NCBI RefSeq assembly: GCF_014931605.1
Contig: NZ_CP053382.1
Coordinates: forward strand, 1,550,001-1,614,000
Direction of reading: 5' to 3'
Origin: Halomonas sp. MCCC 1A13316
GTDB taxonomy: Bacteria > Pseudomonadota > Gammaproteobacteria > Pseudomonadales > Halomonadaceae
DNA: 64,000 nucleotides
Part shown: piece after piece, positions 1 to 64,000 of the stretch
How positions within the stretch are numbered: the first letter of the stretch is position 1
Layout: the number at the start of each line of letters is the position of its first letter
Notes under the pieces: model-generated
Databases searched by the model: none
The model's input: only the letters and a program-made list of their open reading frames with translations
Told to the model about the DNA's origin: nothing
Position numbers and translations under genes: made by a program

Positions 1-1
1 G

Positions 2-667
2 CTCAAGCGTATGCGGCCGCGCAATCGGGGCACCATCGTGCAGGTCGGCTCGGCGTTGGCCTATCGGCCGATTCCTCTGCAGACCGCTTATTGCGGCGCC
101 AAGCATGCCATCAAGGGCATGACCGAAGGGCTGCGCTGCGAACTGATGCATGATGGCAGTGACGTGCATGTCACCCTGGTCGAGATGCCGGCGCTCAATA
201 CGCCTCAGTTCGACTGGTGCAAGAGCCATCTGCTCCGGCGCGCGCGTCCTGTGGCGCCCGTCTATCAGCCCGAAGTGGGGGCACGTGCCGTCTACTGGGC
301 CGCGCATCAACGCCGGCGCCAAGTCTATGTCGGTGTATCGTCGTTGCTCACCATCTGGGGTAACAAGCTGGCGCCCGGGATGATGGATCGCTTCATGGCG
401 CGGACGGCAGTGAGTGGCCAGCAGACCTCGGAAGCCGAAGATCCCGACCGCCCCGATAATCTGTGGCAGCCGGTCAGTGGAGACATGGGAGCCCGGGGCC
501 GCTTTGGCCGCGAGTCGAAGAACCGCAGCGAACAGTTCTGGTTGACGACGCACCGCAACCAGGTCGGGCTGATCGCCGGGTCGCTGCTGTTGGCCGGGGC
601 CGCTATGCTGTGCACCGTCAATCGGCAACAGCGCCAGACGACGTCACGGCTGCCGGTGCTGCGTTAG
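2..667 (+). CDS. Short-chain dehydrogenase/reductase, 5'-truncated
   Basis: C-terminal part of an NAD(P)-dependent short-chain dehydrogenase; the reading frame is already open at the window edge, so the Rossmann nucleotide-binding half lies outside. The catalytic serine region (VGSALAYR) and the YCGAK match to the family YxxxK motif are present, followed by the usual substrate-loop region. Beyond the SDR fold there is a roughly 100-residue extension that ends in a probable membrane segment (LIAGSLLLAGAAMLC), so the enzyme may be membrane-anchored. The stop codon overlaps the stop of the converging RND gene by 4 nt. Substrate cannot be deduced. Confidence 0.85.
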   Translation, partial: LKRMRPRNRGTIVQVGSALAYRPIPLQTAYCGAKHAIKGMTEGLRCELMHDGSDVHVTLVEMPALNTPQFDWCKSHLLRRARPVAPVYQPEVGARAVYWAAHQRRRQVYVGVSSLLTIWGNKLAPGMMDRFMARTAVSGQQTSEAEDPDRPDNLWQPVSGDMGARGRFGRESKNRSEQFWLTTHRNQVGLIAGSLLLAGAAMLCTVNRQQRQTTSRLPVLR

Positions 668-3600
668 CGATCTCCTCCTGTGGACGTTGATTCGCTGCTC
701 GCCTGTGCCATTTCGTCTTCCAGGCGTCGGCGTACGTCGCCGGGCGAGCCGGTATGGCGAGCCAGCAGGTCGTAGGCCACCGGCACCACGAACAGGGTGA
801 AGAGGGTGGCGGCAGCGACGCCGGCGAGAATCACCGTGCCGATCACCATGCGCGATTCGGCGCCGGCGCCGGTCGAGACGATCAGCGGGATGGAGCCGGC
901 CATGGTGGTGACCGCCGTCATCAGGATTGGCCGCAGGCGCGTCACGGAGGCTTCCAGCAGGGCATCGCGGAAGGCGATGCCCTCGTCGCGCAGCTGGTTG
1001 GTGTATTCGACGATCAAGATGCCGTTCTTCGACGCTAGCCCGATCAGCATCACCAGGCCCACCTGGCTGTAGATGTTGAGCGATTGTCCGGTGACATAGA
1101 GCCCCAGCATGGCACCGCTCATGGCCAGAGGCACGGTGAGCATGATCACGAACGGATGAACGAAGCTCTCGAACTGGGCCGCCAGTACCAGGAAGACCAC
1201 CAGGCCGCCCAGGATCAGCAGGTATAGGGTGGCGCCGCTGGCGCGATCGTAGTCGCGAGATGCGCCGCTGACGTCGGTCTGGGCCTGGCCCGGCAGTACC
1301 TCGTTGGCTGCGGTTTCCAGGTACTCCAGCGCGTCGCCCAGCGCGTAGCCGTCGGCCAGGTTGGCCTCGATGGTGATGGCGCGCAGGCGATTGAAGCGGT
1401 TGAGCGTGCTGGCGCCGGCCTCTTCGGAGAAGCTCACCAGGCTGGCCAACGGGATCAGTTCCCCGGTGCGGGCAGAACGCACCTGAATGTTATCCAGAGC
1501 ACGGGGACTCGACTGATTGGCGCGATCGCCCTCGACGATCACGTCGTACTCCTGGCCATTGTCGAGGTAGCGGGTCACGTTGCGCCCGCCCAGCATGACT
1601 TCGAGAGTCCGGCCGATCTCGGTCACGGTGACGCCAAGGTCGGCGGCTCGCGTGTAGTCGATCTCGACGCGCAACTGCGGCTGGGTCTCCTTGTAGTTGC
1701 TGTCCAGGCCGATCAGGCGTGGGTTGTCCTCGCGAATATGCCCCATCAACAGGTCGCGCCACTCGGCGAGCTCTTCATAGGTGCCGCCGCCCAGCACGAA
1801 TTCCACCGGCTTGCTGATGCGCTGGCCGAAACCCTGGCGCATCACCGGGAAGGCCTGTACGCCGGGCAGGTCGGCGAGCATGCGCCGCACGTCGTTCATG
1901 ATCGCCCAGGCGTCGCGACGCTCCCCCCAATCGGCCATGCTGACGATCACGAAGCCGTTATTGAAGTTCTCGATATTGCCGAATCCTCGCGGTGCCCGGA
2001 CCACGACCCGCTGCAGTTCACCGCTGTCGATCAGCGAAGAGAGGCGCGTCTCGATCTCGTCCATGTAATCCATGGTGTAGTCGAACGTTGCCCCCTCCGG
2101 CCCGTTGACCAGAACGATGAAGCTGCCGCGATCCTCCTGCGGGGTGTATTCGCTGGGCAGCTGAGCGGCGAGCCACGCGGTGGCGGCGATCAGCCCGACG
2201 AACAGCGCCAGCACCAGCAGCCGGGCCTTGAGCACGCCGACCAGCAGCGTGCGGTAGAGGCGCTGCGAGAGCTCCAGCAGCCATTGAACACCATGGGCGA
2301 TACGGCCGTCATGCATCGAGGGCTTGAGGATCTTCGACGCCATCATCGGCGTCAGCGACAGGGCCAGCACGCTGGAGATCACCACCGCGGCGGCCATGGT
2401 CAGGGCAAATTCGGAGAACAGCCGGCCCACGTTGCCCTGCAGGAAGCCCAGTGGGACGAATACCGCGACCAGCACCAGCGTGGTGGCGATGACGGCGAAG
2501 GCGATCTGGCGACTGCCGCGAAAGGCGGCGACCAACGGGGTTTCGCCGTAGTCGTGCATGCGCCGATGAATGTTCTCGAGCACCACGATGGCATCGTCGA
2601 CGATCAGGCCGATCGCCAATACCAGGGCCAGCAGGGTGAGCAGGTTGATCGAGAAGCCCATCAGCGCGAGCGCCATGAAAGAACCGACGATGGCGATCGG
2701 CACGGTAACGGCGGGAATCAGTGTGGTGCGCACGTTGCCCAGGAACAGGAAGATCACCACCACCACTAACCCCATGGCGATGAACAGGGTGAGCACGACC
2801 TGCTCGATGGCGCCCGAGACGAACACCGAGGCATCGTAGTTGAGCGAGAGCGACATGCCGTCGGGCAGGCCGTTCTGAACTCGCTCCAGCTCCGCCTGGA
2901 CCCCCTGCGAGACCTCGAGCACGTTGGCAGTGGATTGCTTCATGATGCCCAGGCCCACCATCGGCACGCCGTTGGCGCGGAAGATCGAGCGATCCTCCAC
3001 CGAGCCGATCTCCACCCGCGCCACGTCGCCCAGGCGCACCAGGTAACCGCCCTCGCCGCGCGCCAGGGCCAGGCGCTCGAAGTCCACCGGCTCGGCGAAA
3101 CTGCGCGGCAGGCGTACCACGAACTGTCGCTCGCTCGACTCGATGGAACCCGCGGGAAGTTCGACGTTCTCGGCGCGCAGGGCGCTCTCCACGTCGCTCA
3201 CGGTCAGATCGCGGGCGGCCAGGGCGTTGCGGTCGAGCCACACGCGCATGGCGTACTCGCTGCCGCCACCCACGCGCACGCGCGCCACCCCGGGTTGTAC
3301 GGAGAAGCCATCCGCCAGGTAGCGCTCGGCGTAATCGGTCAGCTCGGAAATGGTATAGCCGGCGCCGGAGAGCGCGAGCCATAGCACCACCTCTTCGCTC
3401 GAATCGGTCTTCTGCACTTCCGGTGGGTCGGCTTCATCAGGCAAGTTGCGCAGCGCTCCCGAGATGCGATCGCGCATGTCGTTGGCCGCTGCGTCGATAT
3501 CCATGTCGAGGCGAAATTCGATGTCGATGCGCGACTGGCCATCCTCGCTGGTGGAGGTAATCAGTTCGATGCCCTCGACCCCGGCGATGCGATCTTCCAG

Positions 3601-3798
3601 CACCTGAGTAATACGGGTTTCTACCACGCTCGCCGAGGCGCCGGGGTAGCGTGTCTCGATGCTGACCACCGGCGGGTCGATGGAGGGGTACTCCTGCAGC
3701 GGCAGTCGCTGCAGGGCCAGCAGGCCGAAGGCGATGATCAACAGGGCCAGTACGGTGGCGAGCACCGGGCGCTGGACGGAGATATCCGAGAGCCGCAT
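664..3798 (-). CDS. RND-family (HAE1-type) efflux pump, inner-membrane subunit
   Basis: Proton-driven resistance-nodulation-division transporter of 1044 residues, the usual AcrB/MexB length. It opens with RPVLATVLALLIIAFGL (TM1), contains two large periplasmic loops, and has the proton-relay pair D401-D402 in TM4 (GLIVDDAIVVLEN) plus the TM10 lysine (ASKNGILIVEY). It should export hydrophobic or amphiphilic compounds with the adaptor encoded just upstream; start and upstream stop share one base (TGATG), so translation is coupled. No TolC-type outer-membrane channel gene is adjacent, so the pump probably uses a channel encoded elsewhere. Drug specificity cannot be read from the sequence. Confidence 0.95.
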   Translation of the reverse strand: MRLSDISVQRPVLATVLALLIIAFGLLALQRLPLQEYPSIDPPVVSIETRYPGASASVVETRITQVLEDRIAGVEGIELITSTSEDGQSRIDIEFRLDMDIDAAANDMRDRISGALRNLPDEADPPEVQKTDSSEEVVLWLALSGAGYTISELTDYAERYLADGFSVQPGVARVRVGGGSEYAMRVWLDRNALAARDLTVSDVESALRAENVELPAGSIESSERQFVVRLPRSFAEPVDFERLALARGEGGYLVRLGDVARVEIGSVEDRSIFRANGVPMVGLGIMKQSTANVLEVSQGVQAELERVQNGLPDGMSLSLNYDASVFVSGAIEQVVLTLFIAMGLVVVVIFLFLGNVRTTLIPAVTVPIAIVGSFMALALMGFSINLLTLLALVLAIGLIVDDAIVVLENIHRRMHDYGETPLVAAFRGSRQIAFAVIATTLVLVAVFVPLGFLQGNVGRLFSEFALTMAAAVVISSVLALSLTPMMASKILKPSMHDGRIAHGVQWLLELSQRLYRTLLVGVLKARLLVLALFVGLIAATAWLAAQLPSEYTPQEDRGSFIVLVNGPEGATFDYTMDYMDEIETRLSSLIDSGELQRVVVRAPRGFGNIENFNNGFVIVSMADWGERRDAWAIMNDVRRMLADLPGVQAFPVMRQGFGQRISKPVEFVLGGGTYEELAEWRDLLMGHIREDNPRLIGLDSNYKETQPQLRVEIDYTRAADLGVTVTEIGRTLEVMLGGRNVTRYLDNGQEYDVIVEGDRANQSSPRALDNIQVRSARTGELIPLASLVSFSEEAGASTLNRFNRLRAITIEANLADGYALGDALEYLETAANEVLPGQAQTDVSGASRDYDRASGATLYLLILGGLVVFLVLAAQFESFVHPFVIMLTVPLAMSGAMLGLYVTGQSLNIYSQVGLVMLIGLASKNGILIVEYTNQLRDEGIAFRDALLEASVTRLRPILMTAVTTMAGSIPLIVSTGAGAESRMVIGTVILAGVAAATLFTLFVVPVAYDLLARHTGSPGDVRRRLEDEMAQASSESTSTGGDR

Positions 3799-4979
3799 CA
3801 GGCGTCTTCCTCGGGGCGATTGGCCTCGAGGATCTGGCGCACCGAGGCATCATCGTCGGCGATACCCAGCACGCGTACCCGATCGCCTTCCTGGGCGCGC
3901 TGCAGGCCGTGACTGACCAGCAACTCACCGCCCGCGAGCCCTTCCAGAATTTCGGCCTGACCGGTGCGGCGCTCGCCGACTCTCACCTGGCGCCGCACCA
4001 GGCGGTGTTCGTCGGCCTCGTCGATCACCAGCACGTACTGCTTGTCCCCGCTGGGAACCAGTACCGACTCGGGGACTACCACCGCCTGGCGCGGATTGCG
4101 CTGCAGCACCACCTCCATCAGCATGCCGGGGCGCAGGCGTAGTTCGGGGTTGTCGAGCTTCGCCCGCACCGTGATGCTGCGGCTCACCGGGTCGACCCGC
4201 GAGCCGATGCTGCTGACCTCGCCCTCGAAACGCTCGTCGGGGAAGGCGGCGCTGCGTGCGGTCAGCGGCAGCCCCGGCTCCAGAATCGCCAGGTACGATT
4301 CGGGCACGCTGAAGTCGAGCTTCATGAGGTCAAGCTTGTCCAGCGTGACCAGTTCCGTACCCGGCGTGACCAGGCTACCCGCGCTGATATTGCGAAACCC
4401 CACCCGGCCGGAGAACGGCGCGCGAATCCGGTAGTTGGTCAGCCGTGCCTCCAGCGCCTGGATCTCCGCCTGCACCTGGCGCAGCCGCGCCTGGCTGTCC
4501 TCCACATCGGCGCGCGGCGCCATGTTGCGGTTCTGCAACTGGGTCAGGCGCTCCACGGCGCTGCGGCGTTCGTCGCGCAGCGCCTGGGCGGCACGCAGCT
4601 GGGCCTGTTCCTCACCATCCTCCAGGCGAATCAACAGCTGGCCGGCTTCCACCACCTCGCCATCGCGGAAGTTCAGCTCGGCAACGATCTCGGTCACCGT
4701 GGCCGAGAGCGTCACGCTCTCGTCGGCCCGCAGGGTGCCGAGCGCTTCCAGCGGGTCGGACCAGGGCTCGACGATGGCGCGGGCGGCGATCACCGCCGGA
4801 TGCTCCTGGGCGGCCACGCGCGAATGAGGGCCAAGCACGAGGCCTGAGATCAGGGCAAGGGCCAGGCAGAGCGGGCCGGTCAGCGTGGCCAGGCATCGGG
4901 CCAGCGCGAGGGAGTAGAGGGGCGTTGGGTTCATGAGGGCTCGTTGTCGTAACTCGGCAGTGGCGAGAGGGCGCCGCAT
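3798..4979 (-). CDS. RND efflux periplasmic adaptor (membrane fusion protein)
   Basis: Periplasmic adaptor of the HlyD/AcrA type that links the pump to an outer-membrane channel. An N-terminal hydrophobic stretch ending near RVAAQ is a signal sequence. The body shows the barrel-sandwich half (TLSATVTEIVAELNFRDGEVVEAGQLLIRLE), a coiled-coil hairpin (LRDERRSAVERLTQLQNRNMAPRADVEDSQARLRQ), the second lipoyl half (APFSGRVGFRNISAGSLV) and a C-terminal beta-barrel and membrane-proximal domain. I chose the ATG at 4979 because AAGGA lies about 9 nt upstream; an ATG at 4934 gives a shorter signal peptide and is equally reasonable. First gene of a two-gene operon with the pump. Confidence 0.9.
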   Translation of the reverse strand: MRRPLATAELRQRALMNPTPLYSLALARCLATLTGPLCLALALISGLVLGPHSRVAAQEHPAVIAARAIVEPWSDPLEALGTLRADESVTLSATVTEIVAELNFRDGEVVEAGQLLIRLEDGEEQAQLRAAQALRDERRSAVERLTQLQNRNMAPRADVEDSQARLRQVQAEIQALEARLTNYRIRAPFSGRVGFRNISAGSLVTPGTELVTLDKLDLMKLDFSVPESYLAILEPGLPLTARSAAFPDERFEGEVSSIGSRVDPVSRSITVRAKLDNPELRLRPGMLMEVVLQRNPRQAVVVPESVLVPSGDKQYVLVIDEADEHRLVRRQVRVGERRTGQAEILEGLAGGELLVSHGLQRAQEGDRVRVLGIADDDASVRQILEANRPEEDA

Positions 4980-5008
4980 CCGTAGGCGCTTCCTTGACAG
5001 CCTACTCA

Positions 5009-5037
5009 ATTTGTCGGCACCGAAAGTGACAACAAAT
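5009..5037. promoter_or_regulatory. Inverted repeat upstream of the RND adaptor gene
   Basis: TTGTC at 5011-5015 is mirrored by GACAA at 5028-5032, with further AATT flanks on both sides. It lies about 30 nt upstream of the preferred adaptor start, where a TetR- or MarR-type repressor of efflux operons commonly binds. No regulator gene for the pump is adjacent. This is a pattern reading only. Confidence 0.3.
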
Positions 5038-5069
5038 TCACAATAATGGTTCTACCATGCGCTCTTAAT

Positions 5070-5087
5070 TGTACAGAGAGTGTACAG
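5070..5087. repeat. Tandem TGTACAG sites in the RND/flp divergent region
   Basis: TGTACAG occurs at 5070-5076 and again at 5081-5087, an 11-bp period, so both copies face the same side of the helix. Each contains the palindrome TGTACA. The pair sits in the non-coding region between the divergent efflux and flp transcription units and may be a binding site for a dimeric regulator; its partner is unknown. Confidence 0.35.
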
Positions 5088-5130
5088 GAAGCTCAATTTG
5101 TGCCCGATCAGGCCTCTTTTTGCCTGCCAC

Positions 5131-5162
5131 TGCAAGATCCTTCCATTGCTTTGCAAGATCCT
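5131..5162 (+). promoter_or_regulatory. Direct repeat TGCAAGATCCT, 21-bp spacing, upstream of flp
   Basis: An exact 11-mer, TGCAAGATCCT, occurs at 5131-5141 and 5152-5162. Start-to-start distance is 21 bp, two helical turns, as typical for sites bound by AraC-type or response-regulator dimers. The repeats lie about 110-145 nt before the flp start, making them the best candidate activator site for the pilus locus. The AraC-type gene at the far end of the locus is a possible ligand; this is inference. Confidence 0.45.
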
Positions 5163-5274
5163 CCAAGCGTAACCCCTTTGTAACGACGATGCTGAGTCAT
5201 GTGAGCGCAAGTAACCCCGGCGCTCCTTGAACGACGCAACCCAAGTTGACTGACAAAAAGGTAGGAGAAACGAC

Positions 5275-5472
5275 ATGAACAAGCTGATGCAAGGGATCGA
5301 GCGTTTCTGGAAGGATGAGGAAGGCGCTGAGGTGGTCGAGTGGGTGTTGGTTTGTGCACTAATTGTTGCGGCTTTTGTTGCTGGATATACGCTTTTGAGC
5401 GCAGAAATAACAGCAGCATTCAAGACCATTACTGATGCGCTTAGCGGTGCTGGTACGACTCCCGCAGCGTAA
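5275..5472 (+). CDS. flp: Flp-family type IVb pilin
   Basis: Major subunit of the Flp/Tad pilus, 65 residues. A short basic leader ends in EEG, after which prepilin peptidase should cut, leaving mature AEVVEW followed by one hydrophobic helix (VLVCALIVAAFVAGYTLL). Glu at mature position 5 is kept; position 6, usually Tyr in Flp pilins, is Trp. The C-terminus is short and Gly/Thr/Ala-rich. A strong AGGAGA ribosome site lies 6 nt before the ATG. A hairpin terminator follows directly, as is common where pilin must be made in excess of the assembly proteins. First gene of the tad locus. Confidence 0.93.
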   Translation: MNKLMQGIERFWKDEEGAEVVEWVLVCALIVAAFVAGYTLLSAEITAAFKTITDALSGAGTTPAA

Positions 5473-5486
5473 CGTGTATTTGGGCT

Positions 5487-5515
5487 GAGGGGGTAGCTGT
5501 TGCCCCCTCTTTTTT
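5487..5515 (+). terminator. Rho-independent terminator/attenuator after flp
   Basis: GAGGGGG (5487-5493) pairs with CCCCCTC (5503-5509), followed by a run of T residues. It lies between flp and the prepilin peptidase gene and should cause partial termination, so pilin mRNA exceeds the downstream message. Confidence 0.8.
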
Positions 5516-5539
5516 CTCAAAAATAGAAGGGTTAACGGG

Positions 5540-6085
5540 ATGGATGAAAGGGCACTTATTATTGGTGGCTGCATTGTGCTCCTGGTAGGAGCCACCGCCA
5601 TCTGGGATTTACTACAGAGGCGTATCCCTAATCCTCTTGTTCTGGCCGGGGCTGCTGCCGGGCTGCTGCTGCAGGGAGTGCTGTCAGGCTCGGGCGGTAT
5701 CCTGGCCGCCACCTACGGATTGCTGGTGGGCTTGGCGGTATTCATGCCCGGTTACCTGCTGGGATTTACCGGTGCCGGCGATGCCAAGCTGATGGCGGCG
5801 GTGGGCACTTTTATGGGGCCGTTGGGAGCGTTTCAGGCCGCACTCGCCAGCATTATGGCGGGCTCGATGATCGCCATTGGCTATCTCCTGTTTGCCGTGC
5901 TGTTTCGCCAGACGGCTTCGCCAATGACGCGTTATGGATTGATGGCAAGGGTGCTAGTGGCAACCGGAAGGCCTATTTATATCAAACCGGAACAAGGCGA
6001 GGTGATGGGTCGAAAGTTTCCCTTTGCCGTGGCGATTGCATTGGGGACGACAGGATGGATGATCTGGCAATGGCCGCTGGGCTAG
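5540..6085 (+). CDS. tadV: Prepilin peptidase of the Tad system (A24 family)
   Basis: Integral-membrane aspartic peptidase that removes the leader of Flp and of the TadE/TadG pseudopilins at the inner membrane. The 181-residue protein is the short, CpaA-like form lacking the methylase domain of PilD. The two catalytic aspartates are visible: D23 in the cytoplasmic turn after TM1 (WDLLQRRIPN) and D80 in the family motif GFTGAGDAKLMAAVG. Several further hydrophobic segments follow. The position right after flp is canonical. The ribosome site is weak (AAGGG). Confidence 0.92.
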   Translation: MDERALIIGGCIVLLVGATAIWDLLQRRIPNPLVLAGAAAGLLLQGVLSGSGGILAATYGLLVGLAVFMPGYLLGFTGAGDAKLMAAVGTFMGPLGAFQAALASIMAGSMIAIGYLLFAVLFRQTASPMTRYGLMARVLVATGRPIYIKPEQGEVMGRKFPFAVAIALGTTGWMIWQWPLG

Positions 6086-6175
6086 TGAGTATAAACAAGA
6101 ACAAGAAAAGGAACCCAGCGGCCATTTCCAGGCCATTCGTTAACTAAGCGTTACGCTGAAAAAGTGAGGCCGATC

Positions 6176-7546
6176 ATGCTCTCGGAAGCCATCCCCCTTG
6201 ACGATATCAGCCACGGCCAGGCGGCTGCACGACGCGCCCCGCGCCCCGGTACGGTGGCGGAAACGGGGCTGTCGGTGCTCTATCTGGGCGACCTGCTGGT
6301 CAAGCAGCTGTTCGAGCAGGGCGTGCTCGACCTGCATCAGCTGAGCCGCGAGAGTGCGCTGGCCGGCAGTGTGGTGGAAGAGGTGTGCCGCTTCCTGCGC
6401 GAGGAGGGGCGGTTGGAGGTGCGCGGCCAGGGGGGAAGCGGGGCGCTGCGCTTCGGGCTTACCGACCGCGGCCGCGCCTCGGCGCTGGAGGCGCTCACCC
6501 GCGACGGCTACAGCGGCAAGGCGCCGGTCACTCTGGAGGAATATAGCGCGCGAATTCGCGGGCAGGCGCTCAGCGAGGTGGGCATCCGCCGCGAGACGGT
6601 GCGAGAGGCCTTTGCCGACACCGTGATCGACCCGGCGCTGCTCGACCAGCTCGGCCCCGGGCTGCACTCCGGCCGTGCCATGTTCATCCATGGCGAGGCG
6701 GGTACCGGCAAGAGCTACATCGCCCGCCGGCTGGTGCGGCTTCTGCCGGGGGAGGTACTGGTGCCCCACGCCATCCTGGTGGGGGGCAAGGCGCTGCGCT
6801 GCTTCGACCCCGCCGTGCACCATTCCCTTGAAGCGCCGGACGAATCACCGCGCGCCGCGCAGCTCTACCTGGAGCATGGCCATGACCCACGCTACGTGCG
6901 TTGCCATCGCCCCTGTATCGTCACCGGTGGTGAACTGACCATGCAGCGGCTCGAGGTGCAGTACGACGCCGCCACCCATATCCACCAGGCGCCGGTCCAA
7001 CTGCTGGCCAACAACGGCATGCTGATCATCGACGACCTGGGCCGCCAGAGCATGACCCCTACGGAGCTGTTCAACCGCTGGATCGTGCCGCTGGAGGAAC
7101 GGCGAGACTTCCTGGCGCTCTCGAACGGCTACCACTTCAGCGTACCTTTCGACGTGGCGCTGGTGTTCTCTACCAACCTCGACCCGCTGTCCCTGGCCGA
7201 CGCCGCCTTTCTGCGCCGCATCGGCTACAAGATCCGTTTCGCGCCGCTGGAACAGGATGCCTACCGGCAGATCTGGGCCCAGCAGTGCCGCGCGAGCGAT
7301 ATTCCCTTCGATCCGGCCCTAGTCGATTTCGTGATCTTCGAGCTGCACGCACGCCTCGGCGTGCCGCTGCTGGCCTGCCACCCACGCGACCTGCTGGGGC
7401 TGGCGGTAGATCGACTGCGTTACTGGGGCGAAGAAGCACCCGACCGGGAGGTGCTCGCCTGGGCCTGGCAAACCTATTTCGGTGATTTCTCGGACAGCGA
7501 CCGCCTAGGCGGTGACGGCAATACGAGCGGGAGGAGTGCGTCATGA
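6176..7546 (+). CDS. AAA+ ATPase with N-terminal winged-helix region, in tad locus
   Basis: Not one of the standard Tad proteins. Residues about 30-110 read as a winged-helix-like domain (LFEQGVLDLHQL...FGLTDRGR). A P-loop ATPase core follows: Walker A GEAGTGKS at 173-180, Walker B MLIIDD at 282-287, a sensor-like VFSTNLDP near 330-337 and an arginine-rich FLRRIGYKI. I chose the ATG at 6176, with GAGG 7 nt upstream, over the GTG at 6164. It overlaps cpaB by 4 nt (ATGA), so it belongs to the pilus transcript. Possible roles are control of pilus transcription or remodelling of the machinery; neither is shown. TadA, not this protein, is the assembly motor. Confidence 0.85.
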   Translation: MLSEAIPLDDISHGQAAARRAPRPGTVAETGLSVLYLGDLLVKQLFEQGVLDLHQLSRESALAGSVVEEVCRFLREEGRLEVRGQGGSGALRFGLTDRGRASALEALTRDGYSGKAPVTLEEYSARIRGQALSEVGIRRETVREAFADTVIDPALLDQLGPGLHSGRAMFIHGEAGTGKSYIARRLVRLLPGEVLVPHAILVGGKALRCFDPAVHHSLEAPDESPRAAQLYLEHGHDPRYVRCHRPCIVTGGELTMQRLEVQYDAATHIHQAPVQLLANNGMLIIDDLGRQSMTPTELFNRWIVPLEERRDFLALSNGYHFSVPFDVALVFSTNLDPLSLADAAFLRRIGYKIRFAPLEQDAYRQIWAQQCRASDIPFDPALVDFVIFELHARLGVPLLACHPRDLLGLAVDRLRYWGEEAPDREVLAWAWQTYFGDFSDSDRLGGDGNTSGRSAS

Positions 7547-8364
7547 AGAAGAAAGGCATTGCCACGATGTTTGTCATCTCGATATTGATGGCCGGTGGCG
7601 CGGCCCTGATCGCCATGAGCTGGATGGAGCAGCAAAGTGACGAGCACGATGCCTTGGCCGAGGCCGGCCAGGTGGTAGTGGCCGCGCTGCAGATTCCCTT
7701 CGGCACCACGGTACAGGCAAGCGACCTCAAGGTACTGCGGCTGCCGCCCGACTCGGTACCGCCTGGCAGTTTTAATGAAATTGAGGGTGTGGTGGGGCGG
7801 GTCAGTAACCAGGTGATTTATGCCGGCGAGATCCTGCATGAGGGCCGTGTGGCCGAACACCTGGGCGGCAGCGCCCTGGCGGCGCTGCTCGACCCCGGCA
7901 TGCGGGCCATGAGCGTACGCGTCGATGACGTGGTCGGCGTGGCCGGCTTCCTGCTGCCGGGCAACCGGGTGGACGTGGTTTCCAGCAAGCGCAACGGCAG
8001 CCGCGACAGCTTCGAGTCGAAGACGGTGCTGCAGAACCTCAAGGTACTGGCGGTGGACCAGATCGCCAGCCAGGAGCGCGACGGCCCGGTCATCGTGCGC
8101 GCGGTAACGCTGGAGGTGGCTCCCTCCCAGGCGGAAACCCTGGTCAAGGCTACCCAGGAGGGCAAAGTGCAGCTGACCCTGCGCAACCCGTTGGATCCAG
8201 AAGAGAAACCCGACCTGCTGGCGGCCCAACGTGAGTTGCTCGGCGTCGAGCCGCCCCGCGAGCGTAGCTCGCCGCCGTCACCGCGCACCACCGTCGCCCA
8301 GGCGCCGCGCCGGGTGACAGTGATCCGCGGCACCCAGTCGAGCACCGTGACCGTACGCAACTGA
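7543..8364 (+). CDS. cpaB: Flp pilus assembly protein CpaB/RcpC
   Basis: Periplasmic, membrane-anchored protein of 273 residues with one N-terminal membrane helix (TMFVISILMAGGAALIAMSW) and an SAF-type domain (VVVAALQIPFGTTVQASDLKVLRL...NQVIYAGEIL) at about residues 44-105, then the RcpC C-terminal beta-rich region. CpaB/RcpC proteins associate with the secretin and are thought to influence its gating or the pilin surface. The start overlaps the ATPase stop. The C-terminal 50 residues are Pro/Arg-rich and less conserved in character. Confidence 0.9.
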   Translation: MKKKGIATMFVISILMAGGAALIAMSWMEQQSDEHDALAEAGQVVVAALQIPFGTTVQASDLKVLRLPPDSVPPGSFNEIEGVVGRVSNQVIYAGEILHEGRVAEHLGGSALAALLDPGMRAMSVRVDDVVGVAGFLLPGNRVDVVSSKRNGSRDSFESKTVLQNLKVLAVDQIASQERDGPVIVRAVTLEVAPSQAETLVKATQEGKVQLTLRNPLDPEEKPDLLAAQRELLGVEPPRERSSPPSPRTTVAQAPRRVTVIRGTQSSTVTVRN

Positions 8365-8476
8365 AGCCGACAGTGAAGCGGCAGGAGACAAGGCGGCGGT
8401 GCCGTCTGGATAAGAAAAATGTGGTGATACCGGCGTGTTGCCACGACTCACTAGCAGTCAGGCAGGGAGAATCGAC

Positions 8477-10036
8477 ATGGTCATTCGAAACGAGGCTTGG
8501 AAGGGGCTGTTATGGGCTCTGTTGACAGTAACCGTCCTGGGGTGGGACATCGAGAGCGAGGCTCAGGAGTCAACGCGCAGCGTGGCGATGCCAATCGAGG
8601 GTCGAACGGTTGCGGTGGCGGTGGCACTGAACAAGGCCCAGGTATTGCAGTTCCCCCGGGCGGTGCGGGTGGTGTCGGTGGGAAATCCCGAGATCGCCGA
8701 TATCGTGGTGATGGGCTCGCGGCAGATCTACGTGCTGGGCAAGTCCACCGGCACCACCAACGTGGTGCTGTGGGACCAGTCGGAGAATATCGAGGGCACC
8801 CTCAACGTGACCGTCACCCATGACCTCGAGACGCTCAAGAGCAATCTTCACGAACTGCTGCCAGGCGAGAGCATCCAGGTGCGCTCGGCCCAGGATGGCA
8901 TCGTGCTCAGCGGCGAAGTCTCCAGCGCCGAGCGCCTCGAGACCGCGTTGCGGCTGGCCAATCGCTACGCCGGCGGCGAGGAGGGCATCGTACTCAACCT
9001 GATGCAGGTGGGCGGGGCACAGCAGGTGATGCTCGACGTCAAAGTGGCAGAGGTGTCGCGTTCGCTGGTCAAGCGGCTCGAGGCCAACTTCAACGTCTTC
9101 AACGTGGGTTCGTCGGCATTCCGCGGCGGAGCGGTCAGCGGGGGGGCGAGTTTTCCCGATGCCGTTTTCGAGGGGGCAGAAGGCCTGGGAGGCCGGCTGC
9201 CGGTTTTCGGCGGTGGAACGCCGATCGGCCCGGTTGTCGATGAGTTTGCCCCCGCGACGGCCACCATTGCGGATACCGGCATCTTCGCCAGCTACCTGCG
9301 AGGCGACTACCTGCTCAACCTGGTGCTGGACGCCGCCAGCCGCGAGGGCGTGGCCAAGATCCTCGCCGAACCCAACCTGACCACCCTGACCGGACAGCCC
9401 GCTCGCTTCCTGGCCGGCGGCGAATTTCCCATTCCCGTGCCTCAGGGCGACGGTCAGGTGGCCATCGAGCACAAGGAGTTCGGGGTAGGGCTTGGCTTCC
9501 TGCCGGTGGTGCTGGACTCCGGCACGATCAATCTTCAGGTGGATGTCTCCGTTTCCGACCTGGTGCCGGCCAATAGCCTGCAGGTGGGGGTCGGCAGCGG
9601 AGTGAGCACCCAGTTCTTCGTCCCCGCGCTGTCCAAGCGTAGCGCCAGCTCCACCGTGGAGCTGGCCACCGGCCAGACCATAGCCATCGCCGGCATGCTC
9701 AACGAGAGCCTGCGCGAGAACGTCTCCAAGATGCCCGGGCTGGGAGAGGTACCGGTGCTGGGGGCACTGTTTCGTAGCCAGGAATATATCAAGGAGCAGA
9801 CCGAACTGGTGATCTTCGTCACCCCGCGTCTGGCTCGTTCCTTTTCGCCCGATCAGGTGCGCCTGCCCACCGGTTCCTTCGTCCCGCCGAGCGATCTCGA
9901 ATTCTATCTGCTGGGTAGCTTCCGGTCCCTCGAGGAGGGTGGCAGCCAGCGTCCGCGGCCCTCGAGCCTGGACCTGGAAATGATGTCGAGCCGTCGGGAA
10001 GGCGGTACCGAAGGGCGTTTCGGCCATGACCTCTGA
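8477..10036 (+). CDS. cpaC: Tad secretin (outer-membrane channel) CpaC/RcpA
   Basis: Outer-membrane secretin through which the Flp pilus leaves the cell, 519 residues. It has a signal peptide (cleavage near ESEA/QES) and an N-terminal pilus/secretin domain (NKAQVLQFPRAVRVVSVGNPEIADIVVM...GTTNVVLWD). A BON-like segment (LHELLPGESIQVRSAQDGIVLSGEVSSAERLETALRLA) comes next, and then the C-terminal secretin domain with its hallmark AEPNLTTLTGQPARFLAGGEFPIPV and VPVLGALFRS. The ATG at 8477 has GGGAGA 6 nt upstream and starts exactly at the signal peptide, so earlier in-frame codons are rejected. Confidence 0.94.
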   Translation: MVIRNEAWKGLLWALLTVTVLGWDIESEAQESTRSVAMPIEGRTVAVAVALNKAQVLQFPRAVRVVSVGNPEIADIVVMGSRQIYVLGKSTGTTNVVLWDQSENIEGTLNVTVTHDLETLKSNLHELLPGESIQVRSAQDGIVLSGEVSSAERLETALRLANRYAGGEEGIVLNLMQVGGAQQVMLDVKVAEVSRSLVKRLEANFNVFNVGSSAFRGGAVSGGASFPDAVFEGAEGLGGRLPVFGGGTPIGPVVDEFAPATATIADTGIFASYLRGDYLLNLVLDAASREGVAKILAEPNLTTLTGQPARFLAGGEFPIPVPQGDGQVAIEHKEFGVGLGFLPVVLDSGTINLQVDVSVSDLVPANSLQVGVGSGVSTQFFVPALSKRSASSTVELATGQTIAIAGMLNESLRENVSKMPGLGEVPVLGALFRSQEYIKEQTELVIFVTPRLARSFSPDQVRLPTGSFVPPSDLEFYLLGSFRSLEEGGSQRPRPSSLDLEMMSSRREGGTEGRFGHDL

Positions 10037-10082
10037 ACGCTGCTCACTAATGCTACTCCGGCCTAGCCAAGGGGAATGCACC

Positions 10083-10376
10083 ATGACCGATTACCACATC
10101 AAGAGAGTTACTGCGCACCGGGGCGGCAATGCCGCGGGGGCCATTCGCTGCTTGGGATTTTTAGCCCTCGCCCTGGTGCTTTCAGCGTGCACGGCACCGC
10201 GGCCGGGGGCCGATCTGCCCCCCTACGGCGACACCGTTCGACATACCAGGGAAATCCAGACCTATGAACCGGGTGATGCCGTACCGCCGCTGCATGGTGC
10301 CAAGGCGGCCGAGGCAATGCGTACCTATCGCTTGCCGCCCGCTGGGGCTCCGCTGGCGCCAGGCGCCATGCAGTGA
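10083..10376 (+). CDS. Small lipoprotein of the tad locus
   Basis: A 97-residue protein with a lipoprotein signal sequence (CLGFLALALVLSAC), predicted to be lipidated on the Cys of LSAC. The mature part is only about 60 residues and Pro/Ala-rich (YEPGDAVPPLHGAKAAEAMRTYRLPP). It sits where RcpB/CpaD-type lipoproteins are often encoded, between secretin and TadZ, so it may be a pilotin-like partner of the secretin, but it is much shorter than CpaD and I cannot assign it to that family. AAGGGG lies upstream of the ATG. Confidence 0.75.
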   Translation: MTDYHIKRVTAHRGGNAAGAIRCLGFLALALVLSACTAPRPGADLPPYGDTVRHTREIQTYEPGDAVPPLHGAKAAEAMRTYRLPPAGAPLAPGAMQ

Positions 10377-10466
10377 AACGGGCTGCCCAGCCACACTGCC
10401 GGCCGCAACAAGAGCGCAACAGGATTGGCTTGAGGCCAGCAACTTCGATAACAAGCAGGTGACACG

Positions 10467-11651
10467 ATGCGCAGACAGCTCGAGATTCAGCTGACGGGAA
10501 GGTCCCAGGAGCAGCTGCGGTCCCTGGAGGCGCTCTTGTGCAGCCAAGGCGATATCCAGGTGAACTCACGGCTGATGGTCAATGGCAACATCGATCCCCT
10601 GGAGGGGGTCTCGCCGCTGCCCGATGCGCTGGTACTGCTGGTCGGCGATCACTGGGAGGCGGAACTCATGGCAATTTGCGAACGACCGGCCAGCGAGCGT
10701 CCACCGCTACTGGTGGTTGGGCCGAAGGGCAATGTGGAGCTGATCCGGCTTGCCATGCGCGCCGGTGCTCGTGATTTTTTCTCCCCCCCAATCGACGACG
10801 GCGAAATCATCCAGTTCTTGCGTGAGCTGGCACGCGATCGCCCGAAGGTCTCAGGGCGGGAATGCCGCACAACAGCGGTGATCAACGCCAAGGGCGGTTC
10901 CGGCGCCAGCCTGGTGGCGGCCAACCTGGCCCACCGGCTGGCCCGCAATGACCGCAGCACGGTGCTGGTCGACATGGACGTTCAATTCGGCTGCCTTCCG
11001 CTCTATTTCAACCTTGTACCCGATCACGGCCTGGTACGGGCCTTGGAATCCGCCGACAACCTGGATGCACTGGCCATGGCAGCCTACGTACAACAGCACG
11101 ATAGCGGGTTGGGGCTACTCGCCTCATCGCCAGAGGACCGTGCCAGCTTGGCTGAGGTGCCCGAGGCGCGAGTCGAACAGGTGCTGGAGGTGCTGGGTCA
11201 GGCCCATGACGAAGTGGTAGTGGACTTGCCACGCTGGATCAATGGGGCAACCGCCTGCGTGTTGGAGCGGGCCGACCGCGTGCTGATGGTGATGCAACAA
11301 AGCGTGGCCCATCTCCATGACGCCCAGCGTCTGCGCGATGTGCTCGTTCATGAGCTTCGGATCTCGCCGGCGCGGATCAGCGTAGTGGTCAACCGCTACG
11401 ACAGGAAGAACGATGTCGACCTCAATGCCATCGGCAATGCCTTGCCGGGGCTGTCGCTGCACACCCTGCCCAATGATTTCAAGCGCGCCAGCCACAGCAT
11501 CAACATGGGCAGCCCCCTGCGTGACATCGCCCCCAAGGCACCGCTGACACGCCAGATCAAGGCGTTGGTCGAGGCGCTGGATGCTCCATCGGGGCATGGC
11601 GCAGTCAGAAAACGCTCCTTGCTGGGCTGGGCGCTGCCTCTCCGGCACTGA
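10467..11651 (+). CDS. tadZ: Pilus localisation ATPase TadZ/CpaE
   Basis: MinD/ParA-like protein that places the Tad machine in the cell. Residues 1-125 form a receiver-like N-terminal domain that lacks a clear phosphoacceptor and ends in ARDFFSPPID, with Pro in place of the usual Lys. The C-terminal ATPase has a deviant Walker A, NAKGGSGAS, with K142, followed by VLVDMDVQFG and a MinD-type core. Length 394 matches CpaE/TadZ. The gene precedes tadA with a 93-nt gap. Confidence 0.9.
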   Translation: MRRQLEIQLTGRSQEQLRSLEALLCSQGDIQVNSRLMVNGNIDPLEGVSPLPDALVLLVGDHWEAELMAICERPASERPPLLVVGPKGNVELIRLAMRAGARDFFSPPIDDGEIIQFLRELARDRPKVSGRECRTTAVINAKGGSGASLVAANLAHRLARNDRSTVLVDMDVQFGCLPLYFNLVPDHGLVRALESADNLDALAMAAYVQQHDSGLGLLASSPEDRASLAEVPEARVEQVLEVLGQAHDEVVVDLPRWINGATACVLERADRVLMVMQQSVAHLHDAQRLRDVLVHELRISPARISVVVNRYDRKNDVDLNAIGNALPGLSLHTLPNDFKRASHSINMGSPLRDIAPKAPLTRQIKALVEALDAPSGHGAVRKRSLLGWALPLRH

Positions 11652-11744
11652 GCAAGCCGACAGGGTTTCGACGAGAAGCGACAAGTTCACTGATGACTGA
11701 CCGGAACGAACAGGCATCAACGGGGTGCACTCAGGAGAAAGGCC

Positions 11745-13109
11745 ATGATTCCGCGCGAGCGTACAGTTTCCGATCACAATAGCGAATTACGCGCCGGCTG
11801 GGCCGGGCGCGGTGCCGGCCGGTTGTCGCAGGAGGAGCAGGAGTACAAGCAGAAGCTCTTCCGCAAGCTGGTCAAGGTAATGGACCTGACCCTGCTGAGC
11901 ACGCTGGACGAACGAGAGGCGCGCCTGCAGGTGCAGCAGGTGTGCGAGTCGCTGATGAGCAAGGAGACCTTGCCGTTCAACGCCGGAGTACGCCAGCGTA
12001 TCGTCACCGAACTGCAGGACGAGGTGCTGGGTCTGGGCCCGCTGGAAACCCTGCTCGCCGACAAGTCGATTTCCGACATCTTGGTCAACGGCACCACACC
12101 CATCTACGTGGAGCGGCGCGGCAAGCTGGAACAGACCACGCTGCGCTTCGACAGCGACGCTCATCTCATGAGCATCATCGATCGTATCGTTTCAAGCGTC
12201 GGGCGGCGTGTTGACGAGTCTTCCCCCATGGTCGATGCGCGCCTCAAGGATGGTTCGCGGGTCAACGCGGTCATCCCGCCGCTGGCCATCGATGGACCCA
12301 TTCTCTCCATACGCCGCTTCGCCGTGGAACGTCTGGGTATCGACAGCCTGATCGAGTACGGCAGTGTATCGCCGGAAATCGCCCGCCTGCTCGAGAAGGT
12401 CGTCCATGGACGACTCAACGTGCTGGTCTCCGGCGGTACCGGTGCCGGCAAGACCACCTTGCTCAACGTGCTCTCGAGCTTCATTCCCCACGATGAACGT
12501 ATCGTTACCATTGAGGATTCCGCCGAGCTGCAGCTCCAACAGCCACATGTGGGGCGGCTCGAGACGCGCCCACCCAATATCGAGGGCAAGGGCGAGATCA
12601 GCCAGCGCGACCTGGTGCGCAACAGCCTGCGCATGCGTCCCGACCGAATCATCGTCGGTGAGGTACGCGGGGGCGAAGCTTTCGACATGCTGCAGGCGAT
12701 GAACACGGGCCACGACGGCTCGCTGACCACCATCCATGCCAACACGCCCCGCGATGCATTGACGCGCATCGAGAACATGGTGGCCATGAGCGGCTTTCAG
12801 TTGCCACCGCAGGCGTTGCGCTCGCAGATCGCCTCGGCCATCGACGTGGTAGTGCAGGTCGAGCGCCAGGAGGATGGCGTGCGCCGCCTGGTCAGCGTGC
12901 AGGAGGTCAATGGCCAGGAGGGCGAGATCATCACCATGTCGGAGATCTTCCGCTTCGACCGCGAAGGGGTGGATGCCGAGGGCAAGGTGGTCGGCCGCTA
13001 CGTGGCGACCGGCGTGGTGCCGGGCTTCCACGATCACCTCAAGCGGCGCGGGCTCGATCCGGGCCTGGAGATCTTTCAGAACGCGGGAGGCGTGCGGTCA
13101 TGGATCTGA
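11745..13109 (+). CDS. tadA: Tad secretion ATPase TadA/CpaF
   Basis: Hexameric cytoplasmic ATPase that powers Flp pilus assembly (type II/IV secretion superfamily). Visible motifs: Walker [10 protein letters not shown] at 230-238, Asp box around [12 protein letters not shown] (253-264), Walker [12 protein letters not shown] at 301-311, and His box [14 protein letters not shown] at 326-339. The N-terminal region with [19 protein letters not shown] is typical of CpaF. Length 454. An AGGAGA ribosome site precedes the ATG, and the stop overlaps tadB by 10 nt. Confidence 0.96.
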
Positions 13110-14098
13110 GCGGCCTGCTTGAGATCGAGCTTTCCGACGAGATCATTGTCGTCGGCATGATCTTCATTGCCGTCTTCCTGCTAATGCAGAGCTTCCTGGT
13201 GCCCGCCTTCGGCGAGAATCGCCAGGCGCAAAAGCGACTAAAGAAGCGCCTACGGGCGATCAATAGCGATGCTCAGCAGGGCACCGCAACGCTGATACAG
13301 AGCAAGTACCTGCGCGAACTCTCCCCCTTGGAGCGTTTACTGGAACGCCTGCCAGGCATGGAGCGTCTGCATCAGCTCATCGAACAGGCTGGGCAGGAGA
13401 CGCCTGCCTATCGGGTAGTGCTCTACTCGGTTTGCCTGGGCGGCGTCAGCGGGGTGGCCGGCTATCTGCTGCTGCCTCAGCCGTTGCTTGGCGTGCTGCT
13501 GGGTCTGGGCGTGGCGGCCTTCCCCTTCATGCGCCTGACACGCGCCCGCAAGCGTCGCCTGGCACGTTTCGAGGAGCAGTTGCCCGATGCGTTGATCATC
13601 ATGGCCCGCGCCCTGCGCGCCGGTCATCCCTTCAGTGACGCCATGCAATTGGTGGCTGAGGAATTGGCAGATCCCGTCGCCAGCGAGTTTCGCATTGCCT
13701 TCATGGAAATAAATTATGGCGGCGATGTGCGCGGCTCCTTGCTTGGCCTGCTGCGGCGTGTGCAGAGCGTGACGGTCATGATCTTCGTCACCTCGGTTCT
13801 GATTCAGAAGGAGACCGGTGGCAACCTCGCCGAGCTGCTCGACAACTTAGCTGCCGTGGTGCGCGAACGCTTCCGCTTCCAGCGCAAGGTGCGCACCCTC
13901 TCGGCCGAGGGGCGAATGGCTGGCTGGATTCTTTCGCTGCTGCCTTTCGCCCTGGGAGGAATTCTCATGCTGATCAATCCCGAATTCATACCGATGCTCA
14001 CCGAGGACCCCTTGGGCCGCCAACTGGTCGTGGTGGCTTTCGTCATGGTGGTCATCGGCATCCTGTGGCTGCGCAAGATCGTGCGTGTCGAGGTGTGA
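13100..14098 (+). CDS. tadB: Tad inner-membrane platform protein TadB
   Basis: Polytopic inner-membrane protein of the type II secretion F family, 332 residues, forming the assembly platform with TadC. N-terminal membrane helix ([20 protein letters not shown]), a second pair near residues 110-150, then the T2SSF domain ([28 protein letters not shown], residues about 170-300) and two C-terminal helices. Translation is coupled to tadA by a 10-nt overlap. Confidence 0.94.
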
Positions 14099-14110
14099 GG
14101 AGGCGATGAA

Positions 14111-15085
14111 ATGGAAACTCTCCTGATATGGCTGCAGCCAATGAGTGATTGGTTGGGTGACCCAGCGGCGGCACGGCTAGGTTTTGCTGGCCTGCTTGGG
14201 TTGGCGGTCTTTGCCTTTCTTATCGCGCTGATGATGGTGGTGATGGGTCTTTCCGATCCATTGCGCCGCCGCCTGCGCCGCCTGGAAACAGCGGCGGCTG
14301 GTGGTACGACGGGTGCCCAAACGGGCCTTCGCGAATGGCTCGGCCCCATGGGCGAGCGCCTGGTGCCTACTGAGGAAGAGGCCAGGAGCCGCATTGCGCG
14401 GGACCTCCGCCGCGCCGGCAAGCGCACGCCAGGGGCGCTCAACACCTTCTTCGGCATTCGCCTGCTATTCACTGTAGTGCCTCCGCTGTCCATGTTGATG
14501 GTGCTGCCCTTCCTGCGCATTCCGCTCAACATAGGGGCCTTATTGATTGCTTGTCTGGCGGTAGCGGGTTATCTGCTGCCGCGCTTCTGGCTTGATCGGG
14601 CCATCAAGGTGCGCTCGAAACTGATCAGCCGTGGCCTGCCTGATGCTCTCGATCTGCTGGTGGTATGCAGTGAGGCGGGGCTGGGCCTGGGAGCCGCCAT
14701 CCAGCGCGTGGCGCGCGATCTTGAGATCAGCCACCCGGAGCTGGCCGATGAACTGCACCTCTACGGTTTGCAGACCCGGGCCGGCATGGATAACAGGACG
14801 GCATTGCGTGACCTCGAGGAGCGCACCGGCGTCGAGGACGTCCGCGGGCTGGTCACCACCCTGCTGCAGAGCATGCGCTTCGGTACCAGCATCGCCTTGA
14901 CCTTGCGCCTGTTCGCCGCGGAACTGCGCGACAAGCGCACCCAGCAGGCGGAGGAGCGAGCCGCCAAGGTCAGCACCAAGATGCTTTTCCCGCTGATCTT
15001 CTGCATTCTGCCGAGCTTCCTGCTGGTGACACTGGGGCCGCCGATTCTGGGCGTGATCGCAGCGTTTTCCCGGCAGGGACTGTAG
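14111..15085 (+). CDS. tadC: Tad inner-membrane platform protein TadC
   Basis: Paralogue of TadB, 324 residues, with the same T2SSF fold: membrane helices near the N-terminus (LLGLAVFAFLIALMMVVMGL) and at 115-160, the cytoplasmic domain with SRGLPDALDLLVVCSEAGLGLGAAIQRVARDL, and a final helix (FPLIFCILPSFLLVTLG). A GAGGAGG site lies just upstream of the ATG. The order tadB-tadC is invariant in Tad loci. Confidence 0.94.
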   Translation: METLLIWLQPMSDWLGDPAAARLGFAGLLGLAVFAFLIALMMVVMGLSDPLRRRLRRLETAAAGGTTGAQTGLREWLGPMGERLVPTEEEARSRIARDLRRAGKRTPGALNTFFGIRLLFTVVPPLSMLMVLPFLRIPLNIGALLIACLAVAGYLLPRFWLDRAIKVRSKLISRGLPDALDLLVVCSEAGLGLGAAIQRVARDLEISHPELADELHLYGLQTRAGMDNRTALRDLEERTGVEDVRGLVTTLLQSMRFGTSIALTLRLFAAELRDKRTQQAEERAAKVSTKMLFPLIFCILPSFLLVTLGPPILGVIAAFSRQGL

Positions 15086-15134
15086 TGACAAACGCCGTTA
15101 CCGTGACGGGGCGAGAACTGAAGAGGTACATGAC

Positions 15135-16079
15135 ATGAAAAATCTCAAGAAGAAGGCGAACTGTGCCGTTTTCCTGCTGGCCCTAGGTCTCGCTGGCTGT
15201 GCGACGACCGACCGGCCGACAGGCTCGGATCCCTACGCGGCGCTGGGTAGCGATGCTTCCCCTGTGGAGTACGGTACGGCGTTTCCCGTCGCATCGCCGG
15301 AAGAGGCCTACCGCAACGGTGCCGCCGCGATGCGCGCGCGCGATCCCGACCGTGCTCTATTCGAGTACCTGCGCGGCCTGCGCATGGAAAGGACCCCCCA
15401 GGCGGATCCGCTCTACTACGTGGGGATCATTCACCATGGGCGGGGCAACCAAGACCTGGCGGAGAAGGCTTACCGCTGGGCGCTGGAGGTGGACGACAGC
15501 CACGTGGGGGCGCGCACGGCACTGGGCGTCGCCCTGCTGGAACAGCGCGAGTACGACGCTGCCGAACAGCACCTTCAGCCGCTGGTGTCGCGGCCCGGTG
15601 CGCCCTGGCAGGCGCACAACGCCCTGGGCGTGATCGCCGATATACGCAGCGAGTTCGAACTGGCTCGGGGCCACTACGAAAAAGCGCTCGAGGCCGGCCC
15701 CAATACGCCGCTGGTGCTCAACAACCTGGGCTATTCCCGTTACCTGGCCGGCGACTGGGATGGCGCCCGGCAATCGCTGCGCCGCGCGGTGAGTGCCAAC
15801 CCCGGCTATGAGCTGGCCTGGCGCAACCTTGGCCTGGTATACGCCCGCGAGGGGGACTTCGAAACGGCGGTCGAGGCGGTGGCGCGCAATGGGGACCGCG
15901 CCAAGGCTTACAACGACATCGGCTACATCTCGATGCTGGAAGGGCGCTACGAGGATGCCATGGGGTTCTTCGAGGAAGCAATGCGCCTGTCGCCAGCCTA
16001 TTACATTACGGCAAGCCAGAATGCCAGGAACCTGGACAACCTGATGCGGCGTAGCAGTAACACGCAGACTGCCAACTAG
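15135..16079 (+). CDS. tadD: Tad TPR lipoprotein TadD
   Basis: Lipoprotein of 314 residues with signal peptide and lipobox LAGC (Cys near residue 22), followed by tetratricopeptide repeats (for example LYYVGIIHHGRGNQDLAEKAYRWALEVD, NALGVIADIRSEFELARGHYEKAL and AYNDIGYISMLEGRYEDAMGFFEEAM). TadD-type proteins assist secretin assembly at the outer membrane. Encoded between the platform genes and the pseudopilins. Confidence 0.9.
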   Translation: MKNLKKKANCAVFLLALGLAGCATTDRPTGSDPYAALGSDASPVEYGTAFPVASPEEAYRNGAAAMRARDPDRALFEYLRGLRMERTPQADPLYYVGIIHHGRGNQDLAEKAYRWALEVDDSHVGARTALGVALLEQREYDAAEQHLQPLVSRPGAPWQAHNALGVIADIRSEFELARGHYEKALEAGPNTPLVLNNLGYSRYLAGDWDGARQSLRRAVSANPGYELAWRNLGLVYAREGDFETAVEAVARNGDRAKAYNDIGYISMLEGRYEDAMGFFEEAMRLSPAYYITASQNARNLDNLMRRSSNTQTAN

Positions 16080-16101
16080 GGCATGAAGGGGAGAGGCGGC
16101 C

Positions 16102-16578
16102 ATGAAAAGGGTGCGCTCGTTACATAAGCAGCAAGGGGCGGAAGTGGTCGAGTTTGCGCTCACGGCTGTACTGCTGTTCATCCTGCTGTTCGGCATGATC
16201 GAGTTCAGCGTTGCGCTTTATGACAAGGCGGTATTGACCAACGCGAGTCGTGAAGGTGCTAGGACGGGGATACTCTTTCGCCCCCAGCCTCGGAATGCAT
16301 CAGAGGCAAATTCTTTTAAATGCAATGAGTCGCAACAAGGTGAGGATGAAGATGTCCGAAGCGCTGTTTGCGGGTATGCCGAGCAGTACCTGATTTCGCT
16401 GGGTGGCCCGGCGGAATTGGCCATCAGCGTTGTACGCTCGGATGCCAATATGCCGCCAGGTAACGAGGTAGAGGTGACCGTTGATTATTCCTACCAATTT
16501 CTTCTGTTGCCGGGCTTCATCGGTACCTTGGGGGATCTCATCGAGATCCAGGCTGTCACCAGCATGCGGGCTGAGTAG
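16102..16578 (+). CDS. tadE: TadE-family pseudopilin
   Basis: A 158-residue protein with a class III-like processing site: basic leader KQQG, then AEVVEF with Glu at +5 and a hydrophobic helix (LTAVLLFILLFGMIEFSVALY). The following segment, AVLTNASREGARTGI, is diagnostic for TadE. It should be cleaved by the same peptidase as Flp and act as a minor pilin. Only 2 nt separate it from tadG. Confidence 0.9.
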   Translation: MKRVRSLHKQQGAEVVEFALTAVLLFILLFGMIEFSVALYDKAVLTNASREGARTGILFRPQPRNASEANSFKCNESQQGEDEDVRSAVCGYAEQYLISLGGPAELAISVVRSDANMPPGNEVEVTVDYSYQFLLLPGFIGTLGDLIEIQAVTSMRAE

Positions 16579-16580
16579 TC

Positions 16581-17891
16581 ATGAATAATGTCAAGATGGT
16601 TCGGGTTACGCGCCGCTGGGGTGCAAGACAGCGGCAGAAGGGGGTGTCGGTCGTTCTCGTGGCCGTTTCTCTCGTTGTCCTGTTGGGTTTCATGGCGCTT
16701 GCCGTAGATGTCGGAAATCTCTATGTGGCCAGAAACGAGCTGCATAACGCCGCGGATGCGGGCTCCCTAGCGGGGGCACGCTTCCTGTACGTGAAAGATG
16801 GCTCCTGGGTTAATGATGGTATGGAAGCCTACGATCCGGATGATCCGAACGATCCCTTCAAGAGCGCTGAGGTTCGGGCAAGGGAGGCGGCAGAAGCCAA
16901 CAATAGCCAGAATTCACCGGTAGAGGTGCGTGTTGAGGAAACGGTAAGAGGCCACTGGAGTTTCGCTAATCAGGCCTTTACGCCCAACATGAGTGCTGTC
17001 GAACCGGTGGATCTCTTTGGGGAAGAGGCGTCTACGGAAGAGCTGGATAAAAACATCAATTTTATCAATGCTGTGCAGGTGGTGACGGAACGGAATAAGA
17101 CGCCTGTCGAAACGTTTTTTGCGCGTGTCTTGGGCATAAATAATGTAGAAGTAACAGCCCGCTCGGTGGCCTATATCGGCTTTGCCGGGACGTTGCGGCC
17201 ACAGGATGTCGATCAGCCCATTGCGTTGTGTAAACAGGCGCTGCTGGATCCCAGTGGTAACTACTCATGCGATGTGGGTCGCTTCATACCCGACGGCGAC
17301 CAGACAGGAGGCTGGACCAACTTCGAGCATGATACCACAGGTGCCACCAATGCAAATGAACTTCGCGATCTTGTCGAGGGAGATGGCAATGAAAACGAAA
17401 TGTACTTCGGCGAGGATATCGCCACCAACAATGGCCAAGTGCAGACAGCATTTCAAGCCTTTCATGACCGTTGGGTAGATGAGACGAATAGAGAGATTAC
17501 CTGGACGCTGACACTGCCAGTTATCGATTGCGAGGATGGCGTCGCACCCAGTAATCGGCTGGTGGGCGCTGTGACGGTGCATATTGTCTGGGTCGTAAGC
17601 AATGCCCAGGAGACCAAGATCGATGAATTTGCGCCTGAGCGCATGGATCTCGCTCCTGATTCCGAAGACGTCGAGTGGCCAGGTTCCTGGGAGCACGCCA
17701 GTACGGATGGGCAAGAGCGCTGGGATGATTTTACCGAGCACTTTGGGCTGCAGTTTCAGAATGGTGACCCAGCGGATTGGCGCAAGATGAGCATCTACTT
17801 CCTGCCCAGTTGCAGCGTTCACGAACCTAAAGGGCAGACCGGCGGGGAAAATTTTGGGATTTTGGCCGAGATTCCGGTCCTGGTGAACTGA
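16581..17891 (+). CDS. tadG: TadG-like pilus assembly protein
   Basis: 436 residues. The N-terminus carries the TadE/TadG-type segment QKGVSVVLVAVSLVVLLGFMALAVDVGNLYVARNELHNAADAGSLAGA (stated here only as the region at about residues 19-66), a membrane helix followed by the AADAGSLAGA signature of TadG. The remainder is an acidic periplasmic or surface domain without a recognisable VWA MIDAS motif, unlike some TadG proteins. Likely cell-envelope anchor of the pilus. Last gene of the locus, followed by a strong terminator. Confidence 0.85.
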   Translation: MNNVKMVRVTRRWGARQRQKGVSVVLVAVSLVVLLGFMALAVDVGNLYVARNELHNAADAGSLAGARFLYVKDGSWVNDGMEAYDPDDPNDPFKSAEVRAREAAEANNSQNSPVEVRVEETVRGHWSFANQAFTPNMSAVEPVDLFGEEASTEELDKNINFINAVQVVTERNKTPVETFFARVLGINNVEVTARSVAYIGFAGTLRPQDVDQPIALCKQALLDPSGNYSCDVGRFIPDGDQTGGWTNFEHDTTGATNANELRDLVEGDGNENEMYFGEDIATNNGQVQTAFQAFHDRWVDETNREITWTLTLPVIDCEDGVAPSNRLVGAVTVHIVWVVSNAQETKIDEFAPERMDLAPDSEDVEWPGSWEHASTDGQERWDDFTEHFGLQFQNGDPADWRKMSIYFLPSCSVHEPKGQTGGENFGILAEIPVLVN

Positions 17892-17901
17892 TGTCCTCTT
17901 T

Positions 17902-17943
17902 GGCGCTGACCGGCTCCCTGCCTTTGCGGTCAGCGCCCTTTTT
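17902..17943. terminator. Terminator at the end of the tad locus
   Basis: GGCGCTGACCG (17902-17912) pairs perfectly with CGGTCAGCGCC (17927-17937), followed by CTTTTT. It separates tadG from the converging AraC-type gene and could act in both directions. Confidence 0.85.
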
Positions 17944-17952
17944 CTTCAGCAG

Positions 17953-18855
17953 TCAGTCATGGATGAAATCGACCGGCGAGGTCAGCGTTTGGCGCGATAT
18001 GTCAGGGATGGAAGCGGAACTCCTGGACGAGGCGGGGAGCAGCGGTGCGGTGAACGTGCCGCGGCGAAGCAGGTCCTGGCGGTAGAGCGTCGGTGTCTGG
18101 CCGACATACTTCTGGAAGGTACGCGTAAAATAGGAGAGATCGCGAAACCCGACGCTGAAGCAGACATCGGTAATCGAGACCTTCGGGTTCGCCAGCAGGC
18201 GCTGCGCCTCGGTGATGCGCTTCTCGAGCAGGAATCCCTGGAAGGTGGTGTTGGTCAGCTTTCGAAACAACCGGCTGAGCTGGAAGGCACTCATCCCGCA
18301 GCGCTCGGCCACTTCCGCCTGTGCGACCTTCTGGTGCAGGTGCTGCTCGATATAGCTGATGGCGAGAGCCAGCTGCGCCTGCGGCCCCCCCGGAGCGACA
18401 CAGCGCAGTCGAGCTTCCGGCGGGATCTGGTTGCTTACATCGTGTGCCTTGCGCGCTACCGCCCGGGATGCGGTGGGCTGACGCAGCTTATCCAGTGTTT
18501 CCACCACTGTGAGCAAGCGAACGAGATCGACCGGCTGCACGAAGTAATCCCATACCCGGGTTCGAAAGGCCCAGACGGCCAGGCTTTCGGAGTGTGCCTG
18601 GGTGATCATGAGCAGGGGAACCGAGGCGGCGCGCTGCTTGGCCTGTCTCAGGTCGGTCAGGCCTTTCAGGTCGGGATAGTCGAATTCGAAGCAGGCAGCG
18701 ATTGGTGGGTGTGCAAGCAGGATGGGAAGCGGATCCTGATCGTTCTTTACGAACTGTATCGGATACCCTTTGTCTCGCAGGGCGCGGACATAATCTTGTT
18801 CTATCGGATCATTGAGTGTACGGAGCACAACGAGAACGTAGGCATGGGTGGACAT
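17953..18855 (-). CDS. AraC-type regulator with degenerate receiver domain
   Basis: 300 residues. Residues 1-125 read as a response-regulator fold, but the key residues are changed: no acidic pair follows the first strand (VLVVLRTLND), the phosphoacceptor position in FEFDYPDLKG appears to be Glu57, Thr85 is kept, and the conserved Lys-Pro is Gln107-Pro108. Residues about 165-270 are a clear double helix-turn-helix AraC domain (VAQAEVAERCGMSAFQLSRLFRK and ITDVCFSVGFRDLSYFTRTFQKYVGQTP). A protein of this make-up probably acts without phosphorylation. It converges on the tad locus and is a candidate regulator of it, but the target is not shown. Confidence 0.88.
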   Translation of the reverse strand: MSTHAYVLVVLRTLNDPIEQDYVRALRDKGYPIQFVKNDQDPLPILLAHPPIAACFEFDYPDLKGLTDLRQAKQRAASVPLLMITQAHSESLAVWAFRTRVWDYFVQPVDLVRLLTVVETLDKLRQPTASRAVARKAHDVSNQIPPEARLRCVAPGGPQAQLALAISYIEQHLHQKVAQAEVAERCGMSAFQLSRLFRKLTNTTFQGFLLEKRITEAQRLLANPKVSITDVCFSVGFRDLSYFTRTFQKYVGQTPTLYRQDLLRRGTFTAPLLPASSRSSASIPDISRQTLTSPVDFIHD

Positions 18856-19182
18856 TGGCAGTGTCCCTCCTGAGTCCCTTGCGTGATAACGCTTTATGAG
18901 TTCTTTTTTGGTTCTTTCTAGTTGTAAATATTTATTAATTGAGAATGGATTAGCGTAATGTTTTGTGATGGGTGTGTCTTATCCACTGTAATTGAATGTG
19001 ACGAAATGCCTGGATTATATTTCTCATCCTTTAGTCGTACGCATTTACCAAAAAAACTGCATCAGGAATTTTGGAATAAAGTTCACGAGAACTAGGAACA
19101 TCAGCCGGTTAGGCCGTCACGGCTTGGCTACGCGGCGGAGGGTTCTGCTAGAATCTGCTCTTTTTCTCCCAACGGACAAGCC
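18856..19182. other. AT-rich intergenic region, no gene seen
   Basis: About 330 bases between two divergent genes, clearly richer in A and T (around 18890-19080) than the rest of the window. It must hold the promoters of the AraC-type regulator and the flavoprotein. An open frame at 18992-19210 has no ribosome site, overlaps the flavoprotein start and does not look coding. The low GC fits a regulatory region. Confidence 0.6.
19124..19154 (+). promoter_or_regulatory. Putative sigma70 promoter of the flavoprotein gene
   Basis: TTGGCT (19124-19129) and an extended -10, TGCTAGAAT (19146-19154), separated by 19 bp, about 30 nt before the ATG at 19183. The spacing is slightly long, but the TGn extension compensates. 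Confidence 0.45.
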
Positions 19183-20397
19183 ATGCCGTCTCCAGGATTC
19201 GATGTCGTGATCGTCGGCGCCGGCGCTGCCGGGCTGATGTGCGCCCTCACGGCGGGCTATGCCGGGCGGCGCGTGCTGCTACTCGATCATGCCAACAAGC
19301 CCGGCAAGAAAATTCTGATGTCGGGGGGAGGGCGCTGCAATTTCACCAACCTGGCTACCGGGCCGGCCAACTTCTTCTCGTCCAACCCGCATTTCTGCAT
19401 TTCGGCGCTGAAACGCTACCGTCCGGAGCATTTCGTCGAGCTGGTGGAGCGGCATGGCGTCGATTACGTGGAGAAGGCACCGGGCCAGCTGTTCTGCGCC
19501 CACTCCGCCAAGGAGCTACTCGACGTGCTGCTTACCGAATGCGAATGGGCCGGGGTGGAGCTGCGCCTGAAAACAGCCGTCGAGCGTATCGAGCCAACCG
19601 GCGGGGGCATGCGGCTCGTCACTTCCACGGGGCGCATCGAAGCCGGTGCAGTGGTGATTGCAAGTGGTGGACTATCGATCCCCACCATGGGCGCCACCGG
19701 CTTCGGCTACGACATCGCCCGCCAGTTCGGCCTGGAGGTGACCGAGACGCGCCCGGCACTGGTGCCTTTCACCTTGACCTCACAGTGGAAGGCGCGCGCC
19801 GCCGACCTGGCCGGTGTGGCCTGCGACGTGGCGGTGAGCACCGTGCGTGCCGGCCAGCGCCTGGGGCCGGGGCGTGAGCGACGCTATCGCGAGCCAATGC
19901 TGTTCACCCACCGCGGCCTGTCCGGACCGGGCATGCTGCAGATCTCGAGCTACTGGCAGCCCGGCGACGAACTCGAGATCGACCTGTTGCCGAATATATC
20001 GGTCGGCGAAGCGCTCGCGTCGGCGCGTCGTGACACACCGCGTCGCCAGCTCTCCACCTGGCTCGGCGAACGTCTGCCACGGCGCCTGGCTCAGGCGTTG
20101 ACCGAGTGGCACGGCGAGGATCCCGTCCTGGCCGAACTCTCCAATACCCGCATCGAGTCCTGGCACGGACGCCTCGGCCACTGGCGCCTCAAGCCTGCCG
20201 GGACCGAAGGCTGGCGCACCGCCGAGGTGACCCTGGGCGGTGTCGACACGGCTTCCATCTCGTCGAAGGATTTCAGCGTCGAGGGTCTGCCGCAGCTGCG
20301 TTTCATCGGCGAGGTGCTCGACGTTACCGGCGAGCTCGGCGGGTACAACTTCCAGTGGGCCTGGGCCTCGGGCGTGGCGTGTGGCAATTCGCTTTAG
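19183..20397 (+). CDS. HI0933/YhiN-family FAD-dependent flavoprotein
   Basis: 404-residue flavoprotein. The N-terminus has a Rossmann dinucleotide site (FDVVIVGAGAAGLMCAL), then the family signature around KPGKKILMSGGGRCNFTN, and the C-terminus closes with GGYNFQWAWASGVACG, a typical second FAD contact. Members of this family (YhiN, BaiN-like) are soluble oxidoreductases whose physiological substrate is mostly unknown. The gene stands alone between its own promoter and egtB. Confidence 0.9.
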   Translation: MPSPGFDVVIVGAGAAGLMCALTAGYAGRRVLLLDHANKPGKKILMSGGGRCNFTNLATGPANFFSSNPHFCISALKRYRPEHFVELVERHGVDYVEKAPGQLFCAHSAKELLDVLLTECEWAGVELRLKTAVERIEPTGGGMRLVTSTGRIEAGAVVIASGGLSIPTMGATGFGYDIARQFGLEVTETRPALVPFTLTSQWKARAADLAGVACDVAVSTVRAGQRLGPGRERRYREPMLFTHRGLSGPGMLQISSYWQPGDELEIDLLPNISVGEALASARRDTPRRQLSTWLGERLPRRLAQALTEWHGEDPVLAELSNTRIESWHGRLGHWRLKPAGTEGWRTAEVTLGGVDTASISSKDFSVEGLPQLRFIGEVLDVTGELGGYNFQWAWASGVACGNSL

Positions 20398-20447
20398 GCT
20401 GAGCCTGGGTACCTGAAAACTGCCTTGCTGGTCGGGTTACGCGCACT

Positions 20448-20474
20448 TTGTTCGCCAGCGGCCTTGTTCGCCAG
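20448..20474 (+). repeat. Tandem TTGTTCGCCAG copies upstream of egtB
   Basis: TTGTTCGCCAG occurs at 20448-20458 and again at 20464-20474, 16 bp apart, with similar flanks (CGGCC and GGCC). It lies in the 194-nt gap before egtB and may be a small duplication or a regulatory site. Confidence 0.35.
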
Positions 20475-20502
20475 GGCCTTTTGGCATTCGAATGACAAAA
20501 TT

Positions 20503-20515
20503 TTACGCAACGTAA
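20503..20515. promoter_or_regulatory. Palindrome TTACG-CAA-CGTAA upstream of egtB
   Basis: A perfect 5-bp inverted repeat with a 3-nt centre lies about 77 nt before the egtB start and just before a GC-rich stretch. It is a candidate operator for the ergothioneine genes. The binding protein is unknown; the TetR-like gene at 22939 is one possibility. Confidence 0.3.
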
Positions 20516-20591
20516 CCGGGCGCCTGGGGAGGGGTTGCTAGGCTTGGGAGAATTGGTTCCCCATGGATGTGGTTCGTCACAGGAGTGCGCC

Positions 20592-21905
20592 ATGCCCCCC
20601 CAAGCCCAACAGTGGGAAAGCCCACACCAGCTGGAAACGCCAGATACCCTGCACACCAAGGAGTGGATGAGACGCTACCAGCGCATTCGCCGAGCCTCCG
20701 AGCAGCTGTGTGAGCCGCTCTGCACCGAGGACTACGTGATCCAGAGCATGGATGACGTCAGCCCGCCGAAGTGGCATCTCGCCCACGTCACCTGGTTCTT
20801 CGAAGCCTTCATCCTTGTCCCTTTCCAGTCCCGCTATCGAACGCTCGACTCCGCTTACGACTTTCTTTTCAACTCCTACTACGAGACCCACGGTGTGCCG
20901 TTCCCACGGCCCCGGCGTGGAACGCTGTCACGCCCCACAGTGGCCGATGTCTACCGCTTTCGTGCCCATGTCGATACGGCAATGGCGGAACTGCTCGAAT
21001 CGCCGCCGCCCGAGCATGTCGAGGAGATACTGCGTCGCGTGGAGCTGGGGCTGCACCATGAGCAGCAGCATCAGGAGCTGCTGCTCATGGATATCAAGCA
21101 CATCCTGGCCCAGAACCCGCTATGCCCCGCCTATCGTGACGACCTGTCGCCGCCGCTGGAAGACGCGCCTGGCGAGCTGGCCTGGCTCGGCTACCCAGCG
21201 GGCATCCGCTCCATCGGTGACGACCTGAAGTCCGGGTTCGCCTACGACAACGAGGGGCCTGTGCATCGCCAGTTTCTCGAGGCGTTCCAACTGGGCAATC
21301 GCCCGGTGACCAACGGTGAGTTCCTGGCTTTCATCGAGGATGGTGGCTACTCGCGCCCGGAGCTGTGGCTTTCCGACGGCTGGCAGCAGGTCGGTCAGGA
21401 CGGCTGGCAGGCGCCGCTGTACTGGGTGAAGCGCGACGACGGTTGGTACCACTTCACCCTGGGCGGAATGCGCCGGGTGGATCCGCAGGCGCCGGTGGTC
21501 CACGTGAGCTTCTACGAGGCCGATGCCTATGCCCGCTGGGCCGGGGCACGCCTGCCTAGCGAGGCGGAGTGGGAGGTGGCCGCACGCGACGTGGCCATGA
21601 AGGGTAATTTCGTCGAGAGCGACCATCTTCAGCCGGTAGCCGCACCGGCCCAGGCCCAGAGCCTGAGCCAGCTGTTCGGCGACGTCTGGGAGTGGACCGG
21701 CAGTGCCTATCGCCCTTACCCGGGATTTCGCACCCTGCCGGGCACGCTTGGCGAGTACAACGGCAAGTTCATGTCGGGGCAGATGGTGCTGCGCGGCGGC
21801 TGCTGTGCCACGCCGGCCGATCATATTCGCCCGACCTATCGCAACTTCTTTCCGCCACACGCCCGCTGGGCGTTCTCCGGTTTCCGTCTCGCCAGGGAGG
21901 CATGA
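20592..21905 (+). CDS. egtB: Ergothioneine biosynthesis sulfoxide synthase EgtB
   Basis: Non-haem iron enzyme that joins hercynine to a thiol substrate with oxygen to form the C-S bond of ergothioneine. The N-terminal DinB-like half carries the iron-binding histidines: H65 in SPPKWHLAHVTWFFE and the HxxxH pair H156/H160 in GLHHEQQHQELLLMDIKH. The C-terminal half is the FGE-sulfatase type fold (PVTNGEFLAFIEDGGY... RLPSEAEWEVAAR... GDVWEWTGSAY... RGGCCATPADHIRPTYRNFF). Length 437 fits EgtB, not the longer OvoA. The ATG at 20592 has AGGAG upstream. One base separates it from egtD. Confidence 0.93.
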   Translation: MPPQAQQWESPHQLETPDTLHTKEWMRRYQRIRRASEQLCEPLCTEDYVIQSMDDVSPPKWHLAHVTWFFEAFILVPFQSRYRTLDSAYDFLFNSYYETHGVPFPRPRRGTLSRPTVADVYRFRAHVDTAMAELLESPPPEHVEEILRRVELGLHHEQQHQELLLMDIKHILAQNPLCPAYRDDLSPPLEDAPGELAWLGYPAGIRSIGDDLKSGFAYDNEGPVHRQFLEAFQLGNRPVTNGEFLAFIEDGGYSRPELWLSDGWQQVGQDGWQAPLYWVKRDDGWYHFTLGGMRRVDPQAPVVHVSFYEADAYARWAGARLPSEAEWEVAARDVAMKGNFVESDHLQPVAAPAQAQSLSQLFGDVWEWTGSAYRPYPGFRTLPGTLGEYNGKFMSGQMVLRGGCCATPADHIRPTYRNFFPPHARWAFSGFRLAREA

Positions 21906-21906
21906 C

Positions 21907-22872
21907 ATGGATTCGCTCGTACGCTTTCACGACCAGCACCCGCCAGAGGCGGCGGGTTCGCTTTACGAAGAGCTGTTGGCCGGGCTCAGCGCAACGCCCA
22001 AGCATACTTCCCCCAAGTTCTTCTACGATCGCCGCGGCTCCGAGCTATTCGATGCCATCTGCGTGCAGCCCGAGTACTATCCGACCCGCACCGAGGAGGC
22101 AATCTTGCGCTCCGCCGCCGCCGATATTGCCGAGGTGGTCGGCCGCGACGCCACACTCATCGAGCTGGGCAGCGGTGCCAGCCGCAAGGTGCGGCTGCTG
22201 CTCGAGGCGCTGCATCCGGCCTGTTACTTGGGCGTGGATATCTCTCGCGACTTCCTGCTCGAGAGTACGCGCCGCCTGGCGACGGACTATCCCTGGCTCG
22301 AGGTGCATGCCGCCTGCGCCGACTTCTCGCGCCCCATGGCCTGGCCGGACGGCCTGGCAGGCGAACGTCCGGTGGCCTTCTTTCCCGGTTCGAGCATTGG
22401 CAATTTCACGCCCGAGGAGGCCGAAGGTTTTCTAAAGCGGCTGACCACGTTGCTACCTGTCGGTGGAGGGCTGCTCATTGGCGTCGATCTGATCAAGGAC
22501 CGGGCGATTCTCGATGCCGCCTACAACGACGCCGCAGGCATCACAGCGGCATTCAACCTCAACCTGCTGGAACGACTGCGTCACGAGTTCGAGGCCGAGG
22601 TGGAGCCTCAGGCGTTTCGTCATCAGGCTTTCTTCAACGAGGCCGATTCCCGCATCGAGATGCACCTGGTGAGCTTGCGCGATCAGGCCATCCGCGTGGC
22701 GGGGGAGCGGGTAGACTTCGAGGAGGGCGAGAGCCTGCATACCGAGAACTCCTACAAGTACAGTGTCGCTGGCTTCCGCGAGTTGGCCGGCCGCGCCGGT
22801 TTCGAACCGAGGGCTCACTGGATCGACCGCGACTCGCTGTTTTGCATCCATTACCTGGAGCGTGCCGCCTGA
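21907..22872 (+). CDS. egtD: Histidine N-alpha-trimethyltransferase EgtD
   Basis: S-adenosylmethionine-dependent enzyme that trimethylates histidine to hercynine, the substrate of EgtB. 321 residues with the family opening KHTSPKFFYDRRGSELFDAICVQPEYYPTRTE, the SAM site LIELGSGASRKVRLLLEAL, and FFPGSSIGNFTPEEA further on. The true start is the ATG at 21907, preceded by GGGAGG and directly after the egtB stop, so the two are translated as one unit. No egtC or egtE gene is nearby; some bacterial EgtB enzymes use cysteine directly and need neither EgtA nor EgtC. Confidence 0.94.
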   Translation: MDSLVRFHDQHPPEAAGSLYEELLAGLSATPKHTSPKFFYDRRGSELFDAICVQPEYYPTRTEEAILRSAAADIAEVVGRDATLIELGSGASRKVRLLLEALHPACYLGVDISRDFLLESTRRLATDYPWLEVHAACADFSRPMAWPDGLAGERPVAFFPGSSIGNFTPEEAEGFLKRLTTLLPVGGGLLIGVDLIKDRAILDAAYNDAAGITAAFNLNLLERLRHEFEAEVEPQAFRHQAFFNEADSRIEMHLVSLRDQAIRVAGERVDFEEGESLHTENSYKYSVAGFRELAGRAGFEPRAHWIDRDSLFCIHYLERAA

Positions 22873-22938
22873 TGGCCTTGAAGGTAATCCGGTCTATGCT
22901 GCATGACAGAACCACGCTGGAAGCAGAGGGCTCGCGCC

Positions 22939-23589
22939 ATGACCATGATTGCGATTCAGGATTCTGCCGAATCCGAGGTGTCTCCGTTCGCCGATCGTAT
23001 CGTCGACGAAGCCGTGCGCCAAGCCGAAGAGCGGGGCTGGCAGGCGGTTCGCCTCTCCGAGGTGGCGCATAGCCTCGGACTGCCGATGTCCGTAGTGCTG
23101 GAGCGCTTTCGCGACAAGGATGACGTGGCCAATGCCTGGTTCCGGCGTGGCTGGCGCGCCATGCTGGCGACCAAGCCCGATACCTTCGACGACTGGCCGG
23201 AGCGGGTGCGCATCGAACACTGCCTGCAGGCCTGGTTCGACACCTTCGCCGCCCATCGGCGGGTCACCGTGCAGATGTTGAGATCCAAGGCGCACCTGCC
23301 GCATCCGCATACTTGGGTGCCGATGGTCTTCGACTTGTCGCGTACCGTCCAGTGGCTGCGCGAGGCGGCTCGGCTCGAGGCGCGATACGGTACTCGCCGT
23401 GCCCAGGTGGAGGAGATGGCGTTGACCAGTCTGTTCCTGGCGGCCCTGGCGGTATGGTCTTCCGACACCAGCGAAGGCCAGCGCCGTACACGGCGCTTCG
23501 TCGAGAAACGTCTCAAGCGCGGCGAGAGCTGGATGAAATGGGTGCCGGGCGTCACCCACCGGCGTCATCATGCTGAGGCACAGCTATAA
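22939..23589 (+). CDS. TetR/COQ9-like transcriptional regulator
   Basis: About 216 residues with an N-terminal helix-turn-helix of TetR type (VRLSEVAHSLGLPMSVVLERFRDKDDVANAWFRRGWRAM) and an all-helical C-terminal ligand domain. The gene lies 66 nt after egtD on the same strand and may be co-transcribed, which suggests control of, or response to, ergothioneine synthesis. Start at 22939 is chosen for GAGGG 8 nt upstream; the ATG at 22903 is possible. The helical C-terminus also resembles COQ9-like proteins, so DNA binding is likely but not certain. Confidence 0.75.
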   Translation: MTMIAIQDSAESEVSPFADRIVDEAVRQAEERGWQAVRLSEVAHSLGLPMSVVLERFRDKDDVANAWFRRGWRAMLATKPDTFDDWPERVRIEHCLQAWFDTFAAHRRVTVQMLRSKAHLPHPHTWVPMVFDLSRTVQWLREAARLEARYGTRRAQVEEMALTSLFLAALAVWSSDTSEGQRRTRRFVEKRLKRGESWMKWVPGVTHRRHHAEAQL

Positions 23590-23618
23590 AGCGGTACCAC
23601 TCGGGGCCTTCACCGAAG

Positions 23619-23930
23619 TCAGCGGACCTGCTGCAGGAGGCGCAGTGCGCGGTTGAGCAGCAGGCCGCCGGCAGCGAGTCGTTTTACTACGCGGATGAGC
23701 GAGCTTGGCTTGCGTGCGCCGCCGACCAGCAGGGCACCGCCGGCCAGGTATATCACCCCCCGGTAGCGCTTGAGGCGTTGCCAGCCTGCATCGAGGGAGG
23801 CGGAGGCGTGCTGCCAGCGATCCGCCGCGACCAGGATGTCGATGCGCTGCTGTTCTATGGTGGCGACGAGTTCAGCCTTGCGCTGCGCGCGGGACGGCTC
23901 GAGGCGCCGGTCATTGACGCTGCGTGTCAC
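23619..23930 (-). CDS. yqjK: YqjK-like protein
   Basis: A 103-residue basic protein with a C-terminal hydrophobic stretch (GVIYLAGGALLVGG). The N-terminal part, NDRRLEPSRAQRKAELVATIEQQRIDILVAADRW, fits the YqjK-like family. It begins with GTG, preceded by a strong GGAGGAG, and overlaps yqjE by 20 nt. Third gene of a yqjD-yqjE-yqjK operon. Function unknown; probably membrane-associated. Confidence 0.82.
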   Translation of the reverse strand: MTRSVNDRRLEPSRAQRKAELVATIEQQRIDILVAADRWQHASASLDAGWQRLKRYRGVIYLAGGALLVGGARKPSSLIRVVKRLAAGGLLLNRALRLLQQVR

Positions 23931-24312
23931 GGTGCTCCTCCACCAGGTGGCGGTCCAGGGCGAGCTGGGCCAGCGTTTCCTTGAGCAGGGTGTGGCGACG
24001 GGCCAGGCGCAGTGCCATCAGCGCGGTCAGACTGCCACCGGCAAGCAGCGTGGCGGCGCAGAGAAGAATGGCGGCCAGGCGGTGGGTATCCCAGAACAGA
24101 ACCACCACCAGCAGTGCCAGCATGCTCAGCCCCAACAGCATCAGTACCAGGCTGAGACCCAGCAGCAGCAGCAGGGTGACGAGCCGAGCGCGCTCCTCCT
24201 CGAGTTCCAGCACGGCGAGACGCAGACGCGTCTCGCCGGTGGCCACCAGGCTTGCCAGCAGGCGCTTGCCGATTTCGAACAGGCGTTGTACCGGTCCGTC
24301 ACTCGACGCCAT
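23911..24312 (-). CDS. yqjE: YqjE-family inner-membrane protein (holin superfamily III-like)
   Basis: 133 residues with two long hydrophobic helices (LVTLLLLLGLSLVLMLLGLSMLALLVVVLF and AAILLCAATLLAGGSLTALMAL, the first given as its region at about 44-73) flanked by charged ends. This is the arrangement of YqjE, a family classed with phage holins by structure but a chromosomal envelope gene in proteobacteria. Start and yqjD stop share one base. Confidence 0.85.
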   Translation of the reverse strand: MASSDGPVQRLFEIGKRLLASLVATGETRLRLAVLELEEERARLVTLLLLLGLSLVLMLLGLSMLALLVVVLFWDTHRLAAILLCAATLLAGGSLTALMALRLARRHTLLKETLAQLALDRHLVEEHRDTQRQ

Positions 24313-24644
24313 CAGCGGCGCCCGATGAGCATGCCGATGACGACGCCCATCGCGGCGCCAATGCCGATGCTGGTCCAGGGGTTATCGTGCACGTAGCGGT
24401 CGCAGGCGTCGGCCTGGTGGTGCAGGCTATCGCGGGCTTCGCCGTAGAGTCGTTCACCGCGGGCTTCGATACGCTCGCGTGTGTCCTTCAATCGCTTCTC
24501 GGCGCGCTCGCGGAGTTCCTTGACGTTGCTGCGCGAATCGTCAGCCGTGGCACTCACCAGTTCCTCGATGGTGCGGCTCAACTGATGCAGGTCGTCCTTC
24601 AGCTGCCGGGTGGTTTCGTCGGTATGCGGGGTGCGAGATGCCAT
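24312..24644 (-). CDS. yqjD: ElaB/YqjD/DUF883 ribosome-tethering-type membrane protein
   Basis: 110 residues: a long amphipathic helix (residues about 10-85), then DRYVHDNPWTSIGIGAAMGVVIGMLIGRR at the C-terminus, the glycine-zipper tail anchor that defines DUF883. E. coli members (YqjD, ElaB) sit in the inner membrane by this C-terminal anchor, bind ribosomes and are induced in stationary phase. GGAAG precedes the ATG. First gene of the yqjDEK operon. Confidence 0.9.
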   Translation of the reverse strand: MASRTPHTDETTRQLKDDLHQLSRTIEELVSATADDSRSNVKELRERAEKRLKDTRERIEARGERLYGEARDSLHHQADACDRYVHDNPWTSIGIGAAMGVVIGMLIGRR

Positions 24645-24738
24645 GGCGGTCTTCCTATGACGTGAAATGAGATCACAGGCTCAGCATAGCATTAGCGACT
24701 ACGACTTCAACGTCGCTTCGCTTCATGATTGACCGAGG

Positions 24739-25800
24739 TCACTCCGGAATCAGGGTGCTGCTGCCCGAGAAGATGGGGTTGAGACTGACCCCAATGCCGA
24801 TGCGTTGGGTGCGGTGATCGTAGTCGATCATGCTGTCACCGTAGCCGTAGAAGTACTGGATATGACCGCGAACATTGCCGCGCAACGGCCAGGAATAATC
24901 CAGGCGGGTTCCCATGTGACCGGCGCTGGGATTGCCGTGCCACTGAACGGCCACTTCGTTGTCACCCATGCGATGGGCAACGGTGACCTCGCCATAGCCC
25001 ATGTAGCGTTCGATATCGGGATTGTCGTCGTCGCTCTCCGACTCCGGCACTCGCCAGTGAGGGGCGACGCTGACCAGCCAGTCGTCCTTGAGGAAAGTCG
25101 ACTCGAAAATGACGCGATTCCAGCTGCGTGACATGTCGCCCGAGCGACCGTTGGATTGGTGATTGAAGCTCACACGGTTGTTGATGTTGGTCCAGCCCAG
25201 CAGCGACCAGCGATTCTCGAAGTCGATGAAGAACTCCGGCTCGTAGTTGGTCTCGCGGAACGGCGAAGAGGAATCGGCATTGTAGGCCTGCCACCAGCTA
25301 CGCTGGGTGTAGGCGAAGTAGAGATCGCCGCCGTAGTCGCCGAAGAGTCGCTCGATCAGGTTGAACTTGGCACTGAACTGGAACTTGACCTCGGCGCGGT
25401 CGGGTGTCCCGTCCTGGTCGACGTCACCGAAGACCGCCTCATTGGGGCGGCGGTCGTAATTCAGCGGCAGCAGGTAGTTGCGTCGGTGAGTGGTAATCGC
25501 AAAGGGGTTGCGCGATGACTCACGTTCGAGCTGGCGGCGTTCCTCCACGGGCTGCAGCTCTTGCTCCGAGGCGATGGTGAGCACCTCGCCCAGGCCGAGC
25601 CGGCGTTCGCCGGACTGCAACTGATCCTGGGTCAGCCGCTGGCGCAGCGAATCCAGCTCCTGACCGAGCGTTTCGATGCGCGCTTCTATCGCCGCGCGCT
25701 CTTCTGCGGTGAGCTGGCCCTCTTGGGCCGTGGCACTGCTGGTGGCCCCGGCCAGCAGCAACGCAAGAAGTGCCTGGGAAGACGTACGACTAAGCATCAT
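24739..25800 (-). CDS. pldA: Outer-membrane phospholipase A (OMPLA)
   Basis: Calcium-dependent beta-barrel phospholipase that removes phospholipids from the outer leaflet. About 353 residues with signal peptide (cleavage near SATA/QEG), then a roughly 80-residue coiled N-terminal extension (ERAAIEARIETLGQELDSLRQRL) longer than in E. coli. The catalytic residues are in place: H214 and S216 in NHQSNGRSGD and N228 in RSWNR, with the same 2- and 12-residue spacing as E. coli H142/S144/N156. The start is set by the signal peptide; the frame runs on upstream without one. It diverges from the mscK-type gene. Confidence 0.92.
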   Translation of the reverse strand: MMLSRTSSQALLALLLAGATSSATAQEGQLTAEERAAIEARIETLGQELDSLRQRLTQDQLQSGERRLGLGEVLTIASEQELQPVEERRQLERESSRNPFAITTHRRNYLLPLNYDRRPNEAVFGDVDQDGTPDRAEVKFQFSAKFNLIERLFGDYGGDLYFAYTQRSWWQAYNADSSSPFRETNYEPEFFIDFENRWSLLGWTNINNRVSFNHQSNGRSGDMSRSWNRVIFESTFLKDDWLVSVAPHWRVPESESDDDNPDIERYMGYGEVTVAHRMGDNEVAVQWHGNPSAGHMGTRLDYSWPLRGNVRGHIQYFYGYGDSMIDYDHRTQRIGIGVSLNPIFSGSSTLIPE

Positions 25801-25993
25801 GGCAGCGGGACCGAAGGAAGCGTGACTGTGAACGCCGTTTCTACCATGTTCGGGCCTTAAGTCAACCATGAGCCGAGCCGCCCCCGCCAAACATGGACGG
25901 AATGGGAATAGAAACGGCTTCCCATTGCCTTGCGCTGCTGCGGGGCCGAGAATCAGCACGAAGCCGCAAGATACCCTCCCATTGGAAGCAAGA

Positions 25994-28900
25994 GTGAAAG
26001 AATTGGCTTATCAAGTGCATTGTCGTCGCTGCTGGGCGGGCCGACCGGCCTGGCGCCTTCCCGCATGGTTCGTCCTGCTGCTGATGTCGTTGCTCGTCTG
26101 CGGTCGTGTAGTGGCCCAGGACACCCTGCCCGAGCGAGGGGTAGTGGAGGAACGCCTGACCGAACTTCGCCCCGAGGAAGGCGTCAGCGTAACCGAGGCC
26201 GAACAGCGCGATATCGATGCCTTGCAGGCTACGTTGAGCGCCCTCGAGCAGTTGCAAGGGGTGGAGGAGCGGCTCGAGGCTTTGGAGCAGCGGCTCGAGG
26301 AGGCACCTGGCGAACTGCTGCGCCTGGAGCGGGAGTTGCTTCAAGAGGAGGAGGCGGCGCTCGATCGCACGATCGCCGAACTCGATGACGTCCCGCTGGA
26401 GGAACTGGAGTATCGCCAGCAGGAGGCGGTGTTCGAGCTGCAGCAACAGCAGGATCGTCTGGCTGACGTCAACGCCCAACTGCTCTCCGCCCAGACCCTG
26501 CCGGAGCGTGCGCAGCAGGCCATTGCCGAGGCGATGCAGGAAGCCGAGCGTACGCGTCGCGAGCTCGACGCGCTGGAGGGCCAGGGTGTCAGTCAAGATT
26601 CACCGCAGCTGTGGCAGCTCAAGGTCGAGCGGCACCTGGCCGAGCGGACGCTGCGCCTGCGCCAGCGCGAATTGGGCAGCAACACGCGACTGCGCGAATT
26701 GGCGCAGCAACGGCGCGACCTGCTGACCCAGCAGATCGCGCGCCAGGAAGCCGAGCTTTCGCTGCTGCAGAGCGTGATCGACCGCCAGCGCCGCATGGCC
26801 ACGGAACAGGCGATTGCCGATGCCGCGCGTGACGACCCGCTGCTCGAGGCCGGCCATCCTGTGCTGGAGCGTGCCCAGCAGATCAATCGCGATCTCAGCC
26901 TCGAACTGCTGCGGGCCAATGATCGTTACAACGGACTGGTGCGCGAGAGCCTGGCGACTCGCAGCCAGCTCGATCATGTACGCCAGCTCGAGCGTAGCCT
27001 CAACGAGCAGATCGAGGCGATACGCGGCAGCCTGTTGCTGTCACGTATCCTGCGTGAGCAGCGCCGCTCGCTGCCCCAGATCGATGCCAGGCGCAACCTG
27101 CAGGACGAGATTGCCGACCTGCGCCTTCGTCAGTTCGATCTGGTGCGCCAGCGCGATGCCCTGCGCCAGAGCGAACGCCTGGCCAATCAGCGCCTCGAGG
27201 AGGCCGGGATCGAGGTAAGCGAGGCACTGGTGGAATCACTGCAGGGCCTCTATCATTCGCGCCGTCAACTGGTCGATCAGCTCGAGCAGACCTACGGCAG
27301 CCTGCTGAGTGCGGCCATCGAGCTGCAACTCAACCAGCAGCAGCTGCTGGAAACCTCGCGTGAGCTGCGCACCACCATCGACGAGCAGCTGTTCTGGATT
27401 GCCAATACACGACCGCTGGACCTGGCCTGGTTCCGCCACCTCCCCGCTAACCTGAGCACTGAATGGCAGCAGGGCGAGTGGCGTGGAGTGCTGCCGGTGC
27501 ACTGGCGTATCCCCGGGGCAGAAGCATTGGCAGGTGCCCCTCTCCTGCTGGTGGCGGGGTTGTTGCTGGGGCTACGCCGTCGCATACAGCGCCGATTGGC
27601 GATGCTGCACGAGCAGATCGGTCGGTTGCGCAGCGATTCCCAGGCGCATACACCGCTGGCGATTGGCCTCAACGCCCTGCTGGCCTTGCCAGGGCCGCTG
27701 ACCCTGGCCGGCATTGGCGCTTCGCTGAGCAGCATCGAAGCAGGTATTTCGTCGGGCCTGGGCCAGGCTTTTCTGCATCTGGCCCTGGCCTGGGCCTTCA
27801 TCGCCTGGTCGCGACGCTTGCTGGTACGCGACGGAGTGGCAACCAAGCACTTCTACTGGCCATCGGGCTATGTCTCGCGACTGCGCTGGCTGCTCGGCTG
27901 GCTCGGTGTGACACTGATACCCGTATTGCTGATTTCCGCGCTGGCCCGCGATGGCGAAATCAGCTTGACCACGCGTCCCATTGCACTGACGTTGCTGCTG
28001 GCCGGTATGGTGGCCATGAGCGTTCTGCTGGCACGGCTCATCCTTGCCCATACACCATTTTTCGGGGTCAAGCTGTTCCGCCTGATACTGGGTCTGATCA
28101 TGGCCGCCGTACCGCTTGTGCTGGTGGGGCTGATCGTTTCCGGTTTCGAATACACCGCGCTGAGCCTGATCGGCCGCTTCGTCATTACGCTTTACCTGTT
28201 GGCGATGTGGATCCTGGTCGAGGCATCGGTGGTGCGCGGCCTGGCCGTGGCGGCCCGACGTCTGGCATTCAAGCGCGCGTTGACACGGCGTCGTGCCCAG
28301 GCCCAGGAGGGTGCCGAGGGCGGACTCGAAGTGGTCGAGGAGCCGCCGCTGGACATGGAGCAGATCAACCAGCAGTCGCTGCGTCTCTCCAAACTGTTCC
28401 TGCTGATCGGCTTTGTCCTGCTGTTCTACCTGGTGTGGTCCGACCTGCTCACGGTGCTGGGCTATCTGAAGGATGTCGCGATCTGGGATGCGGGAAAGGA
28501 AGGAGGGGGAGAACTCGTCACCAGCGCGCTGTCGGTTGCCGATATCTTTGCCGCAGTGTTGATCTTCGTGCTGACCCTGGTAATGGCGCGCAACCTGCCG
28601 GGCCTGCTCGAGGTCATGGTGCTATCGCGGCTGGAGCTCAAGCAGGGTAGCGCCTACGCCATCTCGACACTGCTTTCCTACACCATCGTAGGCACCGGGC
28701 TGGTAATGGCGCTGGCCACCCTGGGGGTGGCCTGGAGCCAGCTGCAGTGGCTGGTGGCGGCGCTGGGCGTAGGCCTGGGCTTCGGCCTGCAGGAGATCTT
28801 CGCCAACTTCGTCTCGGGCCTGATCATCCTGTTCGAGCGACCGGTGCGTATCGGCGACACCATCACCCTGGGCAACCTCACCGGCACGGTAAGCAAAATT

Positions 28901-29440
28901 CGCATTCGGGCCACCACGGTGACCGACTTCGACCGCAAAGAGATCATCATCCCCAACAAGACCTTTATCACCGACCAACTGATCAACTGGTCGCTGTCGG
29001 ACACCATCACCCGGGTCGTACTCAGCTTCGGTGTCGCTTACGGCTCGGATCAGCGTCTGGTACACCGCTTGCTACGTCATGTTGCCGACGAGAATCCGCG
29101 GGTGCTGGGAGATCCCGAGCCGCAAGTCTTCTTCATGAGTTATGGCGAGAGCACGCTCACCTTCGAACTGCGCATTTTCGTCAACTCGCTGGGTGATCGG
29201 CTCTTTGCCACCGACGAGATCAACTGTCGGGTCGGTGAGTTGTTCGCCGAGTATGGCATCGACATCGCTTTCAACCAGCTCGATGTCTGGCTGCATCGTG
29301 CCGATGACGGGGCAAAAAAGAAGGTGCAGACGCTGACGCCTTCCGACGACTGCGGGGAACTGTTTCCACCGCCCGGAGCGGGCGGCGATCCGGGAGATAT
29401 CGATATCGATAGCGGTGATGGGAGCGATGGCGGACGCTGA
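25994..29440 (+). CDS. mscK: Large mechanosensitive channel, MscK (KefA) type
   Basis: Osmotic-release channel of about 1148 residues, close to E. coli MscK (1120). Order of parts: signal peptide ending near RVVA/QDT, a periplasmic domain of about 480 residues rich in heptad repeats, multiple membrane helices, and the C-terminal MscS pore and beta domain (ALGVGLGFGLQEIFANFVSG, then ERPVRIGDTITLGNLTGTVSKI). I prefer a GTG start at 25994 (GGAAG 5 nt upstream, signal peptide directly after); an ATG at 25868 would add 42 residues without a ribosome site. The C-terminal tail is Asp/Gly-rich. Useful to a halophile facing dilution. Confidence 0.9.
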   Translation: MKELAYQVHCRRCWAGRPAWRLPAWFVLLLMSLLVCGRVVAQDTLPERGVVEERLTELRPEEGVSVTEAEQRDIDALQATLSALEQLQGVEERLEALEQRLEEAPGELLRLERELLQEEEAALDRTIAELDDVPLEELEYRQQEAVFELQQQQDRLADVNAQLLSAQTLPERAQQAIAEAMQEAERTRRELDALEGQGVSQDSPQLWQLKVERHLAERTLRLRQRELGSNTRLRELAQQRRDLLTQQIARQEAELSLLQSVIDRQRRMATEQAIADAARDDPLLEAGHPVLERAQQINRDLSLELLRANDRYNGLVRESLATRSQLDHVRQLERSLNEQIEAIRGSLLLSRILREQRRSLPQIDARRNLQDEIADLRLRQFDLVRQRDALRQSERLANQRLEEAGIEVSEALVESLQGLYHSRRQLVDQLEQTYGSLLSAAIELQLNQQQLLETSRELRTTIDEQLFWIANTRPLDLAWFRHLPANLSTEWQQGEWRGVLPVHWRIPGAEALAGAPLLLVAGLLLGLRRRIQRRLAMLHEQIGRLRSDSQAHTPLAIGLNALLALPGPLTLAGIGASLSSIEAGISSGLGQAFLHLALAWAFIAWSRRLLVRDGVATKHFYWPSGYVSRLRWLLGWLGVTLIPVLLISALARDGEISLTTRPIALTLLLAGMVAMSVLLARLILAHTPFFGVKLFRLILGLIMAAVPLVLVGLIVSGFEYTALSLIGRFVITLYLLAMWILVEASVVRGLAVAARRLAFKRALTRRRAQAQEGAEGGLEVVEEPPLDMEQINQQSLRLSKLFLLIGFVLLFYLVWSDLLTVLGYLKDVAIWDAGKEGGGELVTSALSVADIFAAVLIFVLTLVMARNLPGLLEVMVLSRLELKQGSAYAISTLLSYTIVGTGLVMALATLGVAWSQLQWLVAALGVGLGFGLQEIFANFVSGLIILFERPVRIGDTITLGNLTGTVSKIRIRATTVTDFDRKEIIIPNKTFITDQLINWSLSDTITRVVLSFGVAYGSDQRLVHRLLRHVADENPRVLGDPEPQVFFMSYGESTLTFELRIFVNSLGDRLFATDEINCRVGELFAEYGIDIAFNQLDVWLHRADDGAKKKVQTLTPSDDCGELFPPPGAGGDPGDIDIDSGDGSDGGR

Positions 29441-29447
29441 TCGGCCG

Positions 29448-30212
29448 CTAATGCTTCACGGCGTGCAGCAGGAACTCCCGATTGCCATCGCCTCCGGTGA
29501 TCGGGCTTTCCTGCCAGTGGCAGATTGCCAGGCCCAGTTCGGCGCAGCAGGCGCGGATGTTGTCTTGCACTTCTGCGTAGCGCATCGGGTCGGCCACGAT
29601 GCCGCGTGAGTTGACGCCACCCGGCCCTACCTCGAACTGTGGCTTGACCAGGCTCAGCAGCTCGCCGCCGGGCCGTAGCAGGGCGGAGATTTGCGGCAGG
29701 ATCAGGGTCTGCGAGATGAACGAGACGTCCATCACCGCGATGTCGGGCGCTTCGACCGCCTGGGCTGCCAGCGCCTCATGCAGGCGAGGCTCGGTGGCCA
29801 TGGCCCGGGCGTTGAGCCCCTCCAGGCAGGTGACGCGGGGATCGCCGCGCAGTTCGGCGTCGAGCTGCCCATGTCCCACCTCGACGCCGACCACGTGGCG
29901 AGCGCCGAAGGCCAGGGCGCAGTCTGTGAAGCCGCCGGTGGACTGCCCCACGTCGAGTACCAGTTTTCCCTTCAGATCGAGCCCTAGCACCTCGATCAGT
30001 GCCTCGAGTTTCAATCCTGCCCGCGAGACATAGCGCTCCTCTGGGTCTTCGGTCACAGTGAGGCGGCAGTCCTCGGCCAGTTTTTCGCTCGGTTTGTCGA
30101 GCACCCGACCACTGCTGGCCACGCTGACCCGGCCATGACGAATCAGCCGCTGGGCGCGCGTGCGCGAACGGGCCAGGCCCTGGAAAACGAGCAGTTGATC
30201 AAGGCGGGGCAT
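29448..30212 (-). CDS. tlyA: TlyA-family rRNA (2'-O) methyltransferase
   Basis: 254 residues. An N-terminal S4 RNA-binding domain (RLDQLLVFQGLARSRTRAQRLIRHGRVSVA) is followed by an FtsJ-like methyltransferase fold: SAM site LVLDVGQSTGGFTDCALAFGA and DIAVMDVSFISQTLILP, ending with GNREFLLHAVK. TlyA proteins methylate cytidines in ribosomal RNA; the older name haemolysin is misleading. GGAG lies 8 nt before the ATG. It converges with the mscK gene, 7 nt apart. Confidence 0.92.
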   Translation of the reverse strand: MPRLDQLLVFQGLARSRTRAQRLIRHGRVSVASSGRVLDKPSEKLAEDCRLTVTEDPEERYVSRAGLKLEALIEVLGLDLKGKLVLDVGQSTGGFTDCALAFGARHVVGVEVGHGQLDAELRGDPRVTCLEGLNARAMATEPRLHEALAAQAVEAPDIAVMDVSFISQTLILPQISALLRPGGELLSLVKPQFEVGPGGVNSRGIVADPMRYAEVQDNIRACCAELGLAICHWQESPITGGDGNREFLLHAVKH

Positions 30213-30291
30213 GGCATGACTCCGGCAGCCAGAAGCGGGTTGGCCATTATGGCATAATCGTTTAGTTAGCCAGTTAACAGAAGGGGGCCGC

Positions 30292-31323
30292 GTGGGTCGA
30301 GACATGGGCAGGGCGTTGGCCAGGTCGCTGGCCTTCGGTGCCATGGGTGGGCTGGTCTTCCAGTTAATCGGGATGCCGTTGGCATGGATGCTGGGCCCGT
30401 TGACGGCCAACCTGATCGTCTCGGCGTCGGGGGGCGACGTGCGAATACCCGAGCCATTGCGTGAAGTCTTCCTCGGCGTTCTCGGCCTGGTGCTGGGCAG
30501 CCAGGTGACGCCGCAGCTAGCCGAGCGGGTGCTCGACTGGCCGCTTTCCGCCATGCTGCTGCTGCTTGGCGTGGCCGTCTCGACGACGGCAGCGGCGGCT
30601 TGGTATCGACGTTGCGGCTTCGACTCGGTGAGCGCCTGGTTCGCCTCGGCGCCCGGTGCCATGACGGCCATGATCCTAATGGGCGAAAAGTGCGGTGGCG
30701 ACCCGCGGCGAATCGCCGTGGCCCAGTCGCTACGCGTCGTGCTGGTGATCATGATCCTGCCGCCGCTGTTCTGGTTCTACGAGGGCGCGAGCGGTGACGA
30801 GGTGGCTGCCGCCGTGGACCGTGAACTCTCCTCACCCTGGCTGCTGCTGGTCCTGCCGTTGCTCTTGCCGCTAGGGCGTCGCTTGCGGCTTCCCACTCCA
30901 TCGCTGCTTACCCCGCTGCTCTTTGCCGGCGTGCTCTCCGGTTTCGGCATCGCCAGCCTGAGCCTGCCGGATTGGGGCATGAACCTGATGCTGTGGGTGC
31001 TCGGCTGCGCCATAGGCTCGCGCTTCCGTGGGCTCTCCTCGGCGCGGCTATGGCGCTATCTCGGCGAGGCCTTCGTCGCCACCCTGCTGGCGCTGGCGGT
31101 GTTGGCAGGCTTTGCCGAATTGATCCATCGCCTGGTGGGCGTGCCACGGGACATTGCCCTGCTGGCACTGGCTCCTGGCGGCATCGGCGAAATGGCCATA
31201 CTGGCGGTGGCGCTGGATCTCGACCCCGTCTTCGTCGCTTTCCACCACCTGCTGCGCATGGTGGCACTGATGTTGTTCGCCCCTTTCTGGGCGCGCTGGA
31301 TGTTAGGGCGCCTCGATCAGTAG
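30292..31323 (+). CDS. AbrB-family membrane protein
   Basis: 343-residue membrane protein with about ten hydrophobic segments. The duplicated AbrB-family units (MGLVFQLIGMPLAWMLGPLTANLIVS-like near residues 15-45 and GVPRDIALLALAPGGIGEMAILAVALDLDPVFVAFHHLLRMVAL near 280-325, quoted here as regions) mark the family once mis-named ammonia monooxygenase or AbrB duplication. Probably a transporter of unknown substrate. The GTG at 30292 is preceded by AAGGGGG; an ATG 12 nt later is an alternative. Its end overlaps the converging downstream gene by 7 nt. Confidence 0.85.
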   Translation: MGRDMGRALARSLAFGAMGGLVFQLIGMPLAWMLGPLTANLIVSASGGDVRIPEPLREVFLGVLGLVLGSQVTPQLAERVLDWPLSAMLLLLGVAVSTTAAAAWYRRCGFDSVSAWFASAPGAMTAMILMGEKCGGDPRRIAVAQSLRVVLVIMILPPLFWFYEGASGDEVAAAVDRELSSPWLLLVLPLLLPLGRRLRLPTPSLLTPLLFAGVLSGFGIASLSLPDWGMNLMLWVLGCAIGSRFRGLSSARLWRYLGEAFVATLLALAVLAGFAELIHRLVGVPRDIALLALAPGGIGEMAILAVALDLDPVFVAFHHLLRMVALMLFAPFWARWMLGRLDQ

Positions 31324-33368
31324 TCCTGCGGACGGGGGCCTGCATTGGCCTGCAATTCTGAGTCTGGTAACCGGTCGGCCCCCCAACTGCGATGAATATA
31401 CTGCGTCACCCGGTCGAGCTCCTCCTGGCTGATCCGGGCCAGTTCGCCACGTTCCAGCGGATCGTAATGGAAAATGTAGAGACGTGAGACGAACTGCTCG
31501 AAGGGCAGGGACGCCTCGCCGAAGCGCTCGGCGTTCCCGGCGGTGCTGACACGCACGCCATCGCCCCAGTCCTGGCCGCTGTCGTTGTTGGGGTTGAAGA
31601 AGTACACCCGCATCACATCTGACGGGTCCAGCGATACCCGCAAAATGGTGATGGCGTGCCAGCCGATGAAGCGCGCCGCGCTGTCGGTGACGGCAATCCC
31701 GGCCGGCTGCGGGTGTATGAGGGGTTGGTTGCTGTTGTAGTAGGGGTGGTAACTGGCATAAAAATGGCGCAGGAAGTCATCCAACTCGTGCAGCTGTCCT
31801 GTAGCGACATCGACATTGATGCGAAAGCCCCGGCCCGACCACCAGCCGTGGAACTCTGGATTCACCCATCGATGCGGATCGCCTTCTCGGCCGATGCAGC
31901 GCCGACCCATCTCTGCATATATGCGGTCCAGGTGTGGCACAACGATCAGCGACACAGGGTCGAGATCCATGGGCAGACTATCGGCAACGCCGGAGAGGCT
32001 GGCCATGGATGAGAGCGGCATACCCTCGAAGTGCATGATGATGTCATCGTCGCGTGCCGCCCAGGCCACCATCTGCAGCAGATAGTCCGGGTCATTGTAG
32101 GCCCACATGGAGAGCGCCCGCGCCGACTGGCAGGTCGGGTTGTTGCCCTGGCCCACTCCCAGCGGCAACCCGAGCATGCACAGCACGCCTTCCAGCAGGC
32201 GCGCCCGTGGCGAAACGGCGTCGCCGAAGGCCAGGGTCAAGCGCTGCTGCGACCATTCCGAAAGCGACAGTCCCAGTTGTCGCCACATGGCGGGGGCCAC
32301 GGGAGGCTGATAGAGAATGCCGCGCTCCAGCATCAGGGCCAGGCCGTAGGCCGCCTGGGGCGTGGCGGGATGCACCGCACTACGAATCAGGGCGTGGGCA
32401 AGCTCTCGGTAGCAGAGCAGACAATCACGCCCGGTCGACGAGAGCCCCAGCGCCTCGGACAGCAGATGGTCACCGTGGTCCAACAGGTGGCGCAGCAGTA
32501 CCGGGTGATAGGGCGATACCAGTCCGGTATCGTGCATGGCACGCGCGAAGCCGGTAGCCTCGCCCTGCAGGGCACTGTTGTCCATGCTCGACAGGCGTTC
32601 ACGATAGATCTCGATGCCGGGATCCTCGCGGCTGGCCCGGGTAGGGCCGAACAGTGAGCTGACCAGGCGGTCGGCTCCCTGTCCGCTGGCGCCCAAGTCG
32701 ATATCGGGATCGGCCTGGCAGATGGCAATTTGAGTGATCATCTGCTTGACGCTTTCCACCTGGATCGGGCGCTGCTGGAGGATGCGCCAGATCTCCTCGA
32801 TCAACTTGTCGATGATGTGCTCGTAGCCGATGCGCTCGGCCAGGTGGCGAAACAGATGACGGGGGATCTGCGCCAGTCTCCCCTGGGTTTCCCGCTCGGC
32901 CTCGCTGGGCGCGCTGAACAGCAGCCATAGGTTGAGCGCCATCACCTGGGTCAGGTAATGGTGGGCCTGCTCGGCGGATATCTGGGTATGCGGATAGTCG
33001 CCCTTGGCCACGGCGAGAAGACGCAACTCGCTCAATGCCTCGATCACCACGGTATTAGGGTCGGCACTTTTCAGCGCATGGGTGGTCAGGCCGGGCAATA
33101 GGTACTGCGGCGTCGCCCAGTCCGTGCCGAGAAATACGCCCGCTCGCTCGAGGGACCTGGCGCGGGTTTCCAGAGCAGCGGCGCCGCCGGGCTGAAACAG
33201 CACCCGGCGCGCCGTGTCCAGTACGCGGGGAAGCTTGCCCGGCTTGGCGAAGTCACGCGCCTCGCCGAGCAGGGCAGTCGCTTCGTCGAGATGCACCAGC
33301 AGACCCTGGAGCTTGTCGTCACTCGTCGGGGACTGGCCGTTATCCTGCGTGTCTCGGTTGGTGCCCAC
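31317..33368 (-). CDS. Unrecognised 683-aa protein with papain-like Cys/His/Asn arrangement
   Basis: I do not recognise a named family. No signal peptide or membrane helix is seen, so it should be cytoplasmic. Residues 1-400 are mainly helical. Residues 400-640 carry C413 in GVGQGNNPTCQSARALSMW, with Q407 exactly six residues before it as the oxyanion glutamine of papain-like enzymes, then H571 in RFIGWHAITILRV and N592 in YFFNPNND. This suggests a papain or transglutaminase fold. It starts with GTG behind a strong AAAGGAG, 44 nt after the ATP-grasp gene, so the two form an operon. It could process, release or transfer a peptide made by the ATP-grasp enzyme. Catalysis is inferred only. Confidence 0.85.
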   Translation of the reverse strand: MGTNRDTQDNGQSPTSDDKLQGLLVHLDEATALLGEARDFAKPGKLPRVLDTARRVLFQPGGAAALETRARSLERAGVFLGTDWATPQYLLPGLTTHALKSADPNTVVIEALSELRLLAVAKGDYPHTQISAEQAHHYLTQVMALNLWLLFSAPSEAERETQGRLAQIPRHLFRHLAERIGYEHIIDKLIEEIWRILQQRPIQVESVKQMITQIAICQADPDIDLGASGQGADRLVSSLFGPTRASREDPGIEIYRERLSSMDNSALQGEATGFARAMHDTGLVSPYHPVLLRHLLDHGDHLLSEALGLSSTGRDCLLCYRELAHALIRSAVHPATPQAAYGLALMLERGILYQPPVAPAMWRQLGLSLSEWSQQRLTLAFGDAVSPRARLLEGVLCMLGLPLGVGQGNNPTCQSARALSMWAYNDPDYLLQMVAWAARDDDIIMHFEGMPLSSMASLSGVADSLPMDLDPVSLIVVPHLDRIYAEMGRRCIGREGDPHRWVNPEFHGWWSGRGFRINVDVATGQLHELDDFLRHFYASYHPYYNSNQPLIHPQPAGIAVTDSAARFIGWHAITILRVSLDPSDVMRVYFFNPNNDSGQDWGDGVRVSTAGNAERFGEASLPFEQFVSRLYIFHYDPLERGELARISQEELDRVTQYIHRSWGADRLPDSELQANAGPRPQDY

Positions 33369-33412
33369 GCCGACTCCTTTCTGATCAATCTGTCGTGTCC
33401 ATGACGCCTTGT

Positions 33413-34636
33413 TCAGACATAGAAATCAAGCTCTTCCTGATGCTTGAGCATATCCCGCAGTCGATGCGGGTCATCGCCCTTGAAGTAGATCAGTCCCCAG
33501 TGGGTGCCGAAGGCGGTGCGTTTGGTCACGGTTTCTTCCATGGGGGGCGTGAGTTCGTGCGACTCGAAGTACGGGTCGTCTTCGACCTCCTCGGGGATCT
33601 CCAGCCGACTCACCACGCGACGACGCGGATAGACACCGAAACAGCCCGCATAGCACTTGGCATCCTCCACCTCTTTGGGGAAGAAGGCCTTGACCTCATC
33701 CGACGTGGTCTTGGGGTCGAACACCAGCATGCTGGCCTGGTAGGCATTGAATCCGTACACGCGTTCGAGCAGTTCGAACACCTTGAAGCCCGGCGGGCGG
33801 TAGGCGACCTCGCCGAAGTACATCTCGCCGTCGCTCGTGACGAAGTATTCGGGGTGGATCAACCCGAACTCGATATCGAACGTCTTGACCAGCTTCTCGA
33901 TCTGGGCGGTGATCTGCGGTCGGTATTGCTCGAGCTCCGGCGAGGCGGGCACGAACACCGAATAGCCCAGAGTGACGTACTCCGAGATATTGAGGAAGGC
34001 GATCTTGCCGTTGTGGATCCAGGCCTCGACGGCAAACTCCCACCCGTCCAGGTGCGACTCCATCAGCACCGGGAACTCCTCGTCGGGGATGGTATCGACC
34101 TCGTCCGGGGTGCGAATCACCCGGTGTCCCAGGCAGCCGGCCTTGTCGAAGGCTTTGAGGTGAATGGGGTCGTTGGGGTCACCGTCGAGCTTGAGCAGGG
34201 TCTGGTTGACGCGCTTGAGAAAGCGGATCACGTCGCCTTTGTCATGCGCTTCCTCGAAAATGCCCACGCGGATCCCACCTAACTGGGCACGCCGCTTCAT
34301 CAGCGCCTTGTCGCGCAGCAGCAGCGACTGGCCGTAAAGGCGAGGGTTGTCGAGCAGTACCGAGTTGATGGCGCCTGCCCATTCAACGGTTTCCTCGAAC
34401 AGGGGGATGGCAACGTCGACGCCCATATCCTTGAGCCTTTCTGCAATATCCAGCGAGCTGTCATTGAGTCGCTCGAAGTGCCAAGAGACGTAGGGGATTT
34501 CATGCTTCTCGCAGTACTCCTTGGCCCAGTCGGGTGCCACAACAACATAGCGGCGGTCGAAATTCTCGGCGGCCTCGATGGCGTTCAGGCTCCAGCCGAG
34601 CAGTGCGATATAGCCCTTGTCGGGATTCTTTTCCAT
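33413..34636 (-). CDS. ATP-grasp domain carbon-nitrogen ligase
   Basis: 407 residues with the ATP-grasp hallmarks in order: nucleotide lysine K161 in HLKAFDKAGCLG, hinge region LMESHLDGWEFAVEAW (191-206), and the metal and phosphate site HPEYFV...GEVAYRPPG with E276 and R280. The N-terminal 100 residues form a Rossmann-like pre-domain (GYIALLGWSLNAIEAAENF, VDVAIPLFEETVEW). Enzymes of this class activate a carboxylate as acyl-phosphate and join it to an amine or thiol; the substrates here are unknown. GAGGAG precedes the ATG. It is the first gene of an operon with the papain-like protein. Confidence 0.85.
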   Translation of the reverse strand: MEKNPDKGYIALLGWSLNAIEAAENFDRRYVVVAPDWAKEYCEKHEIPYVSWHFERLNDSSLDIAERLKDMGVDVAIPLFEETVEWAGAINSVLLDNPRLYGQSLLLRDKALMKRRAQLGGIRVGIFEEAHDKGDVIRFLKRVNQTLLKLDGDPNDPIHLKAFDKAGCLGHRVIRTPDEVDTIPDEEFPVLMESHLDGWEFAVEAWIHNGKIAFLNISEYVTLGYSVFVPASPELEQYRPQITAQIEKLVKTFDIEFGLIHPEYFVTSDGEMYFGEVAYRPPGFKVFELLERVYGFNAYQASMLVFDPKTTSDEVKAFFPKEVEDAKCYAGCFGVYPRRRVVSRLEIPEEVEDDPYFESHELTPPMEETVTKRTAFGTHWGLIYFKGDDPHRLRDMLKHQEELDFYV

Positions 34637-34745
34637 GGGGCATCTCCTCAGGTGCAGTGTCTTACTCCTCGTGTTCCCTTGCTCTTTCTACCCTAGCTGA
34701 TTTGAGGTGACCCTCACAGGGCGGGAGCTGTCCGAGTCGCGATCC

Positions 34746-34774
34746 TTGCCCGCCCCCGGCACCGCTGGTATAGT
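34746..34774 (+). promoter_or_regulatory. Putative promoter of the SRP RNA gene
   Basis: TTGCCC (34746-34751) and TATAGT (34769-34774) with 17-bp spacing, about 65 nt before the mature RNA start, which would imply a trimmed 5' leader. Confidence 0.4.
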
Positions 34775-34841
34775 GCACGCGCACTCGGCAAGCCATTGAT
34801 GCAAACCGAGTTCGAGGCCTGCCAGACAGGCGTCGTATCGT

Positions 34842-34955
34842 GGTGGTCCCGTCGGTCCTCCCGCAACGCTAAACCGCAAACCCCGCCAGGCCCGGAAGGG
34901 AGCAACGGTAGTGGTGGACGCGTGTGCCGGGATGTGGCTGTCGGGGCCGCCTCCA
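34842..34955 (+). ncRNA. ffs: 4.5S signal recognition particle RNA (small bacterial type)
   Basis: RNA component of the signal recognition particle, which binds Ffh and targets inner-membrane proteins. The conserved apical loop region with GGCCCGGAAGGGAGCA at about 34889-34904 and the asymmetric-loop partners (CCTCCCGCAACGC before, GACGCGTGTGCCGGGATG after) match the E. coli 4.5S RNA pattern. The ends pair: GGTGGTCCCG at 34842 with CGGGGCCGCC ending at 34951. Length of about 114 nt equals E. coli. Exact ends are set by analogy. Confidence 0.93.
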
Positions 34956-35196
34956 TTTTAGGCCCCTGCTTTTCGGCTCCGCTTTTCCCTCCCTTTGGCC
35001 TCGCTCACGCTGCTTTTCGAATCACGTTTCGTTGTTTTTTGTCGTCCGGTTGTAACTCGCCTTCCGAAGCGTAATGGCGCGTGCCTTTTTTCAAGCGGGC
35101 GTCTCGGGCTGTCGTGTCCGGCTTGTTAGACCTTGGTCGCAATAGACTTTGGTGTTAATATGCAGCGCAGCAAAACTCATGGGAGAGGATGCGCAC

Positions 35197-35502
35197 ATGC
35201 CGATCGACACCACGCCCAACACGTCCATTCAGCGCAGTTTGCGCCAGTGCCTGTCGAACGCTGCCTTCCTGCTCTACCAGCAAGGTCACGTGCTGGAAAC
35301 CATCACGATTCCCTTCCGCGGGCTCGACAGCCGCGCCCTGCGTCAGTTGCGCGAGGCCTCACGAGAGTGGCCGGCTTGCCAGCGTGTACTGGAGAGCAGC
35401 GAAGCCGCCGCCTACAACGAGCAGGGACGCTTGGTGCTGACTGCGATGGGCCGGGAACTGCTGTTCGACATGTTCGGCGAAGGGGCAGCGGACTGCGCCT
35501 GA
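35197..35502 (+). CDS. Uncharacterised 101-aa protein
   Basis: Small soluble protein without signal peptide or membrane helix. It reads as one compact alpha/beta domain (SLRQCLSNAAFLLYQQGHVLETITIPFRGLDSRALRQLREASREW). GAGG lies about 8 nt before the ATG, codon use matches the neighbours, and a hairpin terminator follows, so I take it as real. I do not recognise the family. It is not in an operon with any neighbour. Confidence 0.7.
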   Translation: MPIDTTPNTSIQRSLRQCLSNAAFLLYQQGHVLETITIPFRGLDSRALRQLREASREWPACQRVLESSEAAAYNEQGRLVLTAMGRELLFDMFGEGAADCA

Positions 35503-35529
35503 ACCCCAGTGGTCGTGGAGGCAAGCAAA

Positions 35530-35564
35530 CGGGGAGGCCTATTGGCCTCCCCGCTGCGTTTTTG
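35530..35564. terminator. Bidirectional hairpin terminator
   Basis: CGGGGAGGCC (35530-35539) pairs with GGCCTCCCCG (35544-35553) around a TATT loop, followed by a T run on the plus strand and a shorter T-rich stretch on the minus strand. It separates the 101-aa gene from the converging ABC transporter operon. Confidence 0.7.
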
Positions 35565-35605
35565 GCAACCTGTCTTTGCTCTATCACTTGGTAGCGTCCA
35601 GGTAC

Positions 35606-36388
35606 CTATGCTTGGTTGCCCAAGTGTTTGCGCAGGAAGTTGCGGGTGCGCTCCTGGTCGGGGTTGGTGAATAAATGATCAGGGGTGTTCTCCTCGACCA
35701 CCACGCCGCCGTCCATGAACATTGCCCAGTCGGACACATCACGTGCAAAGGCCATCTCATGGGTGACGATGAGCATGGTCATGTGTTCCTCGGCGAGGCT
35801 CTTCATGACGTGGTTCACTTCCTCCACCAGTTCGGGGTCAAGAGCCGAGGTCGCTTCGTCGAAGAGCATGACCTTGGGTTGCATGGCCAGGGCGCGGGCG
35901 ATGGCGACGCGCTGCTTCTGACCTCCCGAGAGGGAGCTGGGATAGGCCGAGGCCTTGTCTGCGAGTCCCACGCGCTCCAGCAGCTCCATGCCCAGCTCCC
36001 GTGCCTTTTTCGTCTCCATTCCCTTCAGTTTTCTTGGCGCCAGCGTCACGTTTTCCAGCGTCGAAAGGTGAGGGAATAAATTGAAGTGCTGGAAGACCAT
36101 GCCCATGTTCTGGCGTATATGGTTGATGTGCCGCTCGAAGGCAAGGCCCTTCAGGTCCGGTCGATTGACCTGAACGCCATCCAACAGGATGCAGCCTTCA
36201 TCGATCACTTCCAGGTTGTTGATCGATCGTAGCAGCGTGCTTTTTCCCGAACCCGATGGGCCGATGATGGAAATGATCTTGCCGCGGTCGACCTTGAGGT
36301 CGATCCCCTTGAGCACTTCAAGACTGCCGAATCTTTTCTTGACGCCTTTGAGCTCGACCATGGGTGTGTCTGTTGTTGCTGTTGTCAT
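35606..36388 (-). CDS. Polar amino acid ABC transporter, ATPase subunit
   Basis: 260-residue ATPase of the GlnQ/HisP class. Walker [11 protein letters not shown]-loop in [14 protein letters not shown] signature [15 protein letters not shown], Walker [15 protein letters not shown] and the switch histidine in IVTHEMAFA are all intact. Last gene of the order binding protein, permease, permease, ATPase. AAGGA precedes the ATG. Substrate is decided by the binding protein; the neighbouring catabolic genes suggest a modified or omega-amino acid. Confidence 0.93.
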
Positions 36389-36414
36389 GTCAGATCCTTG
36401 TTAGGAAATTTTCC

Positions 36415-37068
36415 TCAGCGGCGAATGGCGGCACGGCGCTCCACCCAGGATTGGCCGGTTTCCATCCCGATATTGATCAGGTAATAAATGACCGCGATCG
36501 TGATATAGAACTCGAAAGGACGAAAGGTCACGCTGATCGCATACTGCGACATGTAGACCAGTTCGGCGATGCCAATGGCGGAGAGCACCGAGATGTCCTT
36601 GACCATGATGATCATGTTGTTGCCGAGCTGGGGGAGGGCGCGATAGAAAGCCTGGGGAAGAATGATGTAGAAGATGGTGGCGAGATGACCGAAGCCCAGG
36701 GACCTCGAGGCTTCGTACTGTCCACTCGAGACCGACTTGATAGTGGCAATGAAGATATCGGCGTTGTAGGCCATATAGTGAAAGCCGAGACCCAGAACGC
36801 CGACTACGATGGCAGGAATCAATATCCACTGCCCCATGCCGAAGTACAGAAAGTAAAGCTGGAGTAGCAGCGGTGTGGTCATGAATAGCCAGATGAAGAA
36901 GCGCAGCGGCCAGTTCACAGCTTTCCTGGTGTAGAGCGTTATCACGGCAACGATCTGGCCGCCGATGATCGACATGATGGCAACCACAAGGCCAATCAGC
37001 AGTGTGGCTCCCACCCCTTTCAAAAGTGTCGGGAAGTAGGTGATGACGGGGCTGAAGTCGAATTCCAT
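36415..37068 (-). CDS. Polar amino acid ABC transporter, permease subunit 2
   Basis: 217 residues of the HisM/GlnP family: hydrophobic segments starting at LLKGVGATLLIGLVVAIMSIIGGQIVAVITLY (region residues 16-47), and the EAA loop that contacts the ATPase (YEASRSLGFGHLATIFYIILPQAF). It forms a heterodimer with the other permease. 26 nt separate it from the ATPase gene. Confidence 0.92.
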   Translation of the reverse strand: MEFDFSPVITYFPTLLKGVGATLLIGLVVAIMSIIGGQIVAVITLYTRKAVNWPLRFFIWLFMTTPLLLQLYFLYFGMGQWILIPAIVVGVLGLGFHYMAYNADIFIATIKSVSSGQYEASRSLGFGHLATIFYIILPQAFYRALPQLGNNMIIMVKDISVLSAIGIAELVYMSQYAISVTFRPFEFYITIAVIYYLINIGMETGQSWVERRAAIRR

Positions 37069-37113
37069 GGAAGCTTTTCCTGTTTGTTCTATTGTCGGTC
37101 GGCTATGTCGGTT

Positions 37114-37770
37114 TTATAGGTAGGTGTATCGCGTGGCACGCCGATAGAGAAACTCAACGATACCCATGACCGCATAGATGATGACGATGTACATCAGGGC
37201 ACTCAGCGTAAAGACTTCCAGGGGCTTGTAAGTGGAGCCGATCAGACGCTGGGCCTGGTAGGTCAGCTCGACCACCGAGATGATGGAAACCAGCGAAGAG
37301 TTCTTGACCAGAATGATGGACAGTACGCCGATGGAGCGAATCATCAAGCCGGCCGCCTGCGGCAGGACGATGTACTGGAGCGTCGCCAAGCGTCCGAACC
37401 CCAGCGAGCGTGACGCCTCGTTCTGCCCGCTGTCGACCGATTCGATGGCGCCTCGAATGGCCTCGCTCATGTAGGCGCCGATATTGAAAGCGCCAACTAC
37501 CACGCCGCAGGTGAAAGGGTCCAGGCGCAGGCCGATGGCGGGCCCGCCATAGAAGACCAGCAGCAGCTGCACGAAATAGGGGGTGCCGCGAACGACGCTG
37601 ATGTAGGAGCGAGCCAGCCAGCGAACGGGAGGGATTCGTGAGGTTCGCAGCGCCACCAGCGCAGAGGCGATGAAAAAACCGAAAAACAGGGCACGAGCCG
37701 ATATATCGATGGTCACCCAGGCCGCTTTTAACAGCAACGGCGTTAATTCGATCATCAGGTTGATGTCCAT
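37114..37770 (-). CDS. Polar amino acid ABC transporter, permease subunit 1
   Basis: 218 residues, paralogous to the next gene, with the same membrane pattern and EAA loop (QNEASRSLGFGRLATLQYIVLPQAAG). AAAGGAG lies directly upstream of the ATG. It follows the binding-protein gene by 72 nt. Confidence 0.92.
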   Translation of the reverse strand: MDINLMIELTPLLLKAAWVTIDISARALFFGFFIASALVALRTSRIPPVRWLARSYISVVRGTPYFVQLLLVFYGGPAIGLRLDPFTCGVVVGAFNIGAYMSEAIRGAIESVDSGQNEASRSLGFGRLATLQYIVLPQAAGLMIRSIGVLSIILVKNSSLVSIISVVELTYQAQRLIGSTYKPLEVFTLSALMYIVIIYAVMGIVEFLYRRATRYTYL

Positions 37771-37842
37771 GAGCTCCTTTGCCCTGTTGTTGTGTTGTGA
37801 TGGTGATTGGTTCAGCAGGGCTCGCGCCCTGCTGCTTCAGGA

Positions 37843-38646
37843 TCACGAGTCGAATTCGACCCCTTCGCCGATCCACTTGTCGACGATCTCCTGGTAGGTA
37901 CCGTCCGCCTTGATCTCGGCCAGCGCCGAGTTGAGGGCCTCACGGAGCTGTGGCTTGTTCTTTTGAATGGCAATGGCAGCAGGCCAGCTTGGCAGCTCGC
38001 CGACATCGACCTGCTTGATGTCGAGGTCCTGCTCGTTGAGCGCCACGTAGACAGGAATGTCATCGGCGATCATGACGTCGATGCGTCCCGTGGTGAGCGC
38101 ATTGAGCATATCGGGCAAGCCTTGGAAGGTCTGGTTGCGCCATTTCCCTTCGCCGTTCTCGGTGGCCCATTGATTGCCTGTTTCGCCGAGGGTGGAACCG
38201 ACTGACTTGCCTTCGAAATCATCGATGCTGGCGACGTCGTCGGTGCCCTCCTGAACCCAGATGGAGAGTCCCGAGCTGTAGTAGCTGTCGGTGAAGTCGA
38301 CCGCCTGTTTGCGCTCTTCCGTCACGCTCATGCTGCAGATGCAGGCGTCGAAGCGACCCCCGGCCAGGGCGGCGACGATGCCATTCCATGGAGAGGTCTG
38401 GATATTGACCTCGACACCCATCCGATCTGCCAGGGCTTCGGCGATATCCACATCGAAGCCGACTAGGTTGCCGGACGTATCGACGTAGCTGAAAGGGGGG
38501 TACGCCCCCGAATTTGCGACCTGAAAGGTGTCGTTCTGAATCTCGGGTAAGTCTCGTGCCTGGGCCGCAAAGCTCGCCAGGGTAATAGCGCCGAGAGTCA
38601 TGGCGGCGACGAGAGGATGATGGAAAAGCTTTTTATGATTTGTCAT
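37843..38646 (-). CDS. Polar amino acid ABC transporter, periplasmic binding protein
   Basis: 267 residues. Signal peptide (TLGAITLASFAAQA/RDLPE) followed by the family-3 solute-binding fold: YPPFSYVDTSGNLVGFDVDIAEALADRMGVEV and FDACICSMSVTEERKQAVDFTDSYY. The usual I-S-G-M-T stretch is CICSMS here, so the ligand pocket may differ from common Gln/Arg/His binders. First gene of the importer operon, 172 nt downstream of the thiolase gene in the same direction. Confidence 0.92.
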   Translation of the reverse strand: MTNHKKLFHHPLVAAMTLGAITLASFAAQARDLPEIQNDTFQVANSGAYPPFSYVDTSGNLVGFDVDIAEALADRMGVEVNIQTSPWNGIVAALAGGRFDACICSMSVTEERKQAVDFTDSYYSSGLSIWVQEGTDDVASIDDFEGKSVGSTLGETGNQWATENGEGKWRNQTFQGLPDMLNALTTGRIDVMIADDIPVYVALNEQDLDIKQVDVGELPSWPAAIAIQKNKPQLREALNSALAEIKADGTYQEIVDKWIGEGVEFDS

Positions 38647-38750
38647 GTCGATTCCTGCTCATTGTGAGTTCTGCTGTGGGTTTGCGACCTGCGTCGCGTC
38701 TTGCCTTATTGCTCTTTGCCATTCTCGCTTTCGAAGCGGAGCCGGGCCTT

Positions 38751-38764
38751 GGTGACTTATCACC
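38751..38764. promoter_or_regulatory. Palindrome GGTGA-CTTA-TCACC before the importer operon
   Basis: A perfect 5-bp inverted repeat with 4-nt centre in the 172-nt gap between thiolase and binding-protein genes. AT-rich sequence just upstream on the minus strand (near 38770-38800) could hold the promoter. A plausible operator of a separately controlled importer operon. Confidence 0.3.
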
Positions 38765-38818
38765 TCCAGTTATATTGTTGAAAATTCATATTGACACTAC
38801 CAAGCATTCCCTGGGACG

Positions 38819-40009
38819 TCACATAAGTTCTAGGATCACGGCAATCCCTTGGCCGCCGCCCACGCAAGCGGTGGCACAGCCGTAGCGGCCGCCGCGATGG
38901 GCCAGGATGCGTGCCAGGGTGCCGGCCAGACGCACGCCCGTGGCGCCCAGCGGGTGGCCAAGCGCCAGAGCGCCGCCCCAGACATTGACCCGGGATGAAT
39001 CGAGCCCGAGCTTGCCTATCGCATGCAACGGCACGGCGGCGAAGGCCTCGTTGATTTCCCAGGCATCGATCTGGTCTGCATGCAAGCCGGCCCTAGCTAG
39101 CGCCTGCTGGGCTGCCGCCGCGGCGCCGGTGCCCATATGCTCGGGTGCCACTCCCACGTCGGCGAAGGCGACGATGCGCGCCAGAGGCGTGGCTGCATAA
39201 CGCTCCACGGCCGCGGACGACATGAGCAGAGCCGCGGCAGCACCTGACGTCAGCGGCGAGCTGTTGCCGGCCGTGACCCGGCCCTCCTCGAGGAATACCG
39301 GGTCGAGCCCAGCCAGGCGTTCGAGGCTGGTATCGGGGCGAATATTGGCGTCGCGCTCGACGACCGCTCCGGCAGCTCCGACAAGCGACAGGCGCTCGCC
39401 GGAGAAGTGGCCCTCGGCCTCGGCCTGGGCGGCGCGACGATGAGAGGCGAGCGCGAACTCGTCCATTGCTTCGCGCTTGATGCCGGCCGCCTGGGCCAGG
39501 CGTTCGGCGGTGATACCCATGTTCAGCGCCACGTCGAGTTCCAGCCATTCGGCGCCGTGCAGCACTTCGGGCGAGGTCAGCGTGCCCTCCTTGAACAGGC
39601 TTGGGCCCATGGGCACCCGAGTCATGTTTTCAAAGCCGCCGGCCAGGGCGAGGTCGATGTCGCCAGCCTGGATCTCCCGAGCGGAGCTGCGCAGAGCGGC
39701 AAGCCCCGAGCCGCACTGCTGATCGATCTGACGGGTGGCACAATCACGCCCCTGCGGCCCCAGACGTTGTGACAACCACAGCGGGTAGCGACCGCCGAAG
39801 CTCCACTGCTCCTTGACCGGCAGCGCACAACCGATACTGAGGTCCTCCACGGCTTGCGGGTCGAGGTCGGCGCGGGCGAGCAGGGCATCGATCACCTGGG
39901 CGAGCAGGGCGTCACCGCGGGTGTCGGCCCAGGCGTCCACCTCCGGCTTGCGCGGGTGGGCGCGGGTGAAGGCGCTGCGGGCGTAGTCGACGAGATAGGC
40001 ATCCTTCAT
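38819..40009 (-). CDS. Thiolase (acetyl-CoA C-acyltransferase)
   Basis: 396-residue thiolase that splits a 3-oxoacyl-CoA with CoA into acetyl-CoA and a shortened acyl-CoA. The nucleophilic Cys lies in RQIDQQCGSGLAAL, the HxxGATG motif is ALGHPLGATGVRL, NEAFA is present and the second catalytic Cys is in CATACVGGGQG. The ATG at 40009 is preceded by GGAGGTG and overlaps the M20 gene stop by 4 nt. Encoded with CoA-transferase and aminotransferase, which points to breakdown of an amino-substituted 3-oxo acid, not ordinary fatty acid oxidation. Confidence 0.93.
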   Translation of the reverse strand: MKDAYLVDYARSAFTRAHPRKPEVDAWADTRGDALLAQVIDALLARADLDPQAVEDLSIGCALPVKEQWSFGGRYPLWLSQRLGPQGRDCATRQIDQQCGSGLAALRSSAREIQAGDIDLALAGGFENMTRVPMGPSLFKEGTLTSPEVLHGAEWLELDVALNMGITAERLAQAAGIKREAMDEFALASHRRAAQAEAEGHFSGERLSLVGAAGAVVERDANIRPDTSLERLAGLDPVFLEEGRVTAGNSSPLTSGAAAALLMSSAAVERYAATPLARIVAFADVGVAPEHMGTGAAAAAQQALARAGLHADQIDAWEINEAFAAVPLHAIGKLGLDSSRVNVWGGALALGHPLGATGVRLAGTLARILAHRGGRYGCATACVGGGQGIAVILELM

Positions 40010-41289
40010 GCCGCACCTCCTTTGGCGCTGGCCAGCTGTGCCCAGCGATGGATGAACAGCGCGTAGGTGGTCAGAACGTGGCGGATCGAGTCGATCTCGA
40101 CGCACTCGTCGACACCATGTATCCGCTGGGCCACCGGGCCATAGCAGGTGCCGTTGATCTCACCGCTGACATGGAAAGCGCGTAGGTCGGTGGTGCAGGT
40201 CGAGAGATAGGTCTTCGGCGGCTCGCCGAGCAGATCCTCGTGGCAGCGCGAGAGCAGCGCGATGCCCGGCGCCTCGAGGTCGACCAGATGACCTTCGGAC
40301 CGAAAGCCGTGGAACTCCACGCGCGGCGCAGGACTGCCATCGCCGAGCTCGGCATGGTGCGCTGCGATGCACTCGCGCACACGGTTCATGACATCGTCGG
40401 GCCTCATGCCCGGCGGGAAGCCGACGCGGCCCTCGAGGATGGCATGGGCCGGTACGCTTGAAGCCCAGTTGCCACCTTCGATCTTGCCGATACTGAGATT
40501 GAAAGGGTGATCGATATCGTCGTAGGGGGGCTGGCGCGTGAGGCCGTTGATTTCGGCTTCCAACGCCTTGAAGGCGGGCAGGTAGGCGAGGATGGCCTCA
40601 ATGGCGTTGTTGCCGGCGCGAGTATCGAGCACGTGGGCGGGTACCCCGTCGAGGCGCATGCGAAACCACAGCACGCCCACCTGGCCGGCATAGATCTGTG
40701 CGCCAAAAGGCTCAGGGATCAGCACGAAGTCGCCGCTGTAGCCTTGGTGCAGGCAGGCCAGGGCGCCATTGCCGGTGCACTCTTCCTCGATCACCGTTTG
40801 TAAAGTCAGCGGGAAATCGATGGTGACGCCGGCCTCGCGCACGGCATGCACGGCCAGGGTCATGGCGGCGATGCCGGCCTTCATGTCACCGGCACCGCGA
40901 CCATAGAGCCAGCCATCCTTTTCCCACGGCTCCCAGGGCGGGCGAGTCCACATGTCGGTGGGCTCGGCGGGTACCACGTCGAGGTGGCCGTTGAACACCA
41001 AGTGCGGCCCCGCGGCGCCGGCATTGAGCTGGGCCACCAGGTTATAGCGCCCCGTGTTGTCCCACTCGGTCGGAGCGCGGTGAGGGTGGCCGGCAAAGCC
41101 GGGGGCATCGAGCGGCACCCGGGTGCTGGGCAGGTCGAGGCGCTCGAACCAGCGCTCCATGGTATCCAGCGCGCCATGCTCCTGGCCCAGCACGCTGTAG
41201 CCGCGTACCAGGTCGCGGGTCAGCGCAAGGGTCTCGTCCAACAATGCCTCGCAGCGCTCGACGATTCGCTTCTCGGTGCTGGTAAGCAT
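40006..41289 (-). CDS. M20-family metallohydrolase (N-acyl amino acid deacylase type)
   Basis: 427 residues of the ArgE/DapE/carboxypeptidase G2 family. Metal ligands are visible: FNGHLDVVPAEP, LYGRGAGDMKAGIAAM, and catalytic Glu in VIEEECTGNGAL, with a dimerisation domain inserted at about residues 200-310 and a final His in RIHGVDECVEI. The likely reaction is removal of an acetyl or other acyl group from an amino acid or short omega-amino acid. It overlaps the thiolase start by 4 nt and the CoA-transferase stop by 1 nt, so it is part of the catabolic operon. Confidence 0.9.
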   Translation of the reverse strand: MLTSTEKRIVERCEALLDETLALTRDLVRGYSVLGQEHGALDTMERWFERLDLPSTRVPLDAPGFAGHPHRAPTEWDNTGRYNLVAQLNAGAAGPHLVFNGHLDVVPAEPTDMWTRPPWEPWEKDGWLYGRGAGDMKAGIAAMTLAVHAVREAGVTIDFPLTLQTVIEEECTGNGALACLHQGYSGDFVLIPEPFGAQIYAGQVGVLWFRMRLDGVPAHVLDTRAGNNAIEAILAYLPAFKALEAEINGLTRQPPYDDIDHPFNLSIGKIEGGNWASSVPAHAILEGRVGFPPGMRPDDVMNRVRECIAAHHAELGDGSPAPRVEFHGFRSEGHLVDLEAPGIALLSRCHEDLLGEPPKTYLSTCTTDLRAFHVSGEINGTCYGPVAQRIHGVDECVEIDSIRHVLTTYALFIHRWAQLASAKGGAA

Positions 41290-41942
41290 CAGAACCTCCC
41301 CAGTCGAGTTTCGTCGACGATCAGTTCGGCTTCGGTGGCCTCGCGCAGTTCAGCAACGCTCAGGCCCTCGGCAATGTCCACTACGACCAGTCCTTCCGGT
41401 GTCACGTCAATCACTGCCTTGTCGGTGATGATGCGCGACACGCAACGCTCGGCGGTCAGCGGCAGGCGGCAGCGGTGCAGTATCTTGGCATTGCCTTGTT
41501 TGTCATTGTGCGAGCACAGGATCACCAGGCGTTTGACCTTCTGTGCCAGCTCCATGGCCCCGCCGATACCGGGCGAGAACTTGCCGGGTATCTTCCAGTT
41601 GGCCAAATTGCCCAGCGCGTCGACCTCGAAGGCCCCCATGAAGGTGAGGTCCACGCGGCTGCGGCGGATCATGGCGAATGACATGGCGCTGTCGAACACG
41701 CTGGCGCCGGGGCGAGTGGCGATGTAGGCGCCACCGGAGTCGATCATGTCCCAGTCCGGTTCTTCGTCTTCGTTGCGTGGACGACAACCCAGCACGCCAT
41801 TTTCGGAGTGCACCAGGACCTCCATATCCTCCGGCAGGTAATGGAACAGCCGCGTAGGCAGGCCGATTCCCAGGTTGACGATCTGCCCCGCAATCACCTC
41901 TCGGGCGGCTCGGGCGAGAATGCGCTGCTGGTCAGCCGACAT
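41289..41942 (-). CDS. 3-oxoacid CoA-transferase, subunit B
   Basis: 217-residue beta subunit of a family I CoA-transferase. The catalytic glutamate is in the motif HSENGVLG, and NLGIGLPTRL and GGAMELAQKVKR are family-typical. With subunit A it moves CoA from acetyl-CoA or succinyl-CoA to a 3-oxo acid. The ATG at 41942 has AAGGGAGG at good distance; a GTG six bases earlier would be too close to it. Overlaps subunit A by 11 nt. Confidence 0.92.
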   Translation of the reverse strand: MSADQQRILARAAREVIAGQIVNLGIGLPTRLFHYLPEDMEVLVHSENGVLGCRPRNEDEEPDWDMIDSGGAYIATRPGASVFDSAMSFAMIRRSRVDLTFMGAFEVDALGNLANWKIPGKFSPGIGGAMELAQKVKRLVILCSHNDKQGNAKILHRCRLPLTAERCVSRIITDKAVIDVTPEGLVVVDIAEGLSVAELREATEAELIVDETRLGRF

Positions 41943-42633
41943 GGGCACGCCTCCCTTGTTCGCTGGTGACAGGGTCGACCGCCACCACCAGGCTGACGAA
42001 GGCGCAAGGCGTATGGATCGCCTCGGGTGTCAGGCTGCCGGGTTCGTCGACCCGATAAGCCTGGGCGATGACGGTATCGGCGGCCATCGCCATCAAGGGG
42101 TTGAAATTGCTGGCGGTGGCGCGATAGATGAGGTTGCCGTAGCGGTCGGCGTGTTCGGCATGGACCAGGGCGAAGTCGGCGTAGAGCGCCGGCTCGATGC
42201 CCCAGGTGCGACCGTCCAGTTCGATCTCGCGCCGACCGGCGGCGATCTCGGTGCCCTGGCCGATGTCGGTGAGAAAGCCGTGGTGGCCGGCGCCGGCGCT
42301 GCGGATCTTCTCGGCCAGTATTCCCTGCGGAAAGAGGGTGACCTCGAGCTGGCCGCGGTTCATCGCCGCGATGGCATCGCGGTTGAGGCCGATGTGCGAT
42401 GTGATCAGGCGGCGTACGCGACCGGCCTCGATCAGCTTGCCGATACCGATGCCCGGCTCGTTGGCGTCGTTCTTGATCAGGGTGAGGTCGCTTTGCCCTT
42501 GGGCCAGCAGTTCGTCGATCAGGGCGAAAGGCGTGCCCGGCGAACCGAAGCCGCCCACCATGATCGAGGCGCCGTCGGGAATCGCGGCGATGGCCTCGTC
42601 GATGGCGCGATATTTGCGGTTGAGTAGCGTCAT
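41932..42633 (-). CDS. 3-oxoacid CoA-transferase, subunit A
   Basis: 233-residue alpha subunit with the CoA-binding glycine loop IMVGGFGSPGTPFALIDELL and KNDANEPGIGIGKLI. Start at ATG 42633 (AAAGG about 9 nt upstream); a GTG at 42681 would overlap the aminotransferase and lacks a ribosome site. Subunits A and B are two genes here, as in the Atu/Sco-type bacterial enzymes. Confidence 0.92.
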   Translation of the reverse strand: MTLLNRKYRAIDEAIAAIPDGASIMVGGFGSPGTPFALIDELLAQGQSDLTLIKNDANEPGIGIGKLIEAGRVRRLITSHIGLNRDAIAAMNRGQLEVTLFPQGILAEKIRSAGAGHHGFLTDIGQGTEIAAGRREIELDGRTWGIEPALYADFALVHAEHADRYGNLIYRATASNFNPLMAMAADTVIAQAYRVDEPGSLTPEAIHTPCAFVSLVVAVDPVTSEQGRRAHVG

Positions 42634-42667
42634 GCAGGGAGCCTTTTGTCGTGGGTCGGGAGCACGT

Positions 42668-44029
42668 TCAAGGAGCGTCACTCATGGCATCCGTACGCGC
42701 CGCTTCTCGTTTGAGCTCGAGGTCGAAGCGGCACATGGCACGTTCGAGGCGGGCCAACAGCTCGGTGATATCGTCAGCGCCGATGGTCAGAGGAGGAGTG
42801 ACCAGGAAGTGATCGCCGGCCACGCCGTTGAGGGTGCGTCGCGGGTAGATCAAAAGCCCCTCTTCCTTGGCCAGTGCCGTGATCCGGGCGAAGCGGTTCT
42901 GCTCGGCCGGGAAGGCGCTCCTGGTTTCGCTATTGGCCACCAGCTCCACGCCCCACAGCAGCCCCAGGCCGCGCACGTCGCCTATCCAGGAGAAACGGGC
43001 CTTGAGTGCCAGCAAGCCTCTCTTCAACTCGCGGCCGCGAGCCGCCACGTTGTCGAGCACGCGCTCGCGCTGCATGGCTTCGATCACGGCCAGCCCCGTG
43101 GCGCAGGCCAGCGGGTTGCCAGCATAGGTATGGCCGTGCTGGAAGCCGCCCGACTCCATTACCGTGTCGACGATATCGACCCGGGAAAGCACCGCTCCCA
43201 CCGGATAGTAGCCGGCGCCGAGTCCCTTGGCGGTGGCGAGCAGGTCCGGCATCACGCCGTAGTGCTGGTAGGCGAACCAGGCGCCGGTGCGGCCGACACC
43301 GGTCAGCACCTCGTCGAAGATCAACAGACAGCCGAACTCGTCGCACAGGGTGCGGATGCCATCCAAGTAGTGCTTGTCGAGCATGCGTGCGCCGGTACTG
43401 GCGCCGCCTACCGGCTCCAGCACGAAGGCGATGATCGTCTCGGGGCCGGCTGCCTTGATAGCAGAGCGGGTCTCTGCCAATACGCGTTCCACGTGCCGGG
43501 CGTCGCCTGTGTCGGTATGACGGTAGAAGTCGGGACCGGGTACCTTGAGCGAAGCGTTGACGATGTCGGCGAAAGGCGCTTCGAGCGGTTCGTAGCCGGT
43601 CACACCCAGCGCACCCAGGGTGCTGCCGTGGTAGGAGGGGCGCAGCGAGACGAAGCGGCGGCGCTGGGGCTCGCCCTTGGCAACGAAATACTGCCGTGCC
43701 AGCTTGAGCGCCGACTCTACTGCCTCCGAGCCGCTGGAGACGAAGAACACCTTCTCCAACTGCCGATGAGTGAGTTCCACCAGCGCTTCGGCCAGGGCCA
43801 CCGCAGGGGCATTCTCGAACTGGGTGCGGTAGGTGAAGGCGACGCGGTCGAGCTGGTCGAGCATGGCCTCGCGAATATCGTCGCGGCCGTGGCCGAGATT
43901 GCAGGAGATGGCCCCGGAACAGCCGTCGAGGTACTGCTTGCCGGTCTCGTCCCACAAGTAGACGCCCTTGGCGTGGCTGACTTCGGGCAGGGCGGGGCCG
44001 GCCTGGTAGAAAAGCGGAGATGGGCTCAT
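42668..44029 (-). CDS. Class III PLP-dependent aminotransferase
   Basis: 453 residues of the omega-amino acid:pyruvate/4-aminobutyrate aminotransferase class. VSSGSEAVESALKLARQY, RPSYHGSTLGALGVTG, the PLP-contact Asp in LLIFDEVLTGVGRTG, and the Schiff-base Lys in LATAKGLGAGYYPVG are present. This class removes amino groups that are not on the alpha carbon. First gene of the catabolic operon, divergent from the LysR gene. In this setting its product would be a 3-oxo acid for the CoA-transferase. Confidence 0.93.
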   Translation of the reverse strand: MSPSPLFYQAGPALPEVSHAKGVYLWDETGKQYLDGCSGAISCNLGHGRDDIREAMLDQLDRVAFTYRTQFENAPAVALAEALVELTHRQLEKVFFVSSGSEAVESALKLARQYFVAKGEPQRRRFVSLRPSYHGSTLGALGVTGYEPLEAPFADIVNASLKVPGPDFYRHTDTGDARHVERVLAETRSAIKAAGPETIIAFVLEPVGGASTGARMLDKHYLDGIRTLCDEFGCLLIFDEVLTGVGRTGAWFAYQHYGVMPDLLATAKGLGAGYYPVGAVLSRVDIVDTVMESGGFQHGHTYAGNPLACATGLAVIEAMQRERVLDNVAARGRELKRGLLALKARFSWIGDVRGLGLLWGVELVANSETRSAFPAEQNRFARITALAKEEGLLIYPRRTLNGVAGDHFLVTPPLTIGADDITELLARLERAMCRFDLELKREAARTDAMSDAP

Positions 44030-44045
44030 GTCAACGTCCGGTTGT

Positions 44046-44064
44046 CGTTATGTAATCGTGAACG
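44046..44064. promoter_or_regulatory. LysR-type box CGTT-N11-AACG
   Basis: CGTT (44046-44049) and AACG (44061-44064) flank exactly 11 bases, the T-N11-A pattern of LysR-type regulators, in the 111-nt divergent region. It lies about 17 nt upstream of the aminotransferase start, so it is the probable site for the divergently encoded regulator. Confidence 0.45.
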
Positions 44065-44140
44065 GTTGTCTGCAGTCTAAGTAGCGAGCGGTAGCTATTT
44101 CAATATATGATCTTTATAACGAATTCGATGAGTTTTACTC

Positions 44141-45076
44141 ATGGCAGACGTTAATATCCACTCGCTCAAGGCGCTGGCTATCTTCAAGACATTGTTCGAG
44201 GCCGGTACCGCCTCCCAGGCGGCGCGCACCTTGGGCATCACCCAGTCCGGCGTGAGCCGCTCGCTGGCACAGCTCGAGGAGAACCTGGGGATTCAGCTGT
44301 TCCTGCGCGAGAAGAACCGCCTGTTGGCCACGCCTGAGGCACGCGAACTCTACGAAGAGATCCTGCGCCTGATGGGCAACATCGAGGAGCTGCGCCACAG
44401 CGTGCTGGCGCTCAAGGAGTTCGGCACCTCACGGCTGCGTATTGCCGCAGTGCCGGGCCTTTCGTTCGGCTTCGTCCCTCGGCTGGTGGCGACATTGCTG
44501 GGGGAGAACCGCCAGTTCAGCGTCAGTCTCGACATGATGTCGAGCCATGAGGTGCAGCTGGCGGTGGAGTCGAGCCATGCCGATATTGGTTTCGTCACCC
44601 TGCCCATCACCTCGCGAGTTCTGCGTGTCGAGCCTTGGTTCACCAGCGAGGCGCTGTGCCTGATGCCGCAGGCGCATCCCCTTGCCGCGCAGGAGCGCAT
44701 CGACGTACAGGATCTACGCGACCAGCATCTAGTGATCAGCAACCAGCCCAGTATCAGCACCAACCCGCTGCTCGAGCTGGTTGCCCGGCACCGCGTCCAG
44801 ATCGCCGGCAAGACGGAGGCCAACATCGGCACCATCACCGCACTGGTGGCCAATCATGTCGGTATCACGGTGATGAACCCGATCACCGCTCAGGATCAGC
44901 TTGCCCCGCGCGATGGCGTGGAGATGCGACCCTTCTCGCCGGCCATGGAATTCAGCTTTGGCCTGGCTTATCGCGACGACTGGAAGCAGGCTAGGGTGCT
45001 CGATTTCCTGCGTGAGCGGGGCAGGTCGCTGCTCGCGACCTATCCGGGCACGGTGCTGGATGAGTCTTTGGGCTAG
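44141..45076 (+). CDS. LysR-family transcriptional regulator
   Basis: 311 residues. N-terminal winged helix-turn-helix (LKALAIFKTLFEAGTASQAARTLGITQSGVSRSLAQLEENLGIQLF, residues 8-53 by region) and a periplasmic-binding-like effector domain. It is transcribed away from the aminotransferase/CoA-transferase operon, the classic arrangement of a LysR activator and its target, and probably senses the substrate of that pathway. Confidence 0.92.
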   Translation: MADVNIHSLKALAIFKTLFEAGTASQAARTLGITQSGVSRSLAQLEENLGIQLFLREKNRLLATPEARELYEEILRLMGNIEELRHSVLALKEFGTSRLRIAAVPGLSFGFVPRLVATLLGENRQFSVSLDMMSSHEVQLAVESSHADIGFVTLPITSRVLRVEPWFTSEALCLMPQAHPLAAQERIDVQDLRDQHLVISNQPSISTNPLLELVARHRVQIAGKTEANIGTITALVANHVGITVMNPITAQDQLAPRDGVEMRPFSPAMEFSFGLAYRDDWKQARVLDFLRERGRSLLATYPGTVLDESLG

Positions 45077-45107
45077 AGGAAGCTTGCAGCCGGCAAGCCG
45101 CCTAGCG

Positions 45108-45766
45108 CTAGTGCTCGAGCATCTGGTAGTACCACATGCCGGCGGCCAGCAGTGGGCTGCCCAGCGCATCGCCGAATGGCACCCTGACGTGGCGGCAGGC
45201 GGCGAAGGTGTCGAACTCCTCCATGTGGCCGGCAATCGCCTGGGCCATGATCTCTGCAACGATATGCGAGGTAGCCACCCCATGCCCCGAATAGCCTTGG
45301 GCATAGTAGACGTTGTCGGATAGCCTCCCCAGCATCGGGATGCGATTGATCACGATGCCGGCCATGCCCTGCCAGGCATGCTCGAGCGGCGTTCCTCTTA
45401 GCTGGGGGAAGGTGGCCTCCAAGCGCGGTCGCAGCTCGGCGGCGATGTCCGGGGAGGCCCCATGCTCGATGCGAACGACAGGCGATTGCTCGAAGATCGT
45501 TGCACCCAGCGATTCGGCAACGCGAGCCTCGCCCAGGCACAAGTTAAGCGGATGCAGGTGCAGGTGCAGGTTGCAGCGGTTGAGCAACCCGCCGTGGTAA
45601 AGCTCGGTGCGCACTACCTCGCGAACCTGGCGAGCACCGTGGCCACTCCGGTGAAGCCGCCGCCGACGATGGCGACATCGACCTTTACCTCGCCCTGCAG
45701 CCGGGGGTAGTCCGACTCCTGATGGATCGATGCGGTGTAATAGGAGGCGCAGCGTGGCTCAACCAT
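45108..45766 (-). pseudogene. Remnant of a PuuB-type FAD amine oxidase (gamma-glutamylputrescine oxidase-like)
   Basis: The N-terminal frame runs from the ATG at 45766 through SIHQESDYPRLQGEVKVDVAIVGGGFTGVAT (FAD-binding glycines), then hits a stop at 45614. In another frame the sequence resumes with TELYHGGLLNR...HPLNLCLGEARVAESLGA and runs to 45108 with the C-terminal FAD region (VYYAQGYSGHGVATSHIVAEIMAQAI). Compared with the family's usual length of about 430, roughly half is missing, so an internal deletion with frame change has occurred just after the Rossmann loop. A short LHLHLH duplication lies near the junction. Most likely inactive. Confidence 0.82.
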
Positions 45767-46014
45767 GTTGTCTCCGCAAGTCGTCGAAAATAATCAGCGC
45801 ATGCTAGCACAGCATGCGGATTGGACACCTTTGGCACAGCGTTCACCCGGTGCTGCCAGCGCTCTGCGTGAGGGGCGAGCTTTGCGCCTTCGGCATCAGC
45901 CGGTAGAATGGGAGTTTTCACGTTCGGCTCGTCGAGCGGACTTCTCGCCGGGGCGAAGCAGGCCCTGCTCCGACCGGCTGCCCGCCAGCCCCGCTGCAAG
46001 GAATACGTGCTGCA

Positions 46015-48069
46015 ATGAGCTATCAGGTTCTGGCCCGCAAGTGGCGACCGCGTACGTTCCACGAACTGGTCGGCCAGGAGCACGTCCAGCGTGCGCTGGT
46101 CAACGCCCTCGACCAGGGGCGTCTGCACCATGCCTACCTGTTCACCGGCACGCGAGGCGTCGGCAAGACGACCCTGGCAAGAATACTTGCCAAATGCCTC
46201 AACTGTACCGCCAAGGGGTATGGTGATGACGGCATCACCTCCACGCCCTGCGGCGAGTGCGACAGCTGCCGTGCCATCGACGAGGGGCGCTTCGTCGACC
46301 TTATCGAAGTCGATGCCGCCTCGCGCACCAAGGTCGAAGACACGCGCGAACTGCTCGACAACGTGCAGTATGCCCCAACCCAGGGACGCTACAAGGTGTA
46401 CCTCATCGACGAGGTGCACATGCTCTCCACCAGCAGCTTCAATGCGCTGCTGAAGACGCTGGAAGAGCCGCCGCCCCACGTCAAGTTCCTGCTCGCCACC
46501 ACCGATCCGCAGAAGCTGCCCGCCACGGTGCTGTCGCGCTGCCTGCAGTTCACACTCAAGAACATGCCGCCGGAACGCATCGTCACCCACCTGGCCAAGG
46601 TGCTCGAAGCCGAGGGTATCGGCTGCGAAGAGAGCGCCTTGTGGCTGCTGGGTCGAGCCGCTGACGGCTCCATGCGCGATGCCATGAGTCTGACCGACCA
46701 GGCCATTGCCTTCGGCCAGGGTCAGGTTCGTCATGCCGATGTCGCCGCCATGCTCGGTACCCTGGACCATCGTCACGTGCTGGCGCTGGTCGAGGCCCTG
46801 GCCGACACGGACGCGCCCCGGCTATTGAGCGAGATTACCCAGTTGGCCGAGCAGGGACCAGATTTCGCCGCGGTGCTCGACGACATGACGGCGGTGTTGC
46901 ATCGCCTGGCCGTGGCGCAGATGGTGCCGGATGCGGTGGACAACGGCCACGGCGATCGGGAAGCCTTGCTGGCCCTGGCGTCGCGCTTCACTGCCGAGGA
47001 CGTGCAGCTCTACTATCAGATCGGCATCCAGGGGCGCGGCGACATGGTTCATGCCCCCGACCTGCGCACGGCGCTGGAAATGACCCTGCTGCGTATGCTC
47101 GCCTTCCGTCCTCAGGGTGTGCCGCAGCCGGCGAAGACGCCATTGCCGCTGCGCAGCGCAGGCGGTGGCAACACTCCCGTCGCGTCCGCGGGCGGCGGGA
47201 GCGAGCCGCCGAGCGATGCTCAGCCCACCGGTAGCTCGGCTGCCGCGCCAGCGGATCGAGCATCGTCGGAACCCGGGCCGCCGGAACCCGAACCTCCGGC
47301 CGAGACGGCTCCAGCACAGAGTGCACCAGAGCCTGACGTCGAAGATGAAAGAACTGAGCCACCTCCGCCCTGGGAGGAGCCGGCCGACGAGGCAACGGCA
47401 CCGCCACTGGGCGAGCTTTCCCGCGCCTCGGACGCCCCCGCGCCGAGGGCGCCCGGCACCTCACGAGAAGCCCACGCCACAACGATGGCAGCGATCGAAC
47501 AACCGTCGGTACAGGCATCCGCGACCCGACAGGAAATGGCGCCAAGGGCGGAGGAGGACGACACTGTCGTACTGGAAGCCCCGGAGCCGTACGTCGAAGC
47601 GCCGGCCGTCGAGGAATCGAATGCCGAGGTTCCCGAGCCCCAGGCCGTTGCGGCCAGCGACGAGCTGCTCTGCCATGATCACTGGCTGGCACGCTTCGAC
47701 AGCCTGGGTCTGGGAGGGCTGACGCGCAACCTTGCGGCCCACTGCGTGGTCGAAGCCGATGACGGCAATCGGCTGACGCTGCGCCTGGACCCTTCTCAGG
47801 AGGCCATGAACGCCGAAATTCATGTGCGCCGCGTGCAGGAGGCACTGGCCACCATTGGTGTGTCGCGCCAGTTGGCAATAGTGCCGGGACCATTGCCAGC
47901 GGAGGTGGAAACGCCCCGGCAGCGCGCTGAACGGATCGCCGCCGAGCGTCACGCAGAGGCCGTGGCAGCCCTGCAGCGCGACCCGCATGTCCGGCAGTTG
48001 CAGGATGCCTTCGGCGCACGCTTAATCGAATCGAGCGTCAAGCCGGCGGAAATGGCGCCAAGGGCCTGA
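46015..48069 (+). CDS. dnaX: DNA polymerase III subunit tau
   Basis: Clamp-loader ATPase, 684 residues. Walker A GTRGVGKT (45-52), zinc module with C64 and C79/C82/C85 (CLNCTAK...CGECDSC), Walker [10 protein letters not shown], sensor [17 protein letters not shown], and a long Pro/Glu/Ala-rich linker (residues about 360-555) before the tau C-terminal domain ([21 protein letters not shown]). I see no A-AAA-AAG slippery heptamer near the domain III boundary, so the short gamma form may not be made by the E. coli mechanism. Upstream gene of dnaX-ybaB-recR. Confidence 0.96.
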
Positions 48070-48107
48070 TACCAACAGTTTCACTTTGCCAAGCGAGAGG
48101 AACGATC

Positions 48108-48434
48108 ATGATGAAAGGCGGAATGGGCAACCTGATGAAACAGGCCCAGGAAATGCAGCAAAAGATGCAGCGCGTTCAGGAGGAAGTCGCCAAGGCCGAG
48201 GTGACCGGCGAAGCCGGCGCCGGCATGGTCAAGGTGACGATGAACGGCCGGCACGACGTGAGCAAGGTCGACATCGACCCCAGCGTCATGGAGGAGGACA
48301 AGGAGTTGCTCGAGGACCTGCTGGCCGCGGCGGTCAACGATGCCGTGCGCAAGGTCGAGGTCAGCTCGCGCGAGAAGATGGAAGAGGCCACGGCGGGGCT
48401 CAACCTGCCGCCGGGTTTCAAGATGCCTTTCTGA
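48108..48434 (+). CDS. ybaB: YbaB/EbfC-family nucleoid-associated protein
   Basis: 108-residue DNA-binding protein with N-terminal helix ([25 protein letters not shown]) and the family core [27 protein letters not shown], ending with [12 protein letters not shown]. It acts as a homodimer. The location between dnaX and recR is conserved across bacteria. Confidence 0.95.
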
Positions 48435-48492
48435 CTCGATTGAGACCGGCTGCGCTCTGCCATGCGGCGTTAACCATCGTTAGAGGTATCGA

Positions 48493-49098
48493 ATGAGTTT
48501 TTCCCCCCTCGTCGAGAGGCTGATGGAGTCGCTGAGGGTACTGCCGGGCGTAGGCCCCAAGACAGCGCAGCGCATGGCAATGCACCTGCTCGAGCGCGAC
48601 CGCGACGGCGGGCGATGCCTCGCCGCCGTACTCGAGCAGGCCATCGAGCAGGTGGGCTATTGCCAGCGCTGCCGCACTCTCACCGAGGAAGAGGTCTGCG
48701 GCCTGTGCACCAGCAGCCGGCGCGACGACGCCCTGCTGTGCGTGGTAGAGTCGCCGGCCGATCAGTTGGCCATCGAGGAGGCTGGCGGATTTCGAGGCCG
48801 CTATTTCGTTCTCCATGGTCATCTCTCGCCGCTGGATGGCATCGGCCCCGAGGACATCGGGCTCGAACAGCTCGAGGCGCGCGTTGCCGAGGGCGGAGTC
48901 AGCGAGGTGATCCTGGCCACCAATCCGACGGTGGAGGGCGAGGCCACGGCGCACTATATTGCCGCTCAGCTCACGCCCCACGGCGTCACGCTCTCGCGTC
49001 TGGCCTATGGTGTACCCATGGGCGGTGAACTCGAATATGTCGACGGTGGCACCCTCAGTCGTGCCTTTAACGGACGCCTGCCGTTTCGTGGCGATTGA
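48493..49098 (+). CDS. recR: Recombination mediator RecR
   Basis: 201-residue protein that loads RecA with RecF/RecO at gaps. Helix-hairpin-helix [23 protein letters not shown], zinc finger [16 protein letters not shown], Toprim domain starting [18 protein letters not shown], and the C-terminal [23 protein letters not shown]. Third gene of the dnaX operon. Confidence 0.96.
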
Positions 49099-49133
49099 CG
49101 CCGCTTCACTGTTTTCCCCTGCTGGACGAACGC

Positions 49134-50264
49134 ATGACCCTGACCCCCGAGATACGCTGGATCGACACACCCGAGGCACTGGATGCCGCATGCGCCGAGG
49201 TGGCGCAGGCCGAGGTCATCGCGCTGGATACCGAGTTCTTTCGCGAAAAGACCTTTCACCCGGTCCCGGCGCTGATCCAGTTTTCCGTCGGTGGTCCGGT
49301 CTGGCTGGTCGATCCGCTGACGGTCGGCTGTACCGAGTCCTTTCGCCAATTGCTTGGCGAGGGGCCGCTGAAGTTACTGCATGCCAGCAGTGAAGACCTC
49401 GAAGTGCTGGCGCACTGGGCCGGTGTCACGGTGGCCCCGCTGGTGGATACGCAGGTGGCTCAGGCCTTGCTGGGGGAGGATGCGGCCATGGGCTACCAGC
49501 GCCTGGTGCAACATTGGACCGGCGAGACCCTGCCCAAGGACGAGACCCGCTCCGACTGGCTGCAGCGCCCGTTGAGCGATTCCCAGCGGCTCTATGCGGC
49601 GCTCGACGTCGTCTTCCTGCTCGAGGTCTGGAAATACCAGCGAGAAGCGCTGGAGCAGCAAGGGCGGCGCGAATGGCTCGAGGCCGACTGTCGTGAACTA
49701 TTGGCCCAGGCGCTACGCAGCGACGCGGCCGATGAGCAGTGGTACCGCCGTCATCGCCAATTGTGGCGGCTTGCGCCGCGCCAGATCGAGGCGTACCGGC
49801 TGCTGACAACCTGGCGCGAGGGTGAGGCGAGGCGACGTAATCTACCGCGGGGCTGGCTTTTCAGCGACCGGGTGCTCTACGGCATCGCCGAACGGATGCC
49901 CGAGAATCGCTATCAGCTCGCCGAAATCGAAGACATCAAGCCGAGCCAGATCAAGCGTGATGGCGACACGCTGTTGGCGCTGGTGAAGCAGGCGCACCAA
50001 TGCGAGGAGGCGGCGCTGCCGCCTGTACAGCCCTCGCCGCTGGGGGCGGATTACAAGCGACGCATGAAGGCCCTCAAGCGGGTCGTGAACGAGCGTGCCG
50101 AGACTCTGGGTCTGGCGCCGGAAGTACTGATGCGCAGGCGCGACCTCGAGGCCATGATCGCCGCCGACCTGGCCGCCGAGCCGCTGCCCCTTCCCCAGGG
50201 GTGGCGTGGCGAGTGCCTTTCGGCCCCCCTGGCACAGGCACTGGACGAGGTGAAAGCCGAATGA
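49134..50264 (+). CDS. rnd: Ribonuclease D
   Basis: 376-residue 3'-5' exoribonuclease for tRNA maturation. DEDDy motifs: [13 protein letters not shown] (ExoI), [10 protein letters not shown] (ExoII), and YAALDVVFL (ExoIII), followed by an HRDC domain ([33 protein letters not shown] by region). The ATG at 49134 is preferred over an upstream TTG overlapping recR. The stop overlaps ycgL (ATGA). Confidence 0.93.
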
Positions 50265-50572
50265 CGGATGACCGCATGCAAGGCGACAAGTTGTTGTGTG
50301 AGATCTTCAAGAGCTCGCGCAAGGACGAAATGTATCTCTACGTGGACAAGCGCCAGGGGCTTGCCGAGGTGCCCGAGGCATTGCTCGAACGCTTCGGCAA
50401 GCCGGTCTCGACCATGACCGTGATCCTTACACCTGAGAAGACACTGGCGCGCGCCAAGACAAGCGATGTCATGGCCGCCATCCGCGACAAGGGGTTCTAT
50501 CTGCAAATGCCGCCGGTGAAGGACGAATATTTGTTGGACCTTTATCGGACGCCTACGGAAGCTCGCTATTGA
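50261..50572 (+). CDS. ycgL: YcgL-domain protein
   Basis: 103 residues with the YcgL core: [38 protein letters not shown]-like strand [16 protein letters not shown], and KGFYLQMPP. Small cytoplasmic protein of unknown biochemical role, widely linked to rnd and ycgN in gammaproteobacteria, as here (4-nt overlap with rnd, 2 nt before ycgN). Confidence 0.93.
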
Positions 50573-50574
50573 CC

Positions 50575-51024
50575 ATGCGTGAACGTTTCTGGGAGCGCTT
50601 CGACCTCGAGGAACTCACCGCCGAGGAGTGGGAGGCACTGTGCGACGGCTGTGGCCAGTGTTGCCTGCTCAAGTTCCAGGACGACGAGAGCGGAGATCTC
50701 GCCGTGCTCGGCGTGGCCTGCGAGCTACTGGACCTTCACAGCTGTCGCTGCAGTGACTACCCCAATCGTCAGGCTCGTGTGCCCGACTGTGCTCGGCTCA
50801 CCCCACAGCGTGTCGACGAGTTCCGCTGGTTGCCGAAGTCCTGTGCCTATCGCCGTATTGCGGAGGGGCGCCGGCTGGCCGGTTGGCATCCGCTGATCTC
50901 CGGCGACCCGGATCGGGTGCATCGCAAGGGGATCAGCGTGCGCAGCTTTGCCGTTTCCCAGCGGGACGTGCCCGAAGATGAGCTGGAAGACTATATCATT
51001 GCCATACTGCCGATCGACGGTTGA
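50575..51024 (+). CDS. ycgN: YcgN-family (UPF0260) cysteine-cluster protein
   Basis: 149 residues. The N-terminus has the cysteine cluster CDGCGQCCLLKFQD, with further cysteines in VACELLDLHSCRCSDYPNR and VPDCARL, likely a metal or iron-sulfur site. Function unknown. The ATG at 50575 is chosen; a TTG overlapping the ycgL stop is unlikely. Last gene of the rnd-ycgL-ycgN group. Confidence 0.93.
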   Translation: MRERFWERFDLEELTAEEWEALCDGCGQCCLLKFQDDESGDLAVLGVACELLDLHSCRCSDYPNRQARVPDCARLTPQRVDEFRWLPKSCAYRRIAEGRRLAGWHPLISGDPDRVHRKGISVRSFAVSQRDVPEDELEDYIIAILPIDG

Positions 51025-51043
51025 CCCCTCCAAAGACTGAGCG

Positions 51044-51090
51044 TGGCTGGTGCCGCTCCAGCCATGGCTTAAGTCTCAGGCCTTCTTTTT
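51044..51090 (+). terminator. Weak hairpin with T-rich tail after ycgN
   Basis: TGGCTGG (51044-51050) pairs with CCAGCCA (51058-51064); an outer CTGAG/CTCAG pair extends it, and a T run follows near 51084-51090. Plausible end of the rnd-ycgL-ycgN transcript. Confidence 0.4.
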
Positions 51091-51244
51091 CGCATCAGTC
51101 GCTTGATACACCATTTCACCCTAGCTGCTGATGGTCATTTTTCCCGTTCCCCATGATGCTGCGTGTTGCTATCTGTAACTTTGTGTTGCGGAGGTGGGCG
51201 ATTCGAATGGCTTGGCTAGCTATGCAAGCTGAATGGAGGGGATC

Positions 51245-52141
51245 ATGAAACGGGTATGGATGACAACGGCAGGGCTGGCGTTTGGCGCCATCGTGACGAC
51301 GAGCGCCCTGGCACAGTCACAGGTCTGGACCGAGCCTCTCAGCGATGAGGAGATGGCCGCGCGCTGGCACGCTCTCTTCAATGAAGGTGTCGTGCTGAGC
51401 GATGAGGAGCTGGACGAATTGCTGAAATGGTTGCCGCCGCCAGGCGCTGGGGGCTTGGGGGCTGGCCTGGATGGCTCCCTTGGCGGCGAGGGGGGAGGTT
51501 TAGTTCTCGCCGGGCGCAGCTCTACACCCGATGCCGATAGCGACGACAACGGCGGCGTCGACAACGGTGACAGCGGCGATGGCGACAGCGGCGGCGGCGA
51601 CAGCGGCGGCGGCGACAGCGGCGGCGACGACAACGGCGACGGCGACAACGGCGACGGCGACAACGGCGACGGCGACTACGGGGGTGGCGACAACGGCGGC
51701 GGCGATAGCGACGGCGGTGACAGCGGCGATAGCGTCGGCGGTGACAGCGGCGGCGGCGACAACGGCGGCGGCGACAGCGGCGGCGGCGACAACGGCGGCG
51801 GCGACAGCGGCGGCGGCGGTGACAACGGCGGCGGCGACAACGGCGGCGGCGATAACGGCGGCTATAACGGCGGCGGCTCTGGTGGTGGCGACACCGGTGG
51901 CATCGGTGGTTCAGGCAATGGTGGGGGCGAAGGTGGGGGCGGCTCCGGCGGTGGCGGCAGCGGTGGCTCCGGCGGTGGTGACAGCGGTGGTTCCGGTGGC
52001 GGTGACAGCGGTGGCTCCGGCGGCGGGAGCAGTGGTGGCTCCGGCGGCGACAGCGGTGGAGCAAGCGGCGGCGCTGGAGGTGGCAGCGGCGGCGGTGCCG
52101 GTGGCGGTAGTGGTGGGGGGGGCGGAGGAGGCGGCGCCTGA
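51245..52141 (+). CDS. Secreted Gly/Asp/Ser low-complexity repeat protein
   Basis: 298 residues. A clear signal peptide (WMTTAGLAFGAIVTTSALA/QSQ) is followed by a unique 70-residue segment with the acidic repeat-like pieces LSDEEMAARWHALF and LSDEELDELLKWLPPPG. From about residue 95 the chain is almost only Gly, Asp, Ser and Asn: pentapeptide-like GGGD(S/N) units to near residue 205, then Gly/Ser units to the end. The Asp-dense part (DADSDDNGGVDNGDSGDGDS) could bind calcium. GGAGGGG precedes the ATG and a terminator follows, so it is its own unit. Exported flexible acidic polymer; role unknown. Confidence 0.8.
   Translation: MKRVWMTTAGLAFGAIVTTSALAQSQVWTEPLSDEEMAARWHALFNEGVVLSDEELDELLKWLPPPGAGGLGAGLDGSLGGEGGGLVLAGRSSTPDADSDDNGGVDNGDSGDGDSGGGDSGGGDSGGDDNGDGDNGDGDNGDGDYGGGDNGGGDSDGGDSGDSVGGDSGGGDNGGGDSGGGDNGGGDSGGGGDNGGGDNGGGDNGGYNGGGSGGGDTGGIGGSGNGGGEGGGGSGGGGSGGSGGGDSGGSGGGDSGGSGGGSSGGSGGDSGGASGGAGGGSGGGAGGGSGGGGGGGGA
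51580..51870. repeat. Short tandem repeat, 15-nt period (GGC GGC GGC GAC ARC)
   Basis: Imperfect tandem copies of a 15-base unit encoding GGGDS or GGGDN, with interruptions. Because the unit is a multiple of three, copy-number change would alter protein length without shifting the frame. All three forward frames and the antisense stay open here, a by-product of the repeat. Confidence 0.85.
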
Positions 52142-52158
52142 TTTTGCTTCCCTTGAAG

Positions 52159-52186
52159 AGACCCGGCCTATGGCCGGGTCTTCTTT
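52159..52186. terminator. Terminator after the repeat protein
   Basis: AGACCCGGCC (52159-52168) pairs with GGCCGGGTCT (52172-52181) around TAT, followed by TCTTT. It lies between the repeat-protein gene and the converging S9 peptidase gene and may serve both. Confidence 0.75.
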
Positions 52187-52195
52187 ATGCGGCGC

Positions 52196-54286
52196 TTAAG
52201 CTTCCTTGTTGGCTAGCCCCAAGGCCCAGAGAATGAAGGCGTCCTGGCGTGCATTGTCATGCCATGCCTTGAACCGGCCCGAGGCACCGCCATGCCCGGC
52301 AGCCATATCGGTGCGCAGCAGCACGGGGCCGCGTGCGGAGTCCATCTCGGTCAGTCGGGCATAGAGCTTGGCAGGTTCCCAATAGGGGACCCGGGAGTCG
52401 TGCCAGCTGCCTTGGAGGAAAAGCGTGGGGTAGGGTTGGGGGGAGAGGTTGTCCAACGGTGAGTAGTCGCGGATACGCTTGCGTGCGCCCGGATCGTCGG
52501 GATTGCCCCACTCAGTATACTCGGCGGTAGTCAGCGGCAGGTCGGGATTCTCCATGGTGCGTAACACGTCGACGAAGGGGACGTCGAGCACGGCCGCACA
52601 GAACGCCTCGGGCGCCAGGTTGAGGCTGGCTCCGACCAGTAGCCCGCCGGCACTGGCGCCGTAGGCGGCGATGCGCTCGCCGTCGCTGAGTCCTTTTTCC
52701 ACCAATGCGTTGCGCGCCGCCAGGAAGTCGCGGAAGCTGTTCTCCTTGTGCTCTAGTTTGCCTGCCAGATACCAGGGCTCACCCCGGTCGCCGCCACCGC
52801 GAACGTGGGCGACGGCAAAGGCAACGCCGCGGGCGAGCAGTTCGAGCCTGGCAACCGAGAACCAGGGGTCGAGGACTTCGCCATAGGCCCCATAGCCGTA
52901 GAGCAGGGTGGGCAAGGGGTGGCCGGCAAGGTCGGCACGCATCACCACCGATACCGGTATGCGTTCGCCATCGTGGGCACGCGCCCAGATCCGCTCGCAG
53001 CAGAGGTCTGCCGGCTGCAGGTTGCCGTGGATCGGCTGCGACTTGAGGACGACTCGCTCCCCACTGTCGAGGTCGTGCTCGAGCCAGCGTACCGGCATGA
53101 CGAAGGACTCTTCACGCAGGCGCAGACGGCGACTGTCGAAATGTGGCACGTCGCCGAGCATAACGCTGCAGGGAGATTCCGGCAGCGTCAGGTGCTCGTC
53201 GCACCGTGTGCGGTGGCAAGCATCGAGTTCGACGATGCGGATGCGGACCTGAGCCTCATGGTGGTCGCGCTCGCTGATGGCCAGGCCCCAGTCAAAGGCC
53301 TCGACGTCCTCGAGCGTGGTGTCATCGCGATGATCGATCAGCAGTTGCCATTGAGCCTCGAAGTCGTGCTCGTCGGCCACGTCCAGGCGAAAATGTGGTG
53401 CGTTGCGGTTGTGCAGAACGTAGAAATGCCCGGGACGGTGCTCCAGTCCATACTCAACACCTTTCTCTCGCGGTCGAAAACAGCGTGGTGTCTGCTCAGG
53501 CGACAGGGCCGGCAGCAGGTGGCATTCGCTCGTGTCCTTGGAGGCAATCTCCAGCACCAGCCACTGGCGGGAGCGGGTCTTGCCCAATCCGAGCCAGAAC
53601 TCGGGATCGTCCTCGCGCAATATCAGTGAAGGCTCGCCGGCCTGGCCTTCACTGAGTGGCAAGCGCCAAATGCTGTCCGGGCGCTGTGTGGCATCGTAAC
53701 GAGTGAACAGCAGGGTGACGTTGTCTTCGGCCCAAGCCAGCTCCGCACCGATCTCCTCCAGCAAGAGGTGTGGCTCGCCGTCGGGCAGTGCCTTGAGATA
53801 GAGTGAGAAGCGCTCGTCGCCATTGGTGTCCTCGGTCCAGGCCAGCCAGCGTTCGTTGGGCGACAGCGCTATGTCACCCAGTTCGAGGTAGTGCTCTGGC
53901 GCTGCGCGAGCCTCCAGGTCGAGAAAGACGCTTGCCTGTTCCTCACGGCCATTGGGATGGCGCCACCACACCGGATAATCCGCATTGACTGCCGTCTCGC
54001 TCCAGTAGGTATGGTGATCGAGCGCAGTGCGCAGCCCGTGAACCGCCAGCTCACGTCGTGCCAGGTGGCCGTGATAGAGCCGCTCGACCAGGCTCTCGAG
54101 GGGCGCCATCCAGGCCTGGGATTCCTCGTTGGCGGCTTCGAGAAAGGCCTGAACGCGCGCATCGTCGCGTTCTTCCAACCAGTGCCACTCGGGATCTTCG
54201 GCGCGTCTAAACCGTTCGACTGGTGAAGGAGGGGGCTCGCTGTTGGTTGCAGTGATAGACGAATGATGTGGCGGCTGTGCTTTCAT
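52196..54286 (-). CDS. S9-family prolyl oligopeptidase / oligopeptidase B-like serine peptidase
   Basis: About 696 residues, the usual size of oligopeptidase B. N-terminal seven-bladed propeller region, then an alpha/beta hydrolase domain with nucleophile Ser in AAYGASAGGLLVGASLN, Asp in GSWHDSRVPYWEPAKL, and His in AAGHGGASGRF. YGAYGEVLDPWFS and HVRGGGDRGEPWYLAGKLEHKENSFRDFLA are family-typical. It cleaves short peptides in the cytoplasm or periplasm; no signal peptide is evident. The start is uncertain: 54286 gives the family length, while ATGs at 54322 and earlier lack ribosome sites too. Confidence 0.9.
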   Translation of the reverse strand: MKAQPPHHSSITATNSEPPPSPVERFRRAEDPEWHWLEERDDARVQAFLEAANEESQAWMAPLESLVERLYHGHLARRELAVHGLRTALDHHTYWSETAVNADYPVWWRHPNGREEQASVFLDLEARAAPEHYLELGDIALSPNERWLAWTEDTNGDERFSLYLKALPDGEPHLLLEEIGAELAWAEDNVTLLFTRYDATQRPDSIWRLPLSEGQAGEPSLILREDDPEFWLGLGKTRSRQWLVLEIASKDTSECHLLPALSPEQTPRCFRPREKGVEYGLEHRPGHFYVLHNRNAPHFRLDVADEHDFEAQWQLLIDHRDDTTLEDVEAFDWGLAISERDHHEAQVRIRIVELDACHRTRCDEHLTLPESPCSVMLGDVPHFDSRRLRLREESFVMPVRWLEHDLDSGERVVLKSQPIHGNLQPADLCCERIWARAHDGERIPVSVVMRADLAGHPLPTLLYGYGAYGEVLDPWFSVARLELLARGVAFAVAHVRGGGDRGEPWYLAGKLEHKENSFRDFLAARNALVEKGLSDGERIAAYGASAGGLLVGASLNLAPEAFCAAVLDVPFVDVLRTMENPDLPLTTAEYTEWGNPDDPGARKRIRDYSPLDNLSPQPYPTLFLQGSWHDSRVPYWEPAKLYARLTEMDSARGPVLLRTDMAAGHGGASGRFKAWHDNARQDAFILWALGLANKEA

Positions 54287-54372
54287 TGGGTCGCGTGTAC
54301 CATACTCAAGGTGACTTTCCATCCTGTACGATCCGTCAAGGGGCGGGCCGTGACGCGTAAAACGAGGTATCG

Positions 54373-54846
54373 ATGCTGACATCCGATTCGATGTCCCTAC
54401 TATGGCTGACCTATCTGGGTTTGTCGCTGGTCGTGCTGGTGACCGGCTACCTGGGATTGGCCTTCCTGCCACGCCTGCTGCGCCTTCCGATTACCTGGAT
54501 GGTGGCGGGTATTCTGTTGATGCCGACCCGCTTCCGGCTGCCGCTGGTAGAAGGGGAATTCCATACCGGCATGGCGCCAGCTGTGGTGGTGGCGGCCGTT
54601 GCCTTCCTCGAACGCAATGGCTCGGTACTGATGTCTTCCGGCTTGCTGGTAGCTGCCGGAGCGCTGCTGGGTATTGCCGTTGGCATTCTGCAGGCCTGGT
54701 GGTTCCGCACGGATGCCATGCCCAGCGAAAACGCGCAGGGGAAGAAGCAGGACGATAACAAGCAGCACAATAATAGCAGGCGCAATGGCCAGCGCGGCGA
54801 ACAGCCGCGTCAGCCAGGCAAGCGCCGGGAGCCGAAAATCGGCTAG
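54373..54846 (+). CDS. Uncharacterised membrane protein with basic C-terminal tail
   Basis: 157 residues with three hydrophobic segments (LLWLTYLGLSLVVLVTGYLGLAFL, APAVVVAAVAFLE and LLVAAGALLGIAVGILQAWWF) and a strongly basic, Asn/Gln-rich tail (residues about 122-157). GAGG precedes the ATG. Only 9 nt separate it from the VWA-domain gene, so the two are probably co-translated partners. I do not recognise the family. Confidence 0.75.
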   Translation: MLTSDSMSLLWLTYLGLSLVVLVTGYLGLAFLPRLLRLPITWMVAGILLMPTRFRLPLVEGEFHTGMAPAVVVAAVAFLERNGSVLMSSGLLVAAGALLGIAVGILQAWWFRTDAMPSENAQGKKQDDNKQHNNSRRNGQRGEQPRQPGKRREPKIG

Positions 54847-54855
54847 GGAGCCCCG

Positions 54856-56697
54856 ATGGGGAGGGAGTGGAACAAGGTATGGCACTGGCTGGTCGGTCTG
54901 GCCGGGTGCCTGGTCATGTCGAGCTGCCTATCAGCTGCACCGCTCGAAGAGCAGCCGGAGATTCGGGTCATTATCGATGTCTCCGGCAGCATGCGTCAAA
55001 ATGACCCCGACCAGCTCGCTGCGGAGGCGCTGGAATTACTGGTCACGCTGGTGCCCAGCGGGGCCAGGGCGGGGGTCTGGACCTTCGGCGAGCGAGTGGC
55101 CAACCCATTGCAGTCCGGTCCGGCCAACCTCGAATGGCGTGATCGCGCCAGGGCGCTATCCGGCCTGTTGTTCGACTACCAGCAGTACACCGACATCGAG
55201 TCCGCCATCTATCAGGCGGCAGACGCCGAGGCTGTCTCAGGCCCGCGTCATCTGGTGCTGCTCACCGATGGCAGGATCGATCTGCCCGCTTGGCGCGGCA
55301 GCAAGCCGGCCATCGACCGGGCTTCGCGGGAGGCGCTGCTTGAGGAACTCGGTCCGAGGCTGGCCGAGGAGGGCATCGTAGTGCATGCGATCGCCTTTTC
55401 CGACGACGCCGACCTCGACCTGGTGGAGCGTCTGGCGCAAATGACCGGTGGGCTTTCAGCGCCTGTCGCAGCCCCGGACGCCTTGCTCGGTGCTTTTCTT
55501 GCCATTGTCGATCGCATCTTCCCCAGCGATCAGGTGCCGGTCACCGACCAGCGTTTTCTCATCGAGCCGGGACTGCGCAGCTTCACTGCGCTGCTGTTCC
55601 GCGGCGAGGAGGCCACGGAAATGGTGGGGCCGGATGGCCAACGCTATTCCGCCGACTCCCCCCCGGAGGGGGCCGAGTGGCGAAGCGAATCACGCTATGA
55701 CCTCGTTCGGGTACCCGATCCCCAGCCGGGGCAGTGGCGCCTGGAGGGCTCGCCGGGTCAGGACAGCCGCGTCACCATCCAGTCGCCGCTCAGCCTGCAG
55801 ACGGCCGGTGTGCCGGACACGCTCTATCTCGGGTTCGACGTGCCGGTGGAAGCCTGGCTCGCACGCGAGGGAGAAGCGGTGGCCGTCGAAGAGTTGCCGG
55901 CGCACCTGCGCCTGACGGCGGAGTTGCACGATGCCACGGGTACGGTACAGTCGGCCGTGGCCCTCAAGCAGCAGGAGGCGCGATTCGTCGGTCGCTTGCC
56001 TGCACCGGCCCTGGCCGGAAACGCCCAGTTCGTCGTGCGCGCCGAAGGCCAGGGCTTCCGCCGCCAGCGGGTGCAACCCATCAACGTATTGCCGGCAATT
56101 GCCGCACAGCATGATGTGGCCGGCCAGCGAGTTCTCCTAGCGGCCGAGCATCCCCAGCTCGATGGTGCCAATACCCGCCTGTACGGCCAGCTCCAGGGCG
56201 CTCGGCTCGAGGCAGAACCCATTGCCGAGCGGCGTTGGAGCATGGCCCTGCCCGAGCTGGATACGGCGCTCAGCGTACCGTTGATCCTGCGCGGCGAAGT
56301 CACCCTTGAGGGCGAGACGCACGAGCTGTATCTGCCGCGCCTGATGCTGTTCCCTTCGGTGGACACGGCTATCGACCAGGTCGATGCCAGCCCGGCCCTG
56401 GAGGTGGCGCGCTTCCACGAGGAGCTGTCGCCGGTGCGTGAGTCTCGCTCGACGGGATCGCCGCTACCGGAGCCGGTCGAGCGTATCGTCAGGCGCATGC
56501 AGGAGCTGCCGCAGATCGCTCAGGAGCGCTGGAAGGAGTGGCGCCCCTTGCTGGCCGGGCCGCTCGAAGAAGCCCTGGGTGAGCCGCATCGGCGCTGGCT
56601 GTTGGGCGGCCTGCTGCTTGCCCTCGTCCTCTTGTTGCTGCTGTGGAAAATGACACGGAGGCGTCGCGTGACGCCACGGGAGGAGCCGCATGTGTGA
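54856..56697 (+). CDS. VWA-domain membrane-anchored protein
   Basis: 613 residues. An N-terminal signal sequence (VGLAGCLVMSSCLSA) is followed by a von Willebrand A domain with an intact MIDAS start, D41-x-S43-x-S45 in IIDVSGSMRQND, and LTDGRIDLP further on (to about residue 215). The remaining 370 residues are beta-rich, periplasmic in character, and end in a membrane helix (LLGGLLLALVLLLLLW) and a basic tail. Such proteins bind metal-dependent ligands at the envelope. The stop overlaps the amidotransferase gene by 8 nt. Partner of the small membrane protein before it; exact role unknown. Confidence 0.82.
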   Translation: MGREWNKVWHWLVGLAGCLVMSSCLSAAPLEEQPEIRVIIDVSGSMRQNDPDQLAAEALELLVTLVPSGARAGVWTFGERVANPLQSGPANLEWRDRARALSGLLFDYQQYTDIESAIYQAADAEAVSGPRHLVLLTDGRIDLPAWRGSKPAIDRASREALLEELGPRLAEEGIVVHAIAFSDDADLDLVERLAQMTGGLSAPVAAPDALLGAFLAIVDRIFPSDQVPVTDQRFLIEPGLRSFTALLFRGEEATEMVGPDGQRYSADSPPEGAEWRSESRYDLVRVPDPQPGQWRLEGSPGQDSRVTIQSPLSLQTAGVPDTLYLGFDVPVEAWLAREGEAVAVEELPAHLRLTAELHDATGTVQSAVALKQQEARFVGRLPAPALAGNAQFVVRAEGQGFRRQRVQPINVLPAIAAQHDVAGQRVLLAAEHPQLDGANTRLYGQLQGARLEAEPIAERRWSMALPELDTALSVPLILRGEVTLEGETHELYLPRLMLFPSVDTAIDQVDASPALEVARFHEELSPVRESRSTGSPLPEPVERIVRRMQELPQIAQERWKEWRPLLAGPLEEALGEPHRRWLLGGLLLALVLLLLLWKMTRRRRVTPREEPHV

Positions 56698-57523
56698 ATT
56701 GCTGGGCATGAGCGCCAACGTGCCCACCGATATCTGTTTCAGCTTCACCGGTTTCCTGCATCGTGGTGGCGGTACCGGGCCACACCGCGACGGCTGGGGA
56801 ATCGCCTTCTACGAGGCGGGTGGCTATCGCGACTTTCGCGACCCGCACCCCTCGGTACGGTCTCCCATTGCCCGGCTGATCACCGACTATCCGATCAAGT
56901 CGCATATCGTCATCAGCCATATCCGCCAGGCCAATGTCGGTGAAGTGCGCTTGGCCAATACCCACCCTTTTACCCGTGAAATGTGGGGCCGAACCTGGTG
57001 CTATGCGCATAACGGCCAGCTCGCGGAGTGGCAGGCATTGCCGCTGAGTTTCTATCGGCCGGTGGGCGACACCGACAGCGAACACGCCTTCTGCTGGCTG
57101 CTCGCCACCCTGCGCGAGCGCTTTCCCGAGGCGCCCGGACTGACGGCGTGTGACACTACGTTGAGCGAGCGTCACTCGGCGCTCTGGCAGTTGCTTCATC
57201 AACTGTGCGAGACGCTGCGGGCCAAGGGTGTGTTCAATCTTTTGCTGGCCGATGGCGAGTTCCTCTATACCTTTTGTTCGACCAAGCTGGCCCATATCAC
57301 TCGCCGGGCACCGTTCGGCAGCGCCGAACTCTCCGATGCCGAGCTTACGGTCAACTTCGACGAGCACACCACGCGCCACGACATCGTCTCGGTGATTGCG
57401 ACCGAGCCGCTGACTTGCAACGAGGCCTGGGTTCGCATGGAGCCGGGTGAGCTGTTGGTATGGCGCCATGGTCGTATCGTCGCTCGCCTCGTTGCCGAGC
57501 CGTCTTCTTCCGCAAGCTCATAG
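56690..57523 (+). CDS. yafJ: Class II glutamine amidotransferase, YafJ type
   Basis: 277 residues. The N-terminal Cys2 nucleophile (MCELLGMSANVPTDICFSF) and the Ntn-hydrolase pattern RDGWGIAFYE, VISHIRQANVGEVRLANTHPF and CYAHNGQLAEW identify the family, which includes YafJ and the EgtC ergothioneine peptidase. It is far from egtBD and lies in an operon with the VWA gene, so YafJ is the better label. Target molecule unknown. Confidence 0.85.
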   Translation: MCELLGMSANVPTDICFSFTGFLHRGGGTGPHRDGWGIAFYEAGGYRDFRDPHPSVRSPIARLITDYPIKSHIVISHIRQANVGEVRLANTHPFTREMWGRTWCYAHNGQLAEWQALPLSFYRPVGDTDSEHAFCWLLATLRERFPEAPGLTACDTTLSERHSALWQLLHQLCETLRAKGVFNLLLADGEFLYTFCSTKLAHITRRAPFGSAELSDAELTVNFDEHTTRHDIVSVIATEPLTCNEAWVRMEPGELLVWRHGRIVARLVAEPSSSASS

Positions 57524-57604
57524 CTATCCGCTCGGGTGGCTTGCCTTTCTACAACCTTTTGCCCAGTTTGTTAGTCATATAGGCGCTTAGTTTTGGGCGA
57601 TCGT

Positions 57605-57625
57605 GATTGAACAGTCGTTTCAATC
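57605..57625. promoter_or_regulatory. Inverted repeat GATTGAA-N7-TTCAATC upstream of fadD
   Basis: Perfect 7-bp arms separated by 7 bases, 115-135 nt before the fadD start. The position fits an operator for a fatty-acid-responsive repressor (TetR-type PsrA or FadR-type), though it does not copy a consensus I can quote. Confidence 0.45.
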
Positions 57626-57739
57626 GTCCGTTTTACAGCCGAGTGGTGCCTGGTATATCGTTATGGTTTGGTCAAAATAACAACGGACGAGGTCGAGAGG
57701 TGAGCGACCACCGTCGATGATGCTGTGGAGATAGCACCA

Positions 57740-59407
57740 ATGAGTGAGCAAGCCAACGCCGGTATCCTCAACGGTCCCGAGCTGAAGGGCATGGAGAAGT
57801 ACCGATCGCTGATGGACGTCTTCCATGCAGCGGTGAAACGCTTTGCCGACAACCCGGCGTTCACCTGCATGGGGCAGACCCTCACCTTTACGGAGCTCGA
57901 TCGCCTCTCGGCCGATTTTGCCGCTTGGCTGCAGCATGAGACCGGACTCAAGCCGGGCGATCGTATCGCCATCCAACTGCCCAATGTGCTGCAGTTCCCG
58001 GTGGCCGTTTTCGGCGCGCTGCGTGCCGGGCTGGTGGTGGTCAACACCAACCCGCTCTATACCGAGCGCGAGATGGCACATCAGTTCAAGGACTCCGGCG
58101 CTCGGGCAATCCTTATCCTGGCCAACATGGCGAACAAGCTCGAGAAGGTGCTCGACCGTACCGACATCGAGCACGTGCTGGTCACCGAACTCGGCGACCT
58201 GCACGGCTTCCCCAAGCGTTTCCTGATCAACGCCGTGGTCAAGCACGTCAAGAAAATGGTGCCGTCCTATTCGTTGCCGATGGCGGTGCCGTTCCGCAAG
58301 GCATTGAAGGAGGGGGCTTCGCGCCAGCATAGCGAGGTCGAGCGGGGGCTCGACGACATCGCCGCGCTGCAGTACACCGGGGGCACCACCGGTATGCCCA
58401 AGGGAACCATGCTCACCCACTGCAATCTGGTAGCCAATATGCTCCAGGCCGAAGGTGCTATCGGGCCGGGCCTATCCCAGGGCAAGGAGGTGGTGATCGC
58501 ACCGCTACCGGTCTATCACATCTATACCTTCACGGTGAACTGCCTGTTCCTGATGGAAACCGGCAACCACTCGATCCTGATCACCAACCCGCGCGATCTG
58601 GACAACTTCGTCAAGGAACTGCAGAAGATCAAGTTCACGGGGTTCATTGGCCTCAATACCCTGTTCAACGCGTTGTGCAACCGAGAGGACTTCCGCAAGC
58701 TCGACTTCTCGCGCCTGCACCTGACGATTTCCGGTGGCATGGCGCTGACCAAGGCAGCGGCGAACCGCTGGGAGGAGATCACCGGGTGTCCCATCGCCGA
58801 GGGCTATGGGCTTACCGAAACGTCACCGATCGTCAGCTTCAACCCTGTCGATTCCATTCAGCTTGGTACCATCGGCAAGCCGGTGGCGGGCACCTCGGTC
58901 AAGGTGGTCGATGCCGATGGCAACACCCTGCCGCTGGGTGAGCCGGGCGAGCTTTGCGTCCGGGGACCCCAAGTGATGAAAGGTTACTGGAACCTGGACG
59001 AAGAGACCGCCAAGGTGCTGAACGATGACGGCTGGTTTCACACCGGTGATATCGCCGTGCTTCAGGACGACGGCTTCATCAAGATCGTCGACCGCAAGAA
59101 GGATATGATCCTGGTGTCGGGGTTCAACGTCTATCCCAATGAAATCGAGGACGTGGTCGCCAAGCACCCGGGCGTGGTCGAATCGGCAGCCGTGGGCATT
59201 CCCGATGAGAACAGCGGCGAAGCAGTCAAGCTATTCGTGGTTGCCCGGGACGAGAGCCTTGACGAGAAAGGCCTGCGCGAGTGGTGCAAGAAGGAGCTGG
59301 CCGGCTACAAGGTACCCAGGTTCGTCGAGTTCCGCGACGAGCTGCCCAAGACCAATGTCGGCAAGGTGCTGCGGCGTCAGCTACGCGACGAGCAGGCGGA
59401 ACGCTAG
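57740..59407 (+). CDS. fadD: Long-chain fatty acyl-CoA ligase
   Basis: 555 residues, near E. coli FadD (561). It activates imported long-chain fatty acids to acyl-CoA at the inner membrane. AMP-forming motifs are complete: YTGGTTGMPKGTMLTH, EGYGLTETSPIVSFNP, DGWFHTGDIAVLQDDGFIKIVDRKKDMILVSGFNVYP (region) and the C-terminal Lys in LPKTNVGKVLRRQL. The ATG at 57740 follows GGAG; the GTG 15 nt earlier is less likely. A strong terminator ends the unit. Confidence 0.95.
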   Translation: MSEQANAGILNGPELKGMEKYRSLMDVFHAAVKRFADNPAFTCMGQTLTFTELDRLSADFAAWLQHETGLKPGDRIAIQLPNVLQFPVAVFGALRAGLVVVNTNPLYTEREMAHQFKDSGARAILILANMANKLEKVLDRTDIEHVLVTELGDLHGFPKRFLINAVVKHVKKMVPSYSLPMAVPFRKALKEGASRQHSEVERGLDDIAALQYTGGTTGMPKGTMLTHCNLVANMLQAEGAIGPGLSQGKEVVIAPLPVYHIYTFTVNCLFLMETGNHSILITNPRDLDNFVKELQKIKFTGFIGLNTLFNALCNREDFRKLDFSRLHLTISGGMALTKAAANRWEEITGCPIAEGYGLTETSPIVSFNPVDSIQLGTIGKPVAGTSVKVVDADGNTLPLGEPGELCVRGPQVMKGYWNLDEETAKVLNDDGWFHTGDIAVLQDDGFIKIVDRKKDMILVSGFNVYPNEIEDVVAKHPGVVESAAVGIPDENSGEAVKLFVVARDESLDEKGLREWCKKELAGYKVPRFVEFRDELPKTNVGKVLRRQLRDEQAER

Positions 59408-59475
59408 GGCTGTGCGATTGGCTCCGACCGAGTTCACCTGAAATTGGCCGACCTTCGGCCAGCAGCGCTACAATG

Positions 59476-59514
59476 ACCTGCCCGCTCCGACACATCGGGG
59501 CGGGCAGGTTTTTT
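59476..59514 (+). terminator. Strong terminator between fadD and hrpA
   Basis: A 15-bp stem with one G-T pair, ACCTGCCCGC... at 59476-59490 against ...GCGGGCAGGT at 59495-59509, with a CACA loop and a T run after it. Confidence 0.9.
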
Positions 59515-59533
59515 CCTTGGCAAGAGGCATTTC

Positions 59534-62500
59534 GTGAGTACCGCAATCACCACTGGTTCCACCGTCACCGATGGCAAGAGCGAGCTTTCCCGCCTCGAGC
59601 ACGCGCTGGGCGAGGTCATGCTGCGCGATCGCGGGGCGCTATCGCGCAGGCTCAACGGCTTGAAGCGGCGCCTGCGCGAAGGCAAGGCGGTGGACCGTGG
59701 GCTGGCCGAGGTGGCACGTGACATCGAGCGCTCCGAGGCACTGGCGGCAAGGCGTAGAGCACAGCCGGTAGCGCTGAATTACCCCCCCGAGCTGCCAGTG
59801 GCCGAGCGCCGCGACGAGATCCTCGCCGCGCTGCGTGAACATCAGGTAGTGGTGGTGGCCGGCGAGACCGGCTCGGGCAAGACCACCCAACTGCCCAAGT
59901 TGTGCCTGGAGCTGGGCCTGGGGCGCCGTGGCCTGATCGGACACACCCAGCCGCGTCGCCTGGCGGCGCGCTCGGTAGCCACGCGGCTGGCCGAGGAGCT
60001 CGAGGTGCCGCTGGGCGAGCAGGTGGGCTACCAAGTGCGCTTCACCGACCATACCGGCGACGCCACTTTGATCAAACTGATGACTGACGGCATTCTGCTG
60101 GCCGAGACCCGCCACGACCCGGATCTCAGTCGCTACGAGGCGATCATCATCGACGAGGCCCACGAGCGCAGCCTCAACATTGACTTCCTGCTCGGCTATC
60201 TCAAGCGCTTGCTGCCGCGCCGGCCCGAGCTGAAGGTAATCATCACTTCCGCCACCATCGACGTGGCGCGCTTCTCCGAGCACTTCGCCCTGCCCGGTGC
60301 GGATGGCGAGTCGGAGCCTGCCCCGGTGGTGGAGGTCTCCGGGCGCGCCTATCCGGTGGAGGTACGCTACCGCCCGCTGGTACGCGAAACCGACGACGAA
60401 GCCGATCGCACACTGCAAGAAGGCATACTTCACGCGGTGGAGGAGATCGAACAGATCGAGCGCGACAAGCGCTGGTTCCACGGGCCGCGCGACATCCTTG
60501 TGTTCCTGCCCGGCGAACGAGAGATCCGTGAGACCGCCGACACCCTGCGGCGTGCCGACCTCAAGGGCAGCGAGATCCTGCCGCTCTACGCGCGGCTCTC
60601 CAACGCCGAGCAGAACCGCGTCTTCGCCCCTCACGCCGGGCGGCGCATCGTGTTGGCCACCAATGTTGCCGAGACCTCGCTCACGGTGCCGGGCATTCGT
60701 TACGTGATCGACCCGGGGCTGGTGCGCATCAGCCGCTACAGCTACCGAGCCAAGATCCAGCGGCTGCCGGTGGAGCCGGTCAGCCAGGCCAGTGCCAACC
60801 AGCGCAAGGGACGCTGTGGGCGCGTGGCCGAGGGTGTCTGTATTCGTCTGTATGACGAGGAGGATTTTCTTTCTCGCCCCGAATTCACCGATCCCGAGAT
60901 CCGACGCACCAACCTGGCTTCGGTGATCCTGTCGATGCTGTCCCTCAAGCTTGGCGATATCGAACGATTTCCTTTCGTCGACCCGCCCGATTCGCGCTTC
61001 GTCAAGGACGGCTTTCGCCTGCTGTTCGAGCTGGGGGCGGTGGACGAGGGCAACCGCCTGACGCCGATGGGGCGCAAACTCGCCCGGCTGCCGATCGACC
61101 CGCGCCTGGCGCGCATGGTACTGGCCGGTGCCGAGCAGGGCGGCCTGCGCGATGTTTTGGTGGTGGTGTCGGCGCTGGCGGTACAGGACCCTCGCGACCG
61201 TCCGGCGGAGAAGCGCGAAGCCGCCGACCAGGCCCACCGCCGCTGGCATGATCCGGACTCCGATTTCGTCGCCCTGCTCAACCTGTGGCAGGGCTTCGAG
61301 GCGGCGCGCGAGGAGCTTTCAGGCAATCGACTGCGACGCTGGTGCAAGGAGCGCTATCTCAACTATCTGCGCTTGCGTGAATGGCACGATACCTTCCGGC
61401 AGCTGCGCCAGTTGCTGCGCGAGATGGAGATCGAGGTGCCTCCGCCTGCGCCACTGCCCGAGCAGGCGGCAGGAGAAGAGCAAGATAAGGCGAGGCTCCA
61501 GGCGCGCCGACAGAATGCCGTGCAATTGCACAAGGCGCTGCTGCCGGGGTTGCTCTCGCACTTGGGCATGCTCACCGAGAATCGCGAATACCTGGGCGCT
61601 CGGAACCGCAAGTTCGTCATCCATCCCGGTTCCGGGCTGGCCAAGAAATCGCCCAAGTGGCTGATGGCCTTCGAGCTGGTCGAGACCACTCGACTGTTTG
61701 CCCGCACCGTGGCCAGGATCGAGCCTCAGTGGATCGAGCCGGTGGCGGGGCATCTGGTCAAGCGCAGCTACAGCGAGCCGCACTGGGAGATGAAACGTGC
61801 CCAGGTGGTGGCCAAGGAGCAGGTCAGCCTGTTCGGCCTGCCCATCGTCACCGGGCGCAGCGTTCATTATGGTCCGATCGCCCCGCACGAGGCACGTGAG
61901 CTGTTCATTCGCCGCGCCCTGGTGGAAGGGGAATTTCGTACCAAGGGGGCATTCTTCGACTACAATCGCGCTCTGGTGGAAGAGGTCGAGGATCTCGAGG
62001 ACAGGGCACGCAGGCGCGACATACTGGTCGACGAAGAGACCCTGTTTGCCTTCTACGACGAGCGGATTCCCGAAGATATCGTCAACGGCAAGGGCTTCGA
62101 GGCGTGGCGCAGGAAAGCCGAGGCCAAGAGCCCTGACGTCCTCAAGTTCGATCGTGCCGCGCTGCTGGCACGCGAGGCCGGGGAAGTTACCGAGACCCAG
62201 TATCCCGACGAACTCGTGCTCGGCGGCGTGCGCTATCCGCTCGATTACCGCTTCGAGCCCGGCGCGCCGGACGACGGCGTGACCCTGACGGTGCCGGCGG
62301 CGATGCTCCCACAGCTTCCTCGGGCACGGCTCGAGTGGTTGGTGCCGGGGCTTCTACGCGAGAAATGCATCGCCCTGCTCAAGTCGCTGCCCAAGTCTGT
62401 CCGCCGTCAGGTGGTGCCGATTCCCGATTGGGTCGATGCCGCATTGGAGACGCTCACGCCCGACGACGTACCGCTCAGCGAGGCGCTGGGAGAGTTCCTG

Positions 62501-63568
62501 CGCCGCCGTACCGGCGTTCGAGTGCATCCAGACGACTGGCGCTACGATCAGCTCGAGCCTCACCTGATCATGAACGTCCACGTGGTCGACCATGAAGGCA
62601 ACACGCTGGGCCAGGGGCGCGACGTGCGCGAGCTCGAGCGGCGCTTCGAAGCCGCGGCGGGCGAAGGCGCACGGGCGCTGGCCGCCGAGGTCAGCGACGC
62701 GCCCGATGTCGCCGGCCTGCCGGAGACGCCGCTGCCCGAATCGCGAGTGACCACCCAGGCAGGCATCAGGGTCGAGGCATTCCCGGCGCTGGTGCCGGCG
62801 GAAGGCGAGGCGTTCCGCATCGAGCTGTTCGATCATCCCGGCAAGGCCGAGCAGGCACATCGCCGCGGTGTGGTCAGGCTAGCCATGGCCCGCCTGCCGG
62901 ATCAGGTGAGAACCATCCAGCGGCTCAAGGGGCTCGAAGCGTGCGCTCTGCTGTTTACCAAAGTGGGCAGCAAGCGCGAGTTACTGGACGATGTGGTCGA
63001 GGCGGTCTTCGCTCGCAGTGTGGCGATGTCGCCGCTGCCGCGCTCGTCAGTTGAACTCGAAGTTCGGCTCGAGGCGACGCGTGCCGAGCTGATACCCAAT
63101 GCCGAGGAGCTGGTAGCGACGCTCAAGAAGGCCCTGGAAGGGCATCTGGCGATCGCAAAGGCGCTGAAGGGTAACCTGAATCTGGCGCTGGCGCTGGTAT
63201 ACAGTGATATCAAGGCACAGATGCAACGGCTGGTGCATCCCGGCTTCGTGAGGGAAGCGGGCGAGTGGCTCGAAGAGTATCCGCGCTACATGGAAGCGGC
63301 GCTGATCCGCCTGGAGAAGGCGCCGCGTGAGCGCATGCGCGACCAGATGCACATGCAGGAGGTGCAGGATTTCGAGATGCGCCTGGCGGCGCGACGCGAG
63401 AGCCAGCGCCGCGGCGGCCACGAGTATCCCGAGCTGGTGGAGTTCGGCTGGTGGATCGAGGAGCTGCGGGTATCGTTGTTCGCCCAGCAGCTCGGCACTC
63501 GCATGCCGGTCTCCGTCAAGCGCCTCGAGCGGCGCTGGGCGGAGCTGGTGGGGCATGGTCAAGGCTGA
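59534..63568 (+). CDS. hrpA: ATP-dependent RNA helicase HrpA
   Basis: 1344-residue DEAH-box helicase, close to E. coli HrpA (1300). Walker A GETGSGKTTQLP, DEAH in IIIDEAHERSLNIDF, motif III ITSATID, motif VI QRKGRCGRVAEG, then the helicase-associated OB-type region and the long HrpA-specific C-terminal part (from about residue 640). It acts on mRNA processing and stalled ribosomes in E. coli. Start is GTG with AGAGG 6 nt upstream, directly after the fadD terminator. Confidence 0.95.
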   Translation: MSTAITTGSTVTDGKSELSRLEHALGEVMLRDRGALSRRLNGLKRRLREGKAVDRGLAEVARDIERSEALAARRRAQPVALNYPPELPVAERRDEILAALREHQVVVVAGETGSGKTTQLPKLCLELGLGRRGLIGHTQPRRLAARSVATRLAEELEVPLGEQVGYQVRFTDHTGDATLIKLMTDGILLAETRHDPDLSRYEAIIIDEAHERSLNIDFLLGYLKRLLPRRPELKVIITSATIDVARFSEHFALPGADGESEPAPVVEVSGRAYPVEVRYRPLVRETDDEADRTLQEGILHAVEEIEQIERDKRWFHGPRDILVFLPGEREIRETADTLRRADLKGSEILPLYARLSNAEQNRVFAPHAGRRIVLATNVAETSLTVPGIRYVIDPGLVRISRYSYRAKIQRLPVEPVSQASANQRKGRCGRVAEGVCIRLYDEEDFLSRPEFTDPEIRRTNLASVILSMLSLKLGDIERFPFVDPPDSRFVKDGFRLLFELGAVDEGNRLTPMGRKLARLPIDPRLARMVLAGAEQGGLRDVLVVVSALAVQDPRDRPAEKREAADQAHRRWHDPDSDFVALLNLWQGFEAAREELSGNRLRRWCKERYLNYLRLREWHDTFRQLRQLLREMEIEVPPPAPLPEQAAGEEQDKARLQARRQNAVQLHKALLPGLLSHLGMLTENREYLGARNRKFVIHPGSGLAKKSPKWLMAFELVETTRLFARTVARIEPQWIEPVAGHLVKRSYSEPHWEMKRAQVVAKEQVSLFGLPIVTGRSVHYGPIAPHEARELFIRRALVEGEFRTKGAFFDYNRALVEEVEDLEDRARRRDILVDEETLFAFYDERIPEDIVNGKGFEAWRRKAEAKSPDVLKFDRAALLAREAGEVTETQYPDELVLGGVRYPLDYRFEPGAPDDGVTLTVPAAMLPQLPRARLEWLVPGLLREKCIALLKSLPKSVRRQVVPIPDWVDAALETLTPDDVPLSEALGEFLRRRTGVRVHPDDWRYDQLEPHLIMNVHVVDHEGNTLGQGRDVRELERRFEAAAGEGARALAAEVSDAPDVAGLPETPLPESRVTTQAGIRVEAFPALVPAEGEAFRIELFDHPGKAEQAHRRGVVRLAMARLPDQVRTIQRLKGLEACALLFTKVGSKRELLDDVVEAVFARSVAMSPLPRSSVELEVRLEATRAELIPNAEELVATLKKALEGHLAIAKALKGNLNLALALVYSDIKAQMQRLVHPGFVREAGEWLEEYPRYMEAALIRLEKAPRERMRDQMHMQEVQDFEMRLAARRESQRRGGHEYPELVEFGWWIEELRVSLFAQQLGTRMPVSVKRLERRWAELVGHGQG

Positions 63569-63597
63569 CCTTGACGTGCCGATAATAGAGACATGAG

Positions 63598-63615
63598 GCA
63601 TCGGCTAGCCGATGC
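63598..63615. promoter_or_regulatory. Perfect 18-bp palindrome before the ketoacyl synthase gene
   Basis: GCATCGGCT at 63598-63606 is mirrored without gap by AGCCGATGC at 63607-63615, 38 nt before the ATG at 63654. No T run follows, so it looks more like an operator than a terminator. Confidence 0.4.
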
Positions 63616-63653
63616 TCAGCCAGCGGCGACACGGCCGCACGAGGGAGAAGATA

Positions 63654-64000
63654 ATGACAGACGTCGTGATTACCGGTACGGGACTCTTCACGCCGGAGCA
63701 CGCCATTGACAACGAGGCCCTGGTAGCCTCGTTCAACACCTGGGTGGACGCGGAGAATGCGCGGCATGCCGCCGCCATCGAGGCGGGCGAGCGCGAACCG
63801 CTCCAGCACTCGAGCAGCGAATTCATCGTCAAGGCGTCCGGCATACACAGCCGCTACGTGCTGGACGCTGCCGGTATCCTCGACCCCCAGCGGATGCGCC
63901 CACGCCTGCCTTCGCGCAGCAACGACGAGCCCTCGATCCAGTGCGAAATGGGTATGGCCGCCGCGCGCCAGGCACTGGAGACGGCCGGCGTCGAACCCGG
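63654..64000 (+). CDS. Beta-ketoacyl-ACP synthase III-like protein, 3'-truncated
   Basis: First 115 residues of a FabH-like condensing enzyme; the gene runs off the window. The N-terminus VVITGTGLFTPEHAIDNEALVASFN and the segment SEFIVKASGIHSRYVLD match the start of the ketoacyl synthase III fold; the catalytic Cys is beyond the edge. An insertion around ENARHAAAIEAGEREPLQ, unlike E. coli FabH, fits the longer FabH-like variant of pseudomonads and halomonads. GAGGGAG precedes the ATG. Confidence 0.85.
   Translation, partial: MTDVVITGTGLFTPEHAIDNEALVASFNTWVDAENARHAAAIEAGEREPLQHSSSEFIVKASGIHSRYVLDAAGILDPQRMRPRLPSRSNDEPSIQCEMGMAAARQALETAGVEP

What the first reader, a model, noticed from the sequence alone, without database searches (positions are those of the whole stretch)
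31317..34636. ATP-grasp ligase plus papain-like protein: an unassigned two-gene system
Seen: two minus-strand genes 44 nt apart, each with a strong ribosome site. The first has the full ATP-grasp motif set (K161, E276, R280). The second, 683 residues and otherwise unrecognised, has Q407-x5-C413, H571 and N592, the order and Q-to-C spacing of papain-like enzymes. Known: ATP-grasp enzymes form amide bonds; papain and transglutaminase folds cut or transfer them. Inference: a peptide or amide synthesis-and-processing pair, possibly making a small metabolite or modifying a protein. No carrier peptide gene or transporter was seen beside it.
Basis: partly seen in the sequence, partly recalled or inferred. 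Interest (0 to 1): 0.75.

Follow-up and report, generated by a model that had tools for sequence, protein, structure and literature searches.

The report
Ligase and papain-like enzyme pair
Two neighbouring bacterial genes, one for an enzyme predicted to join molecules through amide bonds and one for a large uncharacterised papain-like enzyme, were found together in every sampled genome that carries either intact, and in a few genomes sit beside the gene for the last step in making the salt protectant ectoine.

The parts
33413..34636 (-). AG: ATP-grasp carboxylate-amine ligase, 407 aa
   Evidence: ATP-grasp_4 match in 28 of 28 aligned relatives; nearest PDB sequences are L-amino acid ligases and a phosphoribosylglycinamide synthetase, 20-23 bits
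34154..34156 (-). AG K161 (ATP-grasp lysine; role recalled)
   Evidence: invariant in 131 of 131 distinct sequences
33809..33811 (-). AG E276 (predicted metal ligand; role recalled)
   Evidence: invariant in 131 of 131
33797..33799 (-). AG R280
   Evidence: invariant in 131 of 131
34644..34649 (-). Shine-Dalgarno-like GAGGAG before AG
   Evidence: read from the sequence
31317..33368 (-). CP: papain-like protein, 683 aa, GTG start
   Evidence: no Pfam/NCBIfam family; model pLDDT 93, pTM 0.88
32250..33323 (-). CP residues 16-373: all-helical domain
   Evidence: secondary structure of the model; matches to importin/armadillo-type helical proteins are weak and could be a common arrangement
31449..32249 (-). 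CP residues 374-640: papain-like catalytic domain
   Evidence: 24 of the 50 rows extend to residue 635-647, all papain-like cysteine enzymes; 47 of 53 invariant columns of a 99-sequence alignment lie here
32130..32132 (-). CP C413, predicted nucleophile, first residue of helix 413-425
32148..32150 (-). CP Q407, predicted oxyanion-hole residue
31656..31658 (-). CP H571, in strand 567-580
31593..31595 (-). CP N592, just after strand 586-591
33374..33380 (-). Shine-Dalgarno-like AAAGGAG before CP
   Evidence: read from the sequence

Best explanation
AG and CP are one enzyme system, seen mostly in salt-adapted bacteria among the named relatives. AG uses ATP to join a carboxylate to an amine, making an amide (inferred from family and motifs). 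CP is a cysteine enzyme with a papain-like catalytic domain and a helical domain that hydrolyses or transfers an amide bond of the same kind of compound (residues shown conserved, fold moderately supported, reaction inferred). The most likely compound is a small N-acyl or aminoacyl metabolite of ectoine or diamine metabolism, because ectoine synthase and a histone-deacetylase-like amidohydrolase recur beside AG or CP and, in the two samples tested for it, the pair was found only in genomes with ectoine synthase (link shown statistically; substrate inferred).
For: The same genomes carry both genes: 17 of 145, 8 of 274, 33 of 61, none with one intact and not the other; G423 has CP fragments and no AG. 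Of 80 named CP loci, 72 have AG directly upstream (one cut by the contig end); the genomes of the other 8 hold an AG elsewhere. Adjacency in four arrangements shows linkage beyond one inherited operon. All 24 distinct pair-bearing genomes of the first two samples carry ectoine synthase: 17 within 65 of 145, 8 within 39 of 274; hypergeometric p 3e-7 and 9e-8 by genome, 0.0025 and 3e-6 by family, with family totals counted by hand and partly assumed from handle numbering. EctC is within 2 kb of AG or CP in 4 of these 24 (G260, G283, G344, G355) and also in G280, in five different gene orders. Hist_deacetyl proteins lie within 3.3 kb in G181, G260, G321, G338, G355 and G469, among the loci whose flanks were fetched. 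Extra CP copies directly follow an ABC-transporter permease gene, PotI-like by my reading, in 3 loci of one genus.
Confidence: 0.42

Rival explanations
1. Protein modification: AG adds an amino acid or short tag to a protein and CP removes or transfers it, the helical domain recognising the protein (works like RimK with RimB, or a ligase with its deconjugase; comparison recalled).
For: CP has a roughly 360-residue helical domain; several CP paralogues can share one or two AG copies (G300: 5 full-length CP, 2 AG); AG is very conserved (75% identity or more in all true relatives of the samples), as expected for a large interface.
Against: No target gene was recognised as recurring beside the pair; the recurring neighbours EctC and a deacetylase-like amidohydrolase point to small amides, although histone-deacetylase relatives also act on proteins.
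Confidence: 0.25
2. Polyamine conjugation: AG couples an amino acid or peptide to a polyamine and CP is its amidase, as glutathionylspermidine synthetase/amidase does with a ligase domain and a papain-like CHAP domain (recalled).
For: Three CP copies lie directly downstream of an ABC permease gene that I read as PotI-like (L131, L135, L210); the neighbouring deacetylase-like proteins are related to HDAH, HDAC10 and acetylpolyamine amidohydrolase entries of the PDB, but also to HDAC6 and others.
Against: The permease link occurs in one genus only; the transporter's substrate was not tested; no glutathionylspermidine synthetase appeared among the sequence matches of AG.
Confidence: 0.15
3. Lifestyle hitch-hiking: the pair is a real ligase/amidase system with an unrelated function (for example a peptide metabolite), and its nesting in EctC genomes only reflects that both belong to salt-adapted bacteria.
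For: Named relatives are mostly from salt-adapted genera; most EctC genomes lack the pair; in the 80 named, mostly Halomonas-type loci no EctC is near.
Against: EctC lies beside AG or CP in 5 genomes in different gene orders; about 0.1 such cases are expected in 24 genomes under a rough estimate (0.4% per genome, assumed; 4 observed there).
Confidence: 0.14
4. Defence or toxin system.
For: Two homologues are named 'Zorya protein ZorC EH domain-containing' by UniRef.
Against: No PADLOC model matched three CP proteins and AG at E 1; no EH domain match in those two homologues; no relative confirmed in viral contigs; AG in one 'plasmid' record only, of 1.8 Mb.
Confidence: 0.04

Closest known systems
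L-amino acid ligases of the ATP-grasp superfamily (BL00235, PDB 3vot; PDB 4wd3)
   Same: ATP-grasp core, 407 against 413-425 aa; nearest solved sequences together with 4dim
   Different: Only about 20-23 bits over about 120-165 residues; in the three genome samples AG matches are either 75% identical or more over the full length, or 37% or less, one 51-residue remnant aside; AG co-occurs with a papain-like protein
Papain-like cysteine peptidases (clan CA), closest by fold: calpain protease core
   Different: No detectable sequence similarity; its own helical N-terminal domain; tied to a ligase gene
Glutathionylspermidine synthetase/amidase (recalled)
   Same: Ligase plus papain-like amidase acting on one amide
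   Different: There one fused protein with a CHAP domain; here two separate genes, no CHAP match
Amidoligase gene neighbourhoods predicted by Iyer and colleagues 2009 (title seen as a reference in PMC10318531; paper not held; content recalled)
   Same: General theme of ATP-grasp ligases linked to peptidases
   Different: I could not check whether this pair was described there; CP has no Pfam family in the library used
Solitary ectoine synthases (EctC outside ectABC; PMC5924519, PMC6344544, passages read)
   Same: EctC genes away from ectAB, whose role those papers call unresolved
   Different: Here some lie beside AG, CP or a deacetylase-like gene, giving a testable partner set; in G260, G283 and G355 it is the only EctC found although EctA is present

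Membership tests
ATP-grasp superfamily (Pfam ATP-grasp_4) | Profile match | tested here: inconclusive
   28 of 28 members match at E 1e-3 or better; the window protein scores 24.9 bits, below the curated 27; most of the 120 listed homologues carry PF13535 in precomputed annotation
ATP-grasp superfamily (Pfam ATP-grasp_4) | Conserved Lys, Glu and Arg of the ATP/metal site | tested here: met
   K161, E276, R280 in 131 of 131 distinct sequences; assignment of roles recalled
ATP-grasp superfamily (Pfam ATP-grasp_4) | ATP-grasp fold | tested here: inconclusive
   Model failed, pLDDT 52.5
L-amino acid ligase | ATP-dependent ligation of amino acids | not testable with these tools
   Only weak sequence similarity
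Papain-like cysteine peptidases (clan CA) | Gln, Cys, His, Asn in this order, Cys at a helix start | tested here: met
   156 of 156 distinct CP sequences; C413 starts helix 413-425, H571 in strand 567-580, N592 after strand 586-591
Papain-like cysteine peptidases (clan CA) | Papain-like fold of residues 374-637 | tested here: inconclusive
Papain-like cysteine peptidases (clan CA) | Triad close together in space | not testable with these tools
Papain-like cysteine peptidases (clan CA) | Peptidase activity | not testable with these tools
   No assay possible
Glutathionylspermidine synthetase/amidase | Synthetase and CHAP amidase in one chain | tested here: not met
   Two separate ORFs in the window; no Pfam CHAP match
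Zorya (ZorC) | EH domain / PADLOC model | tested here: not met
   No match for the window CP, P0063 or P0129 in Pfam or PADLOC

The most novel reading that the evidence does not exclude
AG and CP, with a deacetylase-like amidohydrolase and a recruited ectoine synthase, form an undescribed branch of ectoine/diamine amide metabolism: AG makes an aminoacyl amide, EctC can cyclise or compete for it, and CP and the deacetylase release it, so that some ectoine synthases outside ectABC serve this branch.
Probability: 0.22. Interest if true: 0.8.

Novelty: new variant of a known kind. Interest (0 to 1): 0.6.

Why it matters
A highly conserved two-gene enzyme system whose genes were not found intact apart in any sample has no assigned function, and its second protein belongs to no Pfam family. 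If the ectoine link holds, it names partner genes for some ectoine synthases outside ectABC, whose role two papers call unresolved (PMC5924519, PMC6344544; passages read), and points to a missing step in how salt-loving bacteria handle a main protectant.

Tried and rejected
Defence system: rejected on PADLOC, Pfam, viral-contig and plasmid searches (plasmids with AG only); absence in those collections is not proof. ZorC EH label of two homologues: not reproduced. AG replaces EctA: rejected, EctA in 35 of 35 genomes. Fixed conserved operon: rejected, adjacency and order vary. Fatty-acid desaturase, GCS2, AstE/AspA-like and MBL neighbours of extra CP copies recur, but all in genomes of one family sample, so not used as evidence. 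Foldseek without VIA-align gave no significant PDB match for CP. Literature: no paper held both 'ectoine synthase' and 'ATP-grasp' or 'carboxylate-amine ligase' and 'Halomonas'; the listings showed no title or abstract start that names this pair. Papers were seen as listings, except passages of PMC10318531, PMC5924519 and PMC6344544.

Limits of the counts: the CP set came from top hits and fetched loci, so distant homologues are under-sampled; protein searches listed 120 of 2631, 1447 and 1981 hits. Genome samples are draws, not full surveys; kinship was handled only by a rough family-level count read by hand from partly cut listings, with the total number of families assumed from the handle numbering. 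Flanks wide enough to see a deacetylase-like neighbour were not fetched for every site of the 24 pair-bearing genomes, and its genome-wide co-occurrence was not tested.

Full report
What is there. The two minus-strand ORFs are as reported: AG 33413-34636 (407 aa) and CP 31317-33368 (683 aa, GTG start), 44 nt apart with good ribosome sites. Each is single copy in a 4.49 Mb one-contig genome. CP's 3' end overlaps that of the convergent AbrB-family gene 30292-31323 by 7 bases. CP matches no Pfam or NCBIfam family at E 1, while AG matches ATP-grasp_4 weakly, 24.9 bits against a cut-off of 27; all 28 of an aligned AG set match it. The nearest solved structures to AG by sequence are two L-amino acid ligases and a phosphoribosylglycinamide synthetase, at 20-23 bits.

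The genes need each other. In a 145-genome sample of the order, CP was found in 17 genomes and AG at 75% identity or more in the same 17; the four other AG-query matches (23-33% identity) are distant ATP-grasp proteins. In 274 genomes of the class, the same 8 carry both, and 11 other genomes have only distant matches (37% or less). In 61 genomes of one family, the same 33 carry both full-length genes; G423 has only CP fragments and no AG, and one further AG-query match (G426, 32%) is distant. Of 80 named CP loci, 72 have AG directly upstream (one cut by the contig end); 8 have none or a decayed remnant, and all 8 of those genomes carry an AG about 78% identical elsewhere. Among 156 distinct CP sites, AG is within 3 kb in 115: tandem AG-CP 101, tandem CP-AG 7, divergent 6, convergent 1; 41 have none within 3 kb, 3 of these with short flank. 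Some genomes hold several CP copies with fewer AG (G300: five full-length CP and a fragment, two AG), others one CP with two AG (for example G351, G355, G368). So the unit is AG plus CP, in varying numbers, not a fixed operon.

Partners. Ectoine synthase (PF06339) is over its cut-off in 65 of 145 and 39 of 274 genomes; all 17 and all 8 pair-bearing genomes are among them (hypergeometric 3e-7 and 9e-8; at family level 0.0025 and 3e-6, family totals counted by hand and partly assumed). The 61-genome sample was not tested for EctC. EctC is beside AG or CP in five genomes, each in a different order: EctC-AG-CP (G344), AG-CP-EctC (G283), CP-deacetylase-AG-EctC (G260), EctC-GNAT-deacetylase then a CP-less AG copy in opposite orientation (G355), a CP-less AG copy facing EctC (G280). 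In G260, G283 (75% complete) and G355 this is the only EctC found and EctA is elsewhere: 150 kb away in G355, on another contig in the other two. G344 has a second EctC near EctA; G280 also has ectABC. Among loci with fetched flanks, a Hist_deacetyl protein lies within 3.3 kb of AG or CP in G181, G260, G321, G338, G355 and G469; those of G181, G321, G338 and G469 are 67-77% identical to that of G355, the G260 one 50%; PDB relatives of the G355 protein include HDAC6, HDAH, HDAC10 and acetylpolyamine amidohydrolase. A GNAT gene accompanies it in G355 and G469. In three loci of one genus an extra CP directly follows an ABC permease gene that I read as PotI-like.

What it most likely does. Shown: a co-dependent pair of conserved, catalytically intact-looking proteins. 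Inferred: AG makes an amide with ATP; CP breaks or transfers one. EctC acts on an N-acyl diamine (PMC6344544, passages) and the deacetylase-like neighbour belongs to an amide-hydrolysing family, so I favour a small metabolite of ectoine or diamine metabolism over a protein target. Results against this: the window's genome keeps ectABC about 0.65 Mb away, no EctC lies in the fetched flanks of the 80 named loci, most EctC genomes lack the pair, EctA is never missing, two of the five EctC neighbours lie by an AG copy without CP, and halophily could explain the nesting.

Comparison. By design it resembles glutathionylspermidine synthetase/amidase (recalled), but it is two genes without a CHAP match. 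It is a candidate new papain-like family plus a very conserved ATP-grasp subfamily. Two papers describe ectoine synthases outside ectABC as functionally unresolved (PMC5924519, PMC6344544; passages read), and the present neighbours give a direct test. No paper in the held library joins ectoine synthase and ATP-grasp.

Noticed in passing
window 25868-29440, 29448-30752, 30292-31323: Beyond CP lie an AbrB-family membrane protein gene, a TlyA-like S4/FtsJ methyltransferase and a large MscS-type mechanosensitive channel. In the eight named loci printed the methyltransferase (read from sequence) directly follows CP. Possibly only synteny.
   Followed up: partly
L059, L069, L070: Decayed AG remnants (C-terminal pieces) upstream of an intact CP in two Halomonas and one Vreelandella, while a second AG about 78% identical lies elsewhere in each genome: replacement of the partner copy.
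   Followed up: yes
L021, L030, L031, L032, L037, L049, L078, L080: A more distant histone-deacetylase-like gene (36-40% identity over about 200 residues) lies about 1.8-3.8 kb upstream of AG in eight named Halomonas loci.
   Followed up: no
L129, L132, L200, L208: Extra CP copies in one family sample have a GCS2-like ligase and an AstE/AspA-like protein within about 5 kb.
   Followed up: partly
L214-L217: In one genus ectC lies about 60-90 kb from ectA, beside an MFS-type transporter gene and, in some, a GTPase-like gene (names read from sequence, not searched).
   Followed up: partly
G000:C1:3219794-3220261 (in L227): A second EctA-like gene over the family cut-off in the window's own genome, near amidase-like genes (names read from sequence), away from ectABC.
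   Followed up: no
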